A DNA stretch of 64,000 bases from Stenotrophomonas sp. ISL-67 (GTDB lineage Bacteria; Pseudomonadota; Gammaproteobacteria; Xanthomonadales; Xanthomonadaceae): contig NZ_JAGGRL010000006.1 in the NCBI RefSeq assembly GCF_018612915.1, positions 1 through 64,000 on the forward strand, in the 5' to 3' direction. The notes under the pieces were generated by a model that did no database searches, was not told the DNA's origin, and saw nothing but the letters and a program-made list of their open reading frames with translations. A program made the position numbers and the translations under genes. Shown here piece after piece: positions 1-64,000 of this stretch. Within the stretch, counting starts at the first letter, position 1; every line of letters begins with the position of its first letter.

Positions 1-20
1 TCCGTCAACACCTTCTTTCG
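1..20 (-). promoter_or_regulatory. possible -35 box of a stable-RNA type promoter at the window edge
   Basis: Read on the minus strand, the first bases give GGTGTTGACGGA, a good -35 box (TTGACG at 3-8) in the context common in front of rRNA and tRNA operons of this group. Any -10 box lies outside the window. In Xanthomonadaceae tyrS is, as I recall, often followed by an rRNA operon, which would fit a minus-strand rrn promoter here. This is inference from a half-visible site. Confidence 0.3.
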
Positions 21-160
21 AAGAAGCTGAAGTCCTGTTCCTTCGCGGTTGCCGCCTTGCGGTGGCCCCTGCGTCGGGGGAGGGAAAGTATGTCCCCAAC
101 GGTGCCGTTTGTGAAGGGGGTTTGACAGCTTTTTTCGCCCAACTGTGCATTCATTCATGC

Positions 161-188
161 GGCTTTCGCGCCCGGAGGCGCGAAAGCC
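161..188 (-). terminator. perfect 12-bp hairpin after tyrS
   Basis: GGCTTTCGCGCC and its exact complement flank a CGGA loop, about 10 bases beyond the tyrS stop codon. The position suits a tyrS terminator, but no clean U-run follows on the minus strand, so it may be Rho-assisted or only a 3'-end stabiliser. Confidence 0.5.
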
Positions 189-197
189 TTGTGGCGC

Positions 198-1409
198 TTA
201 GGCGGCGACCAGCAGCACGCGGGCAAAGTTGCGCTTGCCAACCTGAAGCAGCCCCTCAAAGCCGGGCAGGAACACCCGCTGGGCGTCGTCCATCACCTCA
301 CCATCCACCTTCACCGCACGCTCCTTGAGCTTGCGGGAGGCCTCGGAATTACTCGGGGTGACACCGGCAGCGGTCAGCAATGCACCAATACGCAGACCTT
401 CGGCGGGGATGGTCACTTCCTGCAGCGGCAGCAGGGTCACATCGCCCTGCCCGGTCACGGCCGCGTTCCAACCGGCAATGGCCAACTCGGCCGCGTCGGC
501 ATCATGGAAGCGGGTGGTCAGCTCACGCGCCAGGCGCAGCTTGACCTCGCGCGGGTTGAGGGTGCCGGCGGCAACCTGTTCGCGCAGGCTGATGGCCTCG
601 GCCTGGCTGATCTCGAACGAGAGCAGCTCGATCCAGCGCCACATCAGGTCATCGCCGATCTTCATGGTCTTGGTGACCATGTCGATCGCCGGTTCGCTGA
701 TGCCAATGTAGTTGTTGAGCGACTTGGACATCTTGGCCACGCCGTCCAGGCCTTCCAGCAGCGGCATGGTCAGCACGATCTGCGGCTTCTGGCCGTAATG
801 CTCCTGCAGGCCGCGGCCCATCAGCAGGTTGAACTTCTGGTCGGTGCCGCCCAGTTCGACGTCCGCTTCCAGGGCCACCGAGTCGTAGCCCTGCACCAAC
901 GGGTACAGGAACTCATGCAGGGCGATGGACTGCTGGGCGGCGTAGCGCTTGGCGAAATCGTCGCGCTCGAGCATGCGCGCCACGGTGTGCTGGCCGGCCA
1001 GGCGGATCATGTCGGCCGCACCCATCCTGCCGAACCACTCCGAGTTGAAGCGCACTTCGGTCCTTTCGCGGTCCAGCACCTTGAACACCTGTTCTTCATA
1101 GGTGCGTGCGTTGGCCAGCACGTCGTCCTTGCTGAGCGGCTTGCGGGTGACGTTCTTGCCCGAGGGGTCGCCGATCATGCCGGTGAAGTCGCCGATCAGG
1201 AAAATGACCTGGTGACCCAGGTCCTGGAACTGACGCAACTTGTTCAGCAGGACGGTGTGGCCCAGGTGCAGGTCTGGGGCAGTGGGGTCGAAACCGGCCT
1301 TGACCCGCAGCGGGCGGCCACTTTCCAGCCGCTGGCGCAGCTCCTCGATCTTGAGGACTTCATCGGCGCCACGGCCGATCTGGGCAAGGGCTTGTTCAAT
1401 CGAGGACAC
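198..1409 (-). CDS. tyrS: tyrosyl-tRNA synthetase
   Basis: Class I aminoacyl-tRNA synthetase that charges tRNA-Tyr in the cytoplasm. The HIGH motif appears as HLGH near residue 48 and KMSKS is intact near residue 226. The C-terminal 65 or so residues form an S4-type RNA-binding domain with [14 protein letters not shown]. The length of 403 residues fits the TyrS/TyrZ-type bacterial enzyme. I chose the GTG at 1409 because GGGAG lies six bases upstream and it gives an N-terminus of MSSIEQAL; an in-frame TTG at 1415 is less likely. The gene is divergent from the M23 peptidase gene. The family call is certain; only the start is open. Confidence 0.97.
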
Positions 1410-1499
1410 GTGCAACTCCCGGCGATGCCTTATTTACATGAATGACGTTAAGTACAAGTTAACCGCAAGCGCTTCACAAAAGCCAATAGGCACAAGGGT

Positions 1500-1528
1500 T
1501 TGACGCGGTATTTATACCTGTCTATGTT
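1500..1528 (+). promoter_or_regulatory. sigma70-type promoter for the M23 peptidase gene
   Basis: TTGACG (1500-1505), a 17-base spacer and TATGTT (1523-1528) lie in the tyrS/M23 intergenic region, about 50 bases before the peptidase ATG. Spacing is ideal and both boxes match the consensus well. Predicted only. Confidence 0.5.
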
Positions 1529-1576
1529 ACCGACGTTTGGGCCCGCGCTCCCGGGCCAGTCAGGAACTCACCGACG

Positions 1577-3040
1577 ATGCTGAATACCGATCAAGGCCGC
1601 GTGCGCAAGCAGCGTTTCAAGGAACGCCTTCACGTCCTTCACGACACCGCCCTGCATCGGAAGCTCAGGCAACACCTCCCGGCCGCGTTCAACGAGCGCT
1701 GGACCCGCCGCCATTGGATGCACGCCAGCCTGTTCGCGACCATTGGCGCGCTGGTAGCCACGATCGTGCCGGGCTTCTCGCACACCATCGAGACCCCCTA
1801 TTCGCTCGGCCATTCGACCCTGGCCCTGCCGTTGCCGCCACTGTCCCAGGAACGCCTCAAGCAGGTCCCGGGCGACAGTTGGCAGGTGCTGCGCGTGCAG
1901 CGCGGGCAGACCCTGAGCGACCTGTTCGACGAGGCCGGCATTCCGGCCACGGTGATGCACCAGGTGCTGGACCACCCGGGCGTGCGCGATTCCCTGGTGA
2001 AGCTGCGCCCCGGCACCGAGATCGGCTTCGACCTGCCGCTTTCCGGCGAGCTGCGCACGATCCGCTATGACCGCGACAGCGACAACCGCGTGGAGCTGAG
2101 CCTCGAGGACGGCAAGATCACCGAGAAGGTCAGCAAGCGCGAATCCTCCACCCGCCGGGTGGTAACCAGCGGTGAGATCACCAGCTCGCTGTACGCATCA
2201 GCGCGCAAGGCCGGGCTGTCGCCGTCGGCAATCGCCACCATGACCGATGAGATCTTCAAGTACGACATCGACTTCTCCAAGGACCTGCAACCGGGCGACC
2301 GCTTCAGCGTGGTGCTGGATGAAACCTGGCGCGAAGGCGAGAAGGTGGACACCAGCAAGATCCTGGCGGCCACCTTCACCTCCGGTGGCAAGACTTACAG
2401 CGGCTTCCGCTTCGACCGCAACGGCAAGAGCGAGTACTTCGACGTCAGCGGCCGGCCGCTGAAGAAGAGCTTCATCCGCATGCCGATTCCCTTCGCCCGC
2501 CTGAGCTCCACCTTCGGCGCGCGCAAGCACCCGGTGCTGGGCAAGATGCGCATGCACAAGGGCGTGGACTACGCCGCGCGCACCGGCACGCCGATCATGG
2601 CTGCCGGCGATGCCCGCGTGCAGTTCGCCGGCGTGCAGCGCGGCTACGGCAACGTGGTGATCCTGGACCACGGCCGCGGCCACACTACCCTGTACGGGCA
2701 CATGTCGCGCTTTGGCAAGTTCAAGACCGGCCAGCGCGTGGCGCAGGGCGCGGTGATCGGCTACGTGGGTTCGACCGGCCTGGCCACCGGCCCGCACCTG
2801 CACTATGAATTCCGCGTCAATGGCGTGCACCGCAACCCGCTGTCGGTGACGATGCCGCCACCGGAGCCGCTGAAGGGCAGCGAGCTGGTCGCCTTCCGCG
2901 CGCAGACCGCGCCGGCGCTGGCCCGCATCCAGGGCATGGAGAAGCTGATCTACGCCGACGCCAACCCGGCGCCGAAGGCCGACAAGGCCACCACTACCAC
3001 CGCCAGCACGGCCAAGCCGGCCAAGGGCAGCCGCGGCTGA
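1577..3040 (+). CDS. membrane-anchored M23 family murein endopeptidase
   Basis: Predicted zinc endopeptidase that cuts peptidoglycan cross-bridges in the periplasm. A basic cytoplasmic N-terminus leads into one membrane segment (about residues 48-65). A LysM/OapA-like region follows, with the phrase VQRGQTLSDLFDEAG near 108-121. The C-terminal LytM/M23 domain (about 300-420) has the full metal and catalytic set: H327 and D331 in HKGVD, and H407 and H409 in GPHLHYEF. The tail is rich in Ala, Lys and Thr. At 487 residues it resembles MepM/YebA-type enzymes. It precedes anmK, so wall turnover and recycling genes sit together. The exact bond cleaved cannot be read from sequence. Confidence 0.9.
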   Translation: MLNTDQGRVRKQRFKERLHVLHDTALHRKLRQHLPAAFNERWTRRHWMHASLFATIGALVATIVPGFSHTIETPYSLGHSTLALPLPPLSQERLKQVPGDSWQVLRVQRGQTLSDLFDEAGIPATVMHQVLDHPGVRDSLVKLRPGTEIGFDLPLSGELRTIRYDRDSDNRVELSLEDGKITEKVSKRESSTRRVVTSGEITSSLYASARKAGLSPSAIATMTDEIFKYDIDFSKDLQPGDRFSVVLDETWREGEKVDTSKILAATFTSGGKTYSGFRFDRNGKSEYFDVSGRPLKKSFIRMPIPFARLSSTFGARKHPVLGKMRMHKGVDYAARTGTPIMAAGDARVQFAGVQRGYGNVVILDHGRGHTTLYGHMSRFGKFKTGQRVAQGAVIGYVGSTGLATGPHLHYEFRVNGVHRNPLSVTMPPPEPLKGSELVAFRAQTAPALARIQGMEKLIYADANPAPKADKATTTTASTAKPAKGSRG

Positions 3041-3133
3041 TCGCGGCGGATTGCAGCGCGCGCACCCGCGCGCGCATTGACGGCGGCAACAGGTTGCGCG
3101 GAAGCTGCACGCACCCTGTTGAACCGCCTGGCC

Positions 3134-4258
3134 ATGACTGCACCTGATCTGCATACCCCGCTCTACCTGGGCCTGATGTCCGGCACCAGCGCCGATGGCA
3201 TCGATGCCGCGCTGGTGCAGTTTCCCGCCGAGGGCGGCTGCCGCTTCGTCGATGGGCTGACCCACGCGTGGGACCCGGCCATCCGCGCCGAGCTGGTGGC
3301 CCTGGGCGAAGGCGGCGAGCTGGGCTCGCTGGATACGCTGGGCCGGATCGATGCGCAGATCGGCATCGCCTTCGCTGCGGCGGCCAACCGCCTGCTGGCA
3401 CAGTCCGGGACAACGCCGGCGCAGGTGCGGGCGATCGGGTCGCACGGGCAGACGGTGCGCCACCGGCCGCTGGCCAACCCTGCCTTTACCTGCCAGTTAG
3501 GCGATGCCAACCGCATTGCCGAGCTGACCGGCATCACGACAGTGGCCGACTTCCGCCGTCGCGACGTGGCGGCCGGTGGACACGGGGCGCCGCTGATGCC
3601 GGCCTTCCACCTTGCGATGCTGGGCACGGCCGATGAGGACCGGGCGGTGTTGAACCTGGGCGGGATCGCCAATCTGACCCTGATCCCGCGCGCAGGCACG
3701 CCACGTGGTTTCGATACCGGGCCGGCCAATGCGCTGATGGATGCGTGGTGCGAGCGGCACACCGGCATGCCGTTCGATGCCGATGGCGCGTTTGCGGCCC
3801 GTGGGCAGGTGGATGAGGAATTGCTGGGGTGCTGGCGGGGCGAGCCGTGGTTTGCATTGCCACCGCCGAAGAGTACCGGGCGCGAGCAGTTCCATCTGGC
3901 GTGGGCCGAGGCGGCGCTGGGCGACCGGCAGCGGGCGGCGGCGGATGTGCAGGCGACGTTGCTGGAGCTGACCGCAGCGACCGTGGCCGATGCGCTGCTG
4001 GCCCATCTACCGGGGGCGAAGCGGGTGCTGGTATGTGGCGGTGGGGTGCGCAATGCGCAGCTGCTGCGGCGGCTCAGCGCGCGGTTGCCGGGGGTGGTGA
4101 TCGAATCCAGTGCGGTGCACGGGCTGGACCCGGACTACCTGGAGGCGATGGGGTTTGCGTGGTTGGCACAGCGGACGCTGCAGGGGCTGCCGGGGAATCT
4201 GCCGAGCGTTACCGGGGCGCGGGGGCCGCGGATATTGGGGGCGATTCATTTGGCGTGA
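3134..4258 (+). CDS. anmK: anhydro-N-acetylmuramic acid kinase
   Basis: Cytoplasmic kinase of cell-wall recycling: it hydrolyses the anhydro ring and phosphorylates anhydroMurNAc to MurNAc-6-phosphate. The signature [12 protein letters not shown] lies near the N-terminus, and the ATP-binding phrases [10 protein letters not shown] and LVCGGGVRN are present. I start at the ATG at 3134, giving 374 residues, the usual family length; the open frame reaches back to 3077 with residues that do not look conserved. It follows the M23 peptidase by about 90 bases. AmpG, which imports the muropeptides, is encoded 450 bases downstream on the other strand. Confidence 0.95.
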
Positions 4259-4286
4259 TGGCGGTGGAGCGCCGTTTCGATTGGGG

Positions 4287-4345
4287 GTCATGCCGTAATC
4301 GAATGGTGGCCATGCGTCGGCGGTCGACTGGGGTGCGACCCTACC
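4287..4345 (-). repeat. GGTAGGGTCG-type dispersed repeat, copy 1
   Basis: On the minus strand this reads GGTAGGGTCGCACCCCAGTC and later GGCATGACCCCC. Two further copies with the same opening and a similar internal GGCATGRCC lie at 28905 and 56084. It sits between the 3' ends of anmK and the ribbon-helix-helix gene. It is distinct from the GTAG palindromes elsewhere in the window. Confidence 0.55.
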
Positions 4346-4382
4346 GGTGTGATGCATCGCGATCGGGTGGGTGGCCGCGCGG

Positions 4383-4610
4383 TTAGAACGCCTTTACGTC
4401 CGGGAGGGCCTGCAGGGCGGCGATGGCTTCGGCCAGGGCGTTTACTTCCGGGTCGTGGAAGCCGCTGCGGACTTCCAGTTCGCTGGCGAACAGGCCCTGC
4501 TCGAGCAGGACCAGGCAGGTGTGTTCGCGGGTCCAGCCGCGCGCGACGGCCACCCGGCGGATGCGCTCGTTGAGCAGCGGATCCAGGTCGCGCAGCACCA
4601 AATCAGCCAT
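4383..4610 (-). CDS. FitA/Arc-like ribbon-helix-helix domain protein
   Basis: A 75-residue protein whose first 45 residues look like a FitA/Arc ribbon-helix-helix: a short beta strand (LVLRDLD), a helix with NERIRRVAVARG and a second helix with CLVLLEQGLF. Such domains usually bind DNA as dimers and often serve as antitoxins. No VapC or other toxin gene is adjacent, so an orphan regulator is as likely. The ATG at 4610 has a GGGGG Shine-Dalgarno eight bases upstream. The frame extends to 4652, without support. Function is inferred from fold only. Confidence 0.65.
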   Translation of the reverse strand: MADLVLRDLDPLLNERIRRVAVARGWTREHTCLVLLEQGLFASELEVRSGFHDPEVNALAEAIAALQALPDVKAF

Positions 4611-4706
4611 GTGTTTTCCCCCTGCTGGCAACGCACCGCCCCCACGGTACAACGGGGTTGATGATGGCCCACTGGACGGCGCGCGGCAACCGCGCGCCTG
4701 TGCGGT

Positions 4707-6002
4707 TCAGCTGGCGCTGCGGTCGCGGATGCGCGGCCACAGCCAGACCAGCAACAGCAGGGTCGGGATGACCGTGGCCGAGCTCAGGATGAAGAAGGCG
4801 CTGTAAGACGTGGCCTCGACGATGTACCCGGAAGCGCCACCGACGAACTTGCCGGGCAGGTTCGCCAGCGAGACAAGCAGCGCGTACTGGGTGGCAGTGA
4901 AGTTTCGATCCGTCAACGAGGACATGAAGGCGACCAGCACGGTGCCGGCGAAGCCCTGGAACAGGTTGTCGGCACACAGCGCTGCATAGAACGCCCAGAG
5001 CTGGCCCGGGTTCTGCGCCATCAGCAGGAACGCCAGGTTGGACAGCGCCACGCCGAGCGCGGCCACCAGCAGCATGCGGCGGAAGCCAAACGCCGCAACG
5101 GCAACGCCGCCGAGGAAGGCGCCGCCGATCCCCATCCACACCCCGAACAACTTGGATACCGTCGCGATGTCGGCCTTGGTGAATCCCGAGTCCAGGTAGA
5201 ACGGACCGGCCATCACGCCGATTACCTGGTCGGGGAACTTGAACAGCCCCACGAAAGCCAGCAGAACCACCGCCAGGACCACGCCGTTGCTGCTGAAGAA
5301 GCTGGCGATCGGCTGCCAGAAGGCACCGAAGAAGTCGATGCGGCGCTGGATCCGCACTTCTGGCTGGGCCGGTTCGCGGCATACCAGGGTGGTGATGATC
5401 GGCAGCACCATCAGGGAGGCCATGGCCAGGTAGGCCACGATCCACCCTTCAAACTGGGCCAGGTAGAGCGCACCGGCACCGGCCAGGATCAAGCCGATGC
5501 GGTAGCCCAGCGTGTAGGTCGCGGCCAGCGCGGCCTGGGCGCTTTCCGGGGCGATTTCGATCCGGTAGGCGTCCACCACCGAATCCTGGGTGGCACCGGC
5601 GAAGGATGCCACCAGCACCCACAGCACCAGCGGAGTGACGCCGAGCTCGGGCCGCACGAAGGCCAGCGCGAACAATCCGCCGGTAACGCCGATCTGCGAG
5701 ACCAGCAGCCACGAGCGGCGGCGGCCGAGGAAGCCGATCAGCGGGAAGGCATAGCGGTCGATCAACGGCGCCCACAGGAACTTGAGCAGGTAGAAGAAGC
5801 TGGCCAGGCTGATCAGGCCAATGCTGTGCAGGTCCAGCCCTACATCGCGCAGGCGCGTGGACAGGGTCTGCGAGGCGATCAGCAGGAACGGCAGGCCGCT
5901 GCCAAAGCCCAGGAAGGCCATGGTCAGCGCCGAGGGCGTGCCGAAGGCACGCTTGATCCCGGTCCAGCCCTTGTAGCTGACCGGAGCGACCGCTTCACTC
6001 AT
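4707..6002 (-). CDS. ampG: AmpG-type muropeptide MFS permease
   Basis: Inner-membrane transporter that imports GlcNAc-anhydroMurNAc peptides released during wall turnover. The sequence is hydrophobic throughout with about 12 membrane segments. It shows AmpG landmarks: FGSGLPFLL near the N-terminus, FLWAPLIDR after the second segment, GRRRSWLL, and ATQDSVVDAYRIE in the middle. At 431 residues it lacks the two extra helices of the E. coli protein (about 490). Its ATG overlaps the xthA-type stop as ATGA. Functionally it pairs with anmK nearby; in relatives AmpG also feeds signals to beta-lactamase induction, but no ampR or ampC is in view. Confidence 0.88.
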   Translation of the reverse strand: MSEAVAPVSYKGWTGIKRAFGTPSALTMAFLGFGSGLPFLLIASQTLSTRLRDVGLDLHSIGLISLASFFYLLKFLWAPLIDRYAFPLIGFLGRRRSWLLVSQIGVTGGLFALAFVRPELGVTPLVLWVLVASFAGATQDSVVDAYRIEIAPESAQAALAATYTLGYRIGLILAGAGALYLAQFEGWIVAYLAMASLMVLPIITTLVCREPAQPEVRIQRRIDFFGAFWQPIASFFSSNGVVLAVVLLAFVGLFKFPDQVIGVMAGPFYLDSGFTKADIATVSKLFGVWMGIGGAFLGGVAVAAFGFRRMLLVAALGVALSNLAFLLMAQNPGQLWAFYAALCADNLFQGFAGTVLVAFMSSLTDRNFTATQYALLVSLANLPGKFVGGASGYIVEATSYSAFFILSSATVIPTLLLLVWLWPRIRDRSAS

Positions 6003-6799
6003 GGGGCGTAGTCCACCGTGAACGGGGCATGGTCGGAGAAGCGCTCATCGCGGTAGATCGAGCAGCCGCGCAGGCGGTCGCGCAGGCCGGGGCTGACGAA
6101 CTGGTAGTCGATGCGCCAACCGACGTTGTTGGCACGGGCCGCACCGCGGTTGCTCCACCAGGTGTAGTCCTCGCCGGTGGGGTGCAGCAGGCGATAGGCG
6201 TCGGTCCAGCCCTGGCCGCCGGCCACGTCCAGCGCCTGGCCGGCATCCACGCACTGGCCGTTGAGCCAGTCGCGTTCGGGCGGCAGGCAGCCGGAGTTCT
6301 TCTGGTTGGATTTCCAGTTCCTGATGTCCAGCGCCGAGCGGACGATGTTCCAGTCCCCGCACAGCACGTAGTCGCGGCCACTGGCCAGCCACTGCGCCAG
6401 GATCGGGCGCAGCCACTCCATCACTTCGTACTTGAAGCCCTGACGCAGGTCGCCGGAGCTGCCGGAGGGGATATAGAAGGAGACCACGCTGAGGTTGCCG
6501 TAGCGGGCCTCGATATAGCGGCCTTCGTCGTCGAAGGGGGCCCAGCCCAGTGAGGTGATGACCTGGTCGGGCTCACGCTTGCTGTAGATGGCCACGCCGC
6601 TGTAGCCCTTCTTGGTGATCGCGTCACGGTAGAAGCAGTGGTGGCCGTCCGGGCGGAACATCGGGTCGGTCAGCTGGTCTTCCTGGGCCTTGGTCTCCTG
6701 GATGCAGAGCACATCGGCATCCTGGGCACGGAACCACTCGAGGAACCCCTTGGTGGCGGCGGAACGGATGCCATTGGCGTTGAAACTGATGATGCGCAT
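5999..6799 (-). CDS. xthA: exodeoxyribonuclease III (AP endonuclease family)
   Basis: Mg-dependent AP endonuclease and 3'-5' exonuclease of base excision repair. Conserved residues are seen in order: N7 in SFNANG, E35 in CIQET, the CGDWN motif near residue 145, and SDHAPFTVDY at the C-terminus with the catalytic Asp-His pair. I start at the ATG at 6799, giving 266 residues with the canonical MRIISFNANGIR opening; the frame upstream is unsupported. It is divergent from pyrE, as in Pseudomonas, where the Crc protein of this family lies next to pyrE. A Crc-like non-nuclease role is less likely because the active site is complete. Confidence 0.92.
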   Translation of the reverse strand: MRIISFNANGIRSAATKGFLEWFRAQDADVLCIQETKAQEDQLTDPMFRPDGHHCFYRDAITKKGYSGVAIYSKREPDQVITSLGWAPFDDEGRYIEARYGNLSVVSFYIPSGSSGDLRQGFKYEVMEWLRPILAQWLASGRDYVLCGDWNIVRSALDIRNWKSNQKNSGCLPPERDWLNGQCVDAGQALDVAGGQGWTDAYRLLHPTGEDYTWWSNRGAARANNVGWRIDYQFVSPGLRDRLRGCSIYRDERFSDHAPFTVDYAP

Positions 6800-6962
6800 G
6801 CTGACCCGTGTCTGGTACGTAACGGCCAAAGCATACCGGGTTGCCCGGCCCATCGGCTGGCCGGATCCGGCCGTTGCAGGGGCCTGCGGCGGCCGGTCGC
6901 GAGCCTGAATTGCCGGTCATGCTTTAGGATCTGCGCTCCAAGAGAATTGAATAGAGCGTTAG

Positions 6963-7622
6963 ATGAGCGACCACCGTCACCGTTTCCTGCAGCTGGCCCT
7001 GACCGCCGATGCCCTGCGTTTTGGCCAGTTCACCCTCAAGTCGGGCCGCCTGAGCCCCTATTTCTTCAATGCCGGCCGCTTCGATTCCGGCGCCAGCATG
7101 GTTCAGCTGGCCGCCTGCTATGCCGATGCGGTGGATGCCACCGGGCTGAAGTTCGACGTGGTGTTCGGCCCGGCCTACAAGGGCATTCCGCTGGCCACCG
7201 CCACCGCCTGCGAATTCGCCCAGCGCGGCCGCGACCTGCCGCTGTGCTTCAACCGCAAGGAAGCCAAGGCCCATGGTGAGGGTGGCAACCTGATCGGCGC
7301 GGACATGAACGGCAAGCGCGTGCTGATCGTGGACGATGTGATCACCGCCGGCACCGCCATCCGCGAGGCGTTGGGCATCATCAAGCAGGCCGGCGGTACC
7401 CCGGCGGGCATCGTGGTGGCGCTGGATCGCCAGGAGATCGCGTCGGAAGAAGACCGCCGTTCGGCCGCCCAGGCCGTGGCTGAAGAGGCCGGCATTCCGG
7501 TGGTTGCGGCGGCCACGCTGGCCGACCTGCTTGATTTTGCCTCCGGAAATCCGGAACTTGTCGGGTACCGGCAGCCGCTGGAGGACTATCGTTCCCGTTA
7601 CGGCAGCCGTCCTACGCGTTGA
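6963..7622 (+). CDS. pyrE: orotate phosphoribosyltransferase
   Basis: Cytoplasmic enzyme of de novo pyrimidine synthesis that converts orotate and PRPP to OMP. The PRPP-binding loop VLIVDDVITAGTA is intact near residue 120, and the N-terminal FTLKSGRLSPYF matches the family. At 219 residues it is the usual length. It is divergent from the exonuclease III gene and is followed after 15 bases by a gene for a secreted protein. Confidence 0.96.
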   Translation: MSDHRHRFLQLALTADALRFGQFTLKSGRLSPYFFNAGRFDSGASMVQLAACYADAVDATGLKFDVVFGPAYKGIPLATATACEFAQRGRDLPLCFNRKEAKAHGEGGNLIGADMNGKRVLIVDDVITAGTAIREALGIIKQAGGTPAGIVVALDRQEIASEEDRRSAAQAVAEEAGIPVVAAATLADLLDFASGNPELVGYRQPLEDYRSRYGSRPTR

Positions 7623-7637
7623 GAGCAGGGGGCTCCC

Positions 7638-8306
7638 ATGTCCAGGATTGCCACATTCACCATCATCGGCCTGTTGCTGGCCGCGCCCATGCTCTCGGCC
7701 CAGGCCCAGACCAAGCGCAGCAGCGCGGCGGCCAAACCCAAGAAGCTGTTCTGCTGGAACGAGGGCAAGGAGCGCATCTGCAGCGATGCGCTTCCCCAGG
7801 ATGCGGTGAACAACGCCCGTGAGGAGTTCAGCGTCACCAGCGGCCTGCGCAAGGGCGGTGTGGAACGCACCCTGACCGAGGAGGAGCGCGCCGATGCGGC
7901 CGTTGCCGCCGCCCAGCGCCAGCTCGACGACGCCGCCGAGCAGACCCGGAAGCGTACCGAGCAGGCGATGTTGTCGACCTACCAGGACGAAGCCGACCTG
8001 CGCCGGGTGTTCGTGGAGCGCACCGGGATCCTGGACAACAACGTGCAGACGGCCAACTACAACGTGGCCAGCCTGCGCGGCGCACTGGTGACCCTGCTGG
8101 GCAGCGCGGGCGACCGCGAACTGGCCGGGCAGCCGGTCGTGGCCAAGCAGGCCGAGGCCATCCGCCTGCGCCATGCCGAACTGGTTGCGCAGAAGCGCAT
8201 GCAGGCCTCGTACGTGGAACAGCGCAAGGCGCTGGATGTGGAGATCGAGGAAACCCTGCAGCGGTACCGGTTGTTGAAGGGTGTTTCGACCGACCCGCGC
8301 GGGTAA
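7638..8306 (+). CDS. secreted coiled-coil protein of unknown function
   Basis: A 222-residue protein with a clear signal peptide, likely cut after AQA near residue 24. The mature part starts with KKLFCWNEGKERIC, resembling the DUF4124-like opening of small periplasmic proteins with two cysteines. The rest (about 75-215) is charged, helical and probably coiled-coil, rich in Arg, Glu and Gln. It follows pyrE closely on the same strand. No enzymatic motif is visible. Confidence 0.75.
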   Translation: MSRIATFTIIGLLLAAPMLSAQAQTKRSSAAAKPKKLFCWNEGKERICSDALPQDAVNNAREEFSVTSGLRKGGVERTLTEEERADAAVAAAQRQLDDAAEQTRKRTEQAMLSTYQDEADLRRVFVERTGILDNNVQTANYNVASLRGALVTLLGSAGDRELAGQPVVAKQAEAIRLRHAELVAQKRMQASYVEQRKALDVEIEETLQRYRLLKGVSTDPRG

Positions 8307-8316
8307 GGGTTCACGA

Positions 8317-8477
8317 GGGCCGGCCAACGGCCGGCGCTACCGGGACCAAATGCGTTTGGTTGATTGATCCCGATCCCAATCGGCCCGTACCGGTTCGTAG
8401 CCCCGAAGAGAACGGCAGGAGCCGTTCTCAACGGCGCAACGCGCCGGCCCGGAGGGTGCCCGCCAGGACGGCGGGCA
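8317..8477. repeat. cluster of GTAG-type palindromes
   Basis: At least three hairpins lie in the gap after the coiled-coil gene: GCCGGCCAACGGCCGGC followed by GCTAC (8319-8340), GTAG at 8397 followed by a GAGAACGGC stem-loop (8408-8429), and a TGCCCGCC stem-loop (8457-8477). They match the SMAG/REP style of Stenotrophomonas intergenic repeats. No gene is visible from 8307 to 8748. Confidence 0.7.
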
Positions 8478-8613
8478 TAACGTTGGCCGGACACCGCGCG
8501 CAGCGCGGCCCAAGCGTCCGAAGGCGGAAAAACAATCGTCCCCGGGTATTCGTCCGACGTTTAGACGATCCGAAGCCGCGCCTCAGGCGTTCATACCCCC
8601 GAACGAAGCCCCA

Positions 8614-8647
8614 GGGTGTACCGACCAACGTCGGTACACCCTTTTTT
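8614..8647 (+). terminator. strong intrinsic terminator upstream of kdpF
   Basis: A perfect 12-bp stem (GGGTGTACCGAC and its complement) with a CAAC loop is followed by six T residues. It is the clearest intrinsic terminator of the region and lies about 100 bases before kdpF. It could insulate kdp from the upstream transcript or end a short leader RNA. Confidence 0.8.
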
Positions 8648-8748
8648 ATGCACTTTTTACGCGCCAGCAGCCTGGCAGGCGTGGAGCGTTTACGCGGGTG
8701 GGGAACACCATGACGGCCTGACGTGGAGTGGTTCCACCTGGACGTCCC

Positions 8749-8892
8749 ATGAGCCTGACCTTGCCTCTTGTTGCTGCCGCTGCCGCGGCGACGCCCACCC
8801 TGCCTGCCTGGCTTTCGCTGGTGAGCGGCGTGCTGGTGCTCGTTGCCGCCGCCTACCTGCTGTACGTCGTGCTTGCGCCCGAAAAATTCTGA
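8749..8892 (+). CDS. kdpF: KdpF, small subunit of the Kdp potassium ATPase
   Basis: A 47-residue peptide with one membrane helix (about residues 24-42) ending in the family tail YVVLAPEKF. KdpF stabilises the KdpFABC complex in the inner membrane. It ends 12 bases before kdpA, exactly where kdpF is expected. The N-terminus is longer than the 29 residues of the E. coli peptide and is Ala-rich; a GTG at 8821 would give only 23 residues. The ATG at 8749 lacks a strong ribosome site, so the start is less sure than the gene. Confidence 0.88.
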   Translation: MSLTLPLVAAAAAATPTLPAWLSLVSGVLVLVAAAYLLYVVLAPEKF

Positions 8893-8904
8893 CCGGAGCC
8901 GACC

Positions 8905-10617
8905 ATGACCGAGATTCTGTTGATTCTGCTGGCCAGCATCGTGCTGGCCTTTCCGCTTGGGCTGTACCTGGCGCGGGTGATGCGCGGCGGGCCGATGCGC
9001 GGCGACGCGCTGTTCGGCTGGATCGAGAAGCCGCTGTACCGCGTGCTGGGCGTGAACCCGGCGCGCGGCATGTCGTGGCGCGGTTACGTGGGCGCGTTCC
9101 TGCTCAGCAACCTGGTGATTGCCGTGCTGGTGCAGGCAGTGTTCATGACCCAGTCCTGGCTGCCGCTCAATCCCGACCAGATTCCCAACATGCGCTGGGA
9201 CACGGCACTGCACACGATGGTGTCGTTCCTGACCAACACCAACCAGCAGCACTATTCCGGGCAGGCGCAGCTGTCCTACTTCGCGCAGATGACCGCGATC
9301 ACCGGCCTGCAGGTGGTCACCCCGATGATGGGACTGGCGCTGGTGGTGGCCACGCTGCGCGCGTTGTTCGGCAAGGCGCCGGAGGGCGATGTCGCCGAGG
9401 CCATGCTGCCGGCCGACCAGCGCATCGACGTGGGCAACTACTACGCCGATGTGGTGCGCGCCTGCGTGCGCTTCATGCTGCCGCTGTGCCTGCTGTGGGC
9501 GGTGCTGCTGACCAGCCAGGGCGTGCCCTCGACGCTTGCCGGTGGCCCGACCGCCACACCGATCGATGAGGCATCGGGCATGGAAGCGCAGAAGCTGCCA
9601 CTCGGCCCGGTCGCGGCAATGGTGGCAGCCAAGCAGCTGGGCGCCAACGGCGGTGGCTGGTACGGCCCCAACAGCAGCATGCCGCTGGAAAACCCGACCC
9701 CGCTGTCGAACGCGCTGGAGCTGATCGGCATCCTGCTGATCCCGATCGCGGTGGTCTTCATGCTGGGCGCCTTCACCGGGCGCAAGCGCCTGGCCGCGCT
9801 GGTGTTCGGCTGCATGCTGGCGATGTCCAGCGTGTCGATCGCCGCCACGGTGTGGTTGGAGGGCCATTCGGCCACGGCCGCCAGCCCGCTGCTGATGGAA
9901 GGCAAGGAAGTGCGCTTCGGTGCGGACAGCACCGGGTTGTGGGCGGCGATCACCACCCAGGTCTCGAACGGTTCGGTCAACGGCATGCACGACTCGCTCA
10001 GCCCGCTGGCCGGCGCGGTGCCAATGGTGAACATGCTGATCAATGCGATCTGGGGCGGCATCGGCTGCGGCCTGCAGCAGTTCCTGGTGTACCTGCTGCT
10101 GGGCGTGTTCCTGGCCGGGTTGATGACCGGGCGTACCCCCGAGCTGCTGGGGCGCAAGCTGGAAACCCCGCAGGTGAAGCTGCTGGCGCTGCTGGTGCTG
10201 CTGCAGCCGATCACCATCCTGGCGTTCACCGCGATCACGCTGGCCATTCCGTCGATCACCGGCACCTCCAACCCCGCCTTCCATGGGGTCAGCCAGGTGT
10301 TCTACGAGTACGTCTCGGCGTTCGCCAACAACGGCTCGGGCTTTGAAGGGCTGGGCGATGCCACGCCGTGGTGGAACCTGAGTTGCACCCTGGTGCTGCT
10401 GCTGGGCCGCTACCCGGTGCTGGTGATTCCGCTGATCGTGTGCGCCCAGCTGGCCGCCAAACGGCGTGCGCCGGAATCGGCCGGCACGCTGCAGATTGAA
10501 ACCCCGACCTTCGCGCTGACCCTGATCGCGCTGATCGTCATCCTGACCGTATTGCAGTTCATGCCGGCGCTGGTGCTGGGCCCGGTTGCCGACCACCTGT
10601 CGCTGACGCTGCGCTGA
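8905..10617 (+). CDS. kdpA: potassium-transporting ATPase subunit KdpA
   Basis: Channel-like subunit that binds and conducts K+ in the KdpFABC pump. The 570 residues form about ten membrane segments and contain the repeated selectivity-filter regions, such as [20 protein letters not shown] and [10 protein letters not shown]. Length and order match the family. It is the second gene of the operon, with 12 bases before and 11 after it. Confidence 0.97.
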
Positions 10618-10628
10618 GACGTGAAACC

Positions 10629-12731
10629 ATGAATACCTATCCCTTGAATGCAGCGTCCTCCCGCCGCCCACGCCTGCTGGATGCAGCCGGCCTGCGCCGG
10701 GCATTGCGCGATGCGGTGATCAAACTCTCGCCGCGCCACCTGGTGCACAGCCCGGTGATGGCGGTGGTGATGGTGGGCACGCTGGTGAGCCTGCTGGTGA
10801 CGCTCACCGGCAACGCGCCCCTCGGCTTCGGCCTGGCGGTGACGGCGATCCTGCTGCTGACCGTGCTGTTCGGCAACTTCGCCGAGGCGGTGGCCGAAGC
10901 GCGCGGCCGCGGCCAGGCTGCGTCGCTGCGGCGTGCCCGCCAGGACCTGAGCGCGCGCCGGCTGGCCGCCGCACACCCCGCTGCCGGCGAAACCCGGGTG
11001 CCGGCGGCCGAGCTGCGCCCGGGCGACCATGTGATCGTCAGTGCCGGCGAGCTGGTGCCGGCCGATGGCGAGATCGTGCAGGGCCTGGCCACCATCAACG
11101 AAGCGGCGGTGACTGGTGAATCGGCACCGGTGCTGCGCGAGGCCGGCACCGACCGCAGTGGCGTGATCGGGGGTACCAAGGTGCTGTCGGACCAGATCAT
11201 CGTGAAGATCACCGCCGAACCGGGCCACAGCTTCCTGGACCGGATGATCGCGCTGGTGGAAGGCGCCAACCGGCAGAAGACTCCCAACGAGGTGGCGCTG
11301 ACCCTGCTGCTGGCGGCAATGACGCTGACCTTCCTGGTAGTGGTGGCAACGCTGCCTGCCATCGGTGCGTTCGTTGGGGTGAAGGTGGACCCGCTGCTGC
11401 TGATCGCGCTGCTGGTGTGCCTGATTCCAACCACCATCGGTGGGCTGCTGCCGGCCATCGGCATCGCCGGCATGAACCGTGCGCTGGCCGCCAACATCCT
11501 GGCCAAGTCGGGCAAGGCGGTGGAAGTGGCCGGCGACGTGGACGTGCTGCTGCTGGACAAGACCGGCACCATCACCCATGGCGACCGCCAGGCCACCCAC
11601 TTCCATGCACTGGCTGGTATCGATGCGACCCAGCTGCGTGAAGCAGCCCTGCTCTCTTCGCTGGCCGACCCGACCCCGGAAGGCAAATCGGTGGTGCGGC
11701 TGGCGCGTGAGCAAGGTTGTGTCGCGGCAGAGCCTGACCGCGACGACAACGCGGGGCCTGCCGCGAAAATCCGCACATCCATGTTTGGGGTTCCAACTTA
11801 CCTTGCCTTCAGCGCCCAGACCCGCATGTCGGGCGTGGACCTGGACGGCGGCCGGCGCATCCGCAAGGGCGCGGCGGCCGCGATCACCGCCTATGTGCGC
11901 GAACTCGGCGGCACGGTGCCGGCCGAGCTGGCCGGGCGGGTGGAACAGGTTGCGCGCAACGGCGCCACGCCGTTGGTGATCTGCGAGGGCCGCTACATCC
12001 TGGGCGTGATCGAACTGAGCGACGTGGTCAAGCACGGCATGCGCGAGAAGTTCGCGCAGCTGCGCGCGATGGGCATCCGCACGGTGATGATCACCGGTGA
12101 CAACCCGCTCACCGCCGCCGCGATTGCGGCCGAAGCCGGCGTGGACGACTACATCGCCGAAGCGCGCCCGGAAGACAAACTGGCCCGCATCCGCGCCGAG
12201 CAGGCCGGTGGCCGGCTGGTGGCGATGGTGGGCGATGGCACCAACGATGCCCCGGCGCTGGCCCAGGCCGACATCGGCCTGGCCATGAACTCGGGCACGC
12301 AGGCGGCCAAGGAAGCCGGCAACATGGTGGACCTGGATTCGGACCCGACCAAGCTGCTGGCGGTGGTGGAAGTGGGCAAGCAGCAACTGATCACGCGCGG
12401 TGCGCTGACCACCTTCTCGCTGGCCAACGACGTCTCCAAGTACTTCGCGATACTGCCGGCGCTGTTTGCCGCGACGCTGCCGGCCATGGCCACGTTGAAC
12501 GTGATGCATCTGTCCAGCCCGCGCAACGCGGTGCTGGCGGCGCTGATCTTCAACGCGCTGGTGATTCCGGCGCTGATCCCGCTGGCCCTGCGCGGCGTGC
12601 GCTTCCGCCCGGCCACGGCGACCGCGCTGCTGCGCCGGAACATGCTGGTATACGGCTTGGGCGGCGTGTTGCTGCCGTTCGCGGCCATCAAGTTGATCGA
12701 CCTCCTCCTCTTCCCGGTATTTGGCGCATGA
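10629..12731 (+). CDS. kdpB: potassium-transporting P-type ATPase subunit KdpB
   Basis: Catalytic ATPase subunit of the Kdp pump. The phosphorylation motif DKTGT has its Asp at about residue 310; TGES in the actuator domain and [10 protein letters not shown] in the P domain are intact. The nucleotide-binding domain is unusual: between VVRLAREQG and FSAQTRMSG there are about 14 more residues than in E. coli KdpB (around residues 360-393), with little resemblance to the family. At 700 residues it is about 18 longer than the E. coli protein. The stop overlaps kdpC as ATGA. Confidence 0.97.
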
Positions 12732-13420
12732 ACCGCTCCGCTGCTGCTCCGTTTTCCCGCCCGGCGCGTGTCCGCGCCGCCACGTCTGTTTCCCTGCAAC
12801 AACAGGGTGCGCTGCGCCCGGCCATCGGCCTGGGCGTGGCCAGCCTGCTGCTGCTCGGCCTGGCTTACGCGGTGGGCACTACGGCGGTGAGCCGCGCCCT
12901 GTTCCCCGCACAGTCCGATGGCAGCCTGCTGGTCATCGACGGCCAGGTGCGGGGTTCGCGCCTGGTGGCGCAGCCGTTCGTGGGCGACGGCTACTTCCAG
13001 GCACGTCCGTCTGCGGCCAGTTACGACCCGATGGCCGCCGCCGGCAGCAACCTGGCGCGCAGCAACCCTGCCCTGCAGGAACGCGTGACCGACGCCAGCC
13101 GCGCTATGGCAGTGCGTGAAGGCATCACCGTGGCGGAGGTTCCCGGCGACCTGGTGACCCAGTCCGGCGCGGGCATGGACCCAGAGTTGTCGCCGGCGGC
13201 AGCGGCTGTGCAGGTCAGGCGGGTGGCGGGCAACCGCGGACTGAGCCTTGAGCAGGTGCAGGCGCTGGTGGAGGCGCATACGCAGGGCCCGCAATGGGGC
13301 GTGTTCGGGCAGCCACGGGTGAACGTGATGGACCTCAACGTGGCGTTGGACCGCGCGAAGAGCGGTCGGGCAGAGCCCGGCGCTACGGTGCCTTCCGGGA
13401 TCGGGACGACGGTTCGTTGA
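12728..13420 (+). CDS. kdpC: potassium-transporting ATPase subunit KdpC
   Basis: Single-pass membrane subunit needed for assembly and ATP affinity of the Kdp pump. A basic N-terminus of about 30 residues precedes the membrane segment (about 31-52). The family phrases [22 protein letters not shown] and NPALQERV follow. The last 20 residues or so are encoded across a GTAG-type repeat and lack family character. ATGA overlap with kdpB supports the start. Confidence 0.95.
13367..13386 (-). repeat. GTAG-type repeat inside the kdpC 3' end
   Basis: On the minus strand it reads GTAGCGCCGGGCTCTGCCCG, a typical SMAG-like palindrome. It lies in frame within kdpC and supplies residues of its C-terminal tail. 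Confidence 0.65.
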
Positions 13421-13424
13421 TGTC

Positions 13425-16118
13425 ATGACGGTGCCGAACGGCGCACACTCCATGCCCATGACCGATTCCCGTACCCGACAGGCCGACGCGCTGGTGGAAC
13501 GCCTGCAGCGCGAGGCCGGCGGCAAGCTCACCGTGTTCCTGGGTGCCGCACCCGGCGTGGGCAAGACCTACAGCATGCTGGGGCGCGCACACGAGCAGCT
13601 GCGCCGCGGCGTGGACGTGGTGGTGGGGCTGGTGGAAACCCACGGCCGCGCCGAGACCTCGGCGCTGCTGGAGGGCCTGCCGCAGGTGCCACTGCTGCAG
13701 CGCGAGTACCAGCTTCACGCGCTGCGGGAAATGGATCTGGATGCGGTGCTGGCGCGCCGCCCGGCTCTGGTGCTGGTGGATGAGCTGGCGCACCGCAACG
13801 TGCCGGGCAGCCGCCACGAGCGGCGCTGGCAGGATGTGATGGAGTTGCTGGACGCCGGCATCGACGTCTGGACCACGCTCAACATCCAGCATCTGGAAAG
13901 CCTCAACGACGTGGTGATGCGCATCACCGGGGTGCGGGTCAGCGAGACCGTGCCCGATGCGGTGCTGGACCGCCTGCACGACATCGTGCTGGTCGATCTG
14001 CCACCGCGCGAACTGATCGAACGCCTGCAGCAGGGCAAGGTGTACGTGCCCGAGCAGGCAGCGCAGGCACTGCAGGCGTTCTTTTCGCCTGCCAACCTGA
14101 CCGCGCTGCGCGAGCTGGCGATGCAGGAAGCGGCCGACCGGGTGGACACCAGCCTGCGCGAAACCCGTGCCGCACGCGGCGAAGGCAACCTGCCGCTGCG
14201 CCGCAGGGTGCTGGTGGCGATCGACGGTGGCGGCCAGAGCGAGTACCTGGTACGGGTGGGTCGGCGCATCGCCGAGCGCCGCGATGCGCCCTGGACGGTG
14301 GTGACCGTGCAGCGCCGCCGCGAAGACGACAGCACCCGCCGCGAGATCGATGCGGCGTTTGCACTGGCACGGCGGCTGGGCGGTGAGGCCGAGCTGCTGC
14401 ACGGACCCAGCATTGCCGACGCGCTGCTCGACCACGCCGCGCACAACAGCGTGTCCACGCTGGTGCTGGGCCGTACCCGCGAGCGGCCGTTCGCACGCAT
14501 GCTCAACCGCACCCTCACCCAGCAGTTGATCCAGCGCGGCGCGCACCTTGAGATCACCATCATCGGCACCCCACAGGCACGTGCGCATGCCCGCCGCCAT
14601 GGCTTGTCGATGCCGACGCTGAGCACCGGCCGGGATACCCTGCTGGCGGTAACCGCCACCGCGCTGGCCTGCCTGGTGGCGCTGGTGGCCGAACGCTGGG
14701 TGGGGCTGTACGACCTGTCGATGGTGTTCATCGTGGCGGTCGTGGTGGTGGCCGCGCGCAGCCGCACCAGTGCGGCGGTGATGGCCGCGGCGCTGTGTTT
14801 CCTGGCCTACAACTTCTTCTTCATCGCGCCGCGCTTCACCTTCGCCATCAGCGCGCGCCAGGGCGTGATCACCGTGTTCCTGTTCCTGGTGGCGGCGCTG
14901 GTGGCCGGGCGGCTGGCCTCGCGCCTGCGCATGCAGGTGGTGGCGCTGCGCGCGGCCAACCGGCATGCCAATGCGCGCCAGGTGCTGGGGGGCCAGCTGA
15001 CCCGCGCCCCCAACAACGAGGCCGTGGCGCAGGCCGGGCGCGAGGCGCTGGAGCAGGCGTTGGATGCGCCGGCCTGGCTGCGCATCGGCGCCGACACCAG
15101 CACCAGCGGCAGCGCCGCGCCGGGCGACACCGATCTGGCTGCGGCCGACTGGGCGCACCGCCACGGCCAGCCGAGCGGCCGCTTCACCGACACGCTGGCC
15201 GGCGCGGAATGGTGGTTCCTGCCACTGCTGGACGGCGACGACCGCGCCATCGGCGTGGCCGGCATGCGCTTCCCGCGCAGCGCGCCGCGCCTGACCCCGG
15301 AGCAGCGTCAACTGGCCGAGGCGATGGTGGATGACATCGCCCAGGCCGCGCTGCGCACGCGGCTGGTGGCCGACCTGGAAAAAGCGCACGTAAGCAACGA
15401 AACCGAGCGGCTGCGTTCGGCGCTGCTGTCGTCGGTGTCGCACGACCTGCGCTCGCCGCTGGCAGCGATGATCGGCTCGGCCGGCAGCCTGTCCAACTAT
15501 GCCGAGGCGATGGATGCCAACGACCGCCGCGCCCTGCTGGACACCATCCTGGTGGAAGGCGAGCGGCTGGACCGCTACATCCAGAACCTGCTGGACATGA
15601 CCCGGCTCGGCCACGAAGGGCTGAAGATCAACCGCGACTGGATCGGGGTGGACGAACTGGTGGGCTCGGCCGCGCGCCGCCTGCAGCGCTACCAGCCGGA
15701 CGTGCGGCTGCAGCTGGATATTCCCGGCACGCTGGGCCCGATCTGGGTGCACCCGGCGCTGGTGGAACAGGCGGTGTTCAACGTGATGGAGAACGCGGCG
15801 AAGTTCTCCCCGCCCGGTGCGGCGGTGGAGGTGCAGGCGCGGCTGGTGGACGGCGGGCTGCGCATCGATGTGCTTGATGCCGGCCCCGGCATTCCCGATG
15901 ACGAACGCGCGCGCATCTTCGACATGTTCTACAGCGTGGAGCGCGGCGACCGGGGCCGGCATGGCACCGGCCTGGGGCTGACCATCTGCCAGGGCATGAT
16001 CGGCGCGCATGGCGGCAACGTGCAGGCACTGCCGGGCCGCGATGGACGCGGTACCCTGATCCGCATCACGCTCCCGCTGCTGCAACCCCACCCTGCCGAT
16101 GACCCCGACGATTCCTGA
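13425..16118 (+). CDS. kdpD: sensor histidine kinase KdpD
   Basis: Inner-membrane sensor that controls kdp transcription in response to K+ limitation. Order of domains: N-terminal KdpD domain with Walker A GAAPGVGKT (residues 40-48), a Usp-like domain (about 260-380), the four-helix DUF4118 membrane region (about 405-500), a GAF-like linker, HisKA with the phospho-accepting His at about 673 (SSVSHDLRSP), and a HATPase domain with GTGLGLTIC. Length of 897 fits. The ATG at 13425 is used; ATGs at 13452 or 13458 are also possible. The gene overlaps kdpE by 20 bases. Confidence 0.95.
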   Translation: MTVPNGAHSMPMTDSRTRQADALVERLQREAGGKLTVFLGAAPGVGKTYSMLGRAHEQLRRGVDVVVGLVETHGRAETSALLEGLPQVPLLQREYQLHALREMDLDAVLARRPALVLVDELAHRNVPGSRHERRWQDVMELLDAGIDVWTTLNIQHLESLNDVVMRITGVRVSETVPDAVLDRLHDIVLVDLPPRELIERLQQGKVYVPEQAAQALQAFFSPANLTALRELAMQEAADRVDTSLRETRAARGEGNLPLRRRVLVAIDGGGQSEYLVRVGRRIAERRDAPWTVVTVQRRREDDSTRREIDAAFALARRLGGEAELLHGPSIADALLDHAAHNSVSTLVLGRTRERPFARMLNRTLTQQLIQRGAHLEITIIGTPQARAHARRHGLSMPTLSTGRDTLLAVTATALACLVALVAERWVGLYDLSMVFIVAVVVVAARSRTSAAVMAAALCFLAYNFFFIAPRFTFAISARQGVITVFLFLVAALVAGRLASRLRMQVVALRAANRHANARQVLGGQLTRAPNNEAVAQAGREALEQALDAPAWLRIGADTSTSGSAAPGDTDLAAADWAHRHGQPSGRFTDTLAGAEWWFLPLLDGDDRAIGVAGMRFPRSAPRLTPEQRQLAEAMVDDIAQAALRTRLVADLEKAHVSNETERLRSALLSSVSHDLRSPLAAMIGSAGSLSNYAEAMDANDRRALLDTILVEGERLDRYIQNLLDMTRLGHEGLKINRDWIGVDELVGSAARRLQRYQPDVRLQLDIPGTLGPIWVHPALVEQAVFNVMENAAKFSPPGAAVEVQARLVDGGLRIDVLDAGPGIPDDERARIFDMFYSVERGDRGRHGTGLGLTICQGMIGAHGGNVQALPGRDGRGTLIRITLPLLQPHPADDPDDS

Positions 16119-16818
16119 CCCTTCCCCTGGCGTGCCGCCCGCGCGCGTGCTGGTGATCGACGATGAAGCGCAGATCCGCCGCTTCCTCGAGATCAGCCTG
16201 CGCGCGCAGGGATACCGGGTGCTGCAGGCGGCCACCGGACAGGAAGGGCTGGAACAGCTGGTGGGCGAAGGCGCGGACCTGGTGATCCTGGATATCGGCC
16301 TGCCGGACATGGAAGGCCATGAGGTACTGGCCGAGCTGCGCCAGTGGAGCCAGGTGCCGGTGATCATGCTGACGGTGCGCGCCAGCGAGACCGAGAAAGT
16401 GCTGGCGCTGGACAACGGCGCCAACGACTACGTGACCAAGCCGTTCGGCACGCAGGAACTGATGGCACGGGTGCGTGCGCTGCTGCGCACGCGCACGGTG
16501 TCGGCCGATGGAGTGTTACCGCATTTCGATGACGGCCACCTGCATATCGACCTGGCAAGGCGCGAAGTGCAGTTGGACGGCGCGCCGGTGGCGCTGACGC
16601 GCAAGGAATATGCGTTGCTTTCGCTGTTGCTGCGCAATGCCGGCCGGGTGGTGACCCAGCCGCAGATCCTGGCCGAGATCTGGGGGCCGACCCACCAGCA
16701 CGACACGCATTACCTGCGCATCCTGGTGAGCAAGCTGCGCCACAAGCTGGGGGATTCGGCGCTGGATTCGCGTTACCTGTTCACCGAACCCGGTGTGGGG
16801 TTGCGGTTCAAAGGGTGA
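16099..16818 (+). CDS. kdpE: response regulator KdpE
   Basis: OmpR-family transcription factor that activates kdpFABC when phosphorylated by KdpD. The receiver domain (residues 15-130) has the acidic pair DD at 21-22, the phospho-acceptor D65 in VILDIGLPD and K near 114 in YVTKPFG. The C-terminal winged helix includes LTRKEYALLSLLLRNAG. 239 residues is slightly longer than usual because of a Pro-rich start. It ends the kdp operon; a perfect hairpin begins at its stop codon. Confidence 0.95.
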   Translation: MTPTIPDPSPGVPPARVLVIDDEAQIRRFLEISLRAQGYRVLQAATGQEGLEQLVGEGADLVILDIGLPDMEGHEVLAELRQWSQVPVIMLTVRASETEKVLALDNGANDYVTKPFGTQELMARVRALLRTRTVSADGVLPHFDDGHLHIDLARREVQLDGAPVALTRKEYALLSLLLRNAGRVVTQPQILAEIWGPTHQHDTHYLRILVSKLRHKLGDSALDSRYLFTEPGVGLRFKG

Positions 16819-16915
16819 ATCTCGACCGCAGGTCGAGATTCATCCGGTAGGGCCGGCCGTTGGCCGGCCCTCGCACGGTGTGATACCCCTTGGGCCGGCC
16901 AACGGCCGGCGCTAC
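16817..16915. repeat. hairpin plus inverted pair of GTAG repeats between kdpE and the algC-like gene
   Basis: A perfect 11-bp stem with a GCA loop (16817-16841) starts at the kdpE stop and may end or stabilise that transcript. It is followed by two SMAG-like elements facing each other: GTAGGGCCGGCCGTTGGCC from 16847, and its counterpart ending GGCGCTAC at 16915. The genes on either side are convergent, so the structure can act on both messages. Confidence 0.75.
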
Positions 16916-16917
16916 CT

Positions 16918-19260
16918 TCAGAATTGCAGATCCACGCCCGGCAGCAGCGGCTGCAGCTGTTCGCGGAACAACGCCTTGATGCGCTCCAGCGCGGCCTCGT
17001 CGTTGCCTTCGAAACGCAGCACCAGCACCGGGGTGGTGTTGGAGGCGCGCAGCAGGCCCCAGCCGTCCGGGAAGTCCGCACGCAGGCCGTCGATGGTGGA
17101 CAGACGCGCACCGGTGAACACCGACACTTCCGCCTGCGCCGCCGATACGAACATCGACACCAGCGCATGCGGGGTGCCCGTTTCCACCGGCACTTTCAGC
17201 TCCGGGGTGGACACGCTGTCGGGCAGCTCGTCGAGCACCTCCGACGGTGTTTCGTCGCGCTGGGCCAGGATTTCCAGCAGGCGCGAGGCCGCATACAAAC
17301 CATCGTCGAAACCGAACCAGCGCTCCTTGAAGAAGAAGTGTCCGCTCATCTCGCCGGCCAGTTCGGCATCGGTTTCACGCATCTTGGCCTTGATCAGCGA
17401 ATGCCCGGTCTTCCACATCATCGGGCTGCCGCCGTTGCGCAGCACGTAATCGGACAGCTTGCCGCTGCACTTCACGTCGTAGATCACCAGCGCGCCGGGA
17501 TTGCGCTGCAGCACATCAGCCGCGAACAGCATCAGCAGGCGGTCGGCATAAATGATCCTGCCTTCCCTGGTGACCACGCCCAGGCGGTCGCCATCGCCAT
17601 CGAAGGCAAGGCCGATATCCGCATCGAAGCGCTTCACGGTCTGGATGAGGTCTTCCAGGTTGTCGGGGTCGCTCGGGTCGGGGTGGTGGTTGGGGAAGGT
17701 GCCATCCACATCGCAGTACAACGGAATGACTTCGGCACCAATCGCTTCCAGCAGCGGCTGGGCCAGTTCGCCAGCCACGCCGTTGCCGGCATCGGCCACT
17801 ACCTTGATCGGGCGATCCAGCTGCACGTCATCGGCAATGCGCTGGATGTAATCGGCGTTGACGTCGCGCTGCTGCAGGCTGCCCGGTTCGGCAGCCACGT
17901 GCAGCTGGCCATCGCGGATGCGCTGGTACAGCTCGGTGATGGCATCGCCGGACAGGGTTTCGCCGCCCACCACGATCTTGAAGCCGTTGTAATCGGGCGG
18001 GTTGTGGCTGCCGGTAACGGCCACGCAGCTGCCCGCGCGCAGGTGGTAGCTGGCGAAGTACACCACCGGTGTAGGCGCCAGGCCGATGTCGGTGACGTCG
18101 CACCCGGCGCGGCGCAGGCCTTCGATCAGGCTGGCGCTCAGTTCCGGACCGGACAGGCGGCCATCCCGGCCCACCACGATGTCGCGCAGCCCCTGCACCT
18201 GCAGCACCGAACCGATGGCCTGCCCGATCAGCACCGCGACCTGCGGGGTGAGTTCGCGCCCGATCACGCCGCGGATGTCGTAGGCGCGGAAGATGCCCTC
18301 TGGCACCTCATGGCCGGGGCCGGTAGGCAGCAGCGGCGGCGGCGCGCCCGTTCCAGCCGCCGATGCCGGCTCCAGCAACGGGTCCTGCACCAGGCTTTCG
18401 CGCAGCGTGGGGCCGTGGTCGCCCTCGCTGATGGCGGCACGCCGACGCGGCAGCTTCACCCGGCCCTTGCCGAACTGCAGCATGCCGGCGATGGCCAGCA
18501 GCAGCACGGCCACGATGAGGGACGGAATCGCGCCCAGGCCCAGCGGACCCGGTTCGACATCCGGCACGGCGGCGGCCAGGCGCAGGCCGCTCTTGCTGAT
18601 CGGCCGGGCCAGGCCCTCCGCGCCCTGGGACAGGCTGCTGTCGCCCTGCTCGATGATGTTGTGGGTGCCCTGGCGCAGCGCCAGGTAGCCCGCAGACGGC
18701 ACCCGCACCTGGTCGAAGGTGCCGGTCAGGCGCAGCAATGGCTGGCGCACGTAGATCACCGCCGGCCCCGTGCTGCCCAGCTGCACCGGTATGGCAAGGC
18801 CCAGGCGCTGGCCACCGGCGTCGCGCACCACGCGCGCCACCACGGTATCGCCGGCAATGGCGGCTTCCAGCAGGCCCAGCCGGGCGTACCCGAAGGCCTT
18901 CGGATCGGCGTAGCCCTGGTCCAGGTCGGCGGTAAGCACCTGCACGTCTTCGGTGCCCGGCCAGCCTTCGCGCACGGCCAGCGCGGTGGCATCGGCATCG
19001 CCGGCGGCCAGCGCGGTACTGACCCGCTCGCTCTTCATCAAGGTGCGCAGCTGCGCGCTCTGCCCCTTCAGTGCGGCGTCCACGCCCTGCACGATCTGGT
19101 CGCGGGCCTGTTCCAGCGCCTGCCCTACCGAGGCCTGCCGCCATTGCCGCACCCCGCTCCAGGCAAACCACGCCGCCAGCAGGACCAAGGCCCCCACCAG
19201 CAACAGCCCGTTACGCCTGCTTGTCAATCGCGGCTGTCCTTCCGCCGTTGCCTTGCTCAT
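16918..19260 (-). CDS. algC: membrane-anchored phosphomannomutase/phosphoglucomutase (AlgC type)
   Basis: Predicted bifunctional phosphohexomutase giving Man-1-P and Glc-1-P for exopolysaccharide and LPS. Residues 1-20 are basic, 20-37 form a membrane helix, and 40-245 look like an extracytoplasmic sensor-like domain that closes with a second membrane helix (about 245-262). A Pro/Gly linker leads to the catalytic part (about 325-775). There the phosphoserine loop TGSHNPP (S418), the metal loop DGDGDR and the C-terminal RASNTTPVL are intact. At 780 residues it resembles the long AlgC proteins of some pseudomonads. The gene order with dut and coaBC matches Pseudomonas algC. The role of the N-terminal half is unknown. 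Confidence 0.9.
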   Translation of the reverse strand: MSKATAEGQPRLTSRRNGLLLVGALVLLAAWFAWSGVRQWRQASVGQALEQARDQIVQGVDAALKGQSAQLRTLMKSERVSTALAAGDADATALAVREGWPGTEDVQVLTADLDQGYADPKAFGYARLGLLEAAIAGDTVVARVVRDAGGQRLGLAIPVQLGSTGPAVIYVRQPLLRLTGTFDQVRVPSAGYLALRQGTHNIIEQGDSSLSQGAEGLARPISKSGLRLAAAVPDVEPGPLGLGAIPSLIVAVLLLAIAGMLQFGKGRVKLPRRRAAISEGDHGPTLRESLVQDPLLEPASAAGTGAPPPLLPTGPGHEVPEGIFRAYDIRGVIGRELTPQVAVLIGQAIGSVLQVQGLRDIVVGRDGRLSGPELSASLIEGLRRAGCDVTDIGLAPTPVVYFASYHLRAGSCVAVTGSHNPPDYNGFKIVVGGETLSGDAITELYQRIRDGQLHVAAEPGSLQQRDVNADYIQRIADDVQLDRPIKVVADAGNGVAGELAQPLLEAIGAEVIPLYCDVDGTFPNHHPDPSDPDNLEDLIQTVKRFDADIGLAFDGDGDRLGVVTREGRIIYADRLLMLFAADVLQRNPGALVIYDVKCSGKLSDYVLRNGGSPMMWKTGHSLIKAKMRETDAELAGEMSGHFFFKERWFGFDDGLYAASRLLEILAQRDETPSEVLDELPDSVSTPELKVPVETGTPHALVSMFVSAAQAEVSVFTGARLSTIDGLRADFPDGWGLLRASNTTPVLVLRFEGNDEAALERIKALFREQLQPLLPGVDLQF

Positions 19261-19274
19261 TGATGTTCCCCCTG

Positions 19275-19748
19275 TCAGCGCACCCCGGTATGGCCGAATC
19301 CACCCGTTCCCCTGGCGCTGTCAGTGAAAGTATCCACTACCTGCAGGCCGACGCGTGCAATCGGCAGCACAACCAGCTGCGCAATACGGTCACCCGGTTG
19401 CAGCGTGAAGGCTTCGCGGCCGCGGTTCCAGGCGCTGATCAGCAGCGGGCCCTGGTAGTCGGCATCGATCAGGCCGGTCCCGTTGCCCAGCACGATGCCG
19501 TGGCGATGGCCCAGCCCCGAGCGCGGCAGGACCACCGCGCACAGGTTCGGGTCGGCGATGTGGATGGCGATGCCGCTGGGAATCAGCGCCGTATCCCCAG
19601 GCTGCAGGGTGAGCTCGGTTTCCAGCGCGGCGCGCAGGTCCAGGCCGGCGCTGGCTTCGGTAGCGTAGGCCGGCAGGGGCCAGGTATCGCCGAAGCGGGG
19701 ATCGAGCAGCTTCACCTGCAGCGACTGCAGGGACGGGGCGTGGGTCAT
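19275..19748 (-). CDS. dut: deoxyuridine 5'-triphosphate nucleotidohydrolase
   Basis: Trimeric dUTPase that converts dUTP to dUMP, keeping uracil out of DNA and supplying dTMP synthesis. The motifs are seen in order: [28 protein letters not shown] and the C-terminal [10 protein letters not shown] that closes the active site. The ATG at 19748 gives 157 residues, the usual size, and overlaps the coaBC stop as ATGA. The frame upstream to 19838 is a shadow of coaBC. Confidence 0.96.
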
Positions 19749-21001
19749 GCGTGCAACCTCTGGGCAATCAGGGACAACAGTTGTTCGGCCAGCAGCGCCT
19801 TGGTGGTGCCGGGGAACACCTGCTCCCCCCCCTGCCAATACGCGGTAGCGGCGTTCTCATCGCTTTCGAAGCCACCGTTGGTGATGCCCACCTGGTTGGC
19901 GATCACCAGGTCCAAACGTTTGTCGACCAGTTTGCCGCGCGCGTACTTCTCCACGTCGTGGGTTTCGGCGGCAAAGCCGACCACCAGTTTCAGGGCGTTG
20001 GTCTGCTGGGCCACTTCGGCCAGGATGTCCGGGGTACGCACCAGCTCCAGCGTGAGGGTCTGGGTGCCGGCGGTCTTCTTCAGCTTCTGCGGGGCGATCT
20101 GGCGCGGGGTGTAATCGGACACCGCAGCGGCACCTATATAGATGTCGGCCGGCAGCGCATCGAGCACGGCGCCGCGCATCTGCGCGGCAGAGCGTACGTC
20201 GACCCGCTGCACCCCGGCCGGGGTGGCCAGGTGCACGGGGCCACTGACCAGCACCACCTGCGCGCCCAGGCGCACGGCGGCGGCGGCCAGCGCATAGCCC
20301 ATCTTGCCGCTGCTGCGGTTGCCCACATAGCGCACCGGGTCCAGGTCTTCGTAGGTGGGGCCGGCGCTGATGAGCACGCGCAGGCCCTGCAGTTCCTGGG
20401 GGACAGCCTGGGCCGCGGCCGGGGACTGCAGCGCGGCCAGCGCCGCCACGATGGCGTGCGGCTCGCTCAGCCGGCCCGGGCCGGATTCACCTTCGGCCAG
20501 CGGGCCGTCTTCCGGGCCGATCACCTGCGCACCGCGCTCGCGCAGCAGGCTGATGTTGGCCTGGGTGGCGGGGTGCAGCCACATGCGGTGGTTCATCGCC
20601 GGGCACACGGTCAGCGGCGCGGTGGTGGCCAGGCACAGGGTGGTGACCAGGTCGTCGGCATGGCCGTTGGCGAGGCGTGCCAGCAGATCGGCCGTGGCCG
20701 GGGCGACGACGATGCGATCGGCCCAGCGCGCCAGCTCGATATGGCCCATGGCCTGTTCGGCCGCGCTGTCCCACAGGGTAGTGCGGGTAGGCTGGCCGGA
20801 CAGGGCCTGGAAGCTCAGCGGGGTGACGAACTGCTGGGCCCCGGCGGTCATGGCGACCTGCACCTGGGCCCCGGCGTCACGCAGGCGGCGCACCAGTTCC
20901 AGCGACTTGTAGGCCGCGATGCCGCCACCCACGCACAACAACAGCTTCTGGCCTGCCAGCGGGCGCGCCTGCGCCGGGGAAGCCTGGGGGGAGTCAGCCA
21001 C
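19745..21001 (-). CDS. coaBC: bifunctional phosphopantothenoylcysteine decarboxylase/synthetase
   Basis: Performs two steps of coenzyme A synthesis: ligation of cysteine to 4'-phosphopantothenate and decarboxylation to 4'-phosphopantetheine. The N-terminal flavoprotein (CoaC) domain starts with [18 protein letters not shown] and includes the catalytic His in [10 protein letters not shown] and the PAMNHRMW motif. The C-terminal CoaB domain (from about 210) has [24 protein letters not shown]. At 418 residues it is the usual length. In many gammaproteobacteria radC lies directly upstream on the opposite strand; here about 1.9 kb intervenes. Confidence 0.96.
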
Positions 21002-21203
21002 CTGCGAATTTCCTGTCGAACCGAGGCGATTAGCTTACCCGATGGGGGTTACGGGCCTCATGCGCCCGGGGAATAAGGGGAGGTTTTTTCGTCATGAGAG
21101 GGCCTCGCGGGCGCACGCCAGCTTGTTACCGCGGGCTCGCTGGCCCTAGGATCGCCACCAGCCAATGCTGCGGCCTGGCACGCCACCTATCGCGGATCGC
21201 ACT

Positions 21204-21521
21204 GTGCCGGACCTTTATCTTTTCACTGTGGCCGATGTCCTCAAGATTCCCGGGCTCGCGCGCCACGTGCTGCTGCCGGGCATCCCGGCCACGGACGAGA
21301 TGCCAGACATCCTGGTGGGCGCGCCCTTGGTCATCGTTACACCCGCACAGACGCGCGTGGAAACTGTCCTCGCGTCCTATGCGTTGATCCGGATGCAGCC
21401 GAAGCCGGAGCCCTTATCGCTCCCCATTACCGTGCCGTACCCCCTGACGCTTGCCCGTATCCCGCCGGGGAGCAGGGTCTACCTTGTTGATCCGCAAGAG
21501 GGCGAAGTATTGGACCACTGA
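21204..21521 (+). CDS. small protein, possibly EF-Tu domain-2-like beta barrel
   Basis: I do not recognise this gene with confidence. The 105 residues are rich in beta-forming residues: FTVADVLKIPG, then VLLPGIP, VGAPLVIVTP, and IPPGSRVYLVDP near the end. This layout (start strand, gated turn, VGD-like turn, basic-polar exit) resembles the second domain of EF-Tu-like GTPases, which also occurs as a small stand-alone protein. No GTPase motifs are present. I use the GTG at 21204; the open frame begins with an ATG at 21165, with a poorer site. It is the first gene of the coaBC-radC island. Confidence 0.45.
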   Translation: MPDLYLFTVADVLKIPGLARHVLLPGIPATDEMPDILVGAPLVIVTPAQTRVETVLASYALIRMQPKPEPLSLPITVPYPLTLARIPPGSRVYLVDPQEGEVLDH

Positions 21522-21604
21522 TCCAAAGCGTGTGCTTGACACTTTGCCCAGTGCTTGGCCGAGCGCGGTTGTTAGCATGGGCCGCAGTAGATCAAGGATC
21601 GTGA

Positions 21605-21814
21605 ATTGCCTGTGGCCACCTCGTCTTCCCCGCCGCAACCATCGGCGGCGTTGCAGGCGCTATCGGTGGCGGTGTGACGGGCGCTATGACGGGCGCGTTC
21701 TTTGGAGGCATTGGCGCTGGTCCCTGAGCCTTGGCTGGCGCCGGGATCGGTGGGATCGGCGGGGCAGTGACTGGCGCAGTCACATCCATAATGGTTCAGT
21801 ACATGGCCAACTAA
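21605..21814 (+). pseudogene. decayed glycine-zipper peptide gene, perhaps a former bacteriocin
   Basis: Reading from 21605 gives a Gly/Ala-rich stretch with GGVAGAIGGGVTGAMTGAFFGG, interrupted by an in-frame TGA at 21725 and resuming with AGIGGIGGAVTGAVTS to a TAA at 21812. A TGA at 21602 closes the frame upstream and no start codon precedes it. Glycine-zipper peptides of this look are typical of class II bacteriocins and microcins. The leader with a double-glycine site is not recoverable, so this is probably a remnant. A sequencing error is also possible. Confidence 0.4.
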
Positions 21815-21841
21815 GAGGCGACTGCCCAGGCCATTTTTGTT

Positions 21842-21868
21842 CGCGCAGGATCTGCCTGATCCTGCGCG
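21842..21868. terminator. 11-bp hairpin after the glycine-rich remnant
   Basis: CGCGCAGGATC and its exact complement surround a TGCCT loop. It lies 28 bases past the TAA of the remnant, where a terminator is expected, but no T-run follows on the plus strand. Confidence 0.35.
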
Positions 21869-21986
21869 ATTCCCGAGCGCCTTCAATGATTTCCTTGGGG
21901 ATTTTTTTGCAACGCGGGTTCAGCCTTAGTGGATATTCTCGTTCTACCAGGGATCATTCCTAGATCAACTTGAAATGGAGATGTTC

Positions 21987-22145
21987 ATGAGCAGACAGAC
22001 TGTTGCACTAATGGCAAGCGCCCTTCTTGGCATCACCTGTGCGGCGATTGCAGCCGTGCTTGGTGCTTCCATCCAATTATCGCTCCCCATTTTCGTGGGA
22101 TGTCTGGCTGGCGGCATGGGTGTCGCATACATGAAGAAGGGCTGA
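21987..22145 (+). CDS. 52-residue hydrophobic peptide, unknown
   Basis: Too short to call by homology. ATG at 21987 has GGAG six bases upstream, and an in-frame ATG lies at 21981. The 52 residues contain two hydrophobic segments (about 5-27 and 30-48) separated by a short polar turn, ending MKKG. Size and topology would suit an immunity protein for the neighbouring glycine-rich peptide, or a small membrane stress protein. This is inference from position only. Local GC is clearly lower than in flanking genes. Confidence 0.5.
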   Translation: MSRQTVALMASALLGITCAAIAAVLGASIQLSLPIFVGCLAGGMGVAYMKKG

Positions 22146-22337
22146 TCGCCGCAACGAGGGAATTATTTAACTGAGTTCCTGCTGTCGCTGACAACACCCA
22201 TCACAACGTTAGTTGCGACATAGGATGATATTTGGCGATAGATAGCTTTGAAACTGGAACACGGTCTTCAATTCTGGTCGCCGTCATCCTCATAGAATTC
22301 GCGCTCTGACGCGTGCAGCGTTGAGATGGAGCGTGAG

Positions 22338-22748
22338 ATGGAGACAGCAAAGACCAAGTGGCTTGCCTATACCGTCCTGGTCGGCCTGATCCCGATCTTC
22401 TCGAGATTCCTCATCTGGCTGGTAACCAAGGAAGGCACCATCGAGCCCTTCGCGCCGCAGGACTTAATTGCCTTTGGACTCGTGCTTCATATCTCCAACA
22501 TCAACGAAATTGAGCACCTGGTCAGCGCAGACAGGTCCTGGAAGACGGCGCAGAACGGCGTGTCGGCCTTCTTCATCGCTGTTCATGGCGTTCTTTTCTG
22601 CCTGACGCTGGCTGGCGGCGACGCGGTCGATCGGCAATCCATCATGACGTGCGTTGGAATCATCGCCCTGGTGTCGCTCTACATCAGCTACTGCTTGTTT
22701 ACGCGCATATCAACATTCCACTCGCCTGATCAGGAGCGGCATTCATGA
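22338..22748 (+). CDS. polytopic membrane protein of unknown function
   Basis: A 136-residue protein with three or four membrane segments: about 8-30, possibly 45-60, 80-100 and 106-128. The polar loop NINEIEHLVSADRSWKTAQ lies between them. I start at the ATG at 22338, which has GGAG six bases upstream; the frame also has an ATG at 22326. It overlaps the next gene as ATGA, so the two are translationally coupled. I cannot assign a family. Base composition is lower in GC than the neighbouring housekeeping genes, which suggests transfer. Confidence 0.6.
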   Translation: METAKTKWLAYTVLVGLIPIFSRFLIWLVTKEGTIEPFAPQDLIAFGLVLHISNINEIEHLVSADRSWKTAQNGVSAFFIAVHGVLFCLTLAGGDAVDRQSIMTCVGIIALVSLYISYCLFTRISTFHSPDQERHS

Positions 22749-22876
22749 CAACTGTCCTTATCGGGGCGACCGTATTGATCGCCCTCTTCGGCCTTGGCTT
22801 TGGGATTTGGACGCTGCGACAGACGCATGGCGAAGTCGAGCAGCAACCGAATGGTAGTGACGACCAGCTCCGATGA
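22745..22876 (+). CDS. 43-residue single-pass membrane peptide
   Basis: Starts with ATGA overlap of the preceding membrane-protein gene. The peptide has one membrane helix (about residues 4-24) followed by a short polar, acidic tail (GEVEQQPNGSDDQLR). The close coupling implies that it works with the upstream protein, for example as a small accessory subunit. Function unknown. Confidence 0.55.
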   Translation: MTTVLIGATVLIALFGLGFGIWTLRQTHGEVEQQPNGSDDQLR

Positions 22877-22943
22877 GCGCCCTACGCGACGACGCGGCAG
22901 TTCCCTATCGCTGGTTAGCGGGATCTGGGCCGACACTACCTGC

Positions 22944-23642
22944 ATGGCAATCAAACACTGGCCCGAGGGCGATCGTCCTCGCGAGAAGCTGCTGACGCGC
23001 GGCCCAGAGGCGCTGACCGACTCGGAACTACTCGCGTTGTTCATCGGCAGCGGCAGCGGCGGGCTGGATGCCGTACAGAGCGCCAGACGGCTGCTCGACG
23101 ACCATGGTCCATTGCGAAAACTTCTTGATCTGGACGCAGCAACGCTCATCAAGCTGCCGGGCTTGGGCCCCGCGCGTGCCTGCAAGCTGGTGGCCGCACT
23201 GGAACTGGCCAGTCGCCACCTGCTGGCCGACCTTGAGCGCGGCGACAGCGTGTGTGACCCCGGTTCGGCCGGGCGCTACTTCAAGTTGCGGCTGCGCTCA
23301 CGGCCCCGGGAGGTGTTCGCAGCGTTGTTCATGGACACCCGGAACCGGACGTTGGCCTACGAGGAGCTTTTCACCGGCACCATCGATGCTGCAGCCGTCT
23401 ATCCCCGGGAGGTCGTCCGGCGGGCATTGCTGCACAACGCGGCGGCGGTCATCGTCAGCTACAACCACCCTTCCGGCCGGGCCGAGCCCTCCCAGGCCGA
23501 CCGCGAGATCACTCACCAGTTGCAGCAGGCACTTGGGCTGGTGGGCGTCCGACTGGTCGATCACATCGTCGTAGGCGACGGCACTCCAGTCTCCATGGCT
23601 GAGCGTGGCTGGCTCCAGCGCGACCCATCCGCCCGCAGCTGA
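22944..23642 (+). CDS. radC: RadC family protein (JAB/MPN domain)
   Basis: A 232-residue protein with an N-terminal helix-hairpin-helix region (LPGLGPARACKL, about residue 71) and a C-terminal JAB/MPN domain. The metal motif is seen as SYNHPSG followed by an Asp in SQADREIT, so metal binding should be intact. The family was once linked to DNA repair, but its biochemical role is unsettled. I start at the ATG at 22944 with the canonical opening MAIKHWPEGDRPREKLL; the open frame upstream belongs to the island. Confidence 0.93.
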   Translation: MAIKHWPEGDRPREKLLTRGPEALTDSELLALFIGSGSGGLDAVQSARRLLDDHGPLRKLLDLDAATLIKLPGLGPARACKLVAALELASRHLLADLERGDSVCDPGSAGRYFKLRLRSRPREVFAALFMDTRNRTLAYEELFTGTIDAAAVYPREVVRRALLHNAAAVIVSYNHPSGRAEPSQADREITHQLQQALGLVGVRLVDHIVVGDGTPVSMAERGWLQRDPSARS

Positions 23643-23795
23643 ACGGCCCGGTCAGCCAATCCGCCCGGCTCCCAAGGGCTTCAGCCCGGTCCCAGAACCC
23701 GCTTCCCACCCCCGCTGTGCCCCGGTTCAATGGATCGAGGCAGCTTCTGGGCTAAAATTGCCGATTCCGCCGCTCCAGTCTTCAAAGCAGGCCTT

Positions 23796-25484
23796 GTGAA
23801 AAATCTCCTCCGCGCCCTGATCAACCAGGGCATCGAAGCGCTGCGTGCCAACGGCACGCTGCCGGCCGACACCCTGACCCCGGAATTCGTGGTGGAACGC
23901 CCGAAGACCCGTGAACACGGTGATTTCGCCACCAATGCCGCCATGCTGCTGGCCAAGCCGGCGCGCAGCAACCCGCGCGCCCTGGCCCAGGCGCTGCTGG
24001 ATGCCCTGCCCAAGAGCGACGATGTGCAGCGCGTTGAAATTGCCGGCCCTGGCTTCATCAACTTCACGCTGGCCCCCAGCGCCTATCAGCGCGAAGCCAC
24101 CGGCGTGCTCAAGGAAGGCGCCGATTACGGCCACAACCTGAGCGGCAACGGCCGTACCGTGGGCGTGGAATACGTGTCGGCCAACCCGACCGGCCCGCTG
24201 CACGTGGGCCACGGCCGCGCGGCGGCGATCGGCGACAGCCTGGCCCGCCTGCTGGAAGTGAACGGCTGGAACGCCAAGCGCGAGTTCTATTACAACGACG
24301 CCGGCGTGCAGATCGAAAACCTGGCCCTGTCCACCCAGGCCCGCGCCAAGGGCATCAAGCCCGACGACGCCGGCTGGCCGGAAGGCGGCTACCGCGGGGA
24401 TTACATCGAGGACGTGGCCAAGGCTTACCTGGCCGGCGCCACCGTGGAGCTGGAAGGCCATTCGGTGGTGGGCGAGCGCGACCCGGACAACCTGGATGGC
24501 ATCCGCCGCTTCGCGGTGGCCTACCTGCGCAACGAGCAGAACCAGGACCTGGCCGCGTTCGGGGTGGATTTCGACATCTACTTCCTGGAGAGTTCGCTCT
24601 ACAAGGATCGCAAGGTCGAAGAGACCGTGGCCCAGCTCAATGCGGCCGGCCATACCTATGAGGACGGCGGCGCGCTGTGGCTGCGCTCGACCGACTTCGG
24701 TGACGACAAGGACCGCGTGATGCGCAAGTCCGACGGCACCTACACCTATTTCCTGCCGGACGTGGCCTACCACCTGTCCAAGTGGCAGCGCGGCTATGAG
24801 CGCGCCATCACCGAGCTGGGTGCGGACCACCATGGTTCGCTGGCGCGTGTGCGCGCCGGCCTGCAGGCACTGGACGTGGGCATTCCCAAGGGCTGGCCGG
24901 AATACGTGCTGCACCAGATGGTGACGGTGATGCGCGGCGGCGAGGAAGTGAAGCTGTCCAAGCGTGCCGGCAGCTACCTGACCCTGCGCGACCTGATCGA
25001 AGAAGCCGGCCGCGATGCGACCCGCTGGTTCCTGATCGCGCGCAAGCCGGATTCGCAGCTTACCTTCGATATCGACCTGGCCCGCCAGCAGAGCAATGAC
25101 AACCCGGTGTTCTACGTGCAGTATGCGCACGCCCGCGTGTGCAGCCTGCTGCGCCAGGCACAGGAGAAGGGGCTGTCGTACACCCCGGCCGAGGGCCTGA
25201 CCGGGCTGTCGACGCTGACCGACGAACCCTCACTGTGGCTGATGGTGGAAATGTCGCGCTTCCCGGAAGTGGTGGAAGCGGCCGGCATTGCGCTGGAACC
25301 GCACCTGGTGGCGCAGTACCTGCGTGAATTGGCGCACGCCTTCCACACGTGGTATCACGGCACGCAGGTGCTGGTGGCTGACGAAGCCGAACGCAATGCC
25401 AAGCTCACACTGGCCTGCGCGGCGCGCCAGGTGCTGGCCAACGGTCTGAACATCCTGGGCGTTTCCGCCCCGGAAAAAATGTAA
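23796..25484 (+). CDS. argS: arginyl-tRNA synthetase
   Basis: Class I synthetase that charges tRNA-Arg. The Arg-tRNA synthetase N-terminal domain covers residues 1-90. The HIGH motif is HVGH in [14 protein letters not shown] near residue 127, and a KMSK-like KLSKRAG occurs near 389. A DALR anticodon-binding domain forms the C-terminus. The GTG at 23796 gives 562 residues, the size typical of Xanthomonadaceae; the frame reaches back to 23730 but the extra residues are not conserved. The next gene begins 18 bases after the stop. Confidence 0.96.
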
Positions 25485-25502
25485 GTAGTGGAGAAGCGGT
25501 AA

Positions 25503-26348
25503 ATGGCAGCACGACGTGGCAAGACCCAGGCCCGACGCAATACCAGCCAAGGCACGCCCGGATGGGTGTGGCTGGTGGCCGGCGTGGCGATTGCCGCCGT
25601 GGTGTTCCTGGCGGCACCGAACCTGTTCAAGAACGATGGCGACGGCTTCCTGCGGGTAGGCCCGCAGCCGGACCCGAACGCGCAGCCCGCCCCGGTCAGC
25701 GACGCCGATACCGACGTGGGCGCTGAGCTGCCCAAGCCGGGCGCGGCCGCCAAGCCTGCTGAACCGGCCAAGCCGGCCACCACGCAGTACGACTTCTACA
25801 CCCTGCTGCCCGGCAAGGAAGTGGAAATGTCCGATGCAGAGCTGGCGGCCAGCGCGCGCGCCGAAGACCAGCGCCGGGCCAGGACCGAAGCGCAGCGCGC
25901 GCAGGCGGCGTTGGAAGGTCGCCCGGTACCGGCAGCGGCTACGGCCGCCCCCCGCACCACTGCACCGGCCCCGTTGCCGGCGCCGGTGGCCGAGCGCCCG
26001 GCAGCTGCTGCACAGCCGAAGCCGGTTGCGGCTGCGGCTGCGGCTGCGGCCGCGCCCAAGTCGGAAGCCACTGCTGCGGCGCCTGCCACGGCGGCAGCTG
26101 AGTCGGCCGCCAGCAACGTGCGTTACATCCTGCAGGCCGGCGCCTTCGGGGCGTCGGGCGATGCCGAAGCCACCAAGGCCAAGCTGGCCATGATCGGCCT
26201 GGCCGCACGCGTGGAATCGGCGCAGATCAACGGCAAGACCGTGTACCGCGTGCGCATGGGCCCGTACGGCACCGCCGGTGAGCTGGCCGAAGCCAAGCAG
26301 AAGCTGGACGGCACCGGGCTGCAGGCGATGGCGATCAAGGCGCAGTAA
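25503..26348 (+). CDS. SPOR domain protein, FtsN/DedD-like
   Basis: A 281-residue bitopic protein: a short basic cytoplasmic tail, a membrane helix (about 21-40), a long Ala/Pro-rich periplasmic linker, and a C-terminal SPOR domain (about 203-280) with VRYILQAGAFGASGDAEATKAKL. SPOR domains bind denuded glycan strands at the septum, so a division-linked role is likely. The argS-SPOR order is common in gammaproteobacteria, where the gene is often called ftsN. A strong terminator follows. Confidence 0.85.
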   Translation: MAARRGKTQARRNTSQGTPGWVWLVAGVAIAAVVFLAAPNLFKNDGDGFLRVGPQPDPNAQPAPVSDADTDVGAELPKPGAAAKPAEPAKPATTQYDFYTLLPGKEVEMSDAELAASARAEDQRRARTEAQRAQAALEGRPVPAAATAAPRTTAPAPLPAPVAERPAAAAQPKPVAAAAAAAAAPKSEATAAAPATAAAESAASNVRYILQAGAFGASGDAEATKAKLAMIGLAARVESAQINGKTVYRVRMGPYGTAGELAEAKQKLDGTGLQAMAIKAQ

Positions 26349-26369
26349 CGCCGCTGCCGGAACCGATGG

Positions 26370-26472
26370 GTAGAGCCGACTGTTGGTCGGCTGCTCCACA
26401 AAAATGCCCCGCAACGCGGGGCATTTTTGTTTGGGTTCGCGCGAAGGGCGGCCGACTAACAGTCGGCGCTAC
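26370..26472. repeat. two facing GTAG-type repeats around a terminator
   Basis: GTAGAGCCGACTGTTGGTCGG starts at 26370; a facing element GCCGACTAACAGTCGGCGCTAC ends at 26472. The terminator at 26400-26430 lies between them. Confidence 0.7.
26400..26430. terminator. bidirectional intrinsic terminator after the SPOR gene
   Basis: A perfect 13-bp stem (AAAAATGCCCCGC) with an AAC loop ends in TTTTTGTTT, with A residues on the other side, so it can act on either strand. Confidence 0.85.
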
Positions 26473-26530
26473 CTGTCGGGTCTACCTCTGCGCTACGTTA
26501 TCGCTCCCATCCCTCAGCACGGAGCAGCGC

Positions 26531-26887
26531 ATGAGCAGTTCGGAAGGCAACGACCGCCGTATCGACAACATCGAATTCAACGTGGGTGACATTGCCCGCA
26601 GCAAGGCGTTCTACGGTGCGGTGTTCGGTTGGACGTTCACCGATTACGGCCCGGGCTACACCGAATTCAACGATGGCCGGCTGCGCGGCGGCTTCACTAC
26701 CGATGGGCCGGTGCGCGCCGGTGGGCCGCTGGTGATTCTGTACGCCGATGACCTGGAAGCCACCCTGGCGCGGGTGGAAGCTGCCGGCGCGGAGATTTCC
26801 ACGCCGGCGTTCGATTTCCCGGGCGGCCGCCGTTTCCATTTCCGCGACCCGGATGGGTACGAGCTAGCCGTGTGGACGGCGGCTTGA
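26531..26887 (+). CDS. VOC (glyoxalase/bleomycin-resistance fold) family protein
   Basis: A 118-residue single-module VOC protein. It opens with IEFNVGDIARSKAFYGAVFGW, the usual first beta-alpha-beta unit, and ends with RRFHFRDPDGYELAVW, the usual second metal-ligand strand. Such short proteins dimerise to form the active site. The substrate cannot be read. The ATG at 26531 has GGAG six bases ahead; the open frame upstream crosses a repeat and is not coding. Confidence 0.85.
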   Translation: MSSSEGNDRRIDNIEFNVGDIARSKAFYGAVFGWTFTDYGPGYTEFNDGRLRGGFTTDGPVRAGGPLVILYADDLEATLARVEAAGAEISTPAFDFPGGRRFHFRDPDGYELAVWTAA

Positions 26888-26894
26888 TCCACCG

Positions 26895-26959
26895 GTAGCG
26901 CCGACCGTTGGTCGGTCGCCGTGGGAGGTTTCCGGGAGCCGGGCAAAGCCCGGCTCTAC
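26895..26959. repeat. pair of GTAG-type repeats between convergent VOC and SDR genes
   Basis: GTAGCGCCGACCGTTGGTCGG starts at 26895, and the facing element GAGCCGGGCAAAGCCCGGC ends with TAC at 26959. Confidence 0.7.
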
Positions 26960-26978
26960 GCGGGTTGGTTACGTGCCG

Positions 26979-27728
26979 TCAGTCGCGCGCGACCTGGAAG
27001 CCGGCGAACGACTGGCTGACCGGCATCACTTCCAGGCGGTTGATGTTCAGGTGCGCCGGCAGGTTGGCCACCCAGAAGATCTGCTCGGCGATGTCGTCGG
27101 CCGTCATCGGGTTGGCGCCGGTGTACAGGGTGTCCGAGGCGGCCTGGTTGCCGTGCGTGCGGACCAGGGTGAACTCGGTTTCGGCCATGCCCGGTTCGAT
27201 GGTGGTCACGCGCACGCCGGTGCCGTGCAGATCCGAACGCAGGCCCAGCGAGAACTGGCTGACGAAGGCCTTGGTGCCACCGTAGGCGTTGCCGCCCGGA
27301 TACGGGTACACCCCGGCCACCGAGCTGATGTTGATGATGGCTCCCTTGCGCGCCACCAGCTGCGGCAGCAGGCGGTGGGTGAGCGTGACCAGCGCGGTGA
27401 CGTTGGTGTCGATCATGGTGCGCCAGTCGTCCAGTGAGGCGCTCTGGGCCGGGGCGGTGCCCTGGGCCAGGCCGGCGTTGTTGACCAGCAGGTCGATGTC
27501 GGCAAACCCGGCCGGCAGTGCGGCCAGCGCCGCTTCCATGGCGGCGGTGTCGCGCACGTCGAATACTGCCGCATGCACGCGCTCAGGGCCGTACGCGTCG
27601 ACCAGCGGCTGCAGCCGTTCGGCGCGGCGCCCGGTGGCGATGACCCGCCAGCCGGCCTGGGCGAAACGATGGACGGCGGCGGCGCCAAAGCCGGAGGTGG
27701 CGCCAGTGATCAGAGCGGTACGGGTCAT
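26979..27728 (-). CDS. ydfG: YdfG-type NADP-dependent short-chain dehydrogenase
   Basis: SDR enzyme similar along its length to E. coli YdfG, which oxidises L-allo-threonine, serine and 3-hydroxy acids. It has the cofactor site TGATSGFG, the NNAG motif, the catalytic Ser in NISSVAG and the YxxxK as YGGTK. The C-terminal phrases LPAHLNINRLEVMPVSQSFAG match the family closely. At 249 residues length is normal. NADP preference is inferred from the basic residues in ATGRRAERL. Confidence 0.88.
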   Translation of the reverse strand: MTRTALITGATSGFGAAAVHRFAQAGWRVIATGRRAERLQPLVDAYGPERVHAAVFDVRDTAAMEAALAALPAGFADIDLLVNNAGLAQGTAPAQSASLDDWRTMIDTNVTALVTLTHRLLPQLVARKGAIINISSVAGVYPYPGGNAYGGTKAFVSQFSLGLRSDLHGTGVRVTTIEPGMAETEFTLVRTHGNQAASDTLYTGANPMTADDIAEQIFWVANLPAHLNINRLEVMPVSQSFAGFQVARD

Positions 27729-27799
27729 CGCGGGTCTCCGTGGGATTCCCGGTTATTTTCGCACCCCGCGCCCGATCGTGCTGGCCCCGTCTGGCGGCT

Positions 27800-28270
27800 T
27801 CAGCGGATACGGAACACACGGGCCTTGGGCAGGTTCTCATCCACCTGCAGGAACCAGCGCCCGGCAATGCCCGGGACCACTACGATGGGCGGGTTGCTGC
27901 GGCGGGTTTTGAGCTTCACTTCGCCCTTGAGCACCTGCCACTGCTGGCCATTGTCCAGGGTGAACACCGTACCGGGCTGCCAGCCATCCACCTGGCCGGT
28001 GACGTTGGCCTCGATCGGGCCGTCGTCCAGGCCGGGGAACATCGGGGACGGGGTGGGCGCGGCCGGGGCAGTGGCCACCGCGGCCGGGACGCGGGCATCG
28101 GCCTCGCGCAGCAGGCGGTTCAGGGCCTGCAGCTGGGCGGGGGTGAGCCCCACCTCAGCCAGTTGCTGCGGGTCGACGCGTTGTTCGATCGCCACATACG
28201 GGGCCTGGGCCGAAGCCGCTGCCGCGAGCCAGACCATGCCCACACCCGCCAGAACCTGCCACCTGCGCAT
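27800..28270 (-). CDS. secreted hypothetical protein
   Basis: A 156-residue protein with a signal peptide likely cut after AQA near residue 23. A short helical region (VDPQQLAEVGLTPAQLQALNRLL) precedes an Ala/Pro-rich linker, and the C-terminal 60 residues form a predicted beta-rich module with FTLDNGQQWQVL. I use the ATG at 28270 in front of MRRWQVLAG; the frame extends to 28318. I do not recognise a function. It stands alone on the minus strand. Confidence 0.7.
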   Translation of the reverse strand: MRRWQVLAGVGMVWLAAAASAQAPYVAIEQRVDPQQLAEVGLTPAQLQALNRLLREADARVPAAVATAPAAPTPSPMFPGLDDGPIEANVTGQVDGWQPGTVFTLDNGQQWQVLKGEVKLKTRRSNPPIVVVPGIAGRWFLQVDENLPKARVFRIR

Positions 28271-28427
28271 TGCCTGCTCCACTGCCTGTTGATGCCTGAG
28301 GAGCGCACTGTGCTTCACTTTCGTGGCAGCCAGATGACAGCCGGATTCAGGGTTTCCGGGCCAGGTGCCCGGGTGGGGGTAAAATGGCCCTCAGCCACGC
28401 AGCCGCGATGGCGGTATTGGACGTCTC

Positions 28428-28898
28428 ATGATCAACAACGATGTACTGCGCAGCCTCCGTTACATGCTCGACCTGAGCGACGGAAAGATTGCGGAAATCT
28501 GTGCCCTGGCCGACCCGGCGTTCGTGGTGGACAAGGCCGATGTGCCCGGTTGGCTGCGCAAGGAAGACGAGGAAGGGTTTGTGGCCTGCGACGACCGCAC
28601 GCTGGCGCACTTCCTGGACGGGCTGATCGTGCAGTTCCGCGGCCGCGACGAAAGCCAGCCGCTGCGCCCGGTGGAAAAGCGCATCACCAACAACCTGGTG
28701 CTGAAGAAGCTGCGTGTTGCCTTCGAGCTGAAGGATGTGGACATGCACGCGATCTTCGAGAGCGCGGGGTTCCCGGTGTCGAAGCCGGAACTGTCGGCGC
28801 TGTTCCGGCAGCCGGACCATAAGAATTTCCGCGCGTGCGGGGATCAGTTGCTGCGGAATTTCCTGAAGGGTTTGACCCTGCGCGTTCGCGGGGGTTGA
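28428..28898 (+). CDS. DUF1456 family protein (YehS-like)
   Basis: 156 residues with two repeats of the DUF1456 module: NNDVLRSLRYMLDLSD near the N-terminus and NNLVLKKLRVAFELKD near residue 87, each followed by a PxF/FR segment. The duplicate layout and length match E. coli YehS. Function in the family is unknown. The start MINNDVLRSLRY is canonical. Confidence 0.88.
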   Translation: MINNDVLRSLRYMLDLSDGKIAEICALADPAFVVDKADVPGWLRKEDEEGFVACDDRTLAHFLDGLIVQFRGRDESQPLRPVEKRITNNLVLKKLRVAFELKDVDMHAIFESAGFPVSKPELSALFRQPDHKNFRACGDQLLRNFLKGLTLRVRGG

Positions 28899-28904
28899 AC
28901 GGCC

Positions 28905-29051
28905 GGTAGGGTCGCATCCCAATCGACCGCACGTAGGGATGGGTACCCCGATAGGGCATGACCTCCGACGGAGAAGCGCGTTTCCGATGGAGGTCCATGC
29001 GTCAATGCGCCGATCGCCTTTATCGGCAGTCGTCTTGCGACCGACCCTACC
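28905..29051. repeat. 147-bp MITE-like element with GGTAGGGTCG terminal inverted repeats, copy 2
   Basis: It starts GGTAGGGTCGCATCCCAATC and ends CGACCCTACC, a perfect 10-bp terminal inverted repeat. Inside, bases 28992-29017 (GGTCCATGCGTCAATGCGCC and on) recur nearly unchanged in the repeat at 34486, and the left end recurs at 4345 (reversed) and 56084. It fills the space between DUF1456 and the porin gene. No coding capacity is seen. Confidence 0.65.
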
Positions 29052-29083
29052 GATGTATCGCGTCTGCCGCGGTGCCGGAAGCA

Positions 29084-29788
29084 TCAGAACGCGGTCTGCA
29101 CCGCAAACTCCACGCGCGAACCGGCGTTGCTGCCGAACAGGCGCTTGGCCGCGCTGTCGGTGTCATGCGCGGTCAAACGCAGTTCCCACGGGCCCTGCAC
29201 CGTCCAGATGGCGCTGAGCTGGCCGTGCAGATAGTCGTCGGCGAACGCGCTGTCGAGCCAGTACTGGCCTACCGCGGCTTCGATGCGCCACTGCTCGCCC
29301 AGCGGCATGCGCACGCCCAGCTGGGTGTAGGTGCCGGTGTGGCCGCTGGCCAGGGCGTCGTCGGAAACACCGATGCTCACCCAATAGCGCTCTTTCCACG
29401 TAAGCGTGCTGTTGAGCTCGGTCCAGTCCAGGTCCACCGTGGTGGACGGGTACAGGTAGTGGGTGAGGTTGACGTCCAGCGTCCAGTCCGGGGCGAGCTG
29501 GCCGCCCCACCCGGCCACGATGTCGAACTCACTGCGCGCGCCGGCGTCCGGTTCGAACGACACGCCCGAGCCCCATACCGAGGCGTACCAGCCTGATTCG
29601 CTGCCCAGCTTGACCCCGGCCTGCACGGTGGGATCTTCCATGGTCTGCGAGCTGCCGCGCCAGACATAATCGGACGTCAGCGTCGTGTTGCCGTCCACGC
29701 CGGCCAATGCGCCACCACTGAGCGCCAAGCCCAGCGCCAGACCGCCTGCACGGCGCACGCTGCGCCCTGTTACCTGCTTTGTCACCAC
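29084..29788 (-). CDS. TorF-type putative outer-membrane porin
   Basis: A beta-barrel protein of about 234 residues with a signal peptide ending in GGALAG and a mature start of VDGNTTLTSDYVWRGSSQT, the hallmark of the TIGR02001/TorF family. The rest alternates polar and aromatic residues, and the C-terminus is FAVQTAF with a terminal Phe suited to outer-membrane assembly. The start is probably one of the GTGs at 29788 or 29785, with AAAGG upstream; the open frame to 29959 has no secretion logic. Substrate unknown. Confidence 0.8.
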   Translation of the reverse strand: MVTKQVTGRSVRRAGGLALGLALSGGALAGVDGNTTLTSDYVWRGSSQTMEDPTVQAGVKLGSESGWYASVWGSGVSFEPDAGARSEFDIVAGWGGQLAPDWTLDVNLTHYLYPSTTVDLDWTELNSTLTWKERYWVSIGVSDDALASGHTGTYTQLGVRMPLGEQWRIEAAVGQYWLDSAFADDYLHGQLSAIWTVQGPWELRLTAHDTDSAAKRLFGSNAGSRVEFAVQTAF

Positions 29789-29940
29789 GTCCACCTTTGC
29801 AGAAAACGGCCTCGCCGTTGAGGCGCACAGTGTGGTGAACGCAGCCGTAAAGTCGCCATGTAGAGCGGCGGTAGTGGCCGCAAATTCGGCGTAAAAGCTT
29901 CCAGCTATCCGTGCCGACCCGGGATCCCCTTCACTGCCCT

Positions 29941-29962
29941 GCCGGCCAGCGGCCGGCACTAC
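29941..29962 (-). repeat. GTAG-type repeat
   Basis: On the minus strand it reads GTAGTGCCGGCCGCTGGCCG, a single SMAG-like palindrome in the gap between the porin and DUF6165 genes. Confidence 0.65.
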
Positions 29963-30025
29963 CGGAGGGCCTTCAGGCCACGCGCGTTATCATGGCGGCC
30001 CTGACTGACCTGCAGCGAGAATGGC

Positions 30026-30415
30026 GTGGACGCGATCCTGACCCCGGTATCGATTGGCGAGCTGATCGACAAGATCACCATCCTGGAAATCAAGGCCGAA
30101 CGCATCACCGATGCGGGCAAGGTGGCCAACGTGCGCACCGAACTGGATGGGCTGCTGCCGCTGTGGCAGGAACAGCTGGCCGCGCAGCCGGGGCTGGATG
30201 CGCTGAAGACCCAGCTCAAGGACATCAACGTGCGGATGTGGGACATCCAGGACCAGCTGCGCGACAAGGAAGCGGCGCAGGTGTTCGATGATCAGTTCAT
30301 CCAGCTGGCGCGCGGTGTGTATGGCACCAACGGCGAGCGGGTGAAGGTAAAAAACGAGATCAACCAGGTTGCCGGTTCGCAGCTGGTGGAAGAGAAGCAG
30401 TACCAGGGGGAATGA
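30026..30415 (+). CDS. DUF6165 family protein
   Basis: 129 residues, helical and charged, with PVSIGELIDKITILEIKAERI at the start and a C-terminal KNEINQ segment, matching the DUF6165 family as I remember it. Members are often found near glycan-synthesis genes, but none adjoins here. The start appears to be GTG at 30026. Probably cytoplasmic; function unknown. Confidence 0.75.
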   Translation: MDAILTPVSIGELIDKITILEIKAERITDAGKVANVRTELDGLLPLWQEQLAAQPGLDALKTQLKDINVRMWDIQDQLRDKEAAQVFDDQFIQLARGVYGTNGERVKVKNEINQVAGSQLVEEKQYQGE

Positions 30416-30429
30416 TTGCCCCGTGGCAA

Positions 30430-30496
30430 CCACGCAGGGCGTGGCTCTACGCCGGATGGATGCACCTGCACGGTAGAGCCACGCCCTGCGTGGCTG
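30430..30496. repeat. facing pair of GTAG-type repeats
   Basis: CCACGCAGGGCGTGGCTCTAC (30430-30450) and GTAGAGCCACGCCCTGCGTGG (from 30473) are inverted copies separated by 22 bases. They lie between convergent DUF6165 and regulator genes and could fold into one long hairpin. Confidence 0.75.
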
Positions 30497-30505
30497 CGCG
30501 GACGA

Positions 30506-31249
30506 TCAACGCGCAGTTGCCGCCATGAACCGCTCGCGGTCCTGCTGGGTGCGCCGGCGGATCTCCGCCAGCGCTTCGTTCTCGGTGGCTTCCAGCATCG
30601 ATTCGAACAGTCGCTGGAAATGATTGCGCATCGCCGTGCGCGCTGCGCCCGGGTCGCGCATCCGCAGGCCATCGAGGATGGCCGTGTGTTCGTCGTTGCG
30701 GGTGTCGCCGTCGTTGTGGCACACGTTGGCATACACCTGGCGCACCCGCGGCAGCTCGTTGCGCATGCGCCAGATCAGCTGTACGCAATGTTCCACCACC
30801 GGGTTGCCGGCAATGCGCGCGATGGCCAGGTGGAACTGGCGGTCGGCCTCGCTGGCCGCCGCCTCGCCCGACGCCGGGTCGGTCATCGCTGCAATCAGCC
30901 CTTCCAGCAGTTCCACTTCGGCATCGGTGATGCGGCTGGCGGCCATGGCCGCTGCCTCGGCTTCGATCACCGCCCGGGCGGCGGTGAGGTCGAATGCCGA
31001 GACGTCCGGCAGCGCGCCTGGGGCGGCTGTCGGTCGTGCCTTCACGTACACGCCCGAGCCGGTCTTGATGGTGATCAGGCCCTGCGCCTCCAAGGCGATT
31101 TCCGCTTCCCGCACGGTTACCCGGCTCACCCCCAGCCGTTCGGCCAGGTCGCGTTCGCCAGGCAGGCGCGAGCCGGGCGGGAATTCGCCCTTCTCGATCA
31201 GCGCGACGATTTCAGCGGCAATGGACTGGTAAAGGCGGGGTTCGGACAT
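30506..31249 (-). CDS. GntR/FadR-family regulator of the alginate locus
   Basis: A 247-residue regulator. The N-terminal winged helix (residues 3-72) has PPGSRLPGERDLAERLGVSRVTVREA, a standard GntR recognition unit. The C-terminal FCD domain has the metal-binding pattern with FHLAIARIAGN and DEHTAILDGLR. FCD regulators sense small organic acids; uronate derivatives such as KDG are the natural guess here. It is 44 bases downstream of the TonB receptor gene on the same strand, probably in one operon. ATG at 31249 is preferred over an in-frame TTG at 31255. Targets are inferred from position and the nearby dyads. Confidence 0.85.
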   Translation of the reverse strand: MSEPRLYQSIAAEIVALIEKGEFPPGSRLPGERDLAERLGVSRVTVREAEIALEAQGLITIKTGSGVYVKARPTAAPGALPDVSAFDLTAARAVIEAEAAAMAASRITDAEVELLEGLIAAMTDPASGEAAASEADRQFHLAIARIAGNPVVEHCVQLIWRMRNELPRVRQVYANVCHNDGDTRNDEHTAILDGLRMRDPGAARTAMRNHFQRLFESMLEATENEALAEIRRRTQQDRERFMAATAR

Positions 31250-31293
31250 CTTCAAGGCCTGGCTGTACGGTGGCTGGGGACCATCACGCTCGT

Positions 31294-34179
31294 TTAGAAC
31301 CGGTAGCGTACCCCGAGATAGTACCGCCGCCCGTAGGTGGTGTACTCGCGGAAGCTGCCCAGGATGGGCATATCCGACACCCGCGGCTCGTCAGTGAGGT
31401 TGCTGGCCGACAGCGACACCGACAGGTGCTTGTTGACCTTGTAGGTGGCGCGGAAGTCCAGCGAGCCATTGTCGCGTACATAGCGGTTCTGCGCCGGGTC
31501 GCCAACGAACTGCTGGTAATAGTCCGAGCGGTACTTGTAGATGGCCTGCAGGTCCAGCTTGCCCAGGCCCCAGTACACCTGCGCAGAGGCCACGTGCTTG
31601 GACAGGCCGAAGATGTTGGCCGGCTCCACGATCCCCGGGGTGACGATGCCGGTGGTGGGGTCGGTGGACTCACCCAGGCGCAGGTCCTCGGTCTTGAAGT
31701 TGGAGTGCGCGTAGTTGTAGCTGGCCTTCACGCCGAGCCCGGCGAAGATGCCCGGCAGGTAGGAGAAGCTGTGCGAGCCGGTCAGCTCGAAGCCGATCAG
31801 GTCGCTCTTCTGGTCGCTGGTGGCCAGCTGCTCCACCGGCACGGTGACGCTCACTCCGTCGATATCGAAGTCTTCCCCCACCACTACCGGCACCGAGCCG
31901 CCATTGAACTGCTTGTAGTACACGGCGGTGGAGAGCATGGAATCGGCGTTGGCGTACCACTCCAGCGACACGTCGGCATTCCACGACATCAGCGGGGTGG
32001 CGCGCGGGTTGCCGGTGGCGGTGATGTTGCCCAGCGCGTCGGCGACGCTGCCGAACTCGGTATCCACTTCGTCCAGGTTGAAGCTGCGGCCATAGCCCAG
32101 CGCGGCCAGGTCCGGGCGCGACATCGCACGGTAGGCGGCCACGCGCAGCAGCAGGTCCGGGCGCAGTTCGAAGGCGGCATTGAAGCTGGGCAGCCATTCG
32201 TTGTTGCTGGACTTGAGCACCTGCCGGGTGAAATCGCCGTTGGGCTGCAGGGTCACGGTGCCATCGGGATTGTTGACCACGTCCAGCCCGCTGCGCAGGC
32301 CCATCGAACGCACGTCGGTGTGCACCCAGCGCACGCCGATGTTGCCGGTGACCGGCAGGCCGAACCATTCGGCGCTGTAGTCGCCCATCAGGTAGATGGC
32401 GCTGGTCTTTTCGGTCACATCGTTGTTGGCCGGGTCGCGCAGGTCTGCGCTCAGGCCGGTGTCGTCCGCGCCGGTGAAGGCCTTGAACAGGCAGCGGCTG
32501 TCGAAGGTGGCCCACTGGTCGATGGTGTTGCCGCTGGCATTGGCCAGGAAGTCATCCTGCGGGAAGGCCTGGCGGCAGGCCTGGTTGGCGGCACGGATGG
32601 CGGCAACATTGGTGGTGGTGACATCCACCGTGTCGGTGAAGTCGGTATACGTCGCCTCGGAACGGCGCAGGCCGCCCTTGAGCGCGGTGAAGAAACCGCT
32701 TTCCGGGGTGAAGGCCGCATCGAAGCGACCGGCACGGATGGTGTGCTCACGGTCCTGCTGGCGGCGCCGGACCAGCGCCGAGTCGGTGAAGTTGTCCGGG
32801 TTGTTCACGTCGAACGCCGGATCCAGGTAAATGCTGGGCACGTCGCCGTGATAGTCGTAGGTGTAGTCGACGTAACGGTTGTTCTTGATGCCGGCCACCG
32901 GATTGCCGTTGACGTCGGTACGGCCGGCGCGCAGGCGGGTGGAACGCTCGATCTGCGAGCGCTGGGTGTTGGAGTAGGACAAGTCGCCGGACAGCATCCA
33001 GGCAGGGCTGGGCCGCACGATCAGGTTCAGGCCGCCGCCGGTGTATTCCTCGTTGCGCTCCAGGAAATTGCCGGTGGAATCGATGCTGGTGCTGCCGGTG
33101 TGGCTGAGCAGCGCGCCGTCGTCGCTGACCACGCGGTTGTTGATGTTGCGCATCATCGACGACAACGTCAGGTCCGAGCGGTCTTCGGTGTAATCGCGCT
33201 TGGAGTGCTGGTAGTCCAGGTTCACTTCCACCGCGTCGTTGGGCCGCCACTGCAGCGCGCCGAACTGGGAATCGCGCTTGTCGTGTTCGATGAACTGGCG
33301 ATACAGCCGGCTGCCCGGCGCGAGGTAGTACGGCACCCCATTGGCTACATCGTTGCCGTCGACCTGGGTGCAGTTGCGGGTGGCGCCCACGACTTCGCGG
33401 CCATCGCAGGCGGCCCAGGTGGTGCTGCTGGAGAACATTTCCTCCGGGTTGCTGCCTTCCAGCGCCTGCACGCCCAGCGAGACGCCAAGCTTGCCGCCGT
33501 TGCTGAACTCGAACTGGTCGATGTAGCTGGCGGTACCGCGCCAGCCCACGCCGTCGCCGTCCTTGAGGCGGTCGTCGTATTCCTGCCAGGTGCCGCGGCC
33601 GTCCAGCTGGATGGTCTGTTTGCCGTATTCCAGCGGTTTGACGGTTTCCATGTTGACCGTGCCGGCCACGCCGCCTTCGACGAAGTCGGCGCGCTGGGTC
33701 TTGTAGATCGCCACGGTGTTGATCAGCTCTGAAGGGAACTGGTTGAAGTTCACCGAGCGGTCGCCGCTGCCGTTGGTGGCCTCGCGGCCATTGAAGGTGG
33801 ACGAACCGAGGAACGGGCCCAGGCCGCGGATCGAGATTTCAGAGGCGCCGCCCTTTTCGCGGTGGGTGGAGGCGCCGGTGATGGTTTCGATGGCTTCGCC
33901 GATCGACAGCGCCGGCAGGTCGCCGATGTCCTCGGCCGACAGCACGTCGGACACCACGGTTTCCTCGCGCTTCTTGTCGATCGAGGTCTGGATGGTGCCG
34001 CGGGTACCGGTCACCTGGACCTGGTCGAGCGTCGTGGCCGCCGGCGCAGCGGCCGGGGTGGCGTCCTGTGCGTGCACCAGTGGTACGGCTGCGATGGCGC
34101 ACAGCGCATAGAACAGCGCGCTGTGCAGCGCGGTGTGGCGGAAGCCTCGTGGCGAGGCCGTACGGCGGTCATGCAACAT
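31294..34179 (-). CDS. TonB-dependent receptor, probably for alginate oligosaccharides
   Basis: A 961-residue outer-membrane receptor. After a signal peptide ending in VHAQ the TonB-box region and plug domain follow, with LDQVQVTGTR, IRGLGPFLGSSTFNGR and VEGGVAGTVNMET. The long barrel ends with YLGVRYRF, whose terminal Phe is typical. Long TonB receptors of this type in Xanthomonadaceae import plant or algal glycans. The ATG at 34179 has a GGAGG-type site; the frame upstream to 34212 is not needed. Its position, divergent from the lyase genes, makes oligoalginate the likely ligand, but the ligand is not readable from sequence. Confidence 0.92.
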   Translation of the reverse strand: MLHDRRTASPRGFRHTALHSALFYALCAIAAVPLVHAQDATPAAAPAATTLDQVQVTGTRGTIQTSIDKKREETVVSDVLSAEDIGDLPALSIGEAIETITGASTHREKGGASEISIRGLGPFLGSSTFNGREATNGSGDRSVNFNQFPSELINTVAIYKTQRADFVEGGVAGTVNMETVKPLEYGKQTIQLDGRGTWQEYDDRLKDGDGVGWRGTASYIDQFEFSNGGKLGVSLGVQALEGSNPEEMFSSSTTWAACDGREVVGATRNCTQVDGNDVANGVPYYLAPGSRLYRQFIEHDKRDSQFGALQWRPNDAVEVNLDYQHSKRDYTEDRSDLTLSSMMRNINNRVVSDDGALLSHTGSTSIDSTGNFLERNEEYTGGGLNLIVRPSPAWMLSGDLSYSNTQRSQIERSTRLRAGRTDVNGNPVAGIKNNRYVDYTYDYHGDVPSIYLDPAFDVNNPDNFTDSALVRRRQQDREHTIRAGRFDAAFTPESGFFTALKGGLRRSEATYTDFTDTVDVTTTNVAAIRAANQACRQAFPQDDFLANASGNTIDQWATFDSRCLFKAFTGADDTGLSADLRDPANNDVTEKTSAIYLMGDYSAEWFGLPVTGNIGVRWVHTDVRSMGLRSGLDVVNNPDGTVTLQPNGDFTRQVLKSSNNEWLPSFNAAFELRPDLLLRVAAYRAMSRPDLAALGYGRSFNLDEVDTEFGSVADALGNITATGNPRATPLMSWNADVSLEWYANADSMLSTAVYYKQFNGGSVPVVVGEDFDIDGVSVTVPVEQLATSDQKSDLIGFELTGSHSFSYLPGIFAGLGVKASYNYAHSNFKTEDLRLGESTDPTTGIVTPGIVEPANIFGLSKHVASAQVYWGLGKLDLQAIYKYRSDYYQQFVGDPAQNRYVRDNGSLDFRATYKVNKHLSVSLSASNLTDEPRVSDMPILGSFREYTTYGRRYYLGVRYRF

Positions 34180-34247
34180 CGTGATCTCCCTCCCAGGATG
34201 GATCGTCCGCATACACGGGGTTGATCCGGAAGATTCACGGTTGGAAG

Positions 34248-34267
34248 ACCAATGTCAATGAATTGGT
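34248..34267. promoter_or_regulatory. ACCAAT-N8-ATTGGT dyad over the receptor -35 region
   Basis: The half-sites match the TTGGT/ACCAA core used by FadR-family regulators of hexuronate genes, although the usual spacing is 2 bases. A minus-strand TTGACA (34253-34258) lies inside the dyad, so bound protein would block receptor transcription. Inference. Confidence 0.4.
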
Positions 34268-34342
34268 ACTAAAGTCTACCCCTCACATCCGCCTAGACCA
34301 CTTTCCGACGAATTAATGTGCGGGTGCAGCAGAGATATGCGC

Positions 34343-34378
34343 AAGTGGCTTACCAACTTCGCCTAAAGTGGTATGTGA
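34343..34378. promoter_or_regulatory. TGGCTTACCA operator candidate with an adjacent TGGTAT half-site
   Basis: TGGCTTACCA (34346-34355) inside AAG...ACTT matches the UxuR/ExuR-like consensus TGGTATACCA with two changes. A second site TGGTATGTGA starts at 34369 and keeps the left half. TACCA (34351) and TGGTA (34369) also form a wider inverted pair. The sites lie between the divergent receptor and lyase genes and are the best operator candidates for the adjacent FadR-type regulator. Confidence 0.45.
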
Positions 34379-34384
34379 TTGTGG

Positions 34385-34412
34385 TTGACGTTGTTGCGGT
34401 GGAGGCTGTTAC
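34385..34412 (+). promoter_or_regulatory. possible promoter of the PL6 operon
   Basis: TTGACG (34385-34390) is followed after 16 bases by TGTTAC (34407-34412), a weak -10. It lies about 47 bases before the GTG start of the PL6 gene and next to the operator candidates. Confidence 0.35.
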
Positions 34413-34458
34413 CATCCGGACTCGCGTTGGGTCCATGGTGATCTGGGAGGGTTAGCCT

Positions 34459-36744
34459 GTGGCACAGCAACATGGTGTACGTCTAGGTAGGGCTGTGAAG
34501 CGTTGGCGTTGGTGGGGTCCATGCGTTAAAGCGCCGATGGGCCATAAGGGCGGGCGTTTGGGAACCGCCCCTACCATCCTGGCATTGCTGCTCTGTCCTG
34601 GGTTTGCCTGGTCGGCTGAGTATCTGGTACACGACGCGGCTGGGTATGCTGCCGCCGCTGACGGCCTGAAACCTGGCGACACCGTGATCCTGGCCAACGG
34701 GATCTGGCGCGATGTGGACCTTCTGCTGACAGGCAACGGCACAATTGGTCAACCAATTCGACTGACCGCGCAGACGCCCGGGAAAGTGATCCTGAGTGGG
34801 CAGTCGCAGCTGCGGTTGGCCGGGTCCTACCTGGAGGTGTCCCACCTGGTGTTCCGCGATGGCTGGGCGCCGGGTGGCGAGGTCGTGAGCTTCCGTGGTT
34901 CGTCCAAAGCGTGGGCGGAGCACAGCCGGGTCACCGGCATCGTGATCGATGGCTACAACAAGCCCGACCGCGCCCAGTCCGACAACTGGGTGGCGATGTA
35001 CGGAACGTTCAACCGCTTCGACCACAACCAGCTGGTGGGCAAGACCAATGCCGGTACCACCCTGGTGGTGGTCCGCAACGCCACCAGCGGGTTGGACAAC
35101 CGCCACCGCATCGACCACAACTGGTTCGGGCCGCGCCCCAACCTGGGCAGCAACGGCGGCGAAACGATCCGCGTGGGCACCAGCCACGATTCGCAGTCCG
35201 CGTCGAACACGGTGGTGGAAAACAACTGGTTCGAGCACTGCGACGGCGAGGTGGAGATCGTGTCCAACAAGTCCGGCGGCAACCTCTACCGCGGCAACGT
35301 GTTCAAGGAGTCGCGCGGCTCGATGGTGCTGCGCCATGGCCACGGCAACGTGGTGGAGCGCAACATCTTCCTGGGCAACGGCAAGCCGCATACCGGTGGG
35401 GTGCGGGTGATCAACCGCGACCAGATCGTGCGCGACAACTATTTCGAAGGCGTGGCCGGCGATGGCTTCGCTTCGGCGCTGGCCGTGATGGCCGGCACCC
35501 GCGATGCGCCGTTGAACCGCTATGAGCAGGTCGACAACGCGCTGATCCGCCACAACAGCTTCGTGCAGGCGCGCTATCTGTTCCTGGGCGCCGGACTGGA
35601 TGACGAGCGCCATGCCATGCCGGTACGCAGCAGGATCAGCGACAACCTGTTCGTGGGCACCAACGCTGGCGACGTGCTGCGCACGCAGGGCGACCTGTCG
35701 GGCATTGCCTTCAGCGGCAACCTGCAGAGCCCGACGGCGTCACCTGGTTTCCCCAACGGCGTGGAGGGCCGCAGCGTCACCCTGCAGCGCGCGGCCAACG
35801 GCCTGCTGTATCCGCCGGCCGGCACCGAGGTCGGCGCGCCGCGTGACCTGGCGCCTGTCCCGCGCGACCAGGTTGGCGTGTCCTGGTATCCCAAGCAGGT
35901 CAGCCGGGCCGCGCTGGACAGCGGCCACGAACACCGCGTCGCGCCAGGCGAGGACACCCTGGTGACCGCGGTGGCGGCCAGCGCGGCCGGCGACCGCCTG
36001 CAACTGCGGGCCGGCGACTACCGCATCAACCAGGTGCTGGCGGTGGACCACCCGCTGAGCGTGGTGGGGCCGGCCAAGGGCAAGGCCACGCTGCGCTTTT
36101 CGCGGCCTTCGCTGTTCGAGATCCGCCCCGACGGTTCGCTGCGCCTGGCGGGGCTGGAGATCGACGGCAGCCTGGCGCCGGATGCCGCCGGCAATGCGGT
36201 GATCCGGGTCCCCCCGGGCAGCCAGGCATTCGATTACACGCTGGAGATCGCCGACAGCCACATCCGCGACCTGAGCAGCAACAAGGCCTTCGATGTGATC
36301 AACACCGGCAAGGGCACGTTCGCCGCGTCGATCCGGCTGCGGGGCGTGACGGTGAGCGACATCAGCGGCAGCGTGATCGCCGCCGCCGCCGAGACCGACG
36401 ACTTGGGCACCTACAACGCGGAAACGGTGGAGATCGTCGATTCGGTATTCCAGCGCATCGGTGGGCCGCTGGTGAACCTCTATCGCGGCGGCACCGATGA
36501 AAGCACCTTCGGCCCGGCCTTCCAGCTGCGCGGCAGCCACCTGGAACAGGTTGGCAGCGCCGGTGATACCAGCCTGCGCCTGCATGGCGTGCAGCAGGCC
36601 AGCCTGAGCGACAGCACCTGGCTGCACAGCGGCCGGGTGCGCTTCACCCATCAGACAGGCGAGCCGCATCTGCGCCTGCGCAACACCACGTTCACCGCTA
36701 CGGCGGCGCCGCAGTCCGATATCCCAGCCGAGACTTTGCCATGA
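34459..36744 (+). CDS. PL6 family alginate lyase, secreted
   Basis: Parallel beta-helix lyase that cleaves alginate by beta-elimination. The catalytic Lys and Arg are K271 (EIVSNKSGG) and R292 (VLRHGHGN), 21 residues apart as in AlyGC (K220/R241 from memory). The calcium ligands N232, E264 and E266 are at matching spacings. A C-terminal second helical domain, as in two-domain PL6 enzymes, covers about 480-750. The signal peptide core is ILALLLCPGFAWS. The GTG at 34459 has GGGAGG eight bases ahead; this adds a basic n-region of about 35 residues encoded by a repeat element. ATG at 34537 is an alternative. The gene overlaps the PL17 gene as ATGA. Confidence 0.93.
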   Translation: MAQQHGVRLGRAVKRWRWWGPCVKAPMGHKGGRLGTAPTILALLLCPGFAWSAEYLVHDAAGYAAAADGLKPGDTVILANGIWRDVDLLLTGNGTIGQPIRLTAQTPGKVILSGQSQLRLAGSYLEVSHLVFRDGWAPGGEVVSFRGSSKAWAEHSRVTGIVIDGYNKPDRAQSDNWVAMYGTFNRFDHNQLVGKTNAGTTLVVVRNATSGLDNRHRIDHNWFGPRPNLGSNGGETIRVGTSHDSQSASNTVVENNWFEHCDGEVEIVSNKSGGNLYRGNVFKESRGSMVLRHGHGNVVERNIFLGNGKPHTGGVRVINRDQIVRDNYFEGVAGDGFASALAVMAGTRDAPLNRYEQVDNALIRHNSFVQARYLFLGAGLDDERHAMPVRSRISDNLFVGTNAGDVLRTQGDLSGIAFSGNLQSPTASPGFPNGVEGRSVTLQRAANGLLYPPAGTEVGAPRDLAPVPRDQVGVSWYPKQVSRAALDSGHEHRVAPGEDTLVTAVAASAAGDRLQLRAGDYRINQVLAVDHPLSVVGPAKGKATLRFSRPSLFEIRPDGSLRLAGLEIDGSLAPDAAGNAVIRVPPGSQAFDYTLEIADSHIRDLSSNKAFDVINTGKGTFAASIRLRGVTVSDISGSVIAAAAETDDLGTYNAETVEIVDSVFQRIGGPLVNLYRGGTDESTFGPAFQLRGSHLEQVGSAGDTSLRLHGVQQASLSDSTWLHSGRVRFTHQTGEPHLRLRNTTFTATAAPQSDIPAETLP
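34486..34575. repeat. 90-bp GGTAGGG-ended repeat inside the PL6 signal-peptide coding region, copy 4
   Basis: It starts GGTAGGG and ends CCCTACC (7-bp terminal inverted repeat). Its interior GGTCCATGCGTTAAAGCGCC matches 28992-29011 in copy 2 with two changes, and the match continues for a few bases. It is in frame with the lyase gene and covers codons 10-39. Confidence 0.6.
34744..34757. promoter_or_regulatory. ATTGGT-N2-ACCAAT operator-like palindrome within the PL6 gene
   Basis: Both six-base arms fit the hexuronate-regulator consensus ATTGGTATACCAAT exactly; only the two central bases differ. It lies about 285 bases into the coding region. An intragenic operator acting as a roadblock or auxiliary site is possible; chance cannot be excluded. 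Confidence 0.35.
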
Positions 36745-38978
36745 CGCGTTCCACGCCCCTGATGCTGCTGCTGGCGGCCACCTTCAGTGCTGCGGCGCTG
36801 CCCGCCGCGCACGCCCAGGCGCCCAGCGCGGCCGCGCGCGGTGTCGAAGCCAACAGCGCACCGGTGCTGGTCACCGCCGCACAGTGGGCGCAGATGCGCC
36901 GCGATGGTGCCCGCTACCCGATGTTCGCCAAGGAACAGGCACGCGCCGAGAAGCTGGTGCGCGCGATGATGAAGGCCGGCATCGACGTGCCGGTGCCCAA
37001 GGACAAGGGCGGGGGCTATACCCACGAACAGCACAAGCGCAATTACCAGGCCATCCAGGCCGCGGGCGCGCTGTATCGCCTTACCGGCGACAAGGCGTAT
37101 GCCACCTTCGCGCGCGATGTGCTGCTCGGCTACGCCAAACTCTATCCCGGTCTGGGCGCGCATCCGGAAGGACGCGGGCAGATTCCCGGGCGGCTGTTCT
37201 GGCAGACGCTCAACGATTCGGTGTGGCTGGTCAACGCGGTGCAGGGTTACGACGCGATCCGCGACAGCCTGAGCGCCGATGAGCGCCGCACCATCGACGA
37301 CAACGTGTTCCGGCCAATGGCGCAGTTCCTGAGCGGCAACCCGGAGAACTTCGACAAGATCCACAACCACGCCACCTGGGCGGTGGCCGCCACCGGCATG
37401 ACCGGCTATGTGCTGCGCGACCCGGTGCTGGTGGAACAGGCCTTGATGGGCAGCAGGCGCGACGGCAGCGCCGGCTTCCTCAAGCAGGTGGACCAGCTGT
37501 TCTCGCCCGATGGCTATTACGAAGAAGGCCCCTACTACCAGCGCTATGCGCTGGCGCCGTTCATCCTGTTCGCCAACGCGGTGCAGCGCAACGAATCGCA
37601 ACGCGGCATCTTCAAGCGTCGTGACGGGGTACTGCTCAAGGCGGTGGACGCGCTGGTGCAGAGCAGCTACGGCGGCTACTTCTTCCCGATCAACGACGCG
37701 ATCCTGGACAAGGGCCTGGACACCGAAGAACTGGTGGCCGGCATCGACATCGCCTACGCCAACACCGGCGATGCGCGCCTGTTGTCGGTCGCCCAGTCGC
37801 AGAAGCGCGTGCTGCTATCGCCTGAAGGCCTGCAGGTGGCCAAGGCGCTCGCCGATGGCAAGGCCAAGCCGTACGCGTTCGTGCCCACGCTGCTGCGCGA
37901 TGGTCCCGACGGCACCGAAGGCGCACTGGCCATCCTGCGCATGGGCGGTGAAGACGGCCAGGCGCTGGTGATGAAGAACACCAAGCAGGGCATGGGCCAC
38001 GGCCACTTCGACAAGCTCAACTGGCTGTTCTACGACAACGGCCAGCGCGTGGTCACCGATTACGGCGCGGCCCGCTTCCTCAACATCGAAGCCAAGGCCG
38101 GCGGCATCTACCTGCCCGAAAACAACAGCTGGGCGCGGCAGACACTGGCACACAACACGCTGGTGGTGAACGAGCAGAGCCACTTCGGCGGCGACTGGAA
38201 GAAGGGCCAGCCGCTGGCCCCTGCCCCGCTGCTGTTCGCGGTGACCGACGACACCCAGATCGTGTCGGCGCGCATGGATGGCGCCTACGACGGCGTGACG
38301 TTTACCCGCACCCAGGCATTGCTCGCGCACCCGTCGCTGGGCCAGCCGGTGGTGCTGGACCTGCTGCGCGTGGACGGCAGCACGCCGGCGCGCTACGACC
38401 TGCCGCTGCACTTCAACGGCCACATCATGGACGTGGGCTTCAAGGCGCAGTCGGCGGTAACCACGCGCCCGGTGCTGGGCAAGGCCAACGGCTACCAGCA
38501 CGCATGGGTGGATGCCGCCAGCGAACCGGGCACCGAGGCGCGCAGCCTGACCTGGCTGCTGGATGGCCGCTTCTACACCTACCGCTTCGCCAGCACCGCG
38601 CCGGCGCGGGCGTTGATCGGCGAAAGCGGCGCGAACGATCCGTCGTTCAACCTGCGCCGCGAACCGATGCTGCTGCAGCGCGTGGATGGCCAGGCCTCTG
38701 CCACCTTCTATGGCGTGCTGGAGCCGCACGGCCGGTATGACGGCACCGCTGAAACGGTGCGCGGCGCCAACAGCCGCATCGACCGTCTGGCGCACTACCG
38801 CGGCAAGGATGCCAGCGTGCTGGTGCTGGACCTGGCCGGTGGCCAGCGGCTGGCGCTGGCCATTGCCGATGACCCGTCCAAAGACGGCAACCATGAGGTA
38901 AGCGCAGATGGCCAGCGCTGGAGCTGGAGCGGTGGCTGGAAGCGCTTCGATACCGCCAGCGGCAAGGACAACAAATGA
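36741..38978 (+). CDS. PL17 family oligoalginate lyase (heparinase II/III-like)
   Basis: Exolytic lyase that trims alginate oligomers to unsaturated monomers, which open to DEH. The signal peptide ends in AHAQ near residue 26. The (alpha/alpha) toroid (about 45-380) carries N209-H210 in HNHATWA and Y266 in GPYYQRY. The beta-sheet domain has GHGHFDKL (H420/H422) and ENNSWARQTLAHNT. Spacing of N-H to Tyr (56) equals that of Alg17C (N201/H202/Y258 from memory). At 745 residues the length is normal. It is coupled by ATGA on both sides, and its location in the periplasm or envelope is inferred from the signal peptide. Confidence 0.94.
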   Translation: MTRSTPLMLLLAATFSAAALPAAHAQAPSAAARGVEANSAPVLVTAAQWAQMRRDGARYPMFAKEQARAEKLVRAMMKAGIDVPVPKDKGGGYTHEQHKRNYQAIQAAGALYRLTGDKAYATFARDVLLGYAKLYPGLGAHPEGRGQIPGRLFWQTLNDSVWLVNAVQGYDAIRDSLSADERRTIDDNVFRPMAQFLSGNPENFDKIHNHATWAVAATGMTGYVLRDPVLVEQALMGSRRDGSAGFLKQVDQLFSPDGYYEEGPYYQRYALAPFILFANAVQRNESQRGIFKRRDGVLLKAVDALVQSSYGGYFFPINDAILDKGLDTEELVAGIDIAYANTGDARLLSVAQSQKRVLLSPEGLQVAKALADGKAKPYAFVPTLLRDGPDGTEGALAILRMGGEDGQALVMKNTKQGMGHGHFDKLNWLFYDNGQRVVTDYGAARFLNIEAKAGGIYLPENNSWARQTLAHNTLVVNEQSHFGGDWKKGQPLAPAPLLFAVTDDTQIVSARMDGAYDGVTFTRTQALLAHPSLGQPVVLDLLRVDGSTPARYDLPLHFNGHIMDVGFKAQSAVTTRPVLGKANGYQHAWVDAASEPGTEARSLTWLLDGRFYTYRFASTAPARALIGESGANDPSFNLRREPMLLQRVDGQASATFYGVLEPHGRYDGTAETVRGANSRIDRLAHYRGKDASVLVLDLAGGQRLALAIADDPSKDGNHEVSADGQRWSWSGGWKRFDTASGKDNK

Positions 38979-40264
38979 ACGTGACGACCCGAACCCGTTC
39001 CTGCGTGCGCTGGTTGATCGTGGCGCTGATCGCGGTGGCCACGGTGATCAACTACATCGACCGCAACGCGCTGGCGGTGATGTGGCCGCAGATTTCCAAG
39101 GACGTGGGCGCCACCAAGGAAGACTACGCGCTGCTGGTGACGGTGTTCATGCTGTTCTACGCCGCCGGCCAGTTCGTGTTCGGCCGGCTGTTCGACATCA
39201 TCGGCACCCGGCTGGGCTTTGCGCTGTCGATTGCGGTGTGGTCGATCTCGATCGCACTGCATTCGGTTACCCACTCGATCCTGTCCTTCAGCATCGTGCG
39301 CGCCATGCTCGGCATCAGCGAAGCCGGTGCCTGGCCCGGTGCGGTGAAGGCCAACGCGGAATGGTTCCCGGCGCGCGAGCGTGCGCTGGCGCAGGGCGTG
39401 TTCAATGCCGGCGCGTCCATCGGTGCCATCATTTCCGCGCCATTGATCGCGGTGCTGTTCCTGTGGCTGGGCTGGCGTGGCACCTTCATCCTGATCGGCG
39501 CCATTGGCTTCGTCTGGCTGCTGCCGTGGCTGATCATCTACCGCGCCGGCCCGGACAAACACCCGTGGGTGAGCGCGGCCGAGCGCGCACTGATCCTGGA
39601 TGCGCCCGCCGAACAGCCGGCCGTGCCCAAGGTTGAATACGTGCCAAACGTGCGCCAGCTGCTGGGGCACCGGCAGACCTGGGGCATCCTGACCACGCGG
39701 TTCTTCATCGACCCGATCTGGTGGTTGTTCGTGTCCTGGCTGCCGATCTACCTGGCCGACACCTTCGGCTTCGACATCAAGCAGATCGGCATTTTCGCCT
39801 GGGTTCCTTACGTGGGCGCGATGATCGGCAGCCTCGGCGGTGGCTGGTTGTCCGGGCGGCTGATCGGGGCCGGCTGGAGCGTGGACCGCGCGCGCAAGTG
39901 GGTGATCACCCTGGGCGGCGCAATCATGGCCCCGGCCCTGCTGGGCGCGGTGCTGGCCACCGACCCGGTGTGGGCGGTGGTGACCATTGCCTTCGTGCTG
40001 TTCGGCTTCCAGATCGCCATCGGCAACATCCAGACCCTGCCTGGCGACATCTTCAACGGCAAATCCGTCGGTTCGCTGGCCGGGCTGGGCGGCATGGCCG
40101 CGGTGGCCGGCACGCTGATCACCACCTGGCTGGTGCCGGTGATGACCCGCGAATCCTATGCACCGATTTTCATCCTGGTGGCGGCGCTGGTGCCCGCTTC
40201 CCTGCTCGCCCTGTGGCTGGTGACCGGACGCGTCGAGAAGGTCGACGCACCACCCTCCCGCTGA
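38975..40264 (+). CDS. MFS transporter of the hexuronate (ACS) type, likely DEH importer
   Basis: A 429-residue inner-membrane symporter with about 12 helices and a central loop near 205-230. VINYIDRNALAVMWPQI in the first helix and FGRLFDIIGTRLG in the first cytoplasmic loop are typical of the anion:cation symporter family that includes ExuT. SEAGAWPGAVKANAEWFP in helix 4 is also characteristic. It sits between the PL17 lyase and the DEH reductase genes, so the unsaturated uronate monomer is the likely substrate. ATGA overlap with PL17. Confidence 0.88.
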   Translation: MNVTTRTRSCVRWLIVALIAVATVINYIDRNALAVMWPQISKDVGATKEDYALLVTVFMLFYAAGQFVFGRLFDIIGTRLGFALSIAVWSISIALHSVTHSILSFSIVRAMLGISEAGAWPGAVKANAEWFPARERALAQGVFNAGASIGAIISAPLIAVLFLWLGWRGTFILIGAIGFVWLLPWLIIYRAGPDKHPWVSAAERALILDAPAEQPAVPKVEYVPNVRQLLGHRQTWGILTTRFFIDPIWWLFVSWLPIYLADTFGFDIKQIGIFAWVPYVGAMIGSLGGGWLSGRLIGAGWSVDRARKWVITLGGAIMAPALLGAVLATDPVWAVVTIAFVLFGFQIAIGNIQTLPGDIFNGKSVGSLAGLGGMAAVAGTLITTWLVPVMTRESYAPIFILVAALVPASLLALWLVTGRVEKVDAPPSR

Positions 40265-40299
40265 CGTTTCTTTTCCCCCTCGCATCACTGGAGTACCAA

Positions 40300-41055
40300 A
40301 TGACTCAGTTCAAGGACAAGGTGGCGATCGTCACCGGTGGCGGCCGCGATATCGGCCGTGAGATTTCGCTCAAGCTGGCCGCAGCCGGCGCCAAGGTGTG
40401 CATCAACTACGCCAACGACGAAGCCAGCGCGCAGGAAACCCTGCAGCAGGTGCAGGCCGCCGGTGGCACCGCCATCGTGCACCGCGCCGACGTGACCGAT
40501 GCGCAGGCCGTGGCCGGCATGGTCGCCGCCACCCAGGCCGCGTTCGGGCCGCAGATCGATGTGCTGGTGAACGTGGCCGGCGGCATGGTCCAGCGGCGCC
40601 CGCTGGCCGAGATCGACCCGGCGTTCTTCCACAAGGTGATGGACCTCAACATGAGTTCGGTCTACCTGACCACGCATGCGGTGGTGCCACACATGCCCGA
40701 AGGCGGCGCGATCGTGAACTTCGCCTCGCAGGCCGGCCGCGATGGCGGTGGCCCGGGCGCCTCGATCTACGCCACCGCCAAGGCCGCCGTGATGACCTTC
40801 ACCCGGGCCATGGCCAAGGAGCTGGGCCCGCGCGGCATCCGGGTCAACGCGCTGTGCTGCGGCATGATCGCCACCCGCTTCCATGACGAGTTCACCAAAC
40901 CGGAAGTGCGCACTGCCGTGGCCGGCAGCACCCCGCTGCGCCGCCAGGGTCGCCCGCAGGAAGCGGCCGATACCGCGGTGTACCTTGCCTCGGACGCGGC
41001 CGGTTTCATCACCGGTGCCAACGTCGACGTCAACGGCGGCACGTACTTCTCCTGA
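40300..41055 (+). CDS. SDR family oxidoreductase, probable DEH reductase
   Basis: A 251-residue classical SDR with TGGGRDIG (cofactor loop), NVAGG, the catalytic Ser in NFASQAG and YATAK. In alginate pathways such an enzyme reduces DEH to 2-keto-3-deoxygluconate with NAD(P)H. The ATG at 40300 has GGAG six bases upstream and gives the canonical MTQFKDKVAIVTGG opening. It follows the transporter and precedes the esterase and KDG kinase. Sequence alone would allow a 3-oxoacyl-ACP reductase-like role; the assignment rests on context. Confidence 0.83.
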   Translation: MTQFKDKVAIVTGGGRDIGREISLKLAAAGAKVCINYANDEASAQETLQQVQAAGGTAIVHRADVTDAQAVAGMVAATQAAFGPQIDVLVNVAGGMVQRRPLAEIDPAFFHKVMDLNMSSVYLTTHAVVPHMPEGGAIVNFASQAGRDGGGPGASIYATAKAAVMTFTRAMAKELGPRGIRVNALCCGMIATRFHDEFTKPEVRTAVAGSTPLRRQGRPQEAADTAVYLASDAAGFITGANVDVNGGTYFS

Positions 41056-41084
41056 TAGACCGCTGACCGCCTGGGAGGGCCGCC

Positions 41085-42266
41085 ATGCTGCGCTGGATCA
41101 CTGCACTTTCACTTGCACTTGCCACCAGCGCCGCGGCGCTGCCCACCCAGGCCCAGGTCTGGGTTCCGGCCTGGACCGCCTCGCCTGCGCCGGACCGCCA
41201 GGATGGAACGCCCGAGGCACCGGTGCAGTTCGCCAACCAGACCGTGCGCCAGGACATGCGCCTGGCCAGCTCGGCCACGGCGCTGCGCTTCCGCATCACC
41301 AACGAGCTGGGCGTGGCGCCGCTGCATATCGGTGGCGCCACTGCACAGCGCACCGGCACGGTCACGCCCGCCAAACTGGTGACCTTCAACGGGCGAAGTG
41401 AGGTCATCGTGCCGGTAGGCGCGGTGCTGCTGAGCGACCCGATACCCCTGACCGTGCCGGCGCTTGCCGATGTCTCGCTCACCGTCTATTTCCCTGAACC
41501 CACCCAACCCGCCGTGCGGCGCACCGCGCTGCGCATTGCCGACGGCCGCCAGGCCGAGGTGGCCGACACGGTGAAGCTGGCCTACCGGCAGAACGTGGTG
41601 TCGGCGGTGCTGGCCGAGCGCAGCACCACGCCGATCGTGGTGGTGGCCCTGGGCGATTCCATCACGGAAGGTGCTACCGCCACGCGCGGCAGCAACGGCG
41701 ATTGGCCGGCGCTGCTGGCTGCCCGCCTGCAGCAGGCCTGCCCGGACCAGGTGGTGCTGGTCAACGCCGGTATCAGCGGCAACAAGGTCATGGACCACGG
41801 CCGCAGCCACAGCGCACTGGCCCGGCTGGACCGCGATGTGATCGCGCTGCCACACGTAAACCGGGTGATCCTGTTCGAAGGCATCAACGATATCCGCCAT
41901 GACGGCGGCACCCCGCCGGTGGCCGGCCGCAACGCCGAGGACATGGTGCTGGGCTACCGCCAGGTGGCCGAGCGCCTGCACAGCAACGGCATCGGCGCCA
42001 TTGCCGCGACGATGACGCCGTTCGGCGGTTCGGACCGCTACGAGCCGGTGTCGGCCGGCACCCGCACCACGCTCAATACCTGGATGCGCAGCGGGCGCAG
42101 CGGCTTCGATGCGTTGATCGACTTCGACCAGATCCTGCGTGATCCGGCCAAGCCGGAATTCCTGCCCGACGCGATCACCCGCGATTTCCTGCACCCCAAC
42201 GATGAAGGCTACCGGCGCATGGCCGATGGCGTGGACCTGGCCCTGCTGGGGTGCAGCGCACGATGA
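41085..42266 (+). CDS. secreted SGNH/GDSL esterase, possibly alginate deacetylase
   Basis: A 393-residue hydrolase with a signal peptide ending in TQAQ near residue 23. An N-terminal beta-rich domain (25-175) precedes the SGNH core, with all four blocks: GDSITEG (Ser), NAGISGN (Gly/Asn), EGINDI (Asn) and DFLHPND (Asp-His). Relatives act on acetylated or acylated carbohydrates. Sitting between the DEH reductase and KDG kinase genes, it may remove O-acetyl groups from bacterial alginate to let the lyases work. This role is inference. The stop overlaps the kinase start as ATGA. Confidence 0.82.
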   Translation: MLRWITALSLALATSAAALPTQAQVWVPAWTASPAPDRQDGTPEAPVQFANQTVRQDMRLASSATALRFRITNELGVAPLHIGGATAQRTGTVTPAKLVTFNGRSEVIVPVGAVLLSDPIPLTVPALADVSLTVYFPEPTQPAVRRTALRIADGRQAEVADTVKLAYRQNVVSAVLAERSTTPIVVVALGDSITEGATATRGSNGDWPALLAARLQQACPDQVVLVNAGISGNKVMDHGRSHSALARLDRDVIALPHVNRVILFEGINDIRHDGGTPPVAGRNAEDMVLGYRQVAERLHSNGIGAIAATMTPFGGSDRYEPVSAGTRTTLNTWMRSGRSGFDALIDFDQILRDPAKPEFLPDAITRDFLHPNDEGYRRMADGVDLALLGCSAR

Positions 42267-43366
42267 GCACGCAGCAGTTCCGGCTGGCCAGCCACGCCAG
42301 CCCACGCTGGGCGGCGATGGCACTGGGTGAGGTGATGCTGCGCTTCGATCCCGGCGAAGGCCGGGTGCGCAACGCACGCCAGTTCCAGGTGTGGGAAGGC
42401 GGCGGCGAATACAACGTGGCGCGCGGGCTGAGCAGCACCTTCGGCCACCCCACGGCGGTGCTGACCGCGCTGCCACGCAACGAGCTGGGGCTGCTGGCCC
42501 AGCAGCTGATCCAGGCCGGTGGCGTGGATACGGGCCAGATCGTGTGGTGTGCGTACGACGGCATTGGCCGCAGCACGCGGATGGGGCTGAACTTCACCGA
42601 GCGCGGGTTCGGCGTGCGGGCCCCGCTGGGCGTGTCCGACCGTGCGTACTCGGCGGCCTCGCAGTTGCGGCCGGACGAGGTCGACTGGGACACGCTGTTC
42701 GGCGTGCACGGGGTGCGTTGGCTGCATACCGGCGGCATCTTCGCCGCGTTGTCCGAACACAGCGCGCAGACCGCCATCGCCGCCGTGCGCGCGGCGCGCC
42801 GGCATGGCGTGGCGGTGTCCTACGACCTCAACTACCGCGCCAGCCTGTGGAACAGCCACCCGGATCCGGGCGCGGCGCGGCATGCCAACTGCGCGATCGC
42901 CGCCGAGTGCGACCTGCTGGTGGGCGATGAGTATTCGTTCGCCGCCTGCCTGGGCATGGACCTGGCCGACCTGGGCAAGCGCGAAACGCCGATGGATGTG
43001 GGGCCGGCCGATGCGGCGGCATTACGCGCGATGGAACGGTTCCCGAACCTGCAGGCGGTGGCATTCACCCTGCGCGATGCCAGCAACGCCGCCCGCAATG
43101 GCTGGGCCGGCGCGCTGCGCAACCGGGAGGCGCTGTTCGTCTCCGCCGCGCGCGAAGTGGACCTGCTGGACCGCGTGGGCGGCGGCGATGCGTTCGTGGC
43201 CGGCGTGGTCCATGCCCTGCTGGAAGGCCTGGGCGAACAGGCGGCGGTGGAGCTGGGCGCCGCGCATGGCGCGCTGGCGATGTCCACGCCGGGCGATGCG
43301 GCCTGCACCAGCCGCGAAGAAGTAGAGGCGGTGGCGCGTGGGGATGGGGCTGCCGCGCGGCGCTGA
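42263..43366 (+). CDS. kdgK: 2-keto-3-deoxygluconate kinase (PfkB family)
   Basis: A 367-residue ribokinase-like sugar kinase. It has MALGEVMLRFDPGEGR at the start, GGGEYNVARGL (substrate loop) and the catalytic DRVGGGDAFVAGV. It would phosphorylate KDG to KDPG, the entry to the Entner-Doudoroff cleavage. The preferred ATG at 42263 gives the ATGA overlap; 42251 is also open. It is the last gene of the alginate operon. No KDPG aldolase is in the window. Confidence 0.88.
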   Translation: MSTQQFRLASHASPRWAAMALGEVMLRFDPGEGRVRNARQFQVWEGGGEYNVARGLSSTFGHPTAVLTALPRNELGLLAQQLIQAGGVDTGQIVWCAYDGIGRSTRMGLNFTERGFGVRAPLGVSDRAYSAASQLRPDEVDWDTLFGVHGVRWLHTGGIFAALSEHSAQTAIAAVRAARRHGVAVSYDLNYRASLWNSHPDPGAARHANCAIAAECDLLVGDEYSFAACLGMDLADLGKRETPMDVGPADAAALRAMERFPNLQAVAFTLRDASNAARNGWAGALRNREALFVSAAREVDLLDRVGGGDAFVAGVVHALLEGLGEQAAVELGAAHGALAMSTPGDAACTSREEVEAVARGDGAAARR

Positions 43367-43376
43367 AGCACGCCGC

Positions 43377-43802
43377 TCAGCGCGGTAGTGAAAGCCGCAC
43401 CAACCCTTCGGTGGCAGAACGGGTGAGCGGGGCTGGCAGTGCATCGGGAAGGAACCATGCCAGCGCCAGGATTGCGTCCGGCTCCAGCCGCGTTGCCGGC
43501 GTGTCATCCAGCGTGCGCACCAGGTAGACCGGCGCCACCCAGTGCTGTTCCAGCGCGGGTTCGAAGTGGTCCACGATGCACAGCAGCCGCTCCACCGCCA
43601 CGCGCAGGCCGGTTTCTTCCTGCACTTCGCGCACCACGGTGTCTTCGAGCTTCTCCATCCAGTCCACTTTGCCGCCGGGCAGGCCCCAGTGCCCCTGTTC
43701 GGGTGGGCGCCCCCGTTGGACCAGGAGCACGGCGCCGTCGGCGCGCTGGATGACGGCACCACAGCCGACGCGAGGTTGCTGCGATGGATTGGGCTGAGCC
43801 AT
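43377..43802 (-). CDS. NUDIX hydrolase
   Basis: A 141-residue NUDIX protein. The NUDIX box is complete: GG at the start, REVQEETGL at the end with catalytic glutamates. It opens GCGAVIQRADGAVLLVQRG, a common start for nucleotide or NDP-sugar pyrophosphatases. The ATG at 43802 has GGAG seven bases upstream; the open frame up to 43967 crosses repeats. It is convergent with kdgK, 10 bases apart. The substrate cannot be deduced. Confidence 0.88.
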   Translation of the reverse strand: MAQPNPSQQPRVGCGAVIQRADGAVLLVQRGRPPEQGHWGLPGGKVDWMEKLEDTVVREVQEETGLRVAVERLLCIVDHFEPALEQHWVAPVYLVRTLDDTPATRLEPDAILALAWFLPDALPAPLTRSATEGLVRLSLPR

Positions 43803-43823
43803 TGAGATCTCCGGACGTCGCGA

Positions 43824-43937
43824 GCGACCACCAACGGTGGCCGCGTACCCATTATCGCCTGCGCGGGCGCGACCACCAACGGTGGCCGCCGACCTGGCAC
43901 CCATGCAGTGGTAGGTACCGACCGTGGGTCGGTACGC
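43824..43937. repeat. three palindromic repeats upstream of the NUDIX gene
   Basis: GCGACCACCAACGGTGGCCGC occurs twice (43824 and 43869), 45 bases apart in the same orientation, followed by GTAGGTACCGACCGTGGGTC from 43911. The first two lack the GTAG end but have the same stem style. Confidence 0.65.
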
Positions 43938-43954
43938 ACTGCGCGCCCACAAAC

Positions 43955-43981
43955 AAAGGCCCGGCAAATTGCCGGGCCTTT
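43955..43981 (-). terminator. intrinsic terminator of the Ax21-type gene
   Basis: A 13-bp near-continuous palindrome with GGCCCGGC and GCCGGGCC arms around AAATT is followed on the minus strand by a TTTGTTTG run. It lies 45 bases past the stop of the outer-membrane protein gene. Confidence 0.75.
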
Positions 43982-44025
43982 GGTGCTACGCCGCTGCCGG
44001 GCGCAGCGAAGCGATCATGCGCCGC

Positions 44026-44598
44026 TTACCAGCTGAAGCGCGGGCCGACCGACCATTCCTTGTCACCGTGGCGATCCATCTTGATATCGCCGTTGATGCC
44101 CCAGTTCTGGTTCAACTTCACCTGGCCACCCAGGCGGCCATAGAACCGGTCATCCGGATTGATGCCGCGCTTCTTGCTGTAATCCTCGTAACCGGCCATC
44201 GCGTAGACTTCGGCGTGCTGGCCGAACGCGGTGCGGATACCGGCTTCGGCGCTGTAGCCGTTGAAGCCCAGGCCTTCCTTCTGATCGAGCTTGTTGTAGG
44301 CAACGCGGCCCACGAAGTCGGTGCTGGTGGCGATTTCGTGGTTGTAGCCCACGCCCACGCGCCACTGGTCAGTCTTGAAGTTGCCGATGTCGGTCTTCTG
44401 GTGGTTGTACTCACCAAACGCATGGAAGTTCGGCAGGAAGCCGTACGAACCCTTCACCCCCCAACCATCGGCCTTGCCACCATCGGCATCGGTCTTGACG
44501 TAATCGCCTTCGGCGTAGTTGTAGGACAGGCCTTCAGCAGCCGAAGCGCCGAACGGCAGAGCGGCGGCAAGCGCCAGGGCAATCAGGGAAGTCTTCAT
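44026..44598 (-). CDS. Ax21-family outer-membrane beta-barrel protein
   Basis: 190 residues with a signal peptide ending ASA near residue 20 and a mature opening GLSYNYAEGDYVKTDADGG that matches the Xanthomonas/Stenotrophomonas Ax21 protein. Alternating aromatic strands and the C-terminal VGPRFSW point to an eight-stranded barrel. Earlier claims that Ax21 is a secreted signal recognised by rice XA21 were retracted; an outer-membrane protein affecting motility and biofilm is the safer view. RBS AAAGG precedes the ATG. Strong terminator downstream. Confidence 0.87.
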   Translation of the reverse strand: MKTSLIALALAAALPFGASAAEGLSYNYAEGDYVKTDADGGKADGWGVKGSYGFLPNFHAFGEYNHQKTDIGNFKTDQWRVGVGYNHEIATSTDFVGRVAYNKLDQKEGLGFNGYSAEAGIRTAFGQHAEVYAMAGYEDYSKKRGINPDDRFYGRLGGQVKLNQNWGINGDIKMDRHGDKEWSVGPRFSW

Positions 44599-45314
44599 GG
44601 GGGTACACCTTTTCTGTTGTTTCGTTCGTGCAGTGGCACAAGCGGCTGCTGCAGCGGGAATGTAAATTCTCCGTTATTCGACACAACGCGCCCTGAAGTA
44701 CGCCGCTTTCAACCCCGCGAATTTTTGGCAACCGTTCAGACGCATCGTGCGATATGCGCGCGCGCTGCATTTTTCAGGTGTTGGGTGCGGATTCGCAGCA
44801 CACGATGATCCCCGCATTTACAGCGCGCGAGATCAAATGGGGGGTGGGAGTGATCGTGTCATCGCCGGTGCGGTCATGCCGAGTGTGATTCGGCGGGCGA
44901 AAGGAATCCGGTCACGACGATACCCTTGCAGGGCGTCACGCGCTGGGGAAGCCGCTCTTGGGGAGTAGTCGGCTAACGCGTCCATCTTCCGTATTGCACC
45001 GGCTGACGCAGCTCTGGCGCCAAATCGCAGGCTACTTGGGGAGAAGCACCCTGCCCGGCTCCTGCATAGTGTGCTGATCGTGGCGGCTTCGATATCAGAA
45101 TCTTCCCCTCTCTCGCTAGGATTTTTCTGACCCCACCACCCGTCGCACCTGATGTGAATACGCATAATTCCCGCATCTGCGTGGGTGACACCGGGCGTAC
45201 ACATGACCTTCACTCCACCGATCCGGTCACCACGGCATTGTCGATTCTCCACGCCCCCACGCGTCATATCCCTTGAAGGTGCCCATTCCGGCGCACCGGT
45301 TCTGGAGGCTGCAG
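44599..45314. other. intergenic region without visible genes
   Basis: About 700 bases between divergent genes with no convincing ORF, tRNA or strong terminator. It must hold the promoters of the Ax21-type gene and of DUF1428. Short inverted patches (for example CGGCGGGCG/GTCACGACG) do not form clear structures. A small RNA cannot be ruled out by eye. Confidence 0.5.
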
Positions 45315-45677
45315 ATGTCCTATATCGACGGTTTCGTATTGGCCGTACCCACCGCCAACAAAGACAAATTCATCAAACACGCCAACGAGGGCGACTCGAT
45401 CATCATGGAATTCGGCGCGCTGCGCGTGGTCGAGTGCTGGGGGGATGACGTGCCCGAAGGCAAGCTGACCGACTTCTTCCGCTCCGTGAAAGCGGAGAAG
45501 GATGAGACGGTGGTGTTCTCGTGGATTGAATGGCCTGACAAAGCCACCCGCGATGCCGGCATGAAGAAGATGATGGAAGACCCGCGCATGAGTCCCGAGA
45601 ACAACCCCATGCCGTTCGACGGCAAGCGGTTGATCTATGGCGGTTTCGTGCCGATCGTGGAGTTGAACAAGAAGTAG
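45315..45677 (+). CDS. DUF1428 family protein (YbaA-like)
   Basis: 120 residues that match the YbaA/DUF1428 family nearly throughout: MSYIDGFVLAVPTANKD at the start, CWGDDVPEGKLTDFF in the middle and MPFDGKRLIYGGFVPI at the end. It is a ferredoxin-like alpha-beta barrel dimer with no known activity. The ATG at 45315 has GGAGG upstream. Monocistronic by position. Confidence 0.92.
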   Translation: MSYIDGFVLAVPTANKDKFIKHANEGDSIIMEFGALRVVECWGDDVPEGKLTDFFRSVKAEKDETVVFSWIEWPDKATRDAGMKKMMEDPRMSPENNPMPFDGKRLIYGGFVPIVELNKK

Positions 45678-45723
45678 CCGCTGTCGCGGGCAGGAACGAC
45701 GGCATGGGCAGCCACCGCCTGGT

Positions 45724-46392
45724 TCAGCGCGCGTGGCTGCTGTCGTCGTCCGCGCCGGGGCCCATGCCCATGCCGCCGCCGCCGCCCATTCCACCGCCCC
45801 CGCCGCCCTTCCCTCCGGCGCGATCGCCGGCCTCGGCCTTGCCTTTGGCACCACCGGCCGCGGGCCGGGCCGGCCCTTGGCGCGGAATCGCGACGCTGGC
45901 CGGAATGGGCGCCAGGTCCAGCGCCTCGCGAATGAAGTCACGCAACGACACCACCAGTTCGGCGGTGGGCACGGCGCGGCCTTCGGCCAGCTCGTTGGCC
46001 GCGTGGGCAGCCAGCCGCACCTGGTCGTCGGTGCCCAGCAGCACGATGTCCGACAGCGCCGCCTCGACCGCATCGCGGATCCGGCGTGCGCGGTCGCTGC
46101 CGGTACTGGCGGGCAGCTCCAGCGCATCGTCACTTTCCGGGGGCAGCTGGCGCAGCTCGCGCAGATGGCGCGGATCCACATGCAGCGCACCGGTAAACGA
46201 CCCACCCAAGGTCTTGTACGCCGCAATCAGCGTGCGCAGCCGCTCGTTGATCTGACGGTTCTCACGCTCGCGCCGCTGCTGCAGGGTCTGCATGAACACC
46301 AGGCGGATACCGACGCCGATCAGGGTGATGACCGCCAGCCCGACCAGGGTCGAGAGCATGGCCTGCCAGGAGCTGAAATCCAGGTTGCGCAT
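45724..46392 (-). CDS. single-pass membrane protein with glycine-rich tail
   Basis: 222 residues: a short N-terminus, a membrane helix (about 15-35), a helical cytoplasmic domain (about 40-170) with repeated Arg/Leu/Glu patterns, and a tail of almost pure Gly, Met and charged residues ending DDDSSHAR. It appears conserved among Xanthomonadaceae in my memory but has no function I can name. It lies 85 bases after the nrdJb-type gene on the same strand and may share its transcript. Confidence 0.65.
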   Translation of the reverse strand: MRNLDFSSWQAMLSTLVGLAVITLIGVGIRLVFMQTLQQRRERENRQINERLRTLIAAYKTLGGSFTGALHVDPRHLRELRQLPPESDDALELPASTGSDRARRIRDAVEAALSDIVLLGTDDQVRLAAHAANELAEGRAVPTAELVVSLRDFIREALDLAPIPASVAIPRQGPARPAAGGAKGKAEAGDRAGGKGGGGGGMGGGGGMGMGPGADDDSSHAR

Positions 46393-46477
46393 GGGTTTCG
46401 CGAACTCCCTGTCGCTGGGGAAACAGTACGTGCGTTCTAACGGATGCCGCGTCGGTACCGCGTGTTCGCGGCAACGC

Positions 46478-47212
46478 TCACCCGCACTTGGAGTACCCGC
46501 AGTTCAGGCAGGTCGCACACCCATCCATCATCACCTGCGCCTTGGTGAAACACTTTTCGCACATGCTGGCGCTGGGCGGGAAGCTGGCGCCATCGCCGGT
46601 GATGGCCAGGTCCTCCTCATGGTCGGCGGTGCTGCTCTGCTTCTCGCGCGCTTCGTACTGGCGGCGCTTCTCGGCGATCAGCGCGCGCTGGGCCGGGCTC
46701 ATCTCCGGGTCGTGGAGCAGGCCGATCGACTTGAGGTGGTGTTCGACGATGCTGCCCAGTTCGGCCACCAGCGAGGGCATGTAGGCGCCGCCGATCTTGT
46801 AGTAGCCGCCGCGCGGGTCGAACACGGCCTTCATCTCTTCGACCAGGAAGGTCACGTCGCCGCCCTTGCGGAACACGGCGGACATGATCCGGGTCAGCGC
46901 GACGATCCACTGGAAGTGCTCCATCGACTTGGAGTTGATGAACACTTCGAACGGGCGGCGCAGCTCATGTTCGGTGCCCGGGTTGAGCACGATGTCGTTG
47001 ATGGTCACGTAGAAGGCGTGTTCCACCAGCGGCGATTTGATCTTGTAGGTGTTGCCGACCAGGACGTCGGGGCGCTCGATGCGCTCGTGCATCTGCACGA
47101 TGTCGTTGGCGGCGTCCGCGAGGGCGGCGGCGGGGGCGGCAGCCTGGCGCGCCGTCTCCGCGGGGGTGACGACGGCGTAACCGGTGATCTTCTGATCGAT
47201 CCTGACGGCCAT
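46478..47212 (-). CDS. nrdJb: NrdJb, C-terminal part of the B12-dependent ribonucleotide reductase
   Basis: A 244-residue protein with the TSCPD domain (about 50-160, including KSMEHFQWIVALTRIMSAVFRKGGD) and a C-terminal cluster CEKCFTKAQVMMDGCATCLNCGYSKCG. In class II reductases these tail cysteines shuttle electrons to the active site; in Pseudomonas aeruginosa they are on a separate NrdJb subunit, as here. A GAGGA site precedes the ATG. It is 90 bases beyond the H1-like gene on the same strand as NrdJa, so the split reductase genes are near but not adjacent. Confidence 0.88.
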   Translation of the reverse strand: MAVRIDQKITGYAVVTPAETARQAAAPAAALADAANDIVQMHERIERPDVLVGNTYKIKSPLVEHAFYVTINDIVLNPGTEHELRRPFEVFINSKSMEHFQWIVALTRIMSAVFRKGGDVTFLVEEMKAVFDPRGGYYKIGGAYMPSLVAELGSIVEHHLKSIGLLHDPEMSPAQRALIAEKRRQYEAREKQSSTADHEEDLAITGDGASFPPSASMCEKCFTKAQVMMDGCATCLNCGYSKCG

Positions 47213-47301
47213 GGAACGGTTCCTCGGTGCGCTTGCAGGGGATGGCCAGCGGCGACCGCATCACGGCGCCCGCCCGGGGGCAGGCGCCGTGCGTTACCTG
47301 C

Positions 47302-48201
47302 TTACTTGCGGGCGCGCTTGGCCGGGGCCTTGCGGGCCACGGTCTTGGCGGCGCGCTTGGCCGGTGCTGCCTTGCGGGCGACCGACTTGCGGGCAACGGC
47401 GGTCTTCTTGGCGACAGCCTTCTTGGTGGTGGCCGACTTGCGGGCCACGGTCTTCTTGGCGACAGCGACCTTCTTGCCGACCGTCTTGCGGGCGGTGGCG
47501 GTCTTCTTGGTAACGGCCTTCTTGGTGGCAGCGGACTTACGGGCTACGGTCTTCTTGGCTACAGCGACCTTCTTGCCAACCGTCTTGCGGGCGGTGGCGG
47601 TCTTCTTGCCCACGGCTTTCTTGGTGGCCGCCGACTTCTTGGCCACAGCCTTCTTGGCGGTGGCGACCTTCTTGCCGACAACCTTCTTGGCGGCGGCGGT
47701 CTTCTTGCCAACGACCTTCTTGGCGGTGGCAACCTTCTTGCCCACGACCTTCTTGGCGGCGGCAGTCTTCCTGGTCACGGCCTTCTTGGCGGTGGCGACC
47801 TTCTTGCCGGCAACCTTCTTGGCGGCCTTGGTGGTCTTGGTCACGGCCTTTCTGGCGGCAGCCTTCTTCTTGGCGACCTGCTTCTTCAGCGCGGCGGCCT
47901 CGGCCTTGGCATTGGTCTTGGCTGCTTCCAGCTTCTTCCTGGCGCTGGCCAGGGTCTTGCCAACCGACTTGGCGGCCTTGTCGGCCTTCTTGGCGACGGT
48001 CTTCTCGGCCTTCTTGACGGCCTTCTTGACCTTGGCAACCTGGGTGGTGGCAGTCTTGCGCGCGCGCTTGGCGGTCTTCTTCACCGAGGCGACCACTTCT
48101 TCAGCGGTGTGGGCGATGGTCTCGCCGACGTTGCCGGCGGTCTCTTTCACGTTTTCAACACCCTGCGACAGGGTCGCGGTCACGCCATTTCCGTTGCTCA
48201 T
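47302..48201 (-). CDS. histone H1-like Lys/Ala-rich DNA-binding protein
   Basis: A 299-residue basic protein. The first 80 residues are moderately charged and helical; residues 110-270 consist of about 14 tandem 11-residue units of the form V-x-K-K-x-A-x-A-K-K-x. This resembles the bacterial H1-like proteins and the C-terminal tail of AlgP in Pseudomonas. It would bind DNA non-specifically and compact the nucleoid. AGGAGG precedes the ATG by six bases, an ideal site for high expression. The DNA repeats (near-identical 99-bp blocks around 47380-47600) make length variation between strains likely. Confidence 0.88.
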   Translation of the reverse strand: MSNGNGVTATLSQGVENVKETAGNVGETIAHTAEEVVASVKKTAKRARKTATTQVAKVKKAVKKAEKTVAKKADKAAKSVGKTLASARKKLEAAKTNAKAEAAALKKQVAKKKAAARKAVTKTTKAAKKVAGKKVATAKKAVTRKTAAAKKVVGKKVATAKKVVGKKTAAAKKVVGKKVATAKKAVAKKSAATKKAVGKKTATARKTVGKKVAVAKKTVARKSAATKKAVTKKTATARKTVGKKVAVAKKTVARKSATTKKAVAKKTAVARKSVARKAAPAKRAAKTVARKAPAKRARK

Positions 48202-48382
48202 GTTTTGCCTCCTGAGGGGCCAGTCAGTGATTTCGCTGGCGATGCTATACCGGCGCGGACGATCGTGGAACGGTCTTGTCGCAGCCCGTGAGCCGCCTTT
48301 GTGCTTGCCAGGCCAGCGCCATGATTCCGGCGCGGGTGGGCGTCACGCGTAAAACCACTTGAAAACAGCTTCCCATGCGCAA

Positions 48383-51300
48383 TCAGAACTTGCCGTAGTA
48401 ACCCTCCTTGAGCGCATCGAACAAGTTCGCGGCCGTGTGCAGTTCGCCGTCATACTCGATCTGTTCGTTGCCCTTGACCTCCACAACTGCGCCGTCCTGG
48501 AGTTCGAAACGGTAAGTGGTGTTCTCCAGATCGGCCTCCTTGACCAGCACGCCCTGGAACGCAGCGGGGTTGAAACGGAACGTGGTGCAGCCCTTCAACC
48601 CCTGCGCGTGGGCGTAGCGGTAGATGTCCTTGAACTGCTCGTAGGGGTAGTCGGTGGGTACGTTGGCGGTCTTGGAGATGGAGCTGTCCACCCACTTCTG
48701 TGCGGCGGCCTGGACGTCGACATGGGCCTTGGGCGATATGTCGTCGGCGGCGATGAAGTAGTCCGGCAGGCGGGCGCCGTCTTCGTCGGCGAACGGCATG
48801 GCCCGTGGGTTGACGAGGTGCCGGTAGGCCAGCAGCTCGTAGGAGAACACGTCCACCTTCTCCTTGCTCTTGCGCCCTTCGCGGATCACGTTGCGGCTGT
48901 AGTGGTGGGCGAAGGACGGCTCGATGCCGTTGGAGGCGTTGTTGGCCAGCGACAGGCTGATGGTGCCGGTGGGGGCAATGGAGCTGTGGTGGGTGAAGCG
49001 CGCGCCGATCCCGGCCAGCTCCTCCACCAGTTCCGGGGCCACGCTGGCGATGCGCTGCATGTAGCGGCTGTAACGGGCGTGCAGCACCTTGCCTTCGATC
49101 GGCTGGCCGACGCGCCAGCCATCGCCGGCCATCTCCGGGCGCTGGCGCAGCATGGCGGCGGTGACCTCGAAGGTTTCCTGCATGATCGGCGCCGGTCCCT
49201 TTTCGCGGGCCAGGCCGAGCGCGGTTTCCCAGCCGGCCACGGCCATCTCGCGGGCGATGTCTTCGGTGAAGGCGCAGGCGTCGGGTTCGCCGTACGTCAT
49301 GCGCAACATGGCCAGGGTCGAACCCAACCCCAGGAAGCCCATGCCGTGCCGGCGCTTGCGCAGGATTTCCTGGCGCTGCTGCTCCAGCGGCAGGCCGTTG
49401 ACCTCCACCACGTTGTCGAGCATGCGGGTGAACACCCGCACCACCTCTTTGTATTCGTCCCAGTCGAACCGGGCCTGCGCGGTGAACGGGTCGCGCACGA
49501 AGCGGGTGAGGTTGACCGAACCGAGCAGGCACGCGCCATACGGGGGCAAGGGCTGTTCGCCGCAGTTGTGGGCATGCAGGCCGTTGCCGTCGAAGCCGTT
49601 GATGCCGGGTACCTGGACGTCGTAGACGTCTTCCACCCCGTCCGGATCCACGCTTTCCACGGTGGCGACGAAGCGGCTGCGGTTTAGCGCGCGGCGGTAG
49701 GCGGCCAGCGTCCGGGTCAGGCGCGCGGCCTTGTCGGTGTCGGCGAACCCGATCAGCGCGTCGTAGCGGGCCACGCCTTCGCCGCTGATTACCAAGTCGA
49801 ACTGGGCCAGCGTGGGGTAGGCACGCTGGCCACCGCGACCATCAGGCAGAATCGAGTGCCCGGCTTCGCGGCGCGCGTAGAGGGTGCTGGGGATGCCCAG
49901 CCGGAGCAGCATGCGCTGCACGGCCTCCAGCCGCGGGCGATCAGACTGCGCCAACCGGACGGATACGCCCTTGCCTTGGCTGCCCTGCACACTGCCGTCG
50001 GCGTCGAACAGGCCGCGCAGGAAGCCACGGCAGGCATCGCTGGAAAGTTTTTCCAGAGCAGGGGTGATCGGTTTGTGGCCCGGGAACATGCCCAGCTGCT
50101 GGGCAAGATCGCGCAGCGCGGCTGACGTCAGGCGCCACTCGTTTCGCCCCTTCACTTCCGACCAGCCATCAAAGTCGGAGCGGTGCGACAGGGTTCGCGT
50201 GCAGCGGATTACTTCATCCATCAGCGCGCGGGTCCCTGCGGTAGGCACTCCCGGGTCGCCATTGGCAACCGCCGCCTGACACCACACCGAGAGCACGGCC
50301 CCATCTTGTTTAAGAGTCCCGTCGCCAACCAGAAACCCCAGCAGATAGCCCTGCTCATGCGCCAGCGCACCCGGCCAGTGCGGCGCCGCACGATGGTCCT
50401 GCAGCAACACCTCATCCCCCGCCTGCAGCTGGCCCGCCTCGCACCATTCGCTCTGCACCTCCCAGCGGGTGCGGTCGGTGACCCGGCGAACCCGATGATC
50501 GGCGGTCAGCCTCAGCCGATGGCCTTCGCGGGTCTGCAGGGCGAGTACCGGCTTGCGCGCAGTGAGGAAAAACCCAGCCTCGGTAGTGGCATGGTCCTGG
50601 CCATCCACGCGCGCCTGGAACCCCCGTCCAATCAGCTCGGCCACCTGGCGCGGCCCGTCGGCGGTGTGCACCCAGGTATCGGCGGTGACGCAGGGATTGG
50701 TGGCGCGGATGTCCTCGCACCACCAGTTGTTGTTCATTTCGTTGACCCGGTCGATCAGGATGAAACCCGGCTCGGCGTAGTCATAGGTGGACACCATGAT
50801 CATGTCCCACAGGTGCCGCGCGCGGATCTGGCCGTAGATGCGGCAGGCAACCCGATCGTCCTCGCGGACCAGATAGTCGCGGTGGGTCGGCCAATCGCGC
50901 CACTGCACGGCGGCCGGGTCGTCCAGGTCGAACTCGCCGGCCTCGTGGTGGCTCAACGGGAACACCAGCGGCCACTCGGCATCGTCGTCCACGGCCTGCA
51001 TGAAGCCGTCGGTGATCAGCAGCGACAGGTTGAACTGGCGCAGCCGGCCATCTTCGCGCTTGGCCCGGATGAAATCGCGCACATCCGGGTGGGAGACATC
51101 GAAGGTGCCCATCTGCGCGCCCCGGCGGCCACCGGCCGAGGAGATGGTGAAACACATCTTGTCGAAGATATCCATGAAGGACATCGGGCCGGAGGTGTGC
51201 GCGCCGGCCCCGGCCACGAACGCGCCGCGCGGGCGCAGCGTGCTGAACTCATAGCCGATGCCGCAGCCGGCCTTGAGGGTGAGGCCGGCTTCGTGGACCT

Positions 51301-51664
51301 TCTGCAGGATGCCGTCCATCGAATCTTCGAGGGTGCCCGAGACGGTGCAGTTGATGGTGCTGGTGGCCGGCTTGTGCGCCTGCGCACCGGCATTGGAAAT
51401 GATGCGGCCGGCAGGAATGGCGCCACGGCGCAGCGCCCAGGTGAAGCGCTCGCGCCAGTGCTGGCGATTTTCCTCGGTCAGTTCGGCATCGGCCAATGCA
51501 TGCGCTACGCGCAGGTAGGTGGCGTCGATATCGGCATCCAGCGCCTGGCCCTGCTTGGTCTTGAGCCGGTACTTCTTGTCCCAGATGTCCTGCGAGGCCG
51601 GCTGCAGCGGTACCTCGCCGGTGGCCAGCGCCAGGGGAATCACGTCCGTCTGCACCGTGCGCAT
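48383..51664 (-). CDS. nrdJa: NrdJa, B12-dependent ribonucleotide reductase catalytic subunit, intein-containing
   Basis: Class II reductase that turns ribonucleotides into deoxyribonucleotides using adenosylcobalamin, with or without oxygen. Landmarks (residue numbers count from an in-frame codon at 51844): the first redox Cys in STINCTVSG (166), GIGYEFSTLRPRG, and NNNWWCEDIRATNPC. The last phrase is broken after NP by a 376-residue intein and resumes as CGEQPLPPYG. After splicing, NPCGE carries the radical Cys and the catalytic Glu. The C-terminal half ends with TTYRFELQDG. I start at the ATG at 51664 (about 1093 residues including the intein); ATG at 51691 is possible. It begins a minus-strand cluster with the H1-like and nrdJb genes. 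Confidence 0.93.
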   Translation of the reverse strand: MRTVQTDVIPLALATGEVPLQPASQDIWDKKYRLKTKQGQALDADIDATYLRVAHALADAELTEENRQHWRERFTWALRRGAIPAGRIISNAGAQAHKPATSTINCTVSGTLEDSMDGILQKVHEAGLTLKAGCGIGYEFSTLRPRGAFVAGAGAHTSGPMSFMDIFDKMCFTISSAGGRRGAQMGTFDVSHPDVRDFIRAKREDGRLRQFNLSLLITDGFMQAVDDDAEWPLVFPLSHHEAGEFDLDDPAAVQWRDWPTHRDYLVREDDRVACRIYGQIRARHLWDMIMVSTYDYAEPGFILIDRVNEMNNNWWCEDIRATNPCVTADTWVHTADGPRQVAELIGRGFQARVDGQDHATTEAGFFLTARKPVLALQTREGHRLRLTADHRVRRVTDRTRWEVQSEWCEAGQLQAGDEVLLQDHRAAPHWPGALAHEQGYLLGFLVGDGTLKQDGAVLSVWCQAAVANGDPGVPTAGTRALMDEVIRCTRTLSHRSDFDGWSEVKGRNEWRLTSAALRDLAQQLGMFPGHKPITPALEKLSSDACRGFLRGLFDADGSVQGSQGKGVSVRLAQSDRPRLEAVQRMLLRLGIPSTLYARREAGHSILPDGRGGQRAYPTLAQFDLVISGEGVARYDALIGFADTDKAARLTRTLAAYRRALNRSRFVATVESVDPDGVEDVYDVQVPGINGFDGNGLHAHNCGEQPLPPYGACLLGSVNLTRFVRDPFTAQARFDWDEYKEVVRVFTRMLDNVVEVNGLPLEQQRQEILRKRRHGMGFLGLGSTLAMLRMTYGEPDACAFTEDIAREMAVAGWETALGLAREKGPAPIMQETFEVTAAMLRQRPEMAGDGWRVGQPIEGKVLHARYSRYMQRIASVAPELVEELAGIGARFTHHSSIAPTGTISLSLANNASNGIEPSFAHHYSRNVIREGRKSKEKVDVFSYELLAYRHLVNPRAMPFADEDGARLPDYFIAADDISPKAHVDVQAAAQKWVDSSISKTANVPTDYPYEQFKDIYRYAHAQGLKGCTTFRFNPAAFQGVLVKEADLENTTYRFELQDGAVVEVKGNEQIEYDGELHTAANLFDALKEGYYGKF
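49565..50692 (-). other. intein with LAGLIDADG homing endonuclease inside NrdJa
   Basis: 376 residues from the Cys of CVTADTWVHT to the Asn of GLHAHN, followed by Cys as the +1 residue. Block A starts with Cys1, block B is LRLTADHRVRR (Thr-x-x-His), and blocks F/G read DVYDVQVPGINGF...HAHN/C with the penultimate His and last Asn present. Two LAGLIDADG-type motifs, LLGFLVGDGT and LRGLFDADGS, flank about 100 residues. All residues needed for splicing look intact, and both endonuclease motifs keep their acidic residue. The insertion site is the known RNR site between NP and CGEQ. In-frame splicing would restore NPCGEQPL. Confidence 0.93.
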
Positions 51665-51740
51665 GCGTGGCAGGCTCCATCGGGTGGCCATCGGTGTGCC
51701 GCCAGGCTGACCCAATGCCTTGGGGCACTCTGGGTCGGCA

Positions 51741-51798
51741 CCGCAAGATCTAGTGGCCAACCTGCTTTGCAGCTTACGCCGGCACCGGGGCGTGTCAA
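51741..51798 (-). promoter_or_regulatory. nrdJa promoter with a possible NrdR-like box
   Basis: On the minus strand TTGACA (51793-51798), a 16-base spacer and TAAGCT (51771-51776) form a reasonable promoter. Just beyond it CCACTAGATCTTGCGG (51741-51756) resembles an NrdR box. A pair of boxes, as NrdR normally needs, is not obvious. No B12 riboswitch fold is evident in the leader. Confidence 0.4.
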
Positions 51799-51941
51799 CG
51801 GCGCGGATGGTCGCAGGGGCTGCGTCGTCCGGGCGCGATTTCATCGTCGGTTTAGCCGTCAGCAGACAGACTCATTCAGCTTGATTTACCGTATACGTGC
51901 TTTCCCCATCCCGCTGCCCGCCACGCGCCCCCCGGATTCCC

Positions 51942-53369
51942 ATGCGACCGCTCCCGACCCTGCTCACGCTCGCGCTTGCCGCCGCCTTCGGAGGCTTTGT
52001 CGCTTCCGCCATCAACGTCCACCTGGACAATCGCGCTGAAGCGGCGCCGGCCACCCTGGCGATTCCGGCCACGGCCGCGCTGCCCGCGTCGGTGGCCGGG
52101 CAGCCGGTGCCATCGCTGGCGCCGATGCTGGACCGGGTGATGCCGGCGGTGGTCAGCGTCAACACCAAGCAGGTGGTGCGGGTACGCAACCCGTACTTCA
52201 ACGACCCGTTCTTCCGCCGCCTGTTCCCGGAAGTGCCGCAGGAACGCATCAATGAATCGCTCGGCTCGGGGGTGATCATCGATGCGGCCGAAGGCCTGGT
52301 ACTGACCAACCACCACGTGATCGAGAACGCCGATGATGTGCAGGTGACGCTGTCGGATGGGCGCACGGTCAAGGCCGAGTTCCTGGGTTCGGACCGCGAT
52401 ACCGACGTGGCGCTGATCCGCATTCCGGCCGACAAGCTCACCGCGCTGCCGCTGGGCGACAGCGCGCAGCTGCGCGTGGGCGACTTCGTGGTGGCCATCG
52501 GCAACCCGTTCGGCTTCAGCCAGACGGTCACCTCGGGCATCGTCTCGGCGGTGGGCCGCACCGGCATCCGCGGGCTGGGCTACCAGAACTTCATCCAGAC
52601 CGATGCCTCCATCAACCCGGGCAACTCCGGCGGCGCGCTGGTCAACCTGCAGGGCCAGCTGGTGGGCATCAATACCGCCAGCTTCAACCCGCAGGGCAGC
52701 ATGGCCGGCAACATCGGGCTGGGCCTGGCCATTCCGTCCAACCTGGCGCGCGATGTGGTGGACCAGCTGATCAAGCACGGCGTGGTGGTGCGTGGCACGC
52801 TGGGCATCGAAGCGCAGAACCTGACCCAGGCGCTGGCGCAGAACCTGGGCCTGAGCGAAGCGCGCGGCGCGCTGGTCACCCGGGTGCTGGCCGGTTCGGG
52901 CGCCGCCGCGGCCGGGCTGAAGCCGGGCGACGTGGTGGTATCGGCCAACGGCCAGCGGGTGGATGGCGCGGTAGCGCTGCACAACGTGGAGGGCCTGCAG
53001 CCGGTGGGCAGTGCGCTGACGCTGGAAGTACGTCGCGACGGCAAGCCGCTGCAGCTCAAGGCCACGCTGAAGGAACAGGCACGCGCGGTAGCCGGTGAAT
53101 CCCTGGACCCGCGATTGAGCGGTGCCACCTTCGTCGACCTGCCCGAGACCTTGCGCCAGGCCGGCAGCAGCGGGGTCATGGTCAGCGAGGTCAAGCGCGG
53201 CAGCCGCGCGGCGAATTCGGGTCTGGCCGCCGGCGATCTGGTCATCCAGGCCAACGTGGGTGAATTCGCCGACCTGGCCAGCTGGCGCGCCAATTTCCAG
53301 CAGCGCCCGCAGCAGCTGGTGCTGCGCGTGGTGCGCGGCAATGCGCGCGGCGAGCTGGAAATGCGATGA
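51942..53369 (+). CDS. degQ: periplasmic DegQ/DegP-type serine protease
   Basis: A 475-residue HtrA-family protease and chaperone. The N-terminal hydrophobic segment (residues 5-24) is a signal peptide or anchor. The trypsin-like domain has the triad H125 (LTNHHVI), D155 (DTDVALI) and S229 (NPGNSGG). Two PDZ domains follow (about 290-375 and 385-470) with RGTLGIEAQNLT and the GLKPGD and GLAAGD loops. It degrades misfolded envelope proteins. The ATG at 51942 is preferred; the open frame begins at 51897. The gene is divergent from nrdJa. Confidence 0.93.
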   Translation: MRPLPTLLTLALAAAFGGFVASAINVHLDNRAEAAPATLAIPATAALPASVAGQPVPSLAPMLDRVMPAVVSVNTKQVVRVRNPYFNDPFFRRLFPEVPQERINESLGSGVIIDAAEGLVLTNHHVIENADDVQVTLSDGRTVKAEFLGSDRDTDVALIRIPADKLTALPLGDSAQLRVGDFVVAIGNPFGFSQTVTSGIVSAVGRTGIRGLGYQNFIQTDASINPGNSGGALVNLQGQLVGINTASFNPQGSMAGNIGLGLAIPSNLARDVVDQLIKHGVVVRGTLGIEAQNLTQALAQNLGLSEARGALVTRVLAGSGAAAAGLKPGDVVVSANGQRVDGAVALHNVEGLQPVGSALTLEVRRDGKPLQLKATLKEQARAVAGESLDPRLSGATFVDLPETLRQAGSSGVMVSEVKRGSRAANSGLAAGDLVIQANVGEFADLASWRANFQQRPQQLVLRVVRGNARGELEMR

Positions 53370-53483
53370 ATCCTTCAGGGGGTCGTAACGTGCCTTACAC
53401 CCCCCCGATGCTATTACCTTGAGTTCACTTCGACCGGCATTGTCCGCGGTCACCTTCCCCATCGCCTGGAACGGAGATACACG

Positions 53484-53846
53484 ATGAGCCCCACCAATAC
53501 CGAGAACCTGAAGGAACACCTGGGTGAAGCCAGTTCGCATCTGAAGTCCGCAGCCACCGCTGCCGGCGGTGCGATCAAGGGCGCCACCGGCGCGGCCAGC
53601 GACGAGCTGCGCATCGGCAAGGCCAACGTCAAGGCCGAGCTTTCCGATACCGCGCTGTCCGGCCTGGCGGCCGCCGAATTCGGTGGTGCGGCTGCGAAGG
53701 AACAGGTCGATGCGCTGATGGACAAGGGCAAGGACCTGGTCGACAGCGCCGCCGAACTGATCCGCGAGCGCCCGCTGGCGTCGTTCGGCGTGGCCTTCGC
53801 CGCTGGCTGGATCATCGCCAAGCTTGCCCGCAGCGGCGACAAGTAA
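53484..53846 (+). CDS. ElaB/YqjD-like (DUF883) membrane-anchored protein
   Basis: 120 residues: an Ala-rich amphipathic helical part and a C-terminal segment RERPLASFGVAFAAGWIIAKL, the family hallmark (ERP followed by one membrane helix). In E. coli these proteins anchor stationary-phase ribosomes to the membrane. GGAG lies eight bases before the ATG. It is followed after 6 bases by the YqjE-like gene. Confidence 0.8.
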   Translation: MSPTNTENLKEHLGEASSHLKSAATAAGGAIKGATGAASDELRIGKANVKAELSDTALSGLAAAEFGGAAAKEQVDALMDKGKDLVDSAAELIRERPLASFGVAFAAGWIIAKLARSGDK

Positions 53847-53852
53847 GTCGGC

Positions 53853-54359
53853 GTGAGCGATCAAGCACAGTCCACGCCCGACAGTGGAGCGGCAACGCCT
53901 CCACCCGATGGCGATGCGGGGCAGCGCGCGCCGGGCCTGGATGAAAGCATCCGCGAGGTCGGCCAGGCCGGCCGCGCAACGGTGGATTCGGCCAGGCACA
54001 CGCTGCGTTCGCTGCGCCGTCTGGCCTCGTTTGAATTCGCGCTGGCACGCAGTGCGTTTGGCCGGGCATTGGCCTGGAGCGGGGTGGCCATCGTGTTCGG
54101 CGCCTCGGCCTGGCTGCTGCTGGCCGGTACGCTGATCGCGCTGATGCAGCGCTGGGGCCTGTCCTGGTTCCATTCGCTGTTGATCACCTCGCTCATCAGC
54201 CTGGCGGTCACCGGCTATGCGATCTGGCGGGTGTCGTTCTTCTTCCACCACACCGGCATGCATGCCACCCGCCGCCAGTTGTCGCGGCTGGGGTTGTTCG
54301 ATGAACCCAGCGACGAAGATCCCGATGCGCATGTCGGGGCGCCGGAGCGTACGCCATGA
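53853..54359 (+). CDS. YqjE/phage-holin-fold family membrane protein
   Basis: 168 residues with an acidic Pro-rich N-terminus, an amphipathic region (40-70) and two membrane helices (about 72-95 and 105-128). This matches the Actinobacterial holin-X/YqjE-like superfamily, which usually follows an ElaB/YqjD gene. The start is a GTG at 53853. It overlaps the next gene as ATGA. Function unknown; perhaps membrane stress. Confidence 0.72.
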   Translation: MSDQAQSTPDSGAATPPPDGDAGQRAPGLDESIREVGQAGRATVDSARHTLRSLRRLASFEFALARSAFGRALAWSGVAIVFGASAWLLLAGTLIALMQRWGLSWFHSLLITSLISLAVTGYAIWRVSFFFHHTGMHATRRQLSRLGLFDEPSDEDPDAHVGAPERTP

Positions 54360-54838
54360 AGTTCGAAGCCCTGCGCCACCGCGTCAAGCGGGCTGAACAG
54401 GTGGTCGCTATCCGGGTCGACGAAACCCAGTGCAGCTGGTTCACCCTCAGCCAGGCCTGGCGCGAGGGCTGGACCCCGCTGCGCATCATCAGCGTGGGCC
54501 TGGCCGGTGGCTTCCTGGCCGGCAAGCTGGAACCGGGCAGTACCCGTTTCCACGGGGCCCGCTGGCTGCAGATGATCGGTTCGGTCTCCAGCCTGCTGGC
54601 CAGCACCCAGGCGGCGTTCGCTTCGATGCAGGCCACCGAGGCGGCTGATACGGCCGACCAGGCTGCAGACAAAGTGGATGAAGCGGTGGATCCGACCACC
54701 CCGGTTACCCGGGTGCGAGCGGCGACGCCGGACGCTGCGCCGACAACCATGCCGCGTGCCAGCGTCACCGCCACGCAGGAGGCGGCCCAGCCGCAGCCGC
54801 AGCCGGCCGAAGCGGCCACCGACGTTTCCGAGCGTTGA
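54356..54838 (+). CDS. hypothetical protein, YqjK-like position
   Basis: 160 residues. The N-terminal half has a helical basic region and a hydrophobic stretch IISVGLAGGFLAGKL (about 44-58); the C-terminal half is Ala/Pro/Thr-rich and low complexity. In the YqjD-YqjE arrangement a third small membrane gene (yqjK) often follows; sequence similarity is not convincing here. Coupled to the YqjE-like gene by ATGA, so co-translation is expected. Confidence 0.62.
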   Translation: MKFEALRHRVKRAEQVVAIRVDETQCSWFTLSQAWREGWTPLRIISVGLAGGFLAGKLEPGSTRFHGARWLQMIGSVSSLLASTQAAFASMQATEAADTADQAADKVDEAVDPTTPVTRVRAATPDAAPTTMPRASVTATQEAAQPQPQPAEAATDVSER

Positions 54839-54841
54839 GCG

Positions 54842-54868
54842 GTAGAGCCGGCCAACGGCCGGCGCTAC
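54842..54868. repeat. GTAG-to-CTAC palindromic repeat
   Basis: GTAGAGCCGGCCAACGGCCGGCGCTAC: the element has GTAG at one end and its complement at the other, immediately after the preceding stop codon. Confidence 0.7.
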
Positions 54869-54934
54869 CGATTGCACACGCCGCACGCACCCGGGTTGCC
54901 CAATAATGCGTCTCCCTTCCAGCGTGCGACCTGC

Positions 54935-56038
54935 ATGAGCGTTCTTGTGCCCTCCCCTGACGATGCCGAGGCCGTTCCCCTTCCGGCACCGCCCCCGCCG
55001 CGTCCACGCGCGCCCATGTCGCTGGTGGTGCTGGCCACGCTGGCGGTGGGGTTCACCCTGTGGGCCGCGCAGGAAATCATCCTTCCGGTGCTGCTGGCGA
55101 TGTTCTTCGCGCTGGTCGGCAACCCGATCCTGCGCCTGTTGGGCCGGTTGTGGATTCCGCGTTTCCTGGCCGCGGGGCTGGTGATCGGGATAGGGCTGAG
55201 CGGCGCGGTTGCGCTGGGGGTGCAGCTGGTGGGGCCGGCGATGGAATGGGCGCAGGAAGCCCCGCAGCAGCTGCGCAAAGTGGCCCGCCAGGTGCAGAAC
55301 CTGACCAAGCCGGTGCAGCAGGCCAACCTGGCGGCGGAGAACTTCGCGCGCGTGGCTGGCGGCGAAGGCAGCCGCCGGGTGCAGGTGGTGCGTACCCAGT
55401 TGGACGATCCGTACAAGGTGCTTACCCGGGCGCCACGGCTGGCCGCTTCGGTGCTGGCCGTGGTGCTGCTGACGCTGTTCTTCATGATCTATGGGCAGAA
55501 CCTGCAGCGGCATGCCATCGCGCTGTTACCCAGCCGGCAGCAGCAGCGCTTCACCACTGACATCCTGCGGTCGATCGAGCGCGAGGTCTCGCGCTATGTG
55601 TTGACCATTACGGTGATCAACACGCTGGTGGGGCTGATCTTCTCCGGCGTGCTGTTGCTGCTGGGCATCAGCCTGCAGGAAGCGCTGCTGTGGGGCACGG
55701 TGGCGGCGCTGCTCAACTTCGCGCCGTACGTGGGCCCGCTGATCGGGGTGACGCTGATGCTGCTGATGGGCTTCGTGGAGTTCAGCGACCCGTTCAAGGC
55801 CGTGTTGCCGGCGGCCTGCTATCTGGCCCTGCACACCATTGAAGGCCAGGTGGTGACCCCGATCGTGCTGGGCCGGCGCATGGCGATTTCGCCGCTGATC
55901 CTGATCCTGGCGCTGATGGTGTTCGGCTGGCTGTGGGGCATGGTGGGTCTGTTGCTGTCGGTGCCGCTGCTGGTGTGCATCAAGCTGGTGCTGGCGCGGC
56001 TTGACGGCACCCAGGGGTGGGCGAAGGTGTTGGAATAA
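54935..56038 (+). CDS. AI-2E/PerM family membrane transporter
   Basis: A 367-residue polytopic protein with seven or eight membrane helices: paired helices at the N-terminus, a polar periplasmic-type stretch (about 110-190) and a C-terminal set with LLNFAPYVGPLIGVTLM and FGWLWGMVGLLLSVPLLV, the family signature. Members include PerM, TqsA and Na+/H+ antiporters, so the substrate is open. The ATG at 54935 gives a Pro-rich cytoplasmic tail of 35 residues; the frame upstream is not needed. Confidence 0.85.
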   Translation: MSVLVPSPDDAEAVPLPAPPPPRPRAPMSLVVLATLAVGFTLWAAQEIILPVLLAMFFALVGNPILRLLGRLWIPRFLAAGLVIGIGLSGAVALGVQLVGPAMEWAQEAPQQLRKVARQVQNLTKPVQQANLAAENFARVAGGEGSRRVQVVRTQLDDPYKVLTRAPRLAASVLAVVLLTLFFMIYGQNLQRHAIALLPSRQQQRFTTDILRSIEREVSRYVLTITVINTLVGLIFSGVLLLLGISLQEALLWGTVAALLNFAPYVGPLIGVTLMLLMGFVEFSDPFKAVLPAACYLALHTIEGQVVTPIVLGRRMAISPLILILALMVFGWLWGMVGLLLSVPLLVCIKLVLARLDGTQGWAKVLE

Positions 56039-56083
56039 GGGCAAAGCCCGGCCCCGAAAACGCCGGCGTGCGCGGTGCGTCTT

Positions 56084-56145
56084 GGTAGGGTCGCATTCCA
56101 ATCGACCGCCGATAGCGATCGGTGGCCCTTTAGCGGCATGGCCCT
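56084..56145 (+). repeat. GGTAGGGTCG-type dispersed repeat, copy 3
   Basis: GGTAGGGTCGCATTCCAATC with a later GGCATGGCCC, matching the left part of the element at 28905. No right-hand CCCTACC end is evident, so this copy may be partial. Confidence 0.55.
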
Positions 56146-56201
56146 GGGCGAAGCCGCCGTTCCGGCAAATCCCCCGGGGCCGGCAGGAGTAGAATGGGCG
56201 G

Positions 56202-56912
56202 GTGAATTTTCCCGTCCTAGCCATCACCCTCGACCTCGACGACACCCTGTGGCCGTTCGCCCCCATCGGCGCCCGCATCGACCAGGTGCTGTACGAGTGG
56301 ATGCTCCAGCACAGCCCTGCCACCGCCGCGAAGTACCCGGTGGCGGCGATGCGCGAACTGCGCGAGCGCTCGTTCCGCGACAACCCGCATCTGCACTACG
56401 ACCTGAGCGCCCTGCGCCGGTTGACCCTGCAGGAGGCGCTGGAAACCAGCGGGGCCGACCTGGCCCTGCTGGAACCGGCCTACGAGGCGTTCTACGCCGC
56501 GCGCAACCAGGTGGAGTGCTACCCCGACGCGATCGAGGCACTGACCCGCATTGCCGCCCGGGTACCGGTGGCCGCGCTCAGCAACGGCAACGCGGACCTG
56601 GCCCGGATCGGGCTGGACCACCACTTCGCCTTCCAGCTGGGCTCGCGCGAGCACGGCGCGGCCAAGCCGGCCGCCAGCATCTTCCATGCCGCCTGCGAAC
56701 GCCTGGGCGTGGCCCCGGCGCAGGTGCTGCACGTGGGCGACCACATCGAGATGGACGTGGTCGGCGCAATGCAGGCCGGCCTGCGCGGCTGCTGGATCAA
56801 CCGCGTCGAACACACCTGGCACCACCCTTCACTGCAGCCCGACCTGCAGTTCGACACCCTGACCGGGCTGGCCGACTGGCTCGATGCGAACGCATCGCTG
56901 CAGCGCGCCTGA
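56202..56912 (+). CDS. HAD-superfamily hydrolase (YigB-like)
   Basis: 236-residue haloacid-dehalogenase fold protein. Motif I is DLDDTLWPF (nucleophile Asp and +2 Asp), motif II is SNGN, motif III Lys is in HGAAKPAASIF, and motif IV is HVGDHIEMDV. A helical cap sits between motif I and II. It resembles E. coli YigB, an FMN or sugar phosphatase, but the substrate is unknown. The start is a GTG at 56202. An aminopeptidase gene follows after 23 bases. Confidence 0.85.
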   Translation: MNFPVLAITLDLDDTLWPFAPIGARIDQVLYEWMLQHSPATAAKYPVAAMRELRERSFRDNPHLHYDLSALRRLTLQEALETSGADLALLEPAYEAFYAARNQVECYPDAIEALTRIAARVPVAALSNGNADLARIGLDHHFAFQLGSREHGAAKPAASIFHAACERLGVAPAQVLHVGDHIEMDVVGAMQAGLRGCWINRVEHTWHHPSLQPDLQFDTLTGLADWLDANASLQRA

Positions 56913-56935
56913 CCACGAACGGAGCACGACCCCGC

Positions 56936-58303
56936 ATGACCCAGATCACCGGCTTCACCACCGACTCGGCCAACGCCCTGCCGCTGCATGTCATGGAACG
57001 CGAGCAGTTCGCGGCATGGCGCGCGCAGCAGGGCCCGGCACTGGTTGCCTGGCTGGATGCGCAGCACTTCAACGGCAGTGGTGGCAGCGTGGTGCTGCTG
57101 CCGGGCGAACACGGCCTGGCCGGCGCCATCGTCGGGGTGGGCGATCCCGGTGATGCCTATGCGTACGCGCACGCGCCGTTCGCGTTGCCCGAAGGCACCG
57201 TATGGCAGCTGGCCGATACGCTGCCAACCAACATCGAAACCCTGCTGCACCTGGGCTGGGGCCTGGGCAGCTACCGCTTCGCGCGCTACCGCACCCCCAA
57301 CCGCGCCCCGGCGCAGCTGCTGGCCACCCCGGCCGCCGAAGTGCGCGATGTGATCACCGCCAGCCTGCGCGTGCGCGACTGGGTCAACACGCCCACCGAA
57401 GACATGGGCCCGCAGCAGCTGGAAGACGCCGCACGCGAACTGGCCGCCGCCCATGGTGGCCAGTGCGAGGTGATCACCGGCGATGCGCTGCTGGAGCAGA
57501 ATTTCCCGGCCATCCACGCGGTGGGCCGCGCGTCGCACCGCGCGCCGCGCCTGATCGCACTGCGCTGGGGCCAGGCCGGCCGGCCGCACGTGGCACTGGT
57601 GGGCAAGGGCGTGTGCTTCGATACCGGCGGGCTGGACATCAAGCCGGCCGACGGCATGCGCAACATGAAGAAAGACATGGGCGGCGCCGCGCACGCGTTG
57701 GCGCTGGCCGGGCTGATCATGGCGCAGGAGCTGCCGGTTCAGCTGACCCTGCTGATCGCCGCGGTGGAAAACGCGATTGGACCGGAAGCGTTCCGTCCGG
57801 GCGAGGTCATTGCAACCCGCAAGGGCCTGAGCATCGAAATCGACAACACCGACGCCGAAGGCCGGCTGGTGCTGTGCGATGCGCTGACCTACGCCAGCGA
57901 ACAGAAGCCGGAGATCGTGCTGGACTTCGCCACGCTCACCGGCGCGGCGCGTATTGCGCTCGGCCCGGACCTGCCGGCACTGTTCAGCAACAACGACACC
58001 CTGGCCCAGCAGTGGCTGCAGGCCGGCGACAGCACCCGCGACCCGGTCTGGCGCATGCCGCTGTGGCGCCCCTACCTGCGTTACCTGCACAGCGGCATTG
58101 CCGACCTGGCCAACGCCGGTTCGCGCATGGCCGGTTCGGTGACGGCTGCGCTGTACCTGGAGCGGTTCATTGCCGAAGGCCAGGTCTGGGCGCACCTCGA
58201 CGTATACGCCTGGAACGACGGCGAACGCCCGGGCCGCCCGGCCGGTGGCGAGGCGCTGGCGCTGCGCTCGGCGTGGACGATGTTGAAGGGTCGGTACCTG
58301 TAA
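56936..58303 (+). CDS. M17 leucyl aminopeptidase family protein
   Basis: 455 residues. The N-terminal domain is divergent; the C-terminal catalytic domain (about 150-450) has VGKGVCFDTGGLDIKPADGM with the Lys and Asp metal ligands, and the signature NTDAEGRLVL with Asp and Glu ligands. The order and Lys-Asp spacing fit the family that removes N-terminal residues from peptides in the cytoplasm. The ATG at 56936 has GGAG eleven bases ahead. It may be co-transcribed with the HAD gene. Confidence 0.9.
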   Translation: MTQITGFTTDSANALPLHVMEREQFAAWRAQQGPALVAWLDAQHFNGSGGSVVLLPGEHGLAGAIVGVGDPGDAYAYAHAPFALPEGTVWQLADTLPTNIETLLHLGWGLGSYRFARYRTPNRAPAQLLATPAAEVRDVITASLRVRDWVNTPTEDMGPQQLEDAARELAAAHGGQCEVITGDALLEQNFPAIHAVGRASHRAPRLIALRWGQAGRPHVALVGKGVCFDTGGLDIKPADGMRNMKKDMGGAAHALALAGLIMAQELPVQLTLLIAAVENAIGPEAFRPGEVIATRKGLSIEIDNTDAEGRLVLCDALTYASEQKPEIVLDFATLTGAARIALGPDLPALFSNNDTLAQQWLQAGDSTRDPVWRMPLWRPYLRYLHSGIADLANAGSRMAGSVTAALYLERFIAEGQVWAHLDVYAWNDGERPGRPAGGEALALRSAWTMLKGRYL

Positions 58304-58394
58304 GAGCGGCTTCGGTTTGGGTTAAGCGTTGGGTGGATGGTCGCGAACGGTTCGCGGGTCGGCTTCGGATGCTTGTGCCGCGCTTCGCGCGGAT

Positions 58395-58416
58395 GCCGAC
58401 TAACAGTCGGCGCTAC
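58395..58416 (-). repeat. GTAG-type repeat
   Basis: On the minus strand GTAGCGCCGACTGTTAGTCG; a single element in the 245-base gap between the aminopeptidase and catalase-like genes. The rest of the gap shows nothing else. Confidence 0.65.
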
Positions 58417-58548
58417 GAATTGTTACGTGCCCATCGGGATCGGGATACATCGGGTCGAATGTTGTCGAAAATGTGAATACCGGCGTGGCGGGGGTTCTGC
58501 GACCATGGTTGCACCCACCCCTCATGTTCGAGAAGGCAGGTTCGGCCC

Positions 58549-59664
58549 ATGTCGCTCTTTCGATACACCCGCGCCGGCCGCGAGCCGGATGCCCCGCGCC
58601 CGCCCCATTCGCCGCTGCTGTGGATCGCGCTGATTGCGCTGATTGCCGGCGTGCTGATCCTGGCCTTTGCCTGGCTGGCCGGCTGGCTGGGCCGCGACCG
58701 GGCCACGGTGCAGACCTTCACCGACACCATTGAAGCCACCGGCGCCAATCACCCCGGGTTCCGCCGCGCACACACCAAGGGCGTATGCGTGAGCGGCACC
58801 TTCCAGGGCACGCCGGACGCCGCCGCGCTGAGTTCGGCGCGGGTGTTCCGCCAGCAACAGGTGCCGGTGCTGGGCCGGCTGTCGATCGGCGGCGGCGACC
58901 CGCATGGCGCCGACGCCAGTGCGCGGGTACGCAGCATGGCACTGCAACTGGTGAGCGACGACGGCCAGGAATGGCGCACGGCGATGAACAGCTTCCCGTT
59001 CTTCGCCGTGCCCACCACCGAGGCCTTCCTGGAACAGACCCGCGCCGGTATTCCCGACCCGGCCACCGGCAAGCCGGACCCCGCCAAGCAGGCTGCCATC
59101 GCCGCGAAATACCCTTCCGCGCGCGCCTTCGGTGCATGGGCAAAAACCGCACCGTGGTCGACCAGCTGGGCCAATACCGACTACAACGGCGTGAACAGCT
59201 TCTACTTCAGCGCGGCCGATGGCACACGCCAGGCCGTGCGCTGGAGCATGCGCCCACAGGCTGCGTTCGAGGCAATGAGTGCCGAGCAGCGCGCGCAGGC
59301 CGGGCTGGACTACCTGGCCGATGAATTCGCGCAGCGGTTGGCGCAGGGACCGGTGCGCTGGGACATGTGGGTGACCCTTGCCGGTGAGGGCGATGACATC
59401 AACGATCCCTCCGTTCCCTGGCCGCAGGACCGCCGCCAGGTGAAAGCGGGCACGCTCAGCCTGACCGCGATGCAGCCGCAGGCCGGTGGCGCCTGCAACA
59501 ACCTCAATTTCGACCCACTGATCCTGCCGAGCGGCATTGCCAGCAGCGATGACCCGATCCTGGCCGCGCGTTCGGCGGTGTATTCCGAGTCGTTCAACCG
59601 CCGCGAGCGCGAACTGGCCAGCGGCAAGGTCACCGACGCGGCCGGCAAGGAGAAGGCGCGATGA
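58549..59664 (+). CDS. membrane-anchored catalase-family peroxidase
   Basis: A 371-residue protein with a membrane helix near 23-46 and a minimal catalase fold after it. The distal His lies in RRAHTKGVC, and the proximal heme Tyr in RSAVYSESFNRR near residue 345. Such SrpA-like proteins lack the large C-terminal parts of true catalases and act as organic-hydroperoxide peroxidases. The N-terminal helix would place the domain in the periplasm. It overlaps the cytochrome b561 gene as ATGA, so an electron supply from the quinone pool is likely. Confidence 0.87.
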   Translation: MSLFRYTRAGREPDAPRPPHSPLLWIALIALIAGVLILAFAWLAGWLGRDRATVQTFTDTIEATGANHPGFRRAHTKGVCVSGTFQGTPDAAALSSARVFRQQQVPVLGRLSIGGGDPHGADASARVRSMALQLVSDDGQEWRTAMNSFPFFAVPTTEAFLEQTRAGIPDPATGKPDPAKQAAIAAKYPSARAFGAWAKTAPWSTSWANTDYNGVNSFYFSAADGTRQAVRWSMRPQAAFEAMSAEQRAQAGLDYLADEFAQRLAQGPVRWDMWVTLAGEGDDINDPSVPWPQDRRQVKAGTLSLTAMQPQAGGACNNLNFDPLILPSGIASSDDPILAARSAVYSESFNRRERELASGKVTDAAGKEKAR

Positions 59665-60221
59665 ACCGCGATACCGGCCACTTCAACCTTACCGCGCGGG
59701 TGCTGCACTGGCTGATGGCGGTGCTGATCCTGACCATGCTGTTCGTGGGCGTGACCATGGTGGCATCGCTGCACTGGCGGCCGATGCTGGTGGACCTGCA
59801 CCGGCCGCTGGGCATCGCGATCCTGCTGCTGGCACTGGTGCGCCTGTTCAACCGCCTGCGCCACCGGCCACCGCCGTTGCCGACAGACCTGCCTGCCTGG
59901 CAGGCGTTCGCCGCGCATGCCTCGCACTGGCTGCTGTACGGGTTGATGCTGGCGATGCCGCTGGTGGGCTGGGCAATGCTGTCGGCCGGCGGCTACCCGA
60001 TCCAGATGTGGAAGGGCGTGCTGCTGCCGCCGATATTGCCGCACGACGTAGCGCTGTATGCGGCGCTGCGCAGTGCGCACAGCCTGCTGGCGTACGTATT
60101 GTTCGCCACGGTGGTACTGCACCTGAGCGCGGCGTTGTTCCACCTGTGGGTGCGCCGGGACGGGGTGTTCCAGGCGATGGCGAAGGGGCGGGACGCCCCA
60201 GGTGGATCCGAACGATCGTAG
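59661..60221 (+). CDS. cytochrome b561 family protein
   Basis: 186 residues with four membrane helices. Heme-ligand His candidates are in RVLHWLMA (H16), DLHRPLG (H46), ASHWLLYG and RSAHSLLAY/VVLHLSAALFH. These give two bis-His b hemes, one near each membrane face. Such proteins pass electrons from quinol to a periplasmic partner. The close coupling to the catalase-like gene suggests that partner. The stop codon TAG is also the first part of a GTAG repeat. Confidence 0.88.
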   Translation: MNRDTGHFNLTARVLHWLMAVLILTMLFVGVTMVASLHWRPMLVDLHRPLGIAILLLALVRLFNRLRHRPPPLPTDLPAWQAFAAHASHWLLYGLMLAMPLVGWAMLSAGGYPIQMWKGVLLPPILPHDVALYAALRSAHSLLAYVLFATVVLHLSAALFHLWVRRDGVFQAMAKGRDAPGGSERS

Positions 60222-60303
60222 CGACACGCCACGCGTGTCTGCTCTTCGTTCCGGCGTGGGGATGCTTCCGGCGCCACGAGGGACACGCGTGGCGTGTCGC
60301 TAC
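60218..60303. repeat. perfect facing pair of GTAG repeats
   Basis: GTAGCGACACGCCACGCGTG (from 60218) and its exact inverted counterpart ending GTCGCTAC at 60303 are separated by about 40 bases. Together they can form a long hairpin after the b561 gene. The first base triplet supplies the stop codon. Confidence 0.75.
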
Positions 60304-60471
60304 AGTCAGCCTTTCGGCCTGAGGCGCGATGGCGTCGGTATCGGTCCGACCAGCTGTCACTGCCCGCCGCCCCCTCCTGGCGGGCATTCTGTGCCCCACC
60401 CGGCACCCCGCCGGTTTGCCCGTAACGGTGGTTGCGGTCACACTCGGCCCGATTCCACGTCCAGACTCACG

Positions 60472-61719
60472 ATGAACGCATCTGCTGAACTGCTCAAGGA
60501 ACTCCGCATCGACCGCAAGAAGGCGTCGGCTCCGCCGCCGCCTTCCTCGCCACGCCGTGGCCTGTGGATCGCAGCGGCCATCGCCATCCTGCTCGTGCTT
60601 GCTGGCATCGGCTGGTTCGCCTTCGGCCGCGAACGTCCGATCGAAGTGACCACCGCGCCGGTGGTGGCCATCCAGCAGGGCACCGCCAGCAGCTCGGTGC
60701 TCGACGCCAGCGGCTACGTGGTGGCCCGGCGCATGGCCACGGTGTCGGCCAAGATCACCGGCAAGGTCCGCGAGGTGATGATCGAAGAAGGCATGCGGGT
60801 GGAAGAAGGCCAGATCATGGCCACCCTCGACCCGATCGATGCCAACGCCCAGCGCAGCCTGTCGGCTTCGCAGCTGGAAGCCGCGCGCAGCCAGTTGGCC
60901 GGCCTGCAGGCACAGGTGGCCCAGGCCGACGCCGAAGCCGGGCGCCTGCAGACGCTGGTCGGCCAGCAGCTGGTGTCGCGCTCGCAGTTCGACCTGGCCA
61001 TGGCCCAGCGCGACAGCCTGCGCGCCCAGCTGCGCACCGCCCAGCGCAACACCAAGGTGGCCGGCGACGCGCTGGCCATTGCCGACCTTGGCGTGGACAA
61101 CAACATCGTGCGCGCGCCGTTCTCCGGCGTGGTCACCGCCAAAGCAGCGCAGCCGGGCGAAATCGTTTCACCGCTGTCGGCCGGTGGCGGCTTCACCCGC
61201 ACCGGCATCGGCACCATCGTCGACATGGACTCGCTGGAGATCGAAGTCGAAGTGGGCGAGGCCTTCATTGGCCGGGTGCAGCCGAAGATGCCGGTGGAAG
61301 CCACGCTCAATGCCTACCCGGAATGGAAGATCCCCGCCGAGGTGATCGCCATCATTCCCACCGCCGACCGCGGCAAGGCCACGGTCAAGGTGCGGATTGC
61401 GTTGAAGGTGAAAGACCCGCGCATCGTGCCGGAGATGGGCGTGCGGGTGAGCTTCCTGGAAGCGGCCGCGCCGGCCCAGGCGGCTGCGCCGAAGGGCGTG
61501 CGCGTGCCCGCCTCGGCGCTGGTCGAACGCGACCAGAAAACGGTGGCGTTCGTGGTGGGCGATGACAAGCGCGTGCAGCAGGTACCGGTCACGGTGGGGG
61601 TTGCGTTGAACAACGACCGCCAGGTCACCGCCGGGCTCAGCGCCGGCCAGCAGGTGGTCAGCAACCCGCCGCCGGAACTGCGCGATGGCAACGCGGTAGT
61701 GGAAAAGCAGTCGCAGTAA
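60472..61719 (+). CDS. periplasmic adaptor (membrane-fusion) subunit, MacA/RND type
   Basis: A 415-residue adaptor with one N-terminal membrane helix (about 30-50) and a HlyD-type fold: a lipoyl half-domain with SAKITGKVREVMIEEGMRV, an alpha-helical hairpin (about 125-200, rich in Gln/Ala), a second lipoyl half with RAPFSGVVTAKAAQPGE, and a beta-barrel. It would link the inner-membrane ABC complex encoded next to an outer-membrane channel. The ATG at 60472 is used. The open frame begins at 60202 across a repeat and is not coding. Confidence 0.88.
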   Translation: MNASAELLKELRIDRKKASAPPPPSSPRRGLWIAAAIAILLVLAGIGWFAFGRERPIEVTTAPVVAIQQGTASSSVLDASGYVVARRMATVSAKITGKVREVMIEEGMRVEEGQIMATLDPIDANAQRSLSASQLEAARSQLAGLQAQVAQADAEAGRLQTLVGQQLVSRSQFDLAMAQRDSLRAQLRTAQRNTKVAGDALAIADLGVDNNIVRAPFSGVVTAKAAQPGEIVSPLSAGGGFTRTGIGTIVDMDSLEIEVEVGEAFIGRVQPKMPVEATLNAYPEWKIPAEVIAIIPTADRGKATVKVRIALKVKDPRIVPEMGVRVSFLEAAAPAQAAAPKGVRVPASALVERDQKTVAFVVGDDKRVQQVPVTVGVALNNDRQVTAGLSAGQQVVSNPPPELRDGNAVVEKQSQ

Positions 61720-61839
61720 GCAAGGCGGTGCCGCGACCTGGTCGCGAGCCGATGGTGTGCGATTCCCGTGCCGGCCCGGCGCGCATGCGCGCGGTTGCCT
61801 GCATGGTTTCTTCTTCCCACGATTCACGGAGAACCACCC

Positions 61840-62529
61840 ATGTCCACCCTGGTTTCGCTCCGCAACATCACCAAGACCTACCAGCGCGGCCCCGAAAAGG
61901 TGCAGGTGCTGCACGGCATCGACCTGGACATCCAGAAGGGCGACTTCGTTGCGCTGATGGGCCCGTCCGGCTCGGGCAAGACCACCCTGCTCAACCTGAT
62001 CGGCGGGCTGGACACGCCTACCGGTGGCGAGATCGAGATCGAAGGCGAGCGCATCGACCGCATGTCCGGCGGGCAGCTCTCCACCTGGCGCAGCCACCAC
62101 GTGGGCTTCGTGTTCCAGTTCTACAACCTGATGCCCATGCTCACCGCGCAGAAGAACGTGGAGCTGCCGCTGCTGCTCACCCACCTGGGCGCGGCGCAGC
62201 GCAAGCGCAATGCCGAGATCGCACTCACCCTGGTCGGCCTGGCCGACCGCCGCAGCCACCGCCCCAATGAGCTGTCCGGCGGCCAGCAGCAGCGTGTGGC
62301 GATCGCGCGGGCGATCGTTTCCGACCCGACCTTCCTGATCTGCGACGAGCCCACCGGCGACCTCGACCGCGCCTCGGCGGAGGAGATCCTGTTGCTGCTG
62401 CAGCAGCTCAACCGCGAGCACGGCAAGACCATCATCATGGTCACCCACGACCCCAAGGCCGCCGAGTACGCCACCCACACGGTGCACCTGGACAAGGGTG
62501 AGCTCGCCGAAGCACCTGCGGCCCACTGA
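61840..62529 (+). CDS. ABC transporter ATP-binding protein, MacB/LolD-like
   Basis: A 229-residue ATPase with Walker A GPSGSGKTT near residue 40, signature LSGGQQQRVAIARA and Walker B FLICDEPTGDLD, then the H-loop His in MVTHDP. The ELSGGQQQ and EPTGDLD wording is typical of the MacB/LolD/FtsE group. GGAG lies ten bases before the ATG. It lies 14 bases ahead of the first permease gene. Confidence 0.93.
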   Translation: MSTLVSLRNITKTYQRGPEKVQVLHGIDLDIQKGDFVALMGPSGSGKTTLLNLIGGLDTPTGGEIEIEGERIDRMSGGQLSTWRSHHVGFVFQFYNLMPMLTAQKNVELPLLLTHLGAAQRKRNAEIALTLVGLADRRSHRPNELSGGQQQRVAIARAIVSDPTFLICDEPTGDLDRASAEEILLLLQQLNREHGKTIIMVTHDPKAAEYATHTVHLDKGELAEAPAAH

Positions 62530-62543
62530 CGGAGGTCACTGCG

Positions 62544-63701
62544 ATGAAGTACTTCTCGCTCATCTGGGCGCAGCTGTTCCGCAGCAAGACGCGGACCCTG
62601 CTGACCCTGCTTTCGGTGGTGGCCGCGTTCCTGCTGTTCGGCATGCTCGATTCGGTGCGCGTGGCGTTCAGTTCCGGCGGCAGCGTGGAAGGCGCCAACC
62701 GCCTGATCGTGGCCTCGCGCCTGTCCATCACCCAATCACTGCCGATCCGCCTGGAACCACAGGTGCGCCAGGTGCCCGGGGTGAAGGATGTGACCTCCGG
62801 CATGTGGTTCGGCGGCATCTACCAGGACCCAAAGAACTTCTTCGCCAACTTCTCGGTGGCGCCGAACTACTTCGATGTCTACGGCGAACTGCAGTTGCCG
62901 AAGGACCAGCTCAAGGCCTTCCAGGACACCCGCACCGGCGCGGTGGTCGGCGAAACCCTGGCCAAGGAATTCGGCTGGAAGATCGGCGACACCATTCCGC
63001 TGCAGGCCACCATCTTCCCGCGCGGCGGCAGCAACGACTGGCCGCTGCAGCTGGTGGGCGTGTTCCGCTCCAAGGACCGCACGCTGGCCGCCAACGAAGA
63101 ACGCCAGCTGATGATGAACTGGAAGTACTTCGACGAATCCAACGATTACATCAAGAACCAGGTCAGCTGGTTCACCGTGACCCTGGACAACCCGGACCAT
63201 GCTTCGCGCGTGGCCCAGGCCATTGATGCGATCTCGGCCAACTCCGACCATGAAACCAAGACCCAGACCGAATCGGCGTTCCAGCAGGCGTTCGTCAAGC
63301 AGTTCGCCGACATCGGGCTGATCGTCACCTCGATCATGGGCGCAGTGTTCTTCACCCTGCTGCTGCTTACCGGCAACACCATGGCCCAGGCCGTGCGCGA
63401 GCGCGTGCCCGAACTGGCCACGCTGAAGACGCTGGGCTTCAAGGACAGCACGGTACTGGTGCTGGTGATGATCGAGTCGCTGCTGCTGATCGGGCTGGGC
63501 GGCGCCATCGGCATGGGTCTGGCCTCTGCCATCCTGCCGGTGCTGTCGCCGAAGACCCAGGGCCTGCTGCCGCCGCATGTGCCCACCCCGACCTGGTTGA
63601 TGGGTGTGGGGCTGATCGTGCTGATCGGGCTGGTGGTGGGCCTGCTGCCGGCGCTGCGCGCCAAGCGGCTGAAGATCGTCGACGCCCTTGCGGGCCGCTG
63701 A
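62544..63701 (+). CDS. ABC transporter permease, MacB/FtsX-like
   Basis: A 385-residue permease with an N-terminal helix (about 18-37), a large periplasmic MacB-PCD domain (40-245) and three C-terminal helices (about 262-285, 308-335, 350-370) of the FtsX type, including RERVPELATLKTLGF. It lacks an ATPase domain, which is supplied by the preceding gene. Operon with adaptor, ATPase and a second permease. The substrate is unknown; peptides, lipids or antibiotics are typical of the class. Confidence 0.9.
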   Translation: MKYFSLIWAQLFRSKTRTLLTLLSVVAAFLLFGMLDSVRVAFSSGGSVEGANRLIVASRLSITQSLPIRLEPQVRQVPGVKDVTSGMWFGGIYQDPKNFFANFSVAPNYFDVYGELQLPKDQLKAFQDTRTGAVVGETLAKEFGWKIGDTIPLQATIFPRGGSNDWPLQLVGVFRSKDRTLAANEERQLMMNWKYFDESNDYIKNQVSWFTVTLDNPDHASRVAQAIDAISANSDHETKTQTESAFQQAFVKQFADIGLIVTSIMGAVFFTLLLLTGNTMAQAVRERVPELATLKTLGFKDSTVLVLVMIESLLLIGLGGAIGMGLASAILPVLSPKTQGLLPPHVPTPTWLMGVGLIVLIGLVVGLLPALRAKRLKIVDALAGR

Positions 63702-63712
63702 GGAGAACCGAC

Positions 63713-64000
63713 ATGAAGAAGCAATGGTTGGGCAATCTGTTGTCCGTGCTGCTGCTGGCGGTCGCGCTGGCGGTGTGGATCATGCTGCCGTGGCCCGCTG
63801 TGCTGGCGGTCGTGGTGGCCGTGGTGCTGTGGCTGCTGTTGACCCGCAGTGGGCGGCTGGCACTGGCCGCCACCCGGATCGGCGTGGCCAGCCTGCCGCA
63901 GCGCTGGGGTGCATCCTCGGTGGTGGTGGTGGGCATTGCCGGCGTGGTCGGCGTGCTGGTGGCGATGCTGGCCATGGGCCAGGGCTTCCAGGCCACGCTC
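63713..64000 (+). CDS. second ABC permease, partial at the window end
   Basis: The ATG at 63713 follows the first permease after 11 bases with AGGAGA ahead of it. The 96 visible residues have two close hydrophobic stretches (about 8-48), then LTRSGRLALAATRIGVASLPQRWGASSVVVVGIAGVVGVLV, typical of an FtsX-like permease entry helix. The reading frame is open at the window edge. Two permeases would form a heterodimer with the ATPase. Partial: 3' end missing. Confidence 0.75.
   Translation, partial: MKKQWLGNLLSVLLLAVALAVWIMLPWPAVLAVVVAVVLWLLLTRSGRLALAATRIGVASLPQRWGASSVVVVGIAGVVGVLVAMLAMGQGFQATL

Follow-up and report, generated by a model that had tools for sequence, protein, structure and literature searches.

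The gene for the B12-dependent ribonucleotide reductase NrdJ in Stenotrophomonas sp. ISL-67 carries an in-frame insert of 376 residues, which is in all likelihood a mobile class 1 intein with an endonuclease domain, placed at the NP/CGEQ site of the enzyme, a selfish element and not a demonstrated regulator. The insert was studied in a window of 64,000 nucleotides, by which we mean the whole stretch of DNA that was analysed, and the coordinates are collected in Table 1. In translation the intein reads CVTADTW...GLHAHN, with ATNP before it and CGEQPLPPYGACLLG after it in one open NrdJ frame, and upstream of position 51691 this frame is still open as far as an ATG at 51844. The plus strand across the insert contains stops, and nrdJ lies on the minus strand.

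Table 1. Features of the nrdJ locus, in positions of the window.
Feature	Position	Strand	Remark
nrdJ precursor frame, intein included	48383..51691	-	Ribonuc_red_lgC E 8.5e-122; whole frame is NCBIfam NrdJ_Z, 553 bits
N-extein, ending ...CEDIRATNP (-1 Pro, -2 Asn)	50693..51691	-	
376-residue intein: class 1 splicing domain with nested LAGLIDADG endonuclease	49565..50692	-	
Intein block B, T63-A-D-H66	50495..50506	-	from residue positions; T63 and H66 in 96/96
First LAGLIDADG acid, D124	50321..50323	-	from residue positions; 96/96
Second LAGLIDADG acid, D232	49997..49999	-	from residue positions; 94/96
Penultimate His375 and terminal Asn376	49565..49570	-	
+1 Cys codon	49562..49564	-	aligned with 1xje Cys322
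C-extein, starting CGEQPLPPYGAC, stop codon included	48383..49564	-	
TSCPD-domain ORF, downstream of nrdJ	46478..47212	-	
Histone-H1-like HC2 gene, between the TSCPD-domain ORF and nrdJ	47302..48201	-	

The residue set of a class 1 intein is complete (C1, T63-x-x-H66, H375, N376 and the +1 Cys), and the two LAGLIDADG motifs read LLGFLVGDG (D124) and LRGLFDADG (D232). Class 2 inteins are defined by the lack of a nucleophile at position 1, which is Cys in all 96 distinct rows of this intein type, and the single open frame shared with nrdJ sets the element apart from split inteins. The first-pass annotation had called an intein at this place; the call proved real, with its coordinates, all of the splicing residues and both LAGLIDADG acids correct, and on the two points at which it might have failed, the database search did not place the segment outside the intein families and no catalytic intein residue is missing. 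The GC content of the intein is 0.681 and its GC3 0.803, compared to GC3 values of 0.880 and 0.903 in the exteins, a gap that is too weak to be used as a sign of foreign origin. The TSCPD-domain ORF downstream of nrdJ contains CxxC motifs and corresponds, in a profile search, to the C-terminal end of NrdJ; we take the pairing of nrdJ with this separate ORF to be the split NrdJa/NrdJb layout as in Pseudomonas.

In Pfam, the intein matches LAGLIDADG_3 with E 9e-24. Its match to Intein_splicing, at E 5e-8, scores 33.3 bits and falls just short of the curated cut-off of 35.8; in alignment A2, each of the 61 rows reaches E 0.01 or better for the two families. An AlphaFold2 model of the intein (mean pLDDT 94) aligns over residues 1 to 376 with intein-endonuclease structures, the best being PI-PfuI (1dq3; Z 27.2, rmsd 4.4, 322 aligned, 17% identity). 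The splicing part of the model matches the DnaB, GyrA and RecA inteins, and the predicted structure contains the Hint fold (1mi8; Z 19.7, rmsd 1.7, 128 aligned). The invariance of the catalytic residues together with the match of the model to PI-PfuI excludes a chance resemblance.

The NrdJ profile and the active-site motif NPCGE flank the insert. In a phmmer alignment the +1 Cys (residue 710 of precursor P0002) pairs with Cys322 of Thermotoga maritima NrdJ (1xje), which we take to be the thiyl-radical cysteine, while Asn320 and Glu324 of that enzyme are presumably catalytic residues. With the +1 Cys aligned in this manner, the intein lies between Asn (-2) and Pro (-1) on one side and Cys (+1) and Glu (+3) on the other. 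The first-pass annotation had placed the insert in NrdJ, splitting NP/CGEQPL, and had proposed that the +1 Cys doubles as the radical cysteine; both hold up, given these roles of the 1xje residues. Its further statement that the reductase is dead until the intein splices is well supported by active-site geometry, as the catalytic Asn is held apart from the radical Cys and Glu by 376 residues, and the unspliced precursor is thus expected to be inactive. Inteins have been described within active sites before (PMC5784728, PMC5874633). The N-terminal junction is NP/C in every NrdJ and viral locus that was read (L129 was left unread), and the C-terminal junction is missing or unrecognised in L069 and in some of the viral loci. 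An empty site, NP/CGEQ, is found in 24 loci. Across all 124 distinct NrdJ rows (96 of type 1, which is the type found in the window, 4 of type 2 and 24 empty), the residue at -2 is Asn and that at -1 is Pro, and the site is followed by CGEQ.

The residues C1, T63, H66, D124, D230, H375 and N376 are invariant among the 96 type-1 rows, and D232 is replaced by Asn in two of them (L150 and L152). The type-2 inteins end in Gly-Gln and not in His-Asn, with a junction identical to that of type 1; all four keep C1, T63, H66, D124 and D232, and Gln replaces D230. A C-terminal Gln is compatible with splicing, as is known from, among others, a viral reductase intein (PMC4031507). Judged by their blastp matches (E 1e-29 and 4e-24), types 1 and 2 are distant homologues.

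Within the genus of the window, nrdJ was matched in 25 of 90 genomes, one of which (G012) holds a fragment only. The first-pass annotation had suggested a comparison of this site between related strains, which reveals both kinds of allele in the same genus: the intein is present in 4 of the 24 full-length nrdJ genes (G000, G015, G062 and G081), and the other 20 are uninterrupted. In the order, 38 of 398 genomes match; 33 have a type-1 intein in NrdJ, four (G111, G172, G185 and G211) have a type-2 intein of about 30% identity, and the match in G115 is a DnaB intein only. In the class, 51 of 379 genomes match, that of the window among them, and some of these matches lie in other genes only; 4 or 5 candidates were scored per genome in the genus, order and class searches. 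A wider genome collection contains 484 stretches that encode a relative of the intein, and the hosts in the best 80 of these 484 include Rhodanobacter, Dyella, Luteimonas, Lysobacter, Pseudomonas, Sedimenticola, Mariprofundus and others. The nearest named relative among the best 80 of 484 is in MAG UBA4619, labelled Stenotrophomonas maltophilia, with 90% intein identity. The search patterns for this collection were the two ends of the intein, and the ranking of the best 80 favours full-length inteins, hence the missing endonuclease-less forms mean little.

In IMG/VR, 16 loci at 28-58% were found in varied viral reductases, all starting with NP/C, although the first residues of the intein were part of the search pattern; where the end is recognised, the C-terminal junction is N/C[GSA]E. 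Among the named collections, phage records gave only 13 distant matches, all from Bacillus phages at about 22% identity, and plasmid records gave only two (33% and 22%). With nothing closer than these distant matches in the phage, plasmid and IMG/VR collections, a phage or plasmid vector was not identified. On this distribution the intein is a widespread, putatively mobile element and a common allele.

The aligned rows leave out L129, L069 (at a contig end), the DnaB inteins L066 and L067, the NrdA loci L002, L003 and L072, the overlapping copies L001, L034, L058 and L071, and the second member of each of 17 duplicate pairs; the trees additionally leave out rows with short exteins. L069 is without the C-terminal end of its intein. 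The type-1 intein of L070 (G257) is 436 residues long through a mid-intein insertion and lies in a long open frame. One further record, L081 (JAHREJ01), is titled Bacillus subtilis SK7B5, its nrdJ groups inside the genus of the window and its sequence is identical to L006 of G062, and the record is probably mislabelled or contaminated.

The histories of the intein and its host gene differ in places, as seen in trees of 87 type-1 inteins and 115 exteins (quick IQ-TREE, LG+G4). L046 and L040 have inteins that are 95% identical and exteins that are 85% identical, whereas L046 and L141 have exteins that are 93% identical and inteins that are 67% identical; a single clade of L046, L141 and L148, a group named after the tree had been seen, is rejected (AU p 0.009). 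Between L121 (Pseudomonas) and L132 (Stutzerimonas), intein dS is 0.03 and extein dS 0.53, the lowest ratio among 2901 pairs with a median of 1.75. These comparisons show that the intein moves horizontally in some lineages. Intein and extein distances are nevertheless correlated (r 0.71 in 3741 pairs), exteins are more similar than inteins in 97% of the pairs, and the intein is more alike by more than 3 points in only 38 of the 3741 pairs, those listed mostly involving L046 or L070. Since the two distances generally move together, much of the history of the intein may be vertical. The intein and extein trees also place the genus of the window and a Xanthomonas-type pair differently, and common descent of the inteins of these two was not rejected (AU p 0.109), for which reason horizontal acquisition by the genus itself is not claimed. 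Against L005, nucleotide identity in the flanks is 0.992 over the first 20 residues beside the junction and 0.938, 0.922 and 0.943 outward; against L004 it runs 0.958, 0.942, 0.917 and 0.953, without a clear trend, and co-conversion of the flanks was set aside. In its two LAGLIDADG motifs with their acids, the empty alleles in relatives and its horizontal spread, the insert resembles a homing element.

The intein and the exteins are under purifying selection. The window intein has a dN/dS of 0.18 relative to L004 and L005, for which the exteins give 0.06-0.14, and of 0.25 relative to L006, for which they give 0.19-0.21; the medians of 743 pairs are 0.23 for the splicing blocks, 0.28 for the endonuclease and 0.25 for the extein.

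Whether the intein splices can be approached through hosts that have little else to rely on. A set of 76 genomes, made up of 40 (the 38 order matches plus G015 and G062) and of 36 of the 50 class matches other than the window's own, was searched with PF00268 for the small subunit of class I and with PF13597 for class III; the 14 remaining class matches were short or weak, several of them in other genes. The large subunit (PF02867) was searched in 12 of the first 40 genomes, including all seven that were negative for the small subunit, and in all of the other 36. In 18 of the 76 genomes, the sole reductase detected is a NrdJ interrupted at NP/C, by type 1 in G232, G497, G507, G633, G647, G693, G709, G772, G788, G810 and G816, and by type 2 in G111, G172, G185, G493, G571, G626 and G637. 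A nineteenth genome, G694, has two NrdJ genes with an intein in both. Monomeric class II reductase (TIGR02505) was not found above the cut-off in these 19 genomes, a weak negative given that the control scored above it in only 1 of 14 genomes. Two of the 76 genomes (G115 and G764) lack an intein in NrdJ. Among the small-subunit-negative genomes, G238 (84% complete) and G286 (73%) were excluded as incomplete and G115 because its NrdJ is uninterrupted; in the remaining 55 genomes with an intein in NrdJ, G238 and G286 included, another reductase is present or not shown absent. The 18 sole-reductase genomes are 95-100% complete, four (G172, G185, G647 and G788) are single contigs, and the junctions were read in all 18. 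Because bacteria need dNTPs and no other reductase was detected, the intein must splice in these hosts, and on genetic grounds splicing almost certainly works there.

The window genome also carries class I NrdA and NrdB, both intein-free, and a failure of NrdJ to splice would not necessarily kill this organism, since that second reductase is present. One could thus imagine that the insert no longer splices, that NrdJ is a relic and that class I NrdAB supplies all dNTPs, a view to which the -1 Pro and the incompleteness of the window assembly (76% complete) also lend themselves. We regard it as extremely improbable, however, in that the splicing residues are all intact, dN/dS is low in exteins and intein alike when compared to L004 and L005, and relatives carry the same kind of intein in their sole detected reductase.

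The proline at -1, which occupies this position in the empty as well as in the intein-bearing NrdJ rows, deserves particular attention. In the Mth RIR1 intein the native -1 residue is reportedly Pro, and splicing in E. coli was poor until this Pro was replaced. A native -1 Pro in an intein is therefore probably not new; titles and the opening lines of abstracts, with subscription journals mostly outside their scope, contained no description of one, from which absence is not claimed, and the word 'proline' is absent from the main texts of PMC4031507 and PMC8229266. In tested inteins, -1 Pro is reported to be incompatible with splicing (PMC13123727). Judging by the sole-reductase hosts, natural inteins can cope with it. 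These hosts amount to a natural experiment, which strongly suggests splicing after proline, a reaction that bench work treats as forbidden, and such inteins could serve as tools to join proteins after Pro. Their coexistence with -1 Pro in all 124 NrdJ rows might also point to an atypical chemistry fitted to this residue, for example direct attack by the +1 Cys as in class 2. We consider this unlikely, in view of the invariance of Cys1 (96/96 in type 1 and 4/4 in type 2), a residue that is dispensable in a class 2 route, and of the behaviour of Mth RIR1, which suggests ordinary but slow chemistry.

The first-pass annotation had also raised the possibility that the intein works as a switch on dNTP supply, in which slow or conditional splicing at the Pro-Cys junction, responding to redox, temperature or metal, would set the amount of active NrdJ. 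The insertion at the radical Cys would make NrdJ activity wholly dependent on splicing, -1 Pro should slow the first step (PMC13123727), conditional inteins are known in other proteins, and genomes with an intein-bearing NrdJ as their sole detected reductase do exist. The evidence in the window and its relatives points elsewhere: the intein is patchy among close relatives (4/24) and horizontally transferred, as expected for a homing element, both endonuclease acids are kept in 94 of 96 type-1 inteins, and the window genome has its intein-free class I reductase. Furthermore, no Rfam family matched at the gathering threshold in the window, and an NrdR-box consensus gave no match there at up to 3 mismatches. 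A strictly conserved accessory cysteine that might sense redox is likewise missing; the best-conserved non-catalytic cysteine, C84, occurs in 91 of 96 type-1 inteins (absent in 5) and in none of the 4 type-2 inteins. The switch finds no support in these comparisons and is very improbable as the main explanation of this locus. Slow splicing at the Pro-Cys bond would be the one concrete route to a real switch. A clade of inteins may have specialised on the Pro-Cys junction, at which most inteins fail, such that where no other reductase exists the splicing rate sets dNTP supply and growth is coupled to splicing; this seems unlikely at present, and the question of a switch becomes testable in those organisms where the splicing rate could limit dNTP supply.

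The reading that we prefer, that of a mobile and selfish class 1 intein, can be put together as follows. Translation would yield an inactive NrdJ precursor, in which the Hint domain would convert the Pro-Cys1 bond into a thioester. The N-extein would then be passed to the +1 Cys, after which Asn376 would cyclise and Pro would be joined to Cys, so that the nucleophile of the splicing reaction would end up as the radical cysteine of the mature enzyme. The LAGLIDADG domain would presumably cut intein-free nrdJ alleles, and repair would copy the intein in. The intein would be retained as a selfish element where imprecise loss would destroy NrdJ.

Several other inteins were encountered in these genomes. 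Class I NrdA of L194 (G559), L196 (G729), L197 (G515), L198 (G572) and L200 (G672) is interrupted by an insert of 378 residues between the Q and the G of DTAVAVNQ/GGKRKGA, which starts with CFA and ends with HN; the same site is uninterrupted in L192 and L193. With Gly at +1, these inserts have no Cys, Ser or Thr nucleophile there and should be unable to splice by the canonical route; they perhaps act through aminolysis, like A-type BIL domains. No other PF02867 gene was found in G515, G572, G672 and G729, where the search covered the large subunit only, and G559 additionally has an intein-bearing NrdJ. The NrdA of L200 shows an apparent further insert ending NGLVVHN before CNLGSVNL, and thus appears to hold at least two inteins. 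In L192 (G563) and L193 (G764), the NrdA inteins lie directly after the radical cysteine (HSSNLC/CIAADQR...TKN/TEITL, with +1 Thr), which means that inteins flank the radical cysteine on either side in different reductases; the L192 intein, the one compared by blastp, resembles the type-2 NrdJ intein (E 7e-44) more than that of the window (E 3e-25). A second site within NrdJ, LKAG/CVASGTW...IHN/CGIGYEFS, is occupied in L137 (440 residues), with a fragment in L070. L169 belongs to the sole-reductase genome G647 and shows the C-terminal junction of this second site, hence its NrdJ appears to carry two inteins. Finally, inteins are present in putative DnaB proteins, recognised by eye, of L066 (G115) and L067 (G232), at DLRE/C...SHN/SGAIEQD; G232 therefore has inteins in both DnaB and its sole detected reductase.

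The closest published relative is the LAGLIDADG_3 intein at residues 321-690 of nrdJa in Azotobacter chroococcum NCIMB 8003, reported in 2015 to be lacking in A. vinelandii and in the Pseudomonas species in the database at that time, and to be potentially present in Rhodanobacter fulvus (PMC4465626). It resembles that of the window in its B12-dependent NrdJ and its LAGLIDADG_3 endonuclease, with the site likened by position only, and differs in its host; the passage that describes it is silent on the radical Cys, on -1 Pro and on hosts without another reductase. A reductase intein is also present in M. capsulatus (PMC517821). By position, the A. chroococcum intein is very probably the same allele as that of the window. 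PI-PfuI (1dq3), which we take to be a Pyrococcus reductase intein, shares the combination of an intein with a LAGLIDADG endonuclease and is the best structural match, and differs from the window intein in sequence (17% identity). The Mth RIR1 mini-intein is also a reductase intein with a native -1 Pro, but is archaeal and is not known to carry an endonuclease. The NrdJ-1 intein (8ubs) is a reductase intein by name with the Hint fold (Z 17.9), and its junction is presumably NPC/S, one residue later than the site in the window. Unlike the window intein, NrdJ-1 is split, has a +1 Ser and is compromised by -1 Pro (PMC13123727). The reductase intein of Chilo iridescent virus splices with a native C-terminal Gln (PMC4031507), a likeness to type 2 that covers this residue only, its host being a eukaryotic virus. 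The R2 intein of Aquifex aeolicus, which spliced in E. coli, similarly separates catalytic-site residues of a reductase, although these belong to a class I beta subunit and are metal ligands rather than a radical Cys (PMC8772380). Active-site inteins in reductases are thus already known and, as an observation, the window intein is ordinary; two diverged lineages, with His-Asn and Gly-Gln ends, at one codon boundary offer a clean case for studying how homing elements choose their site and are retained there.
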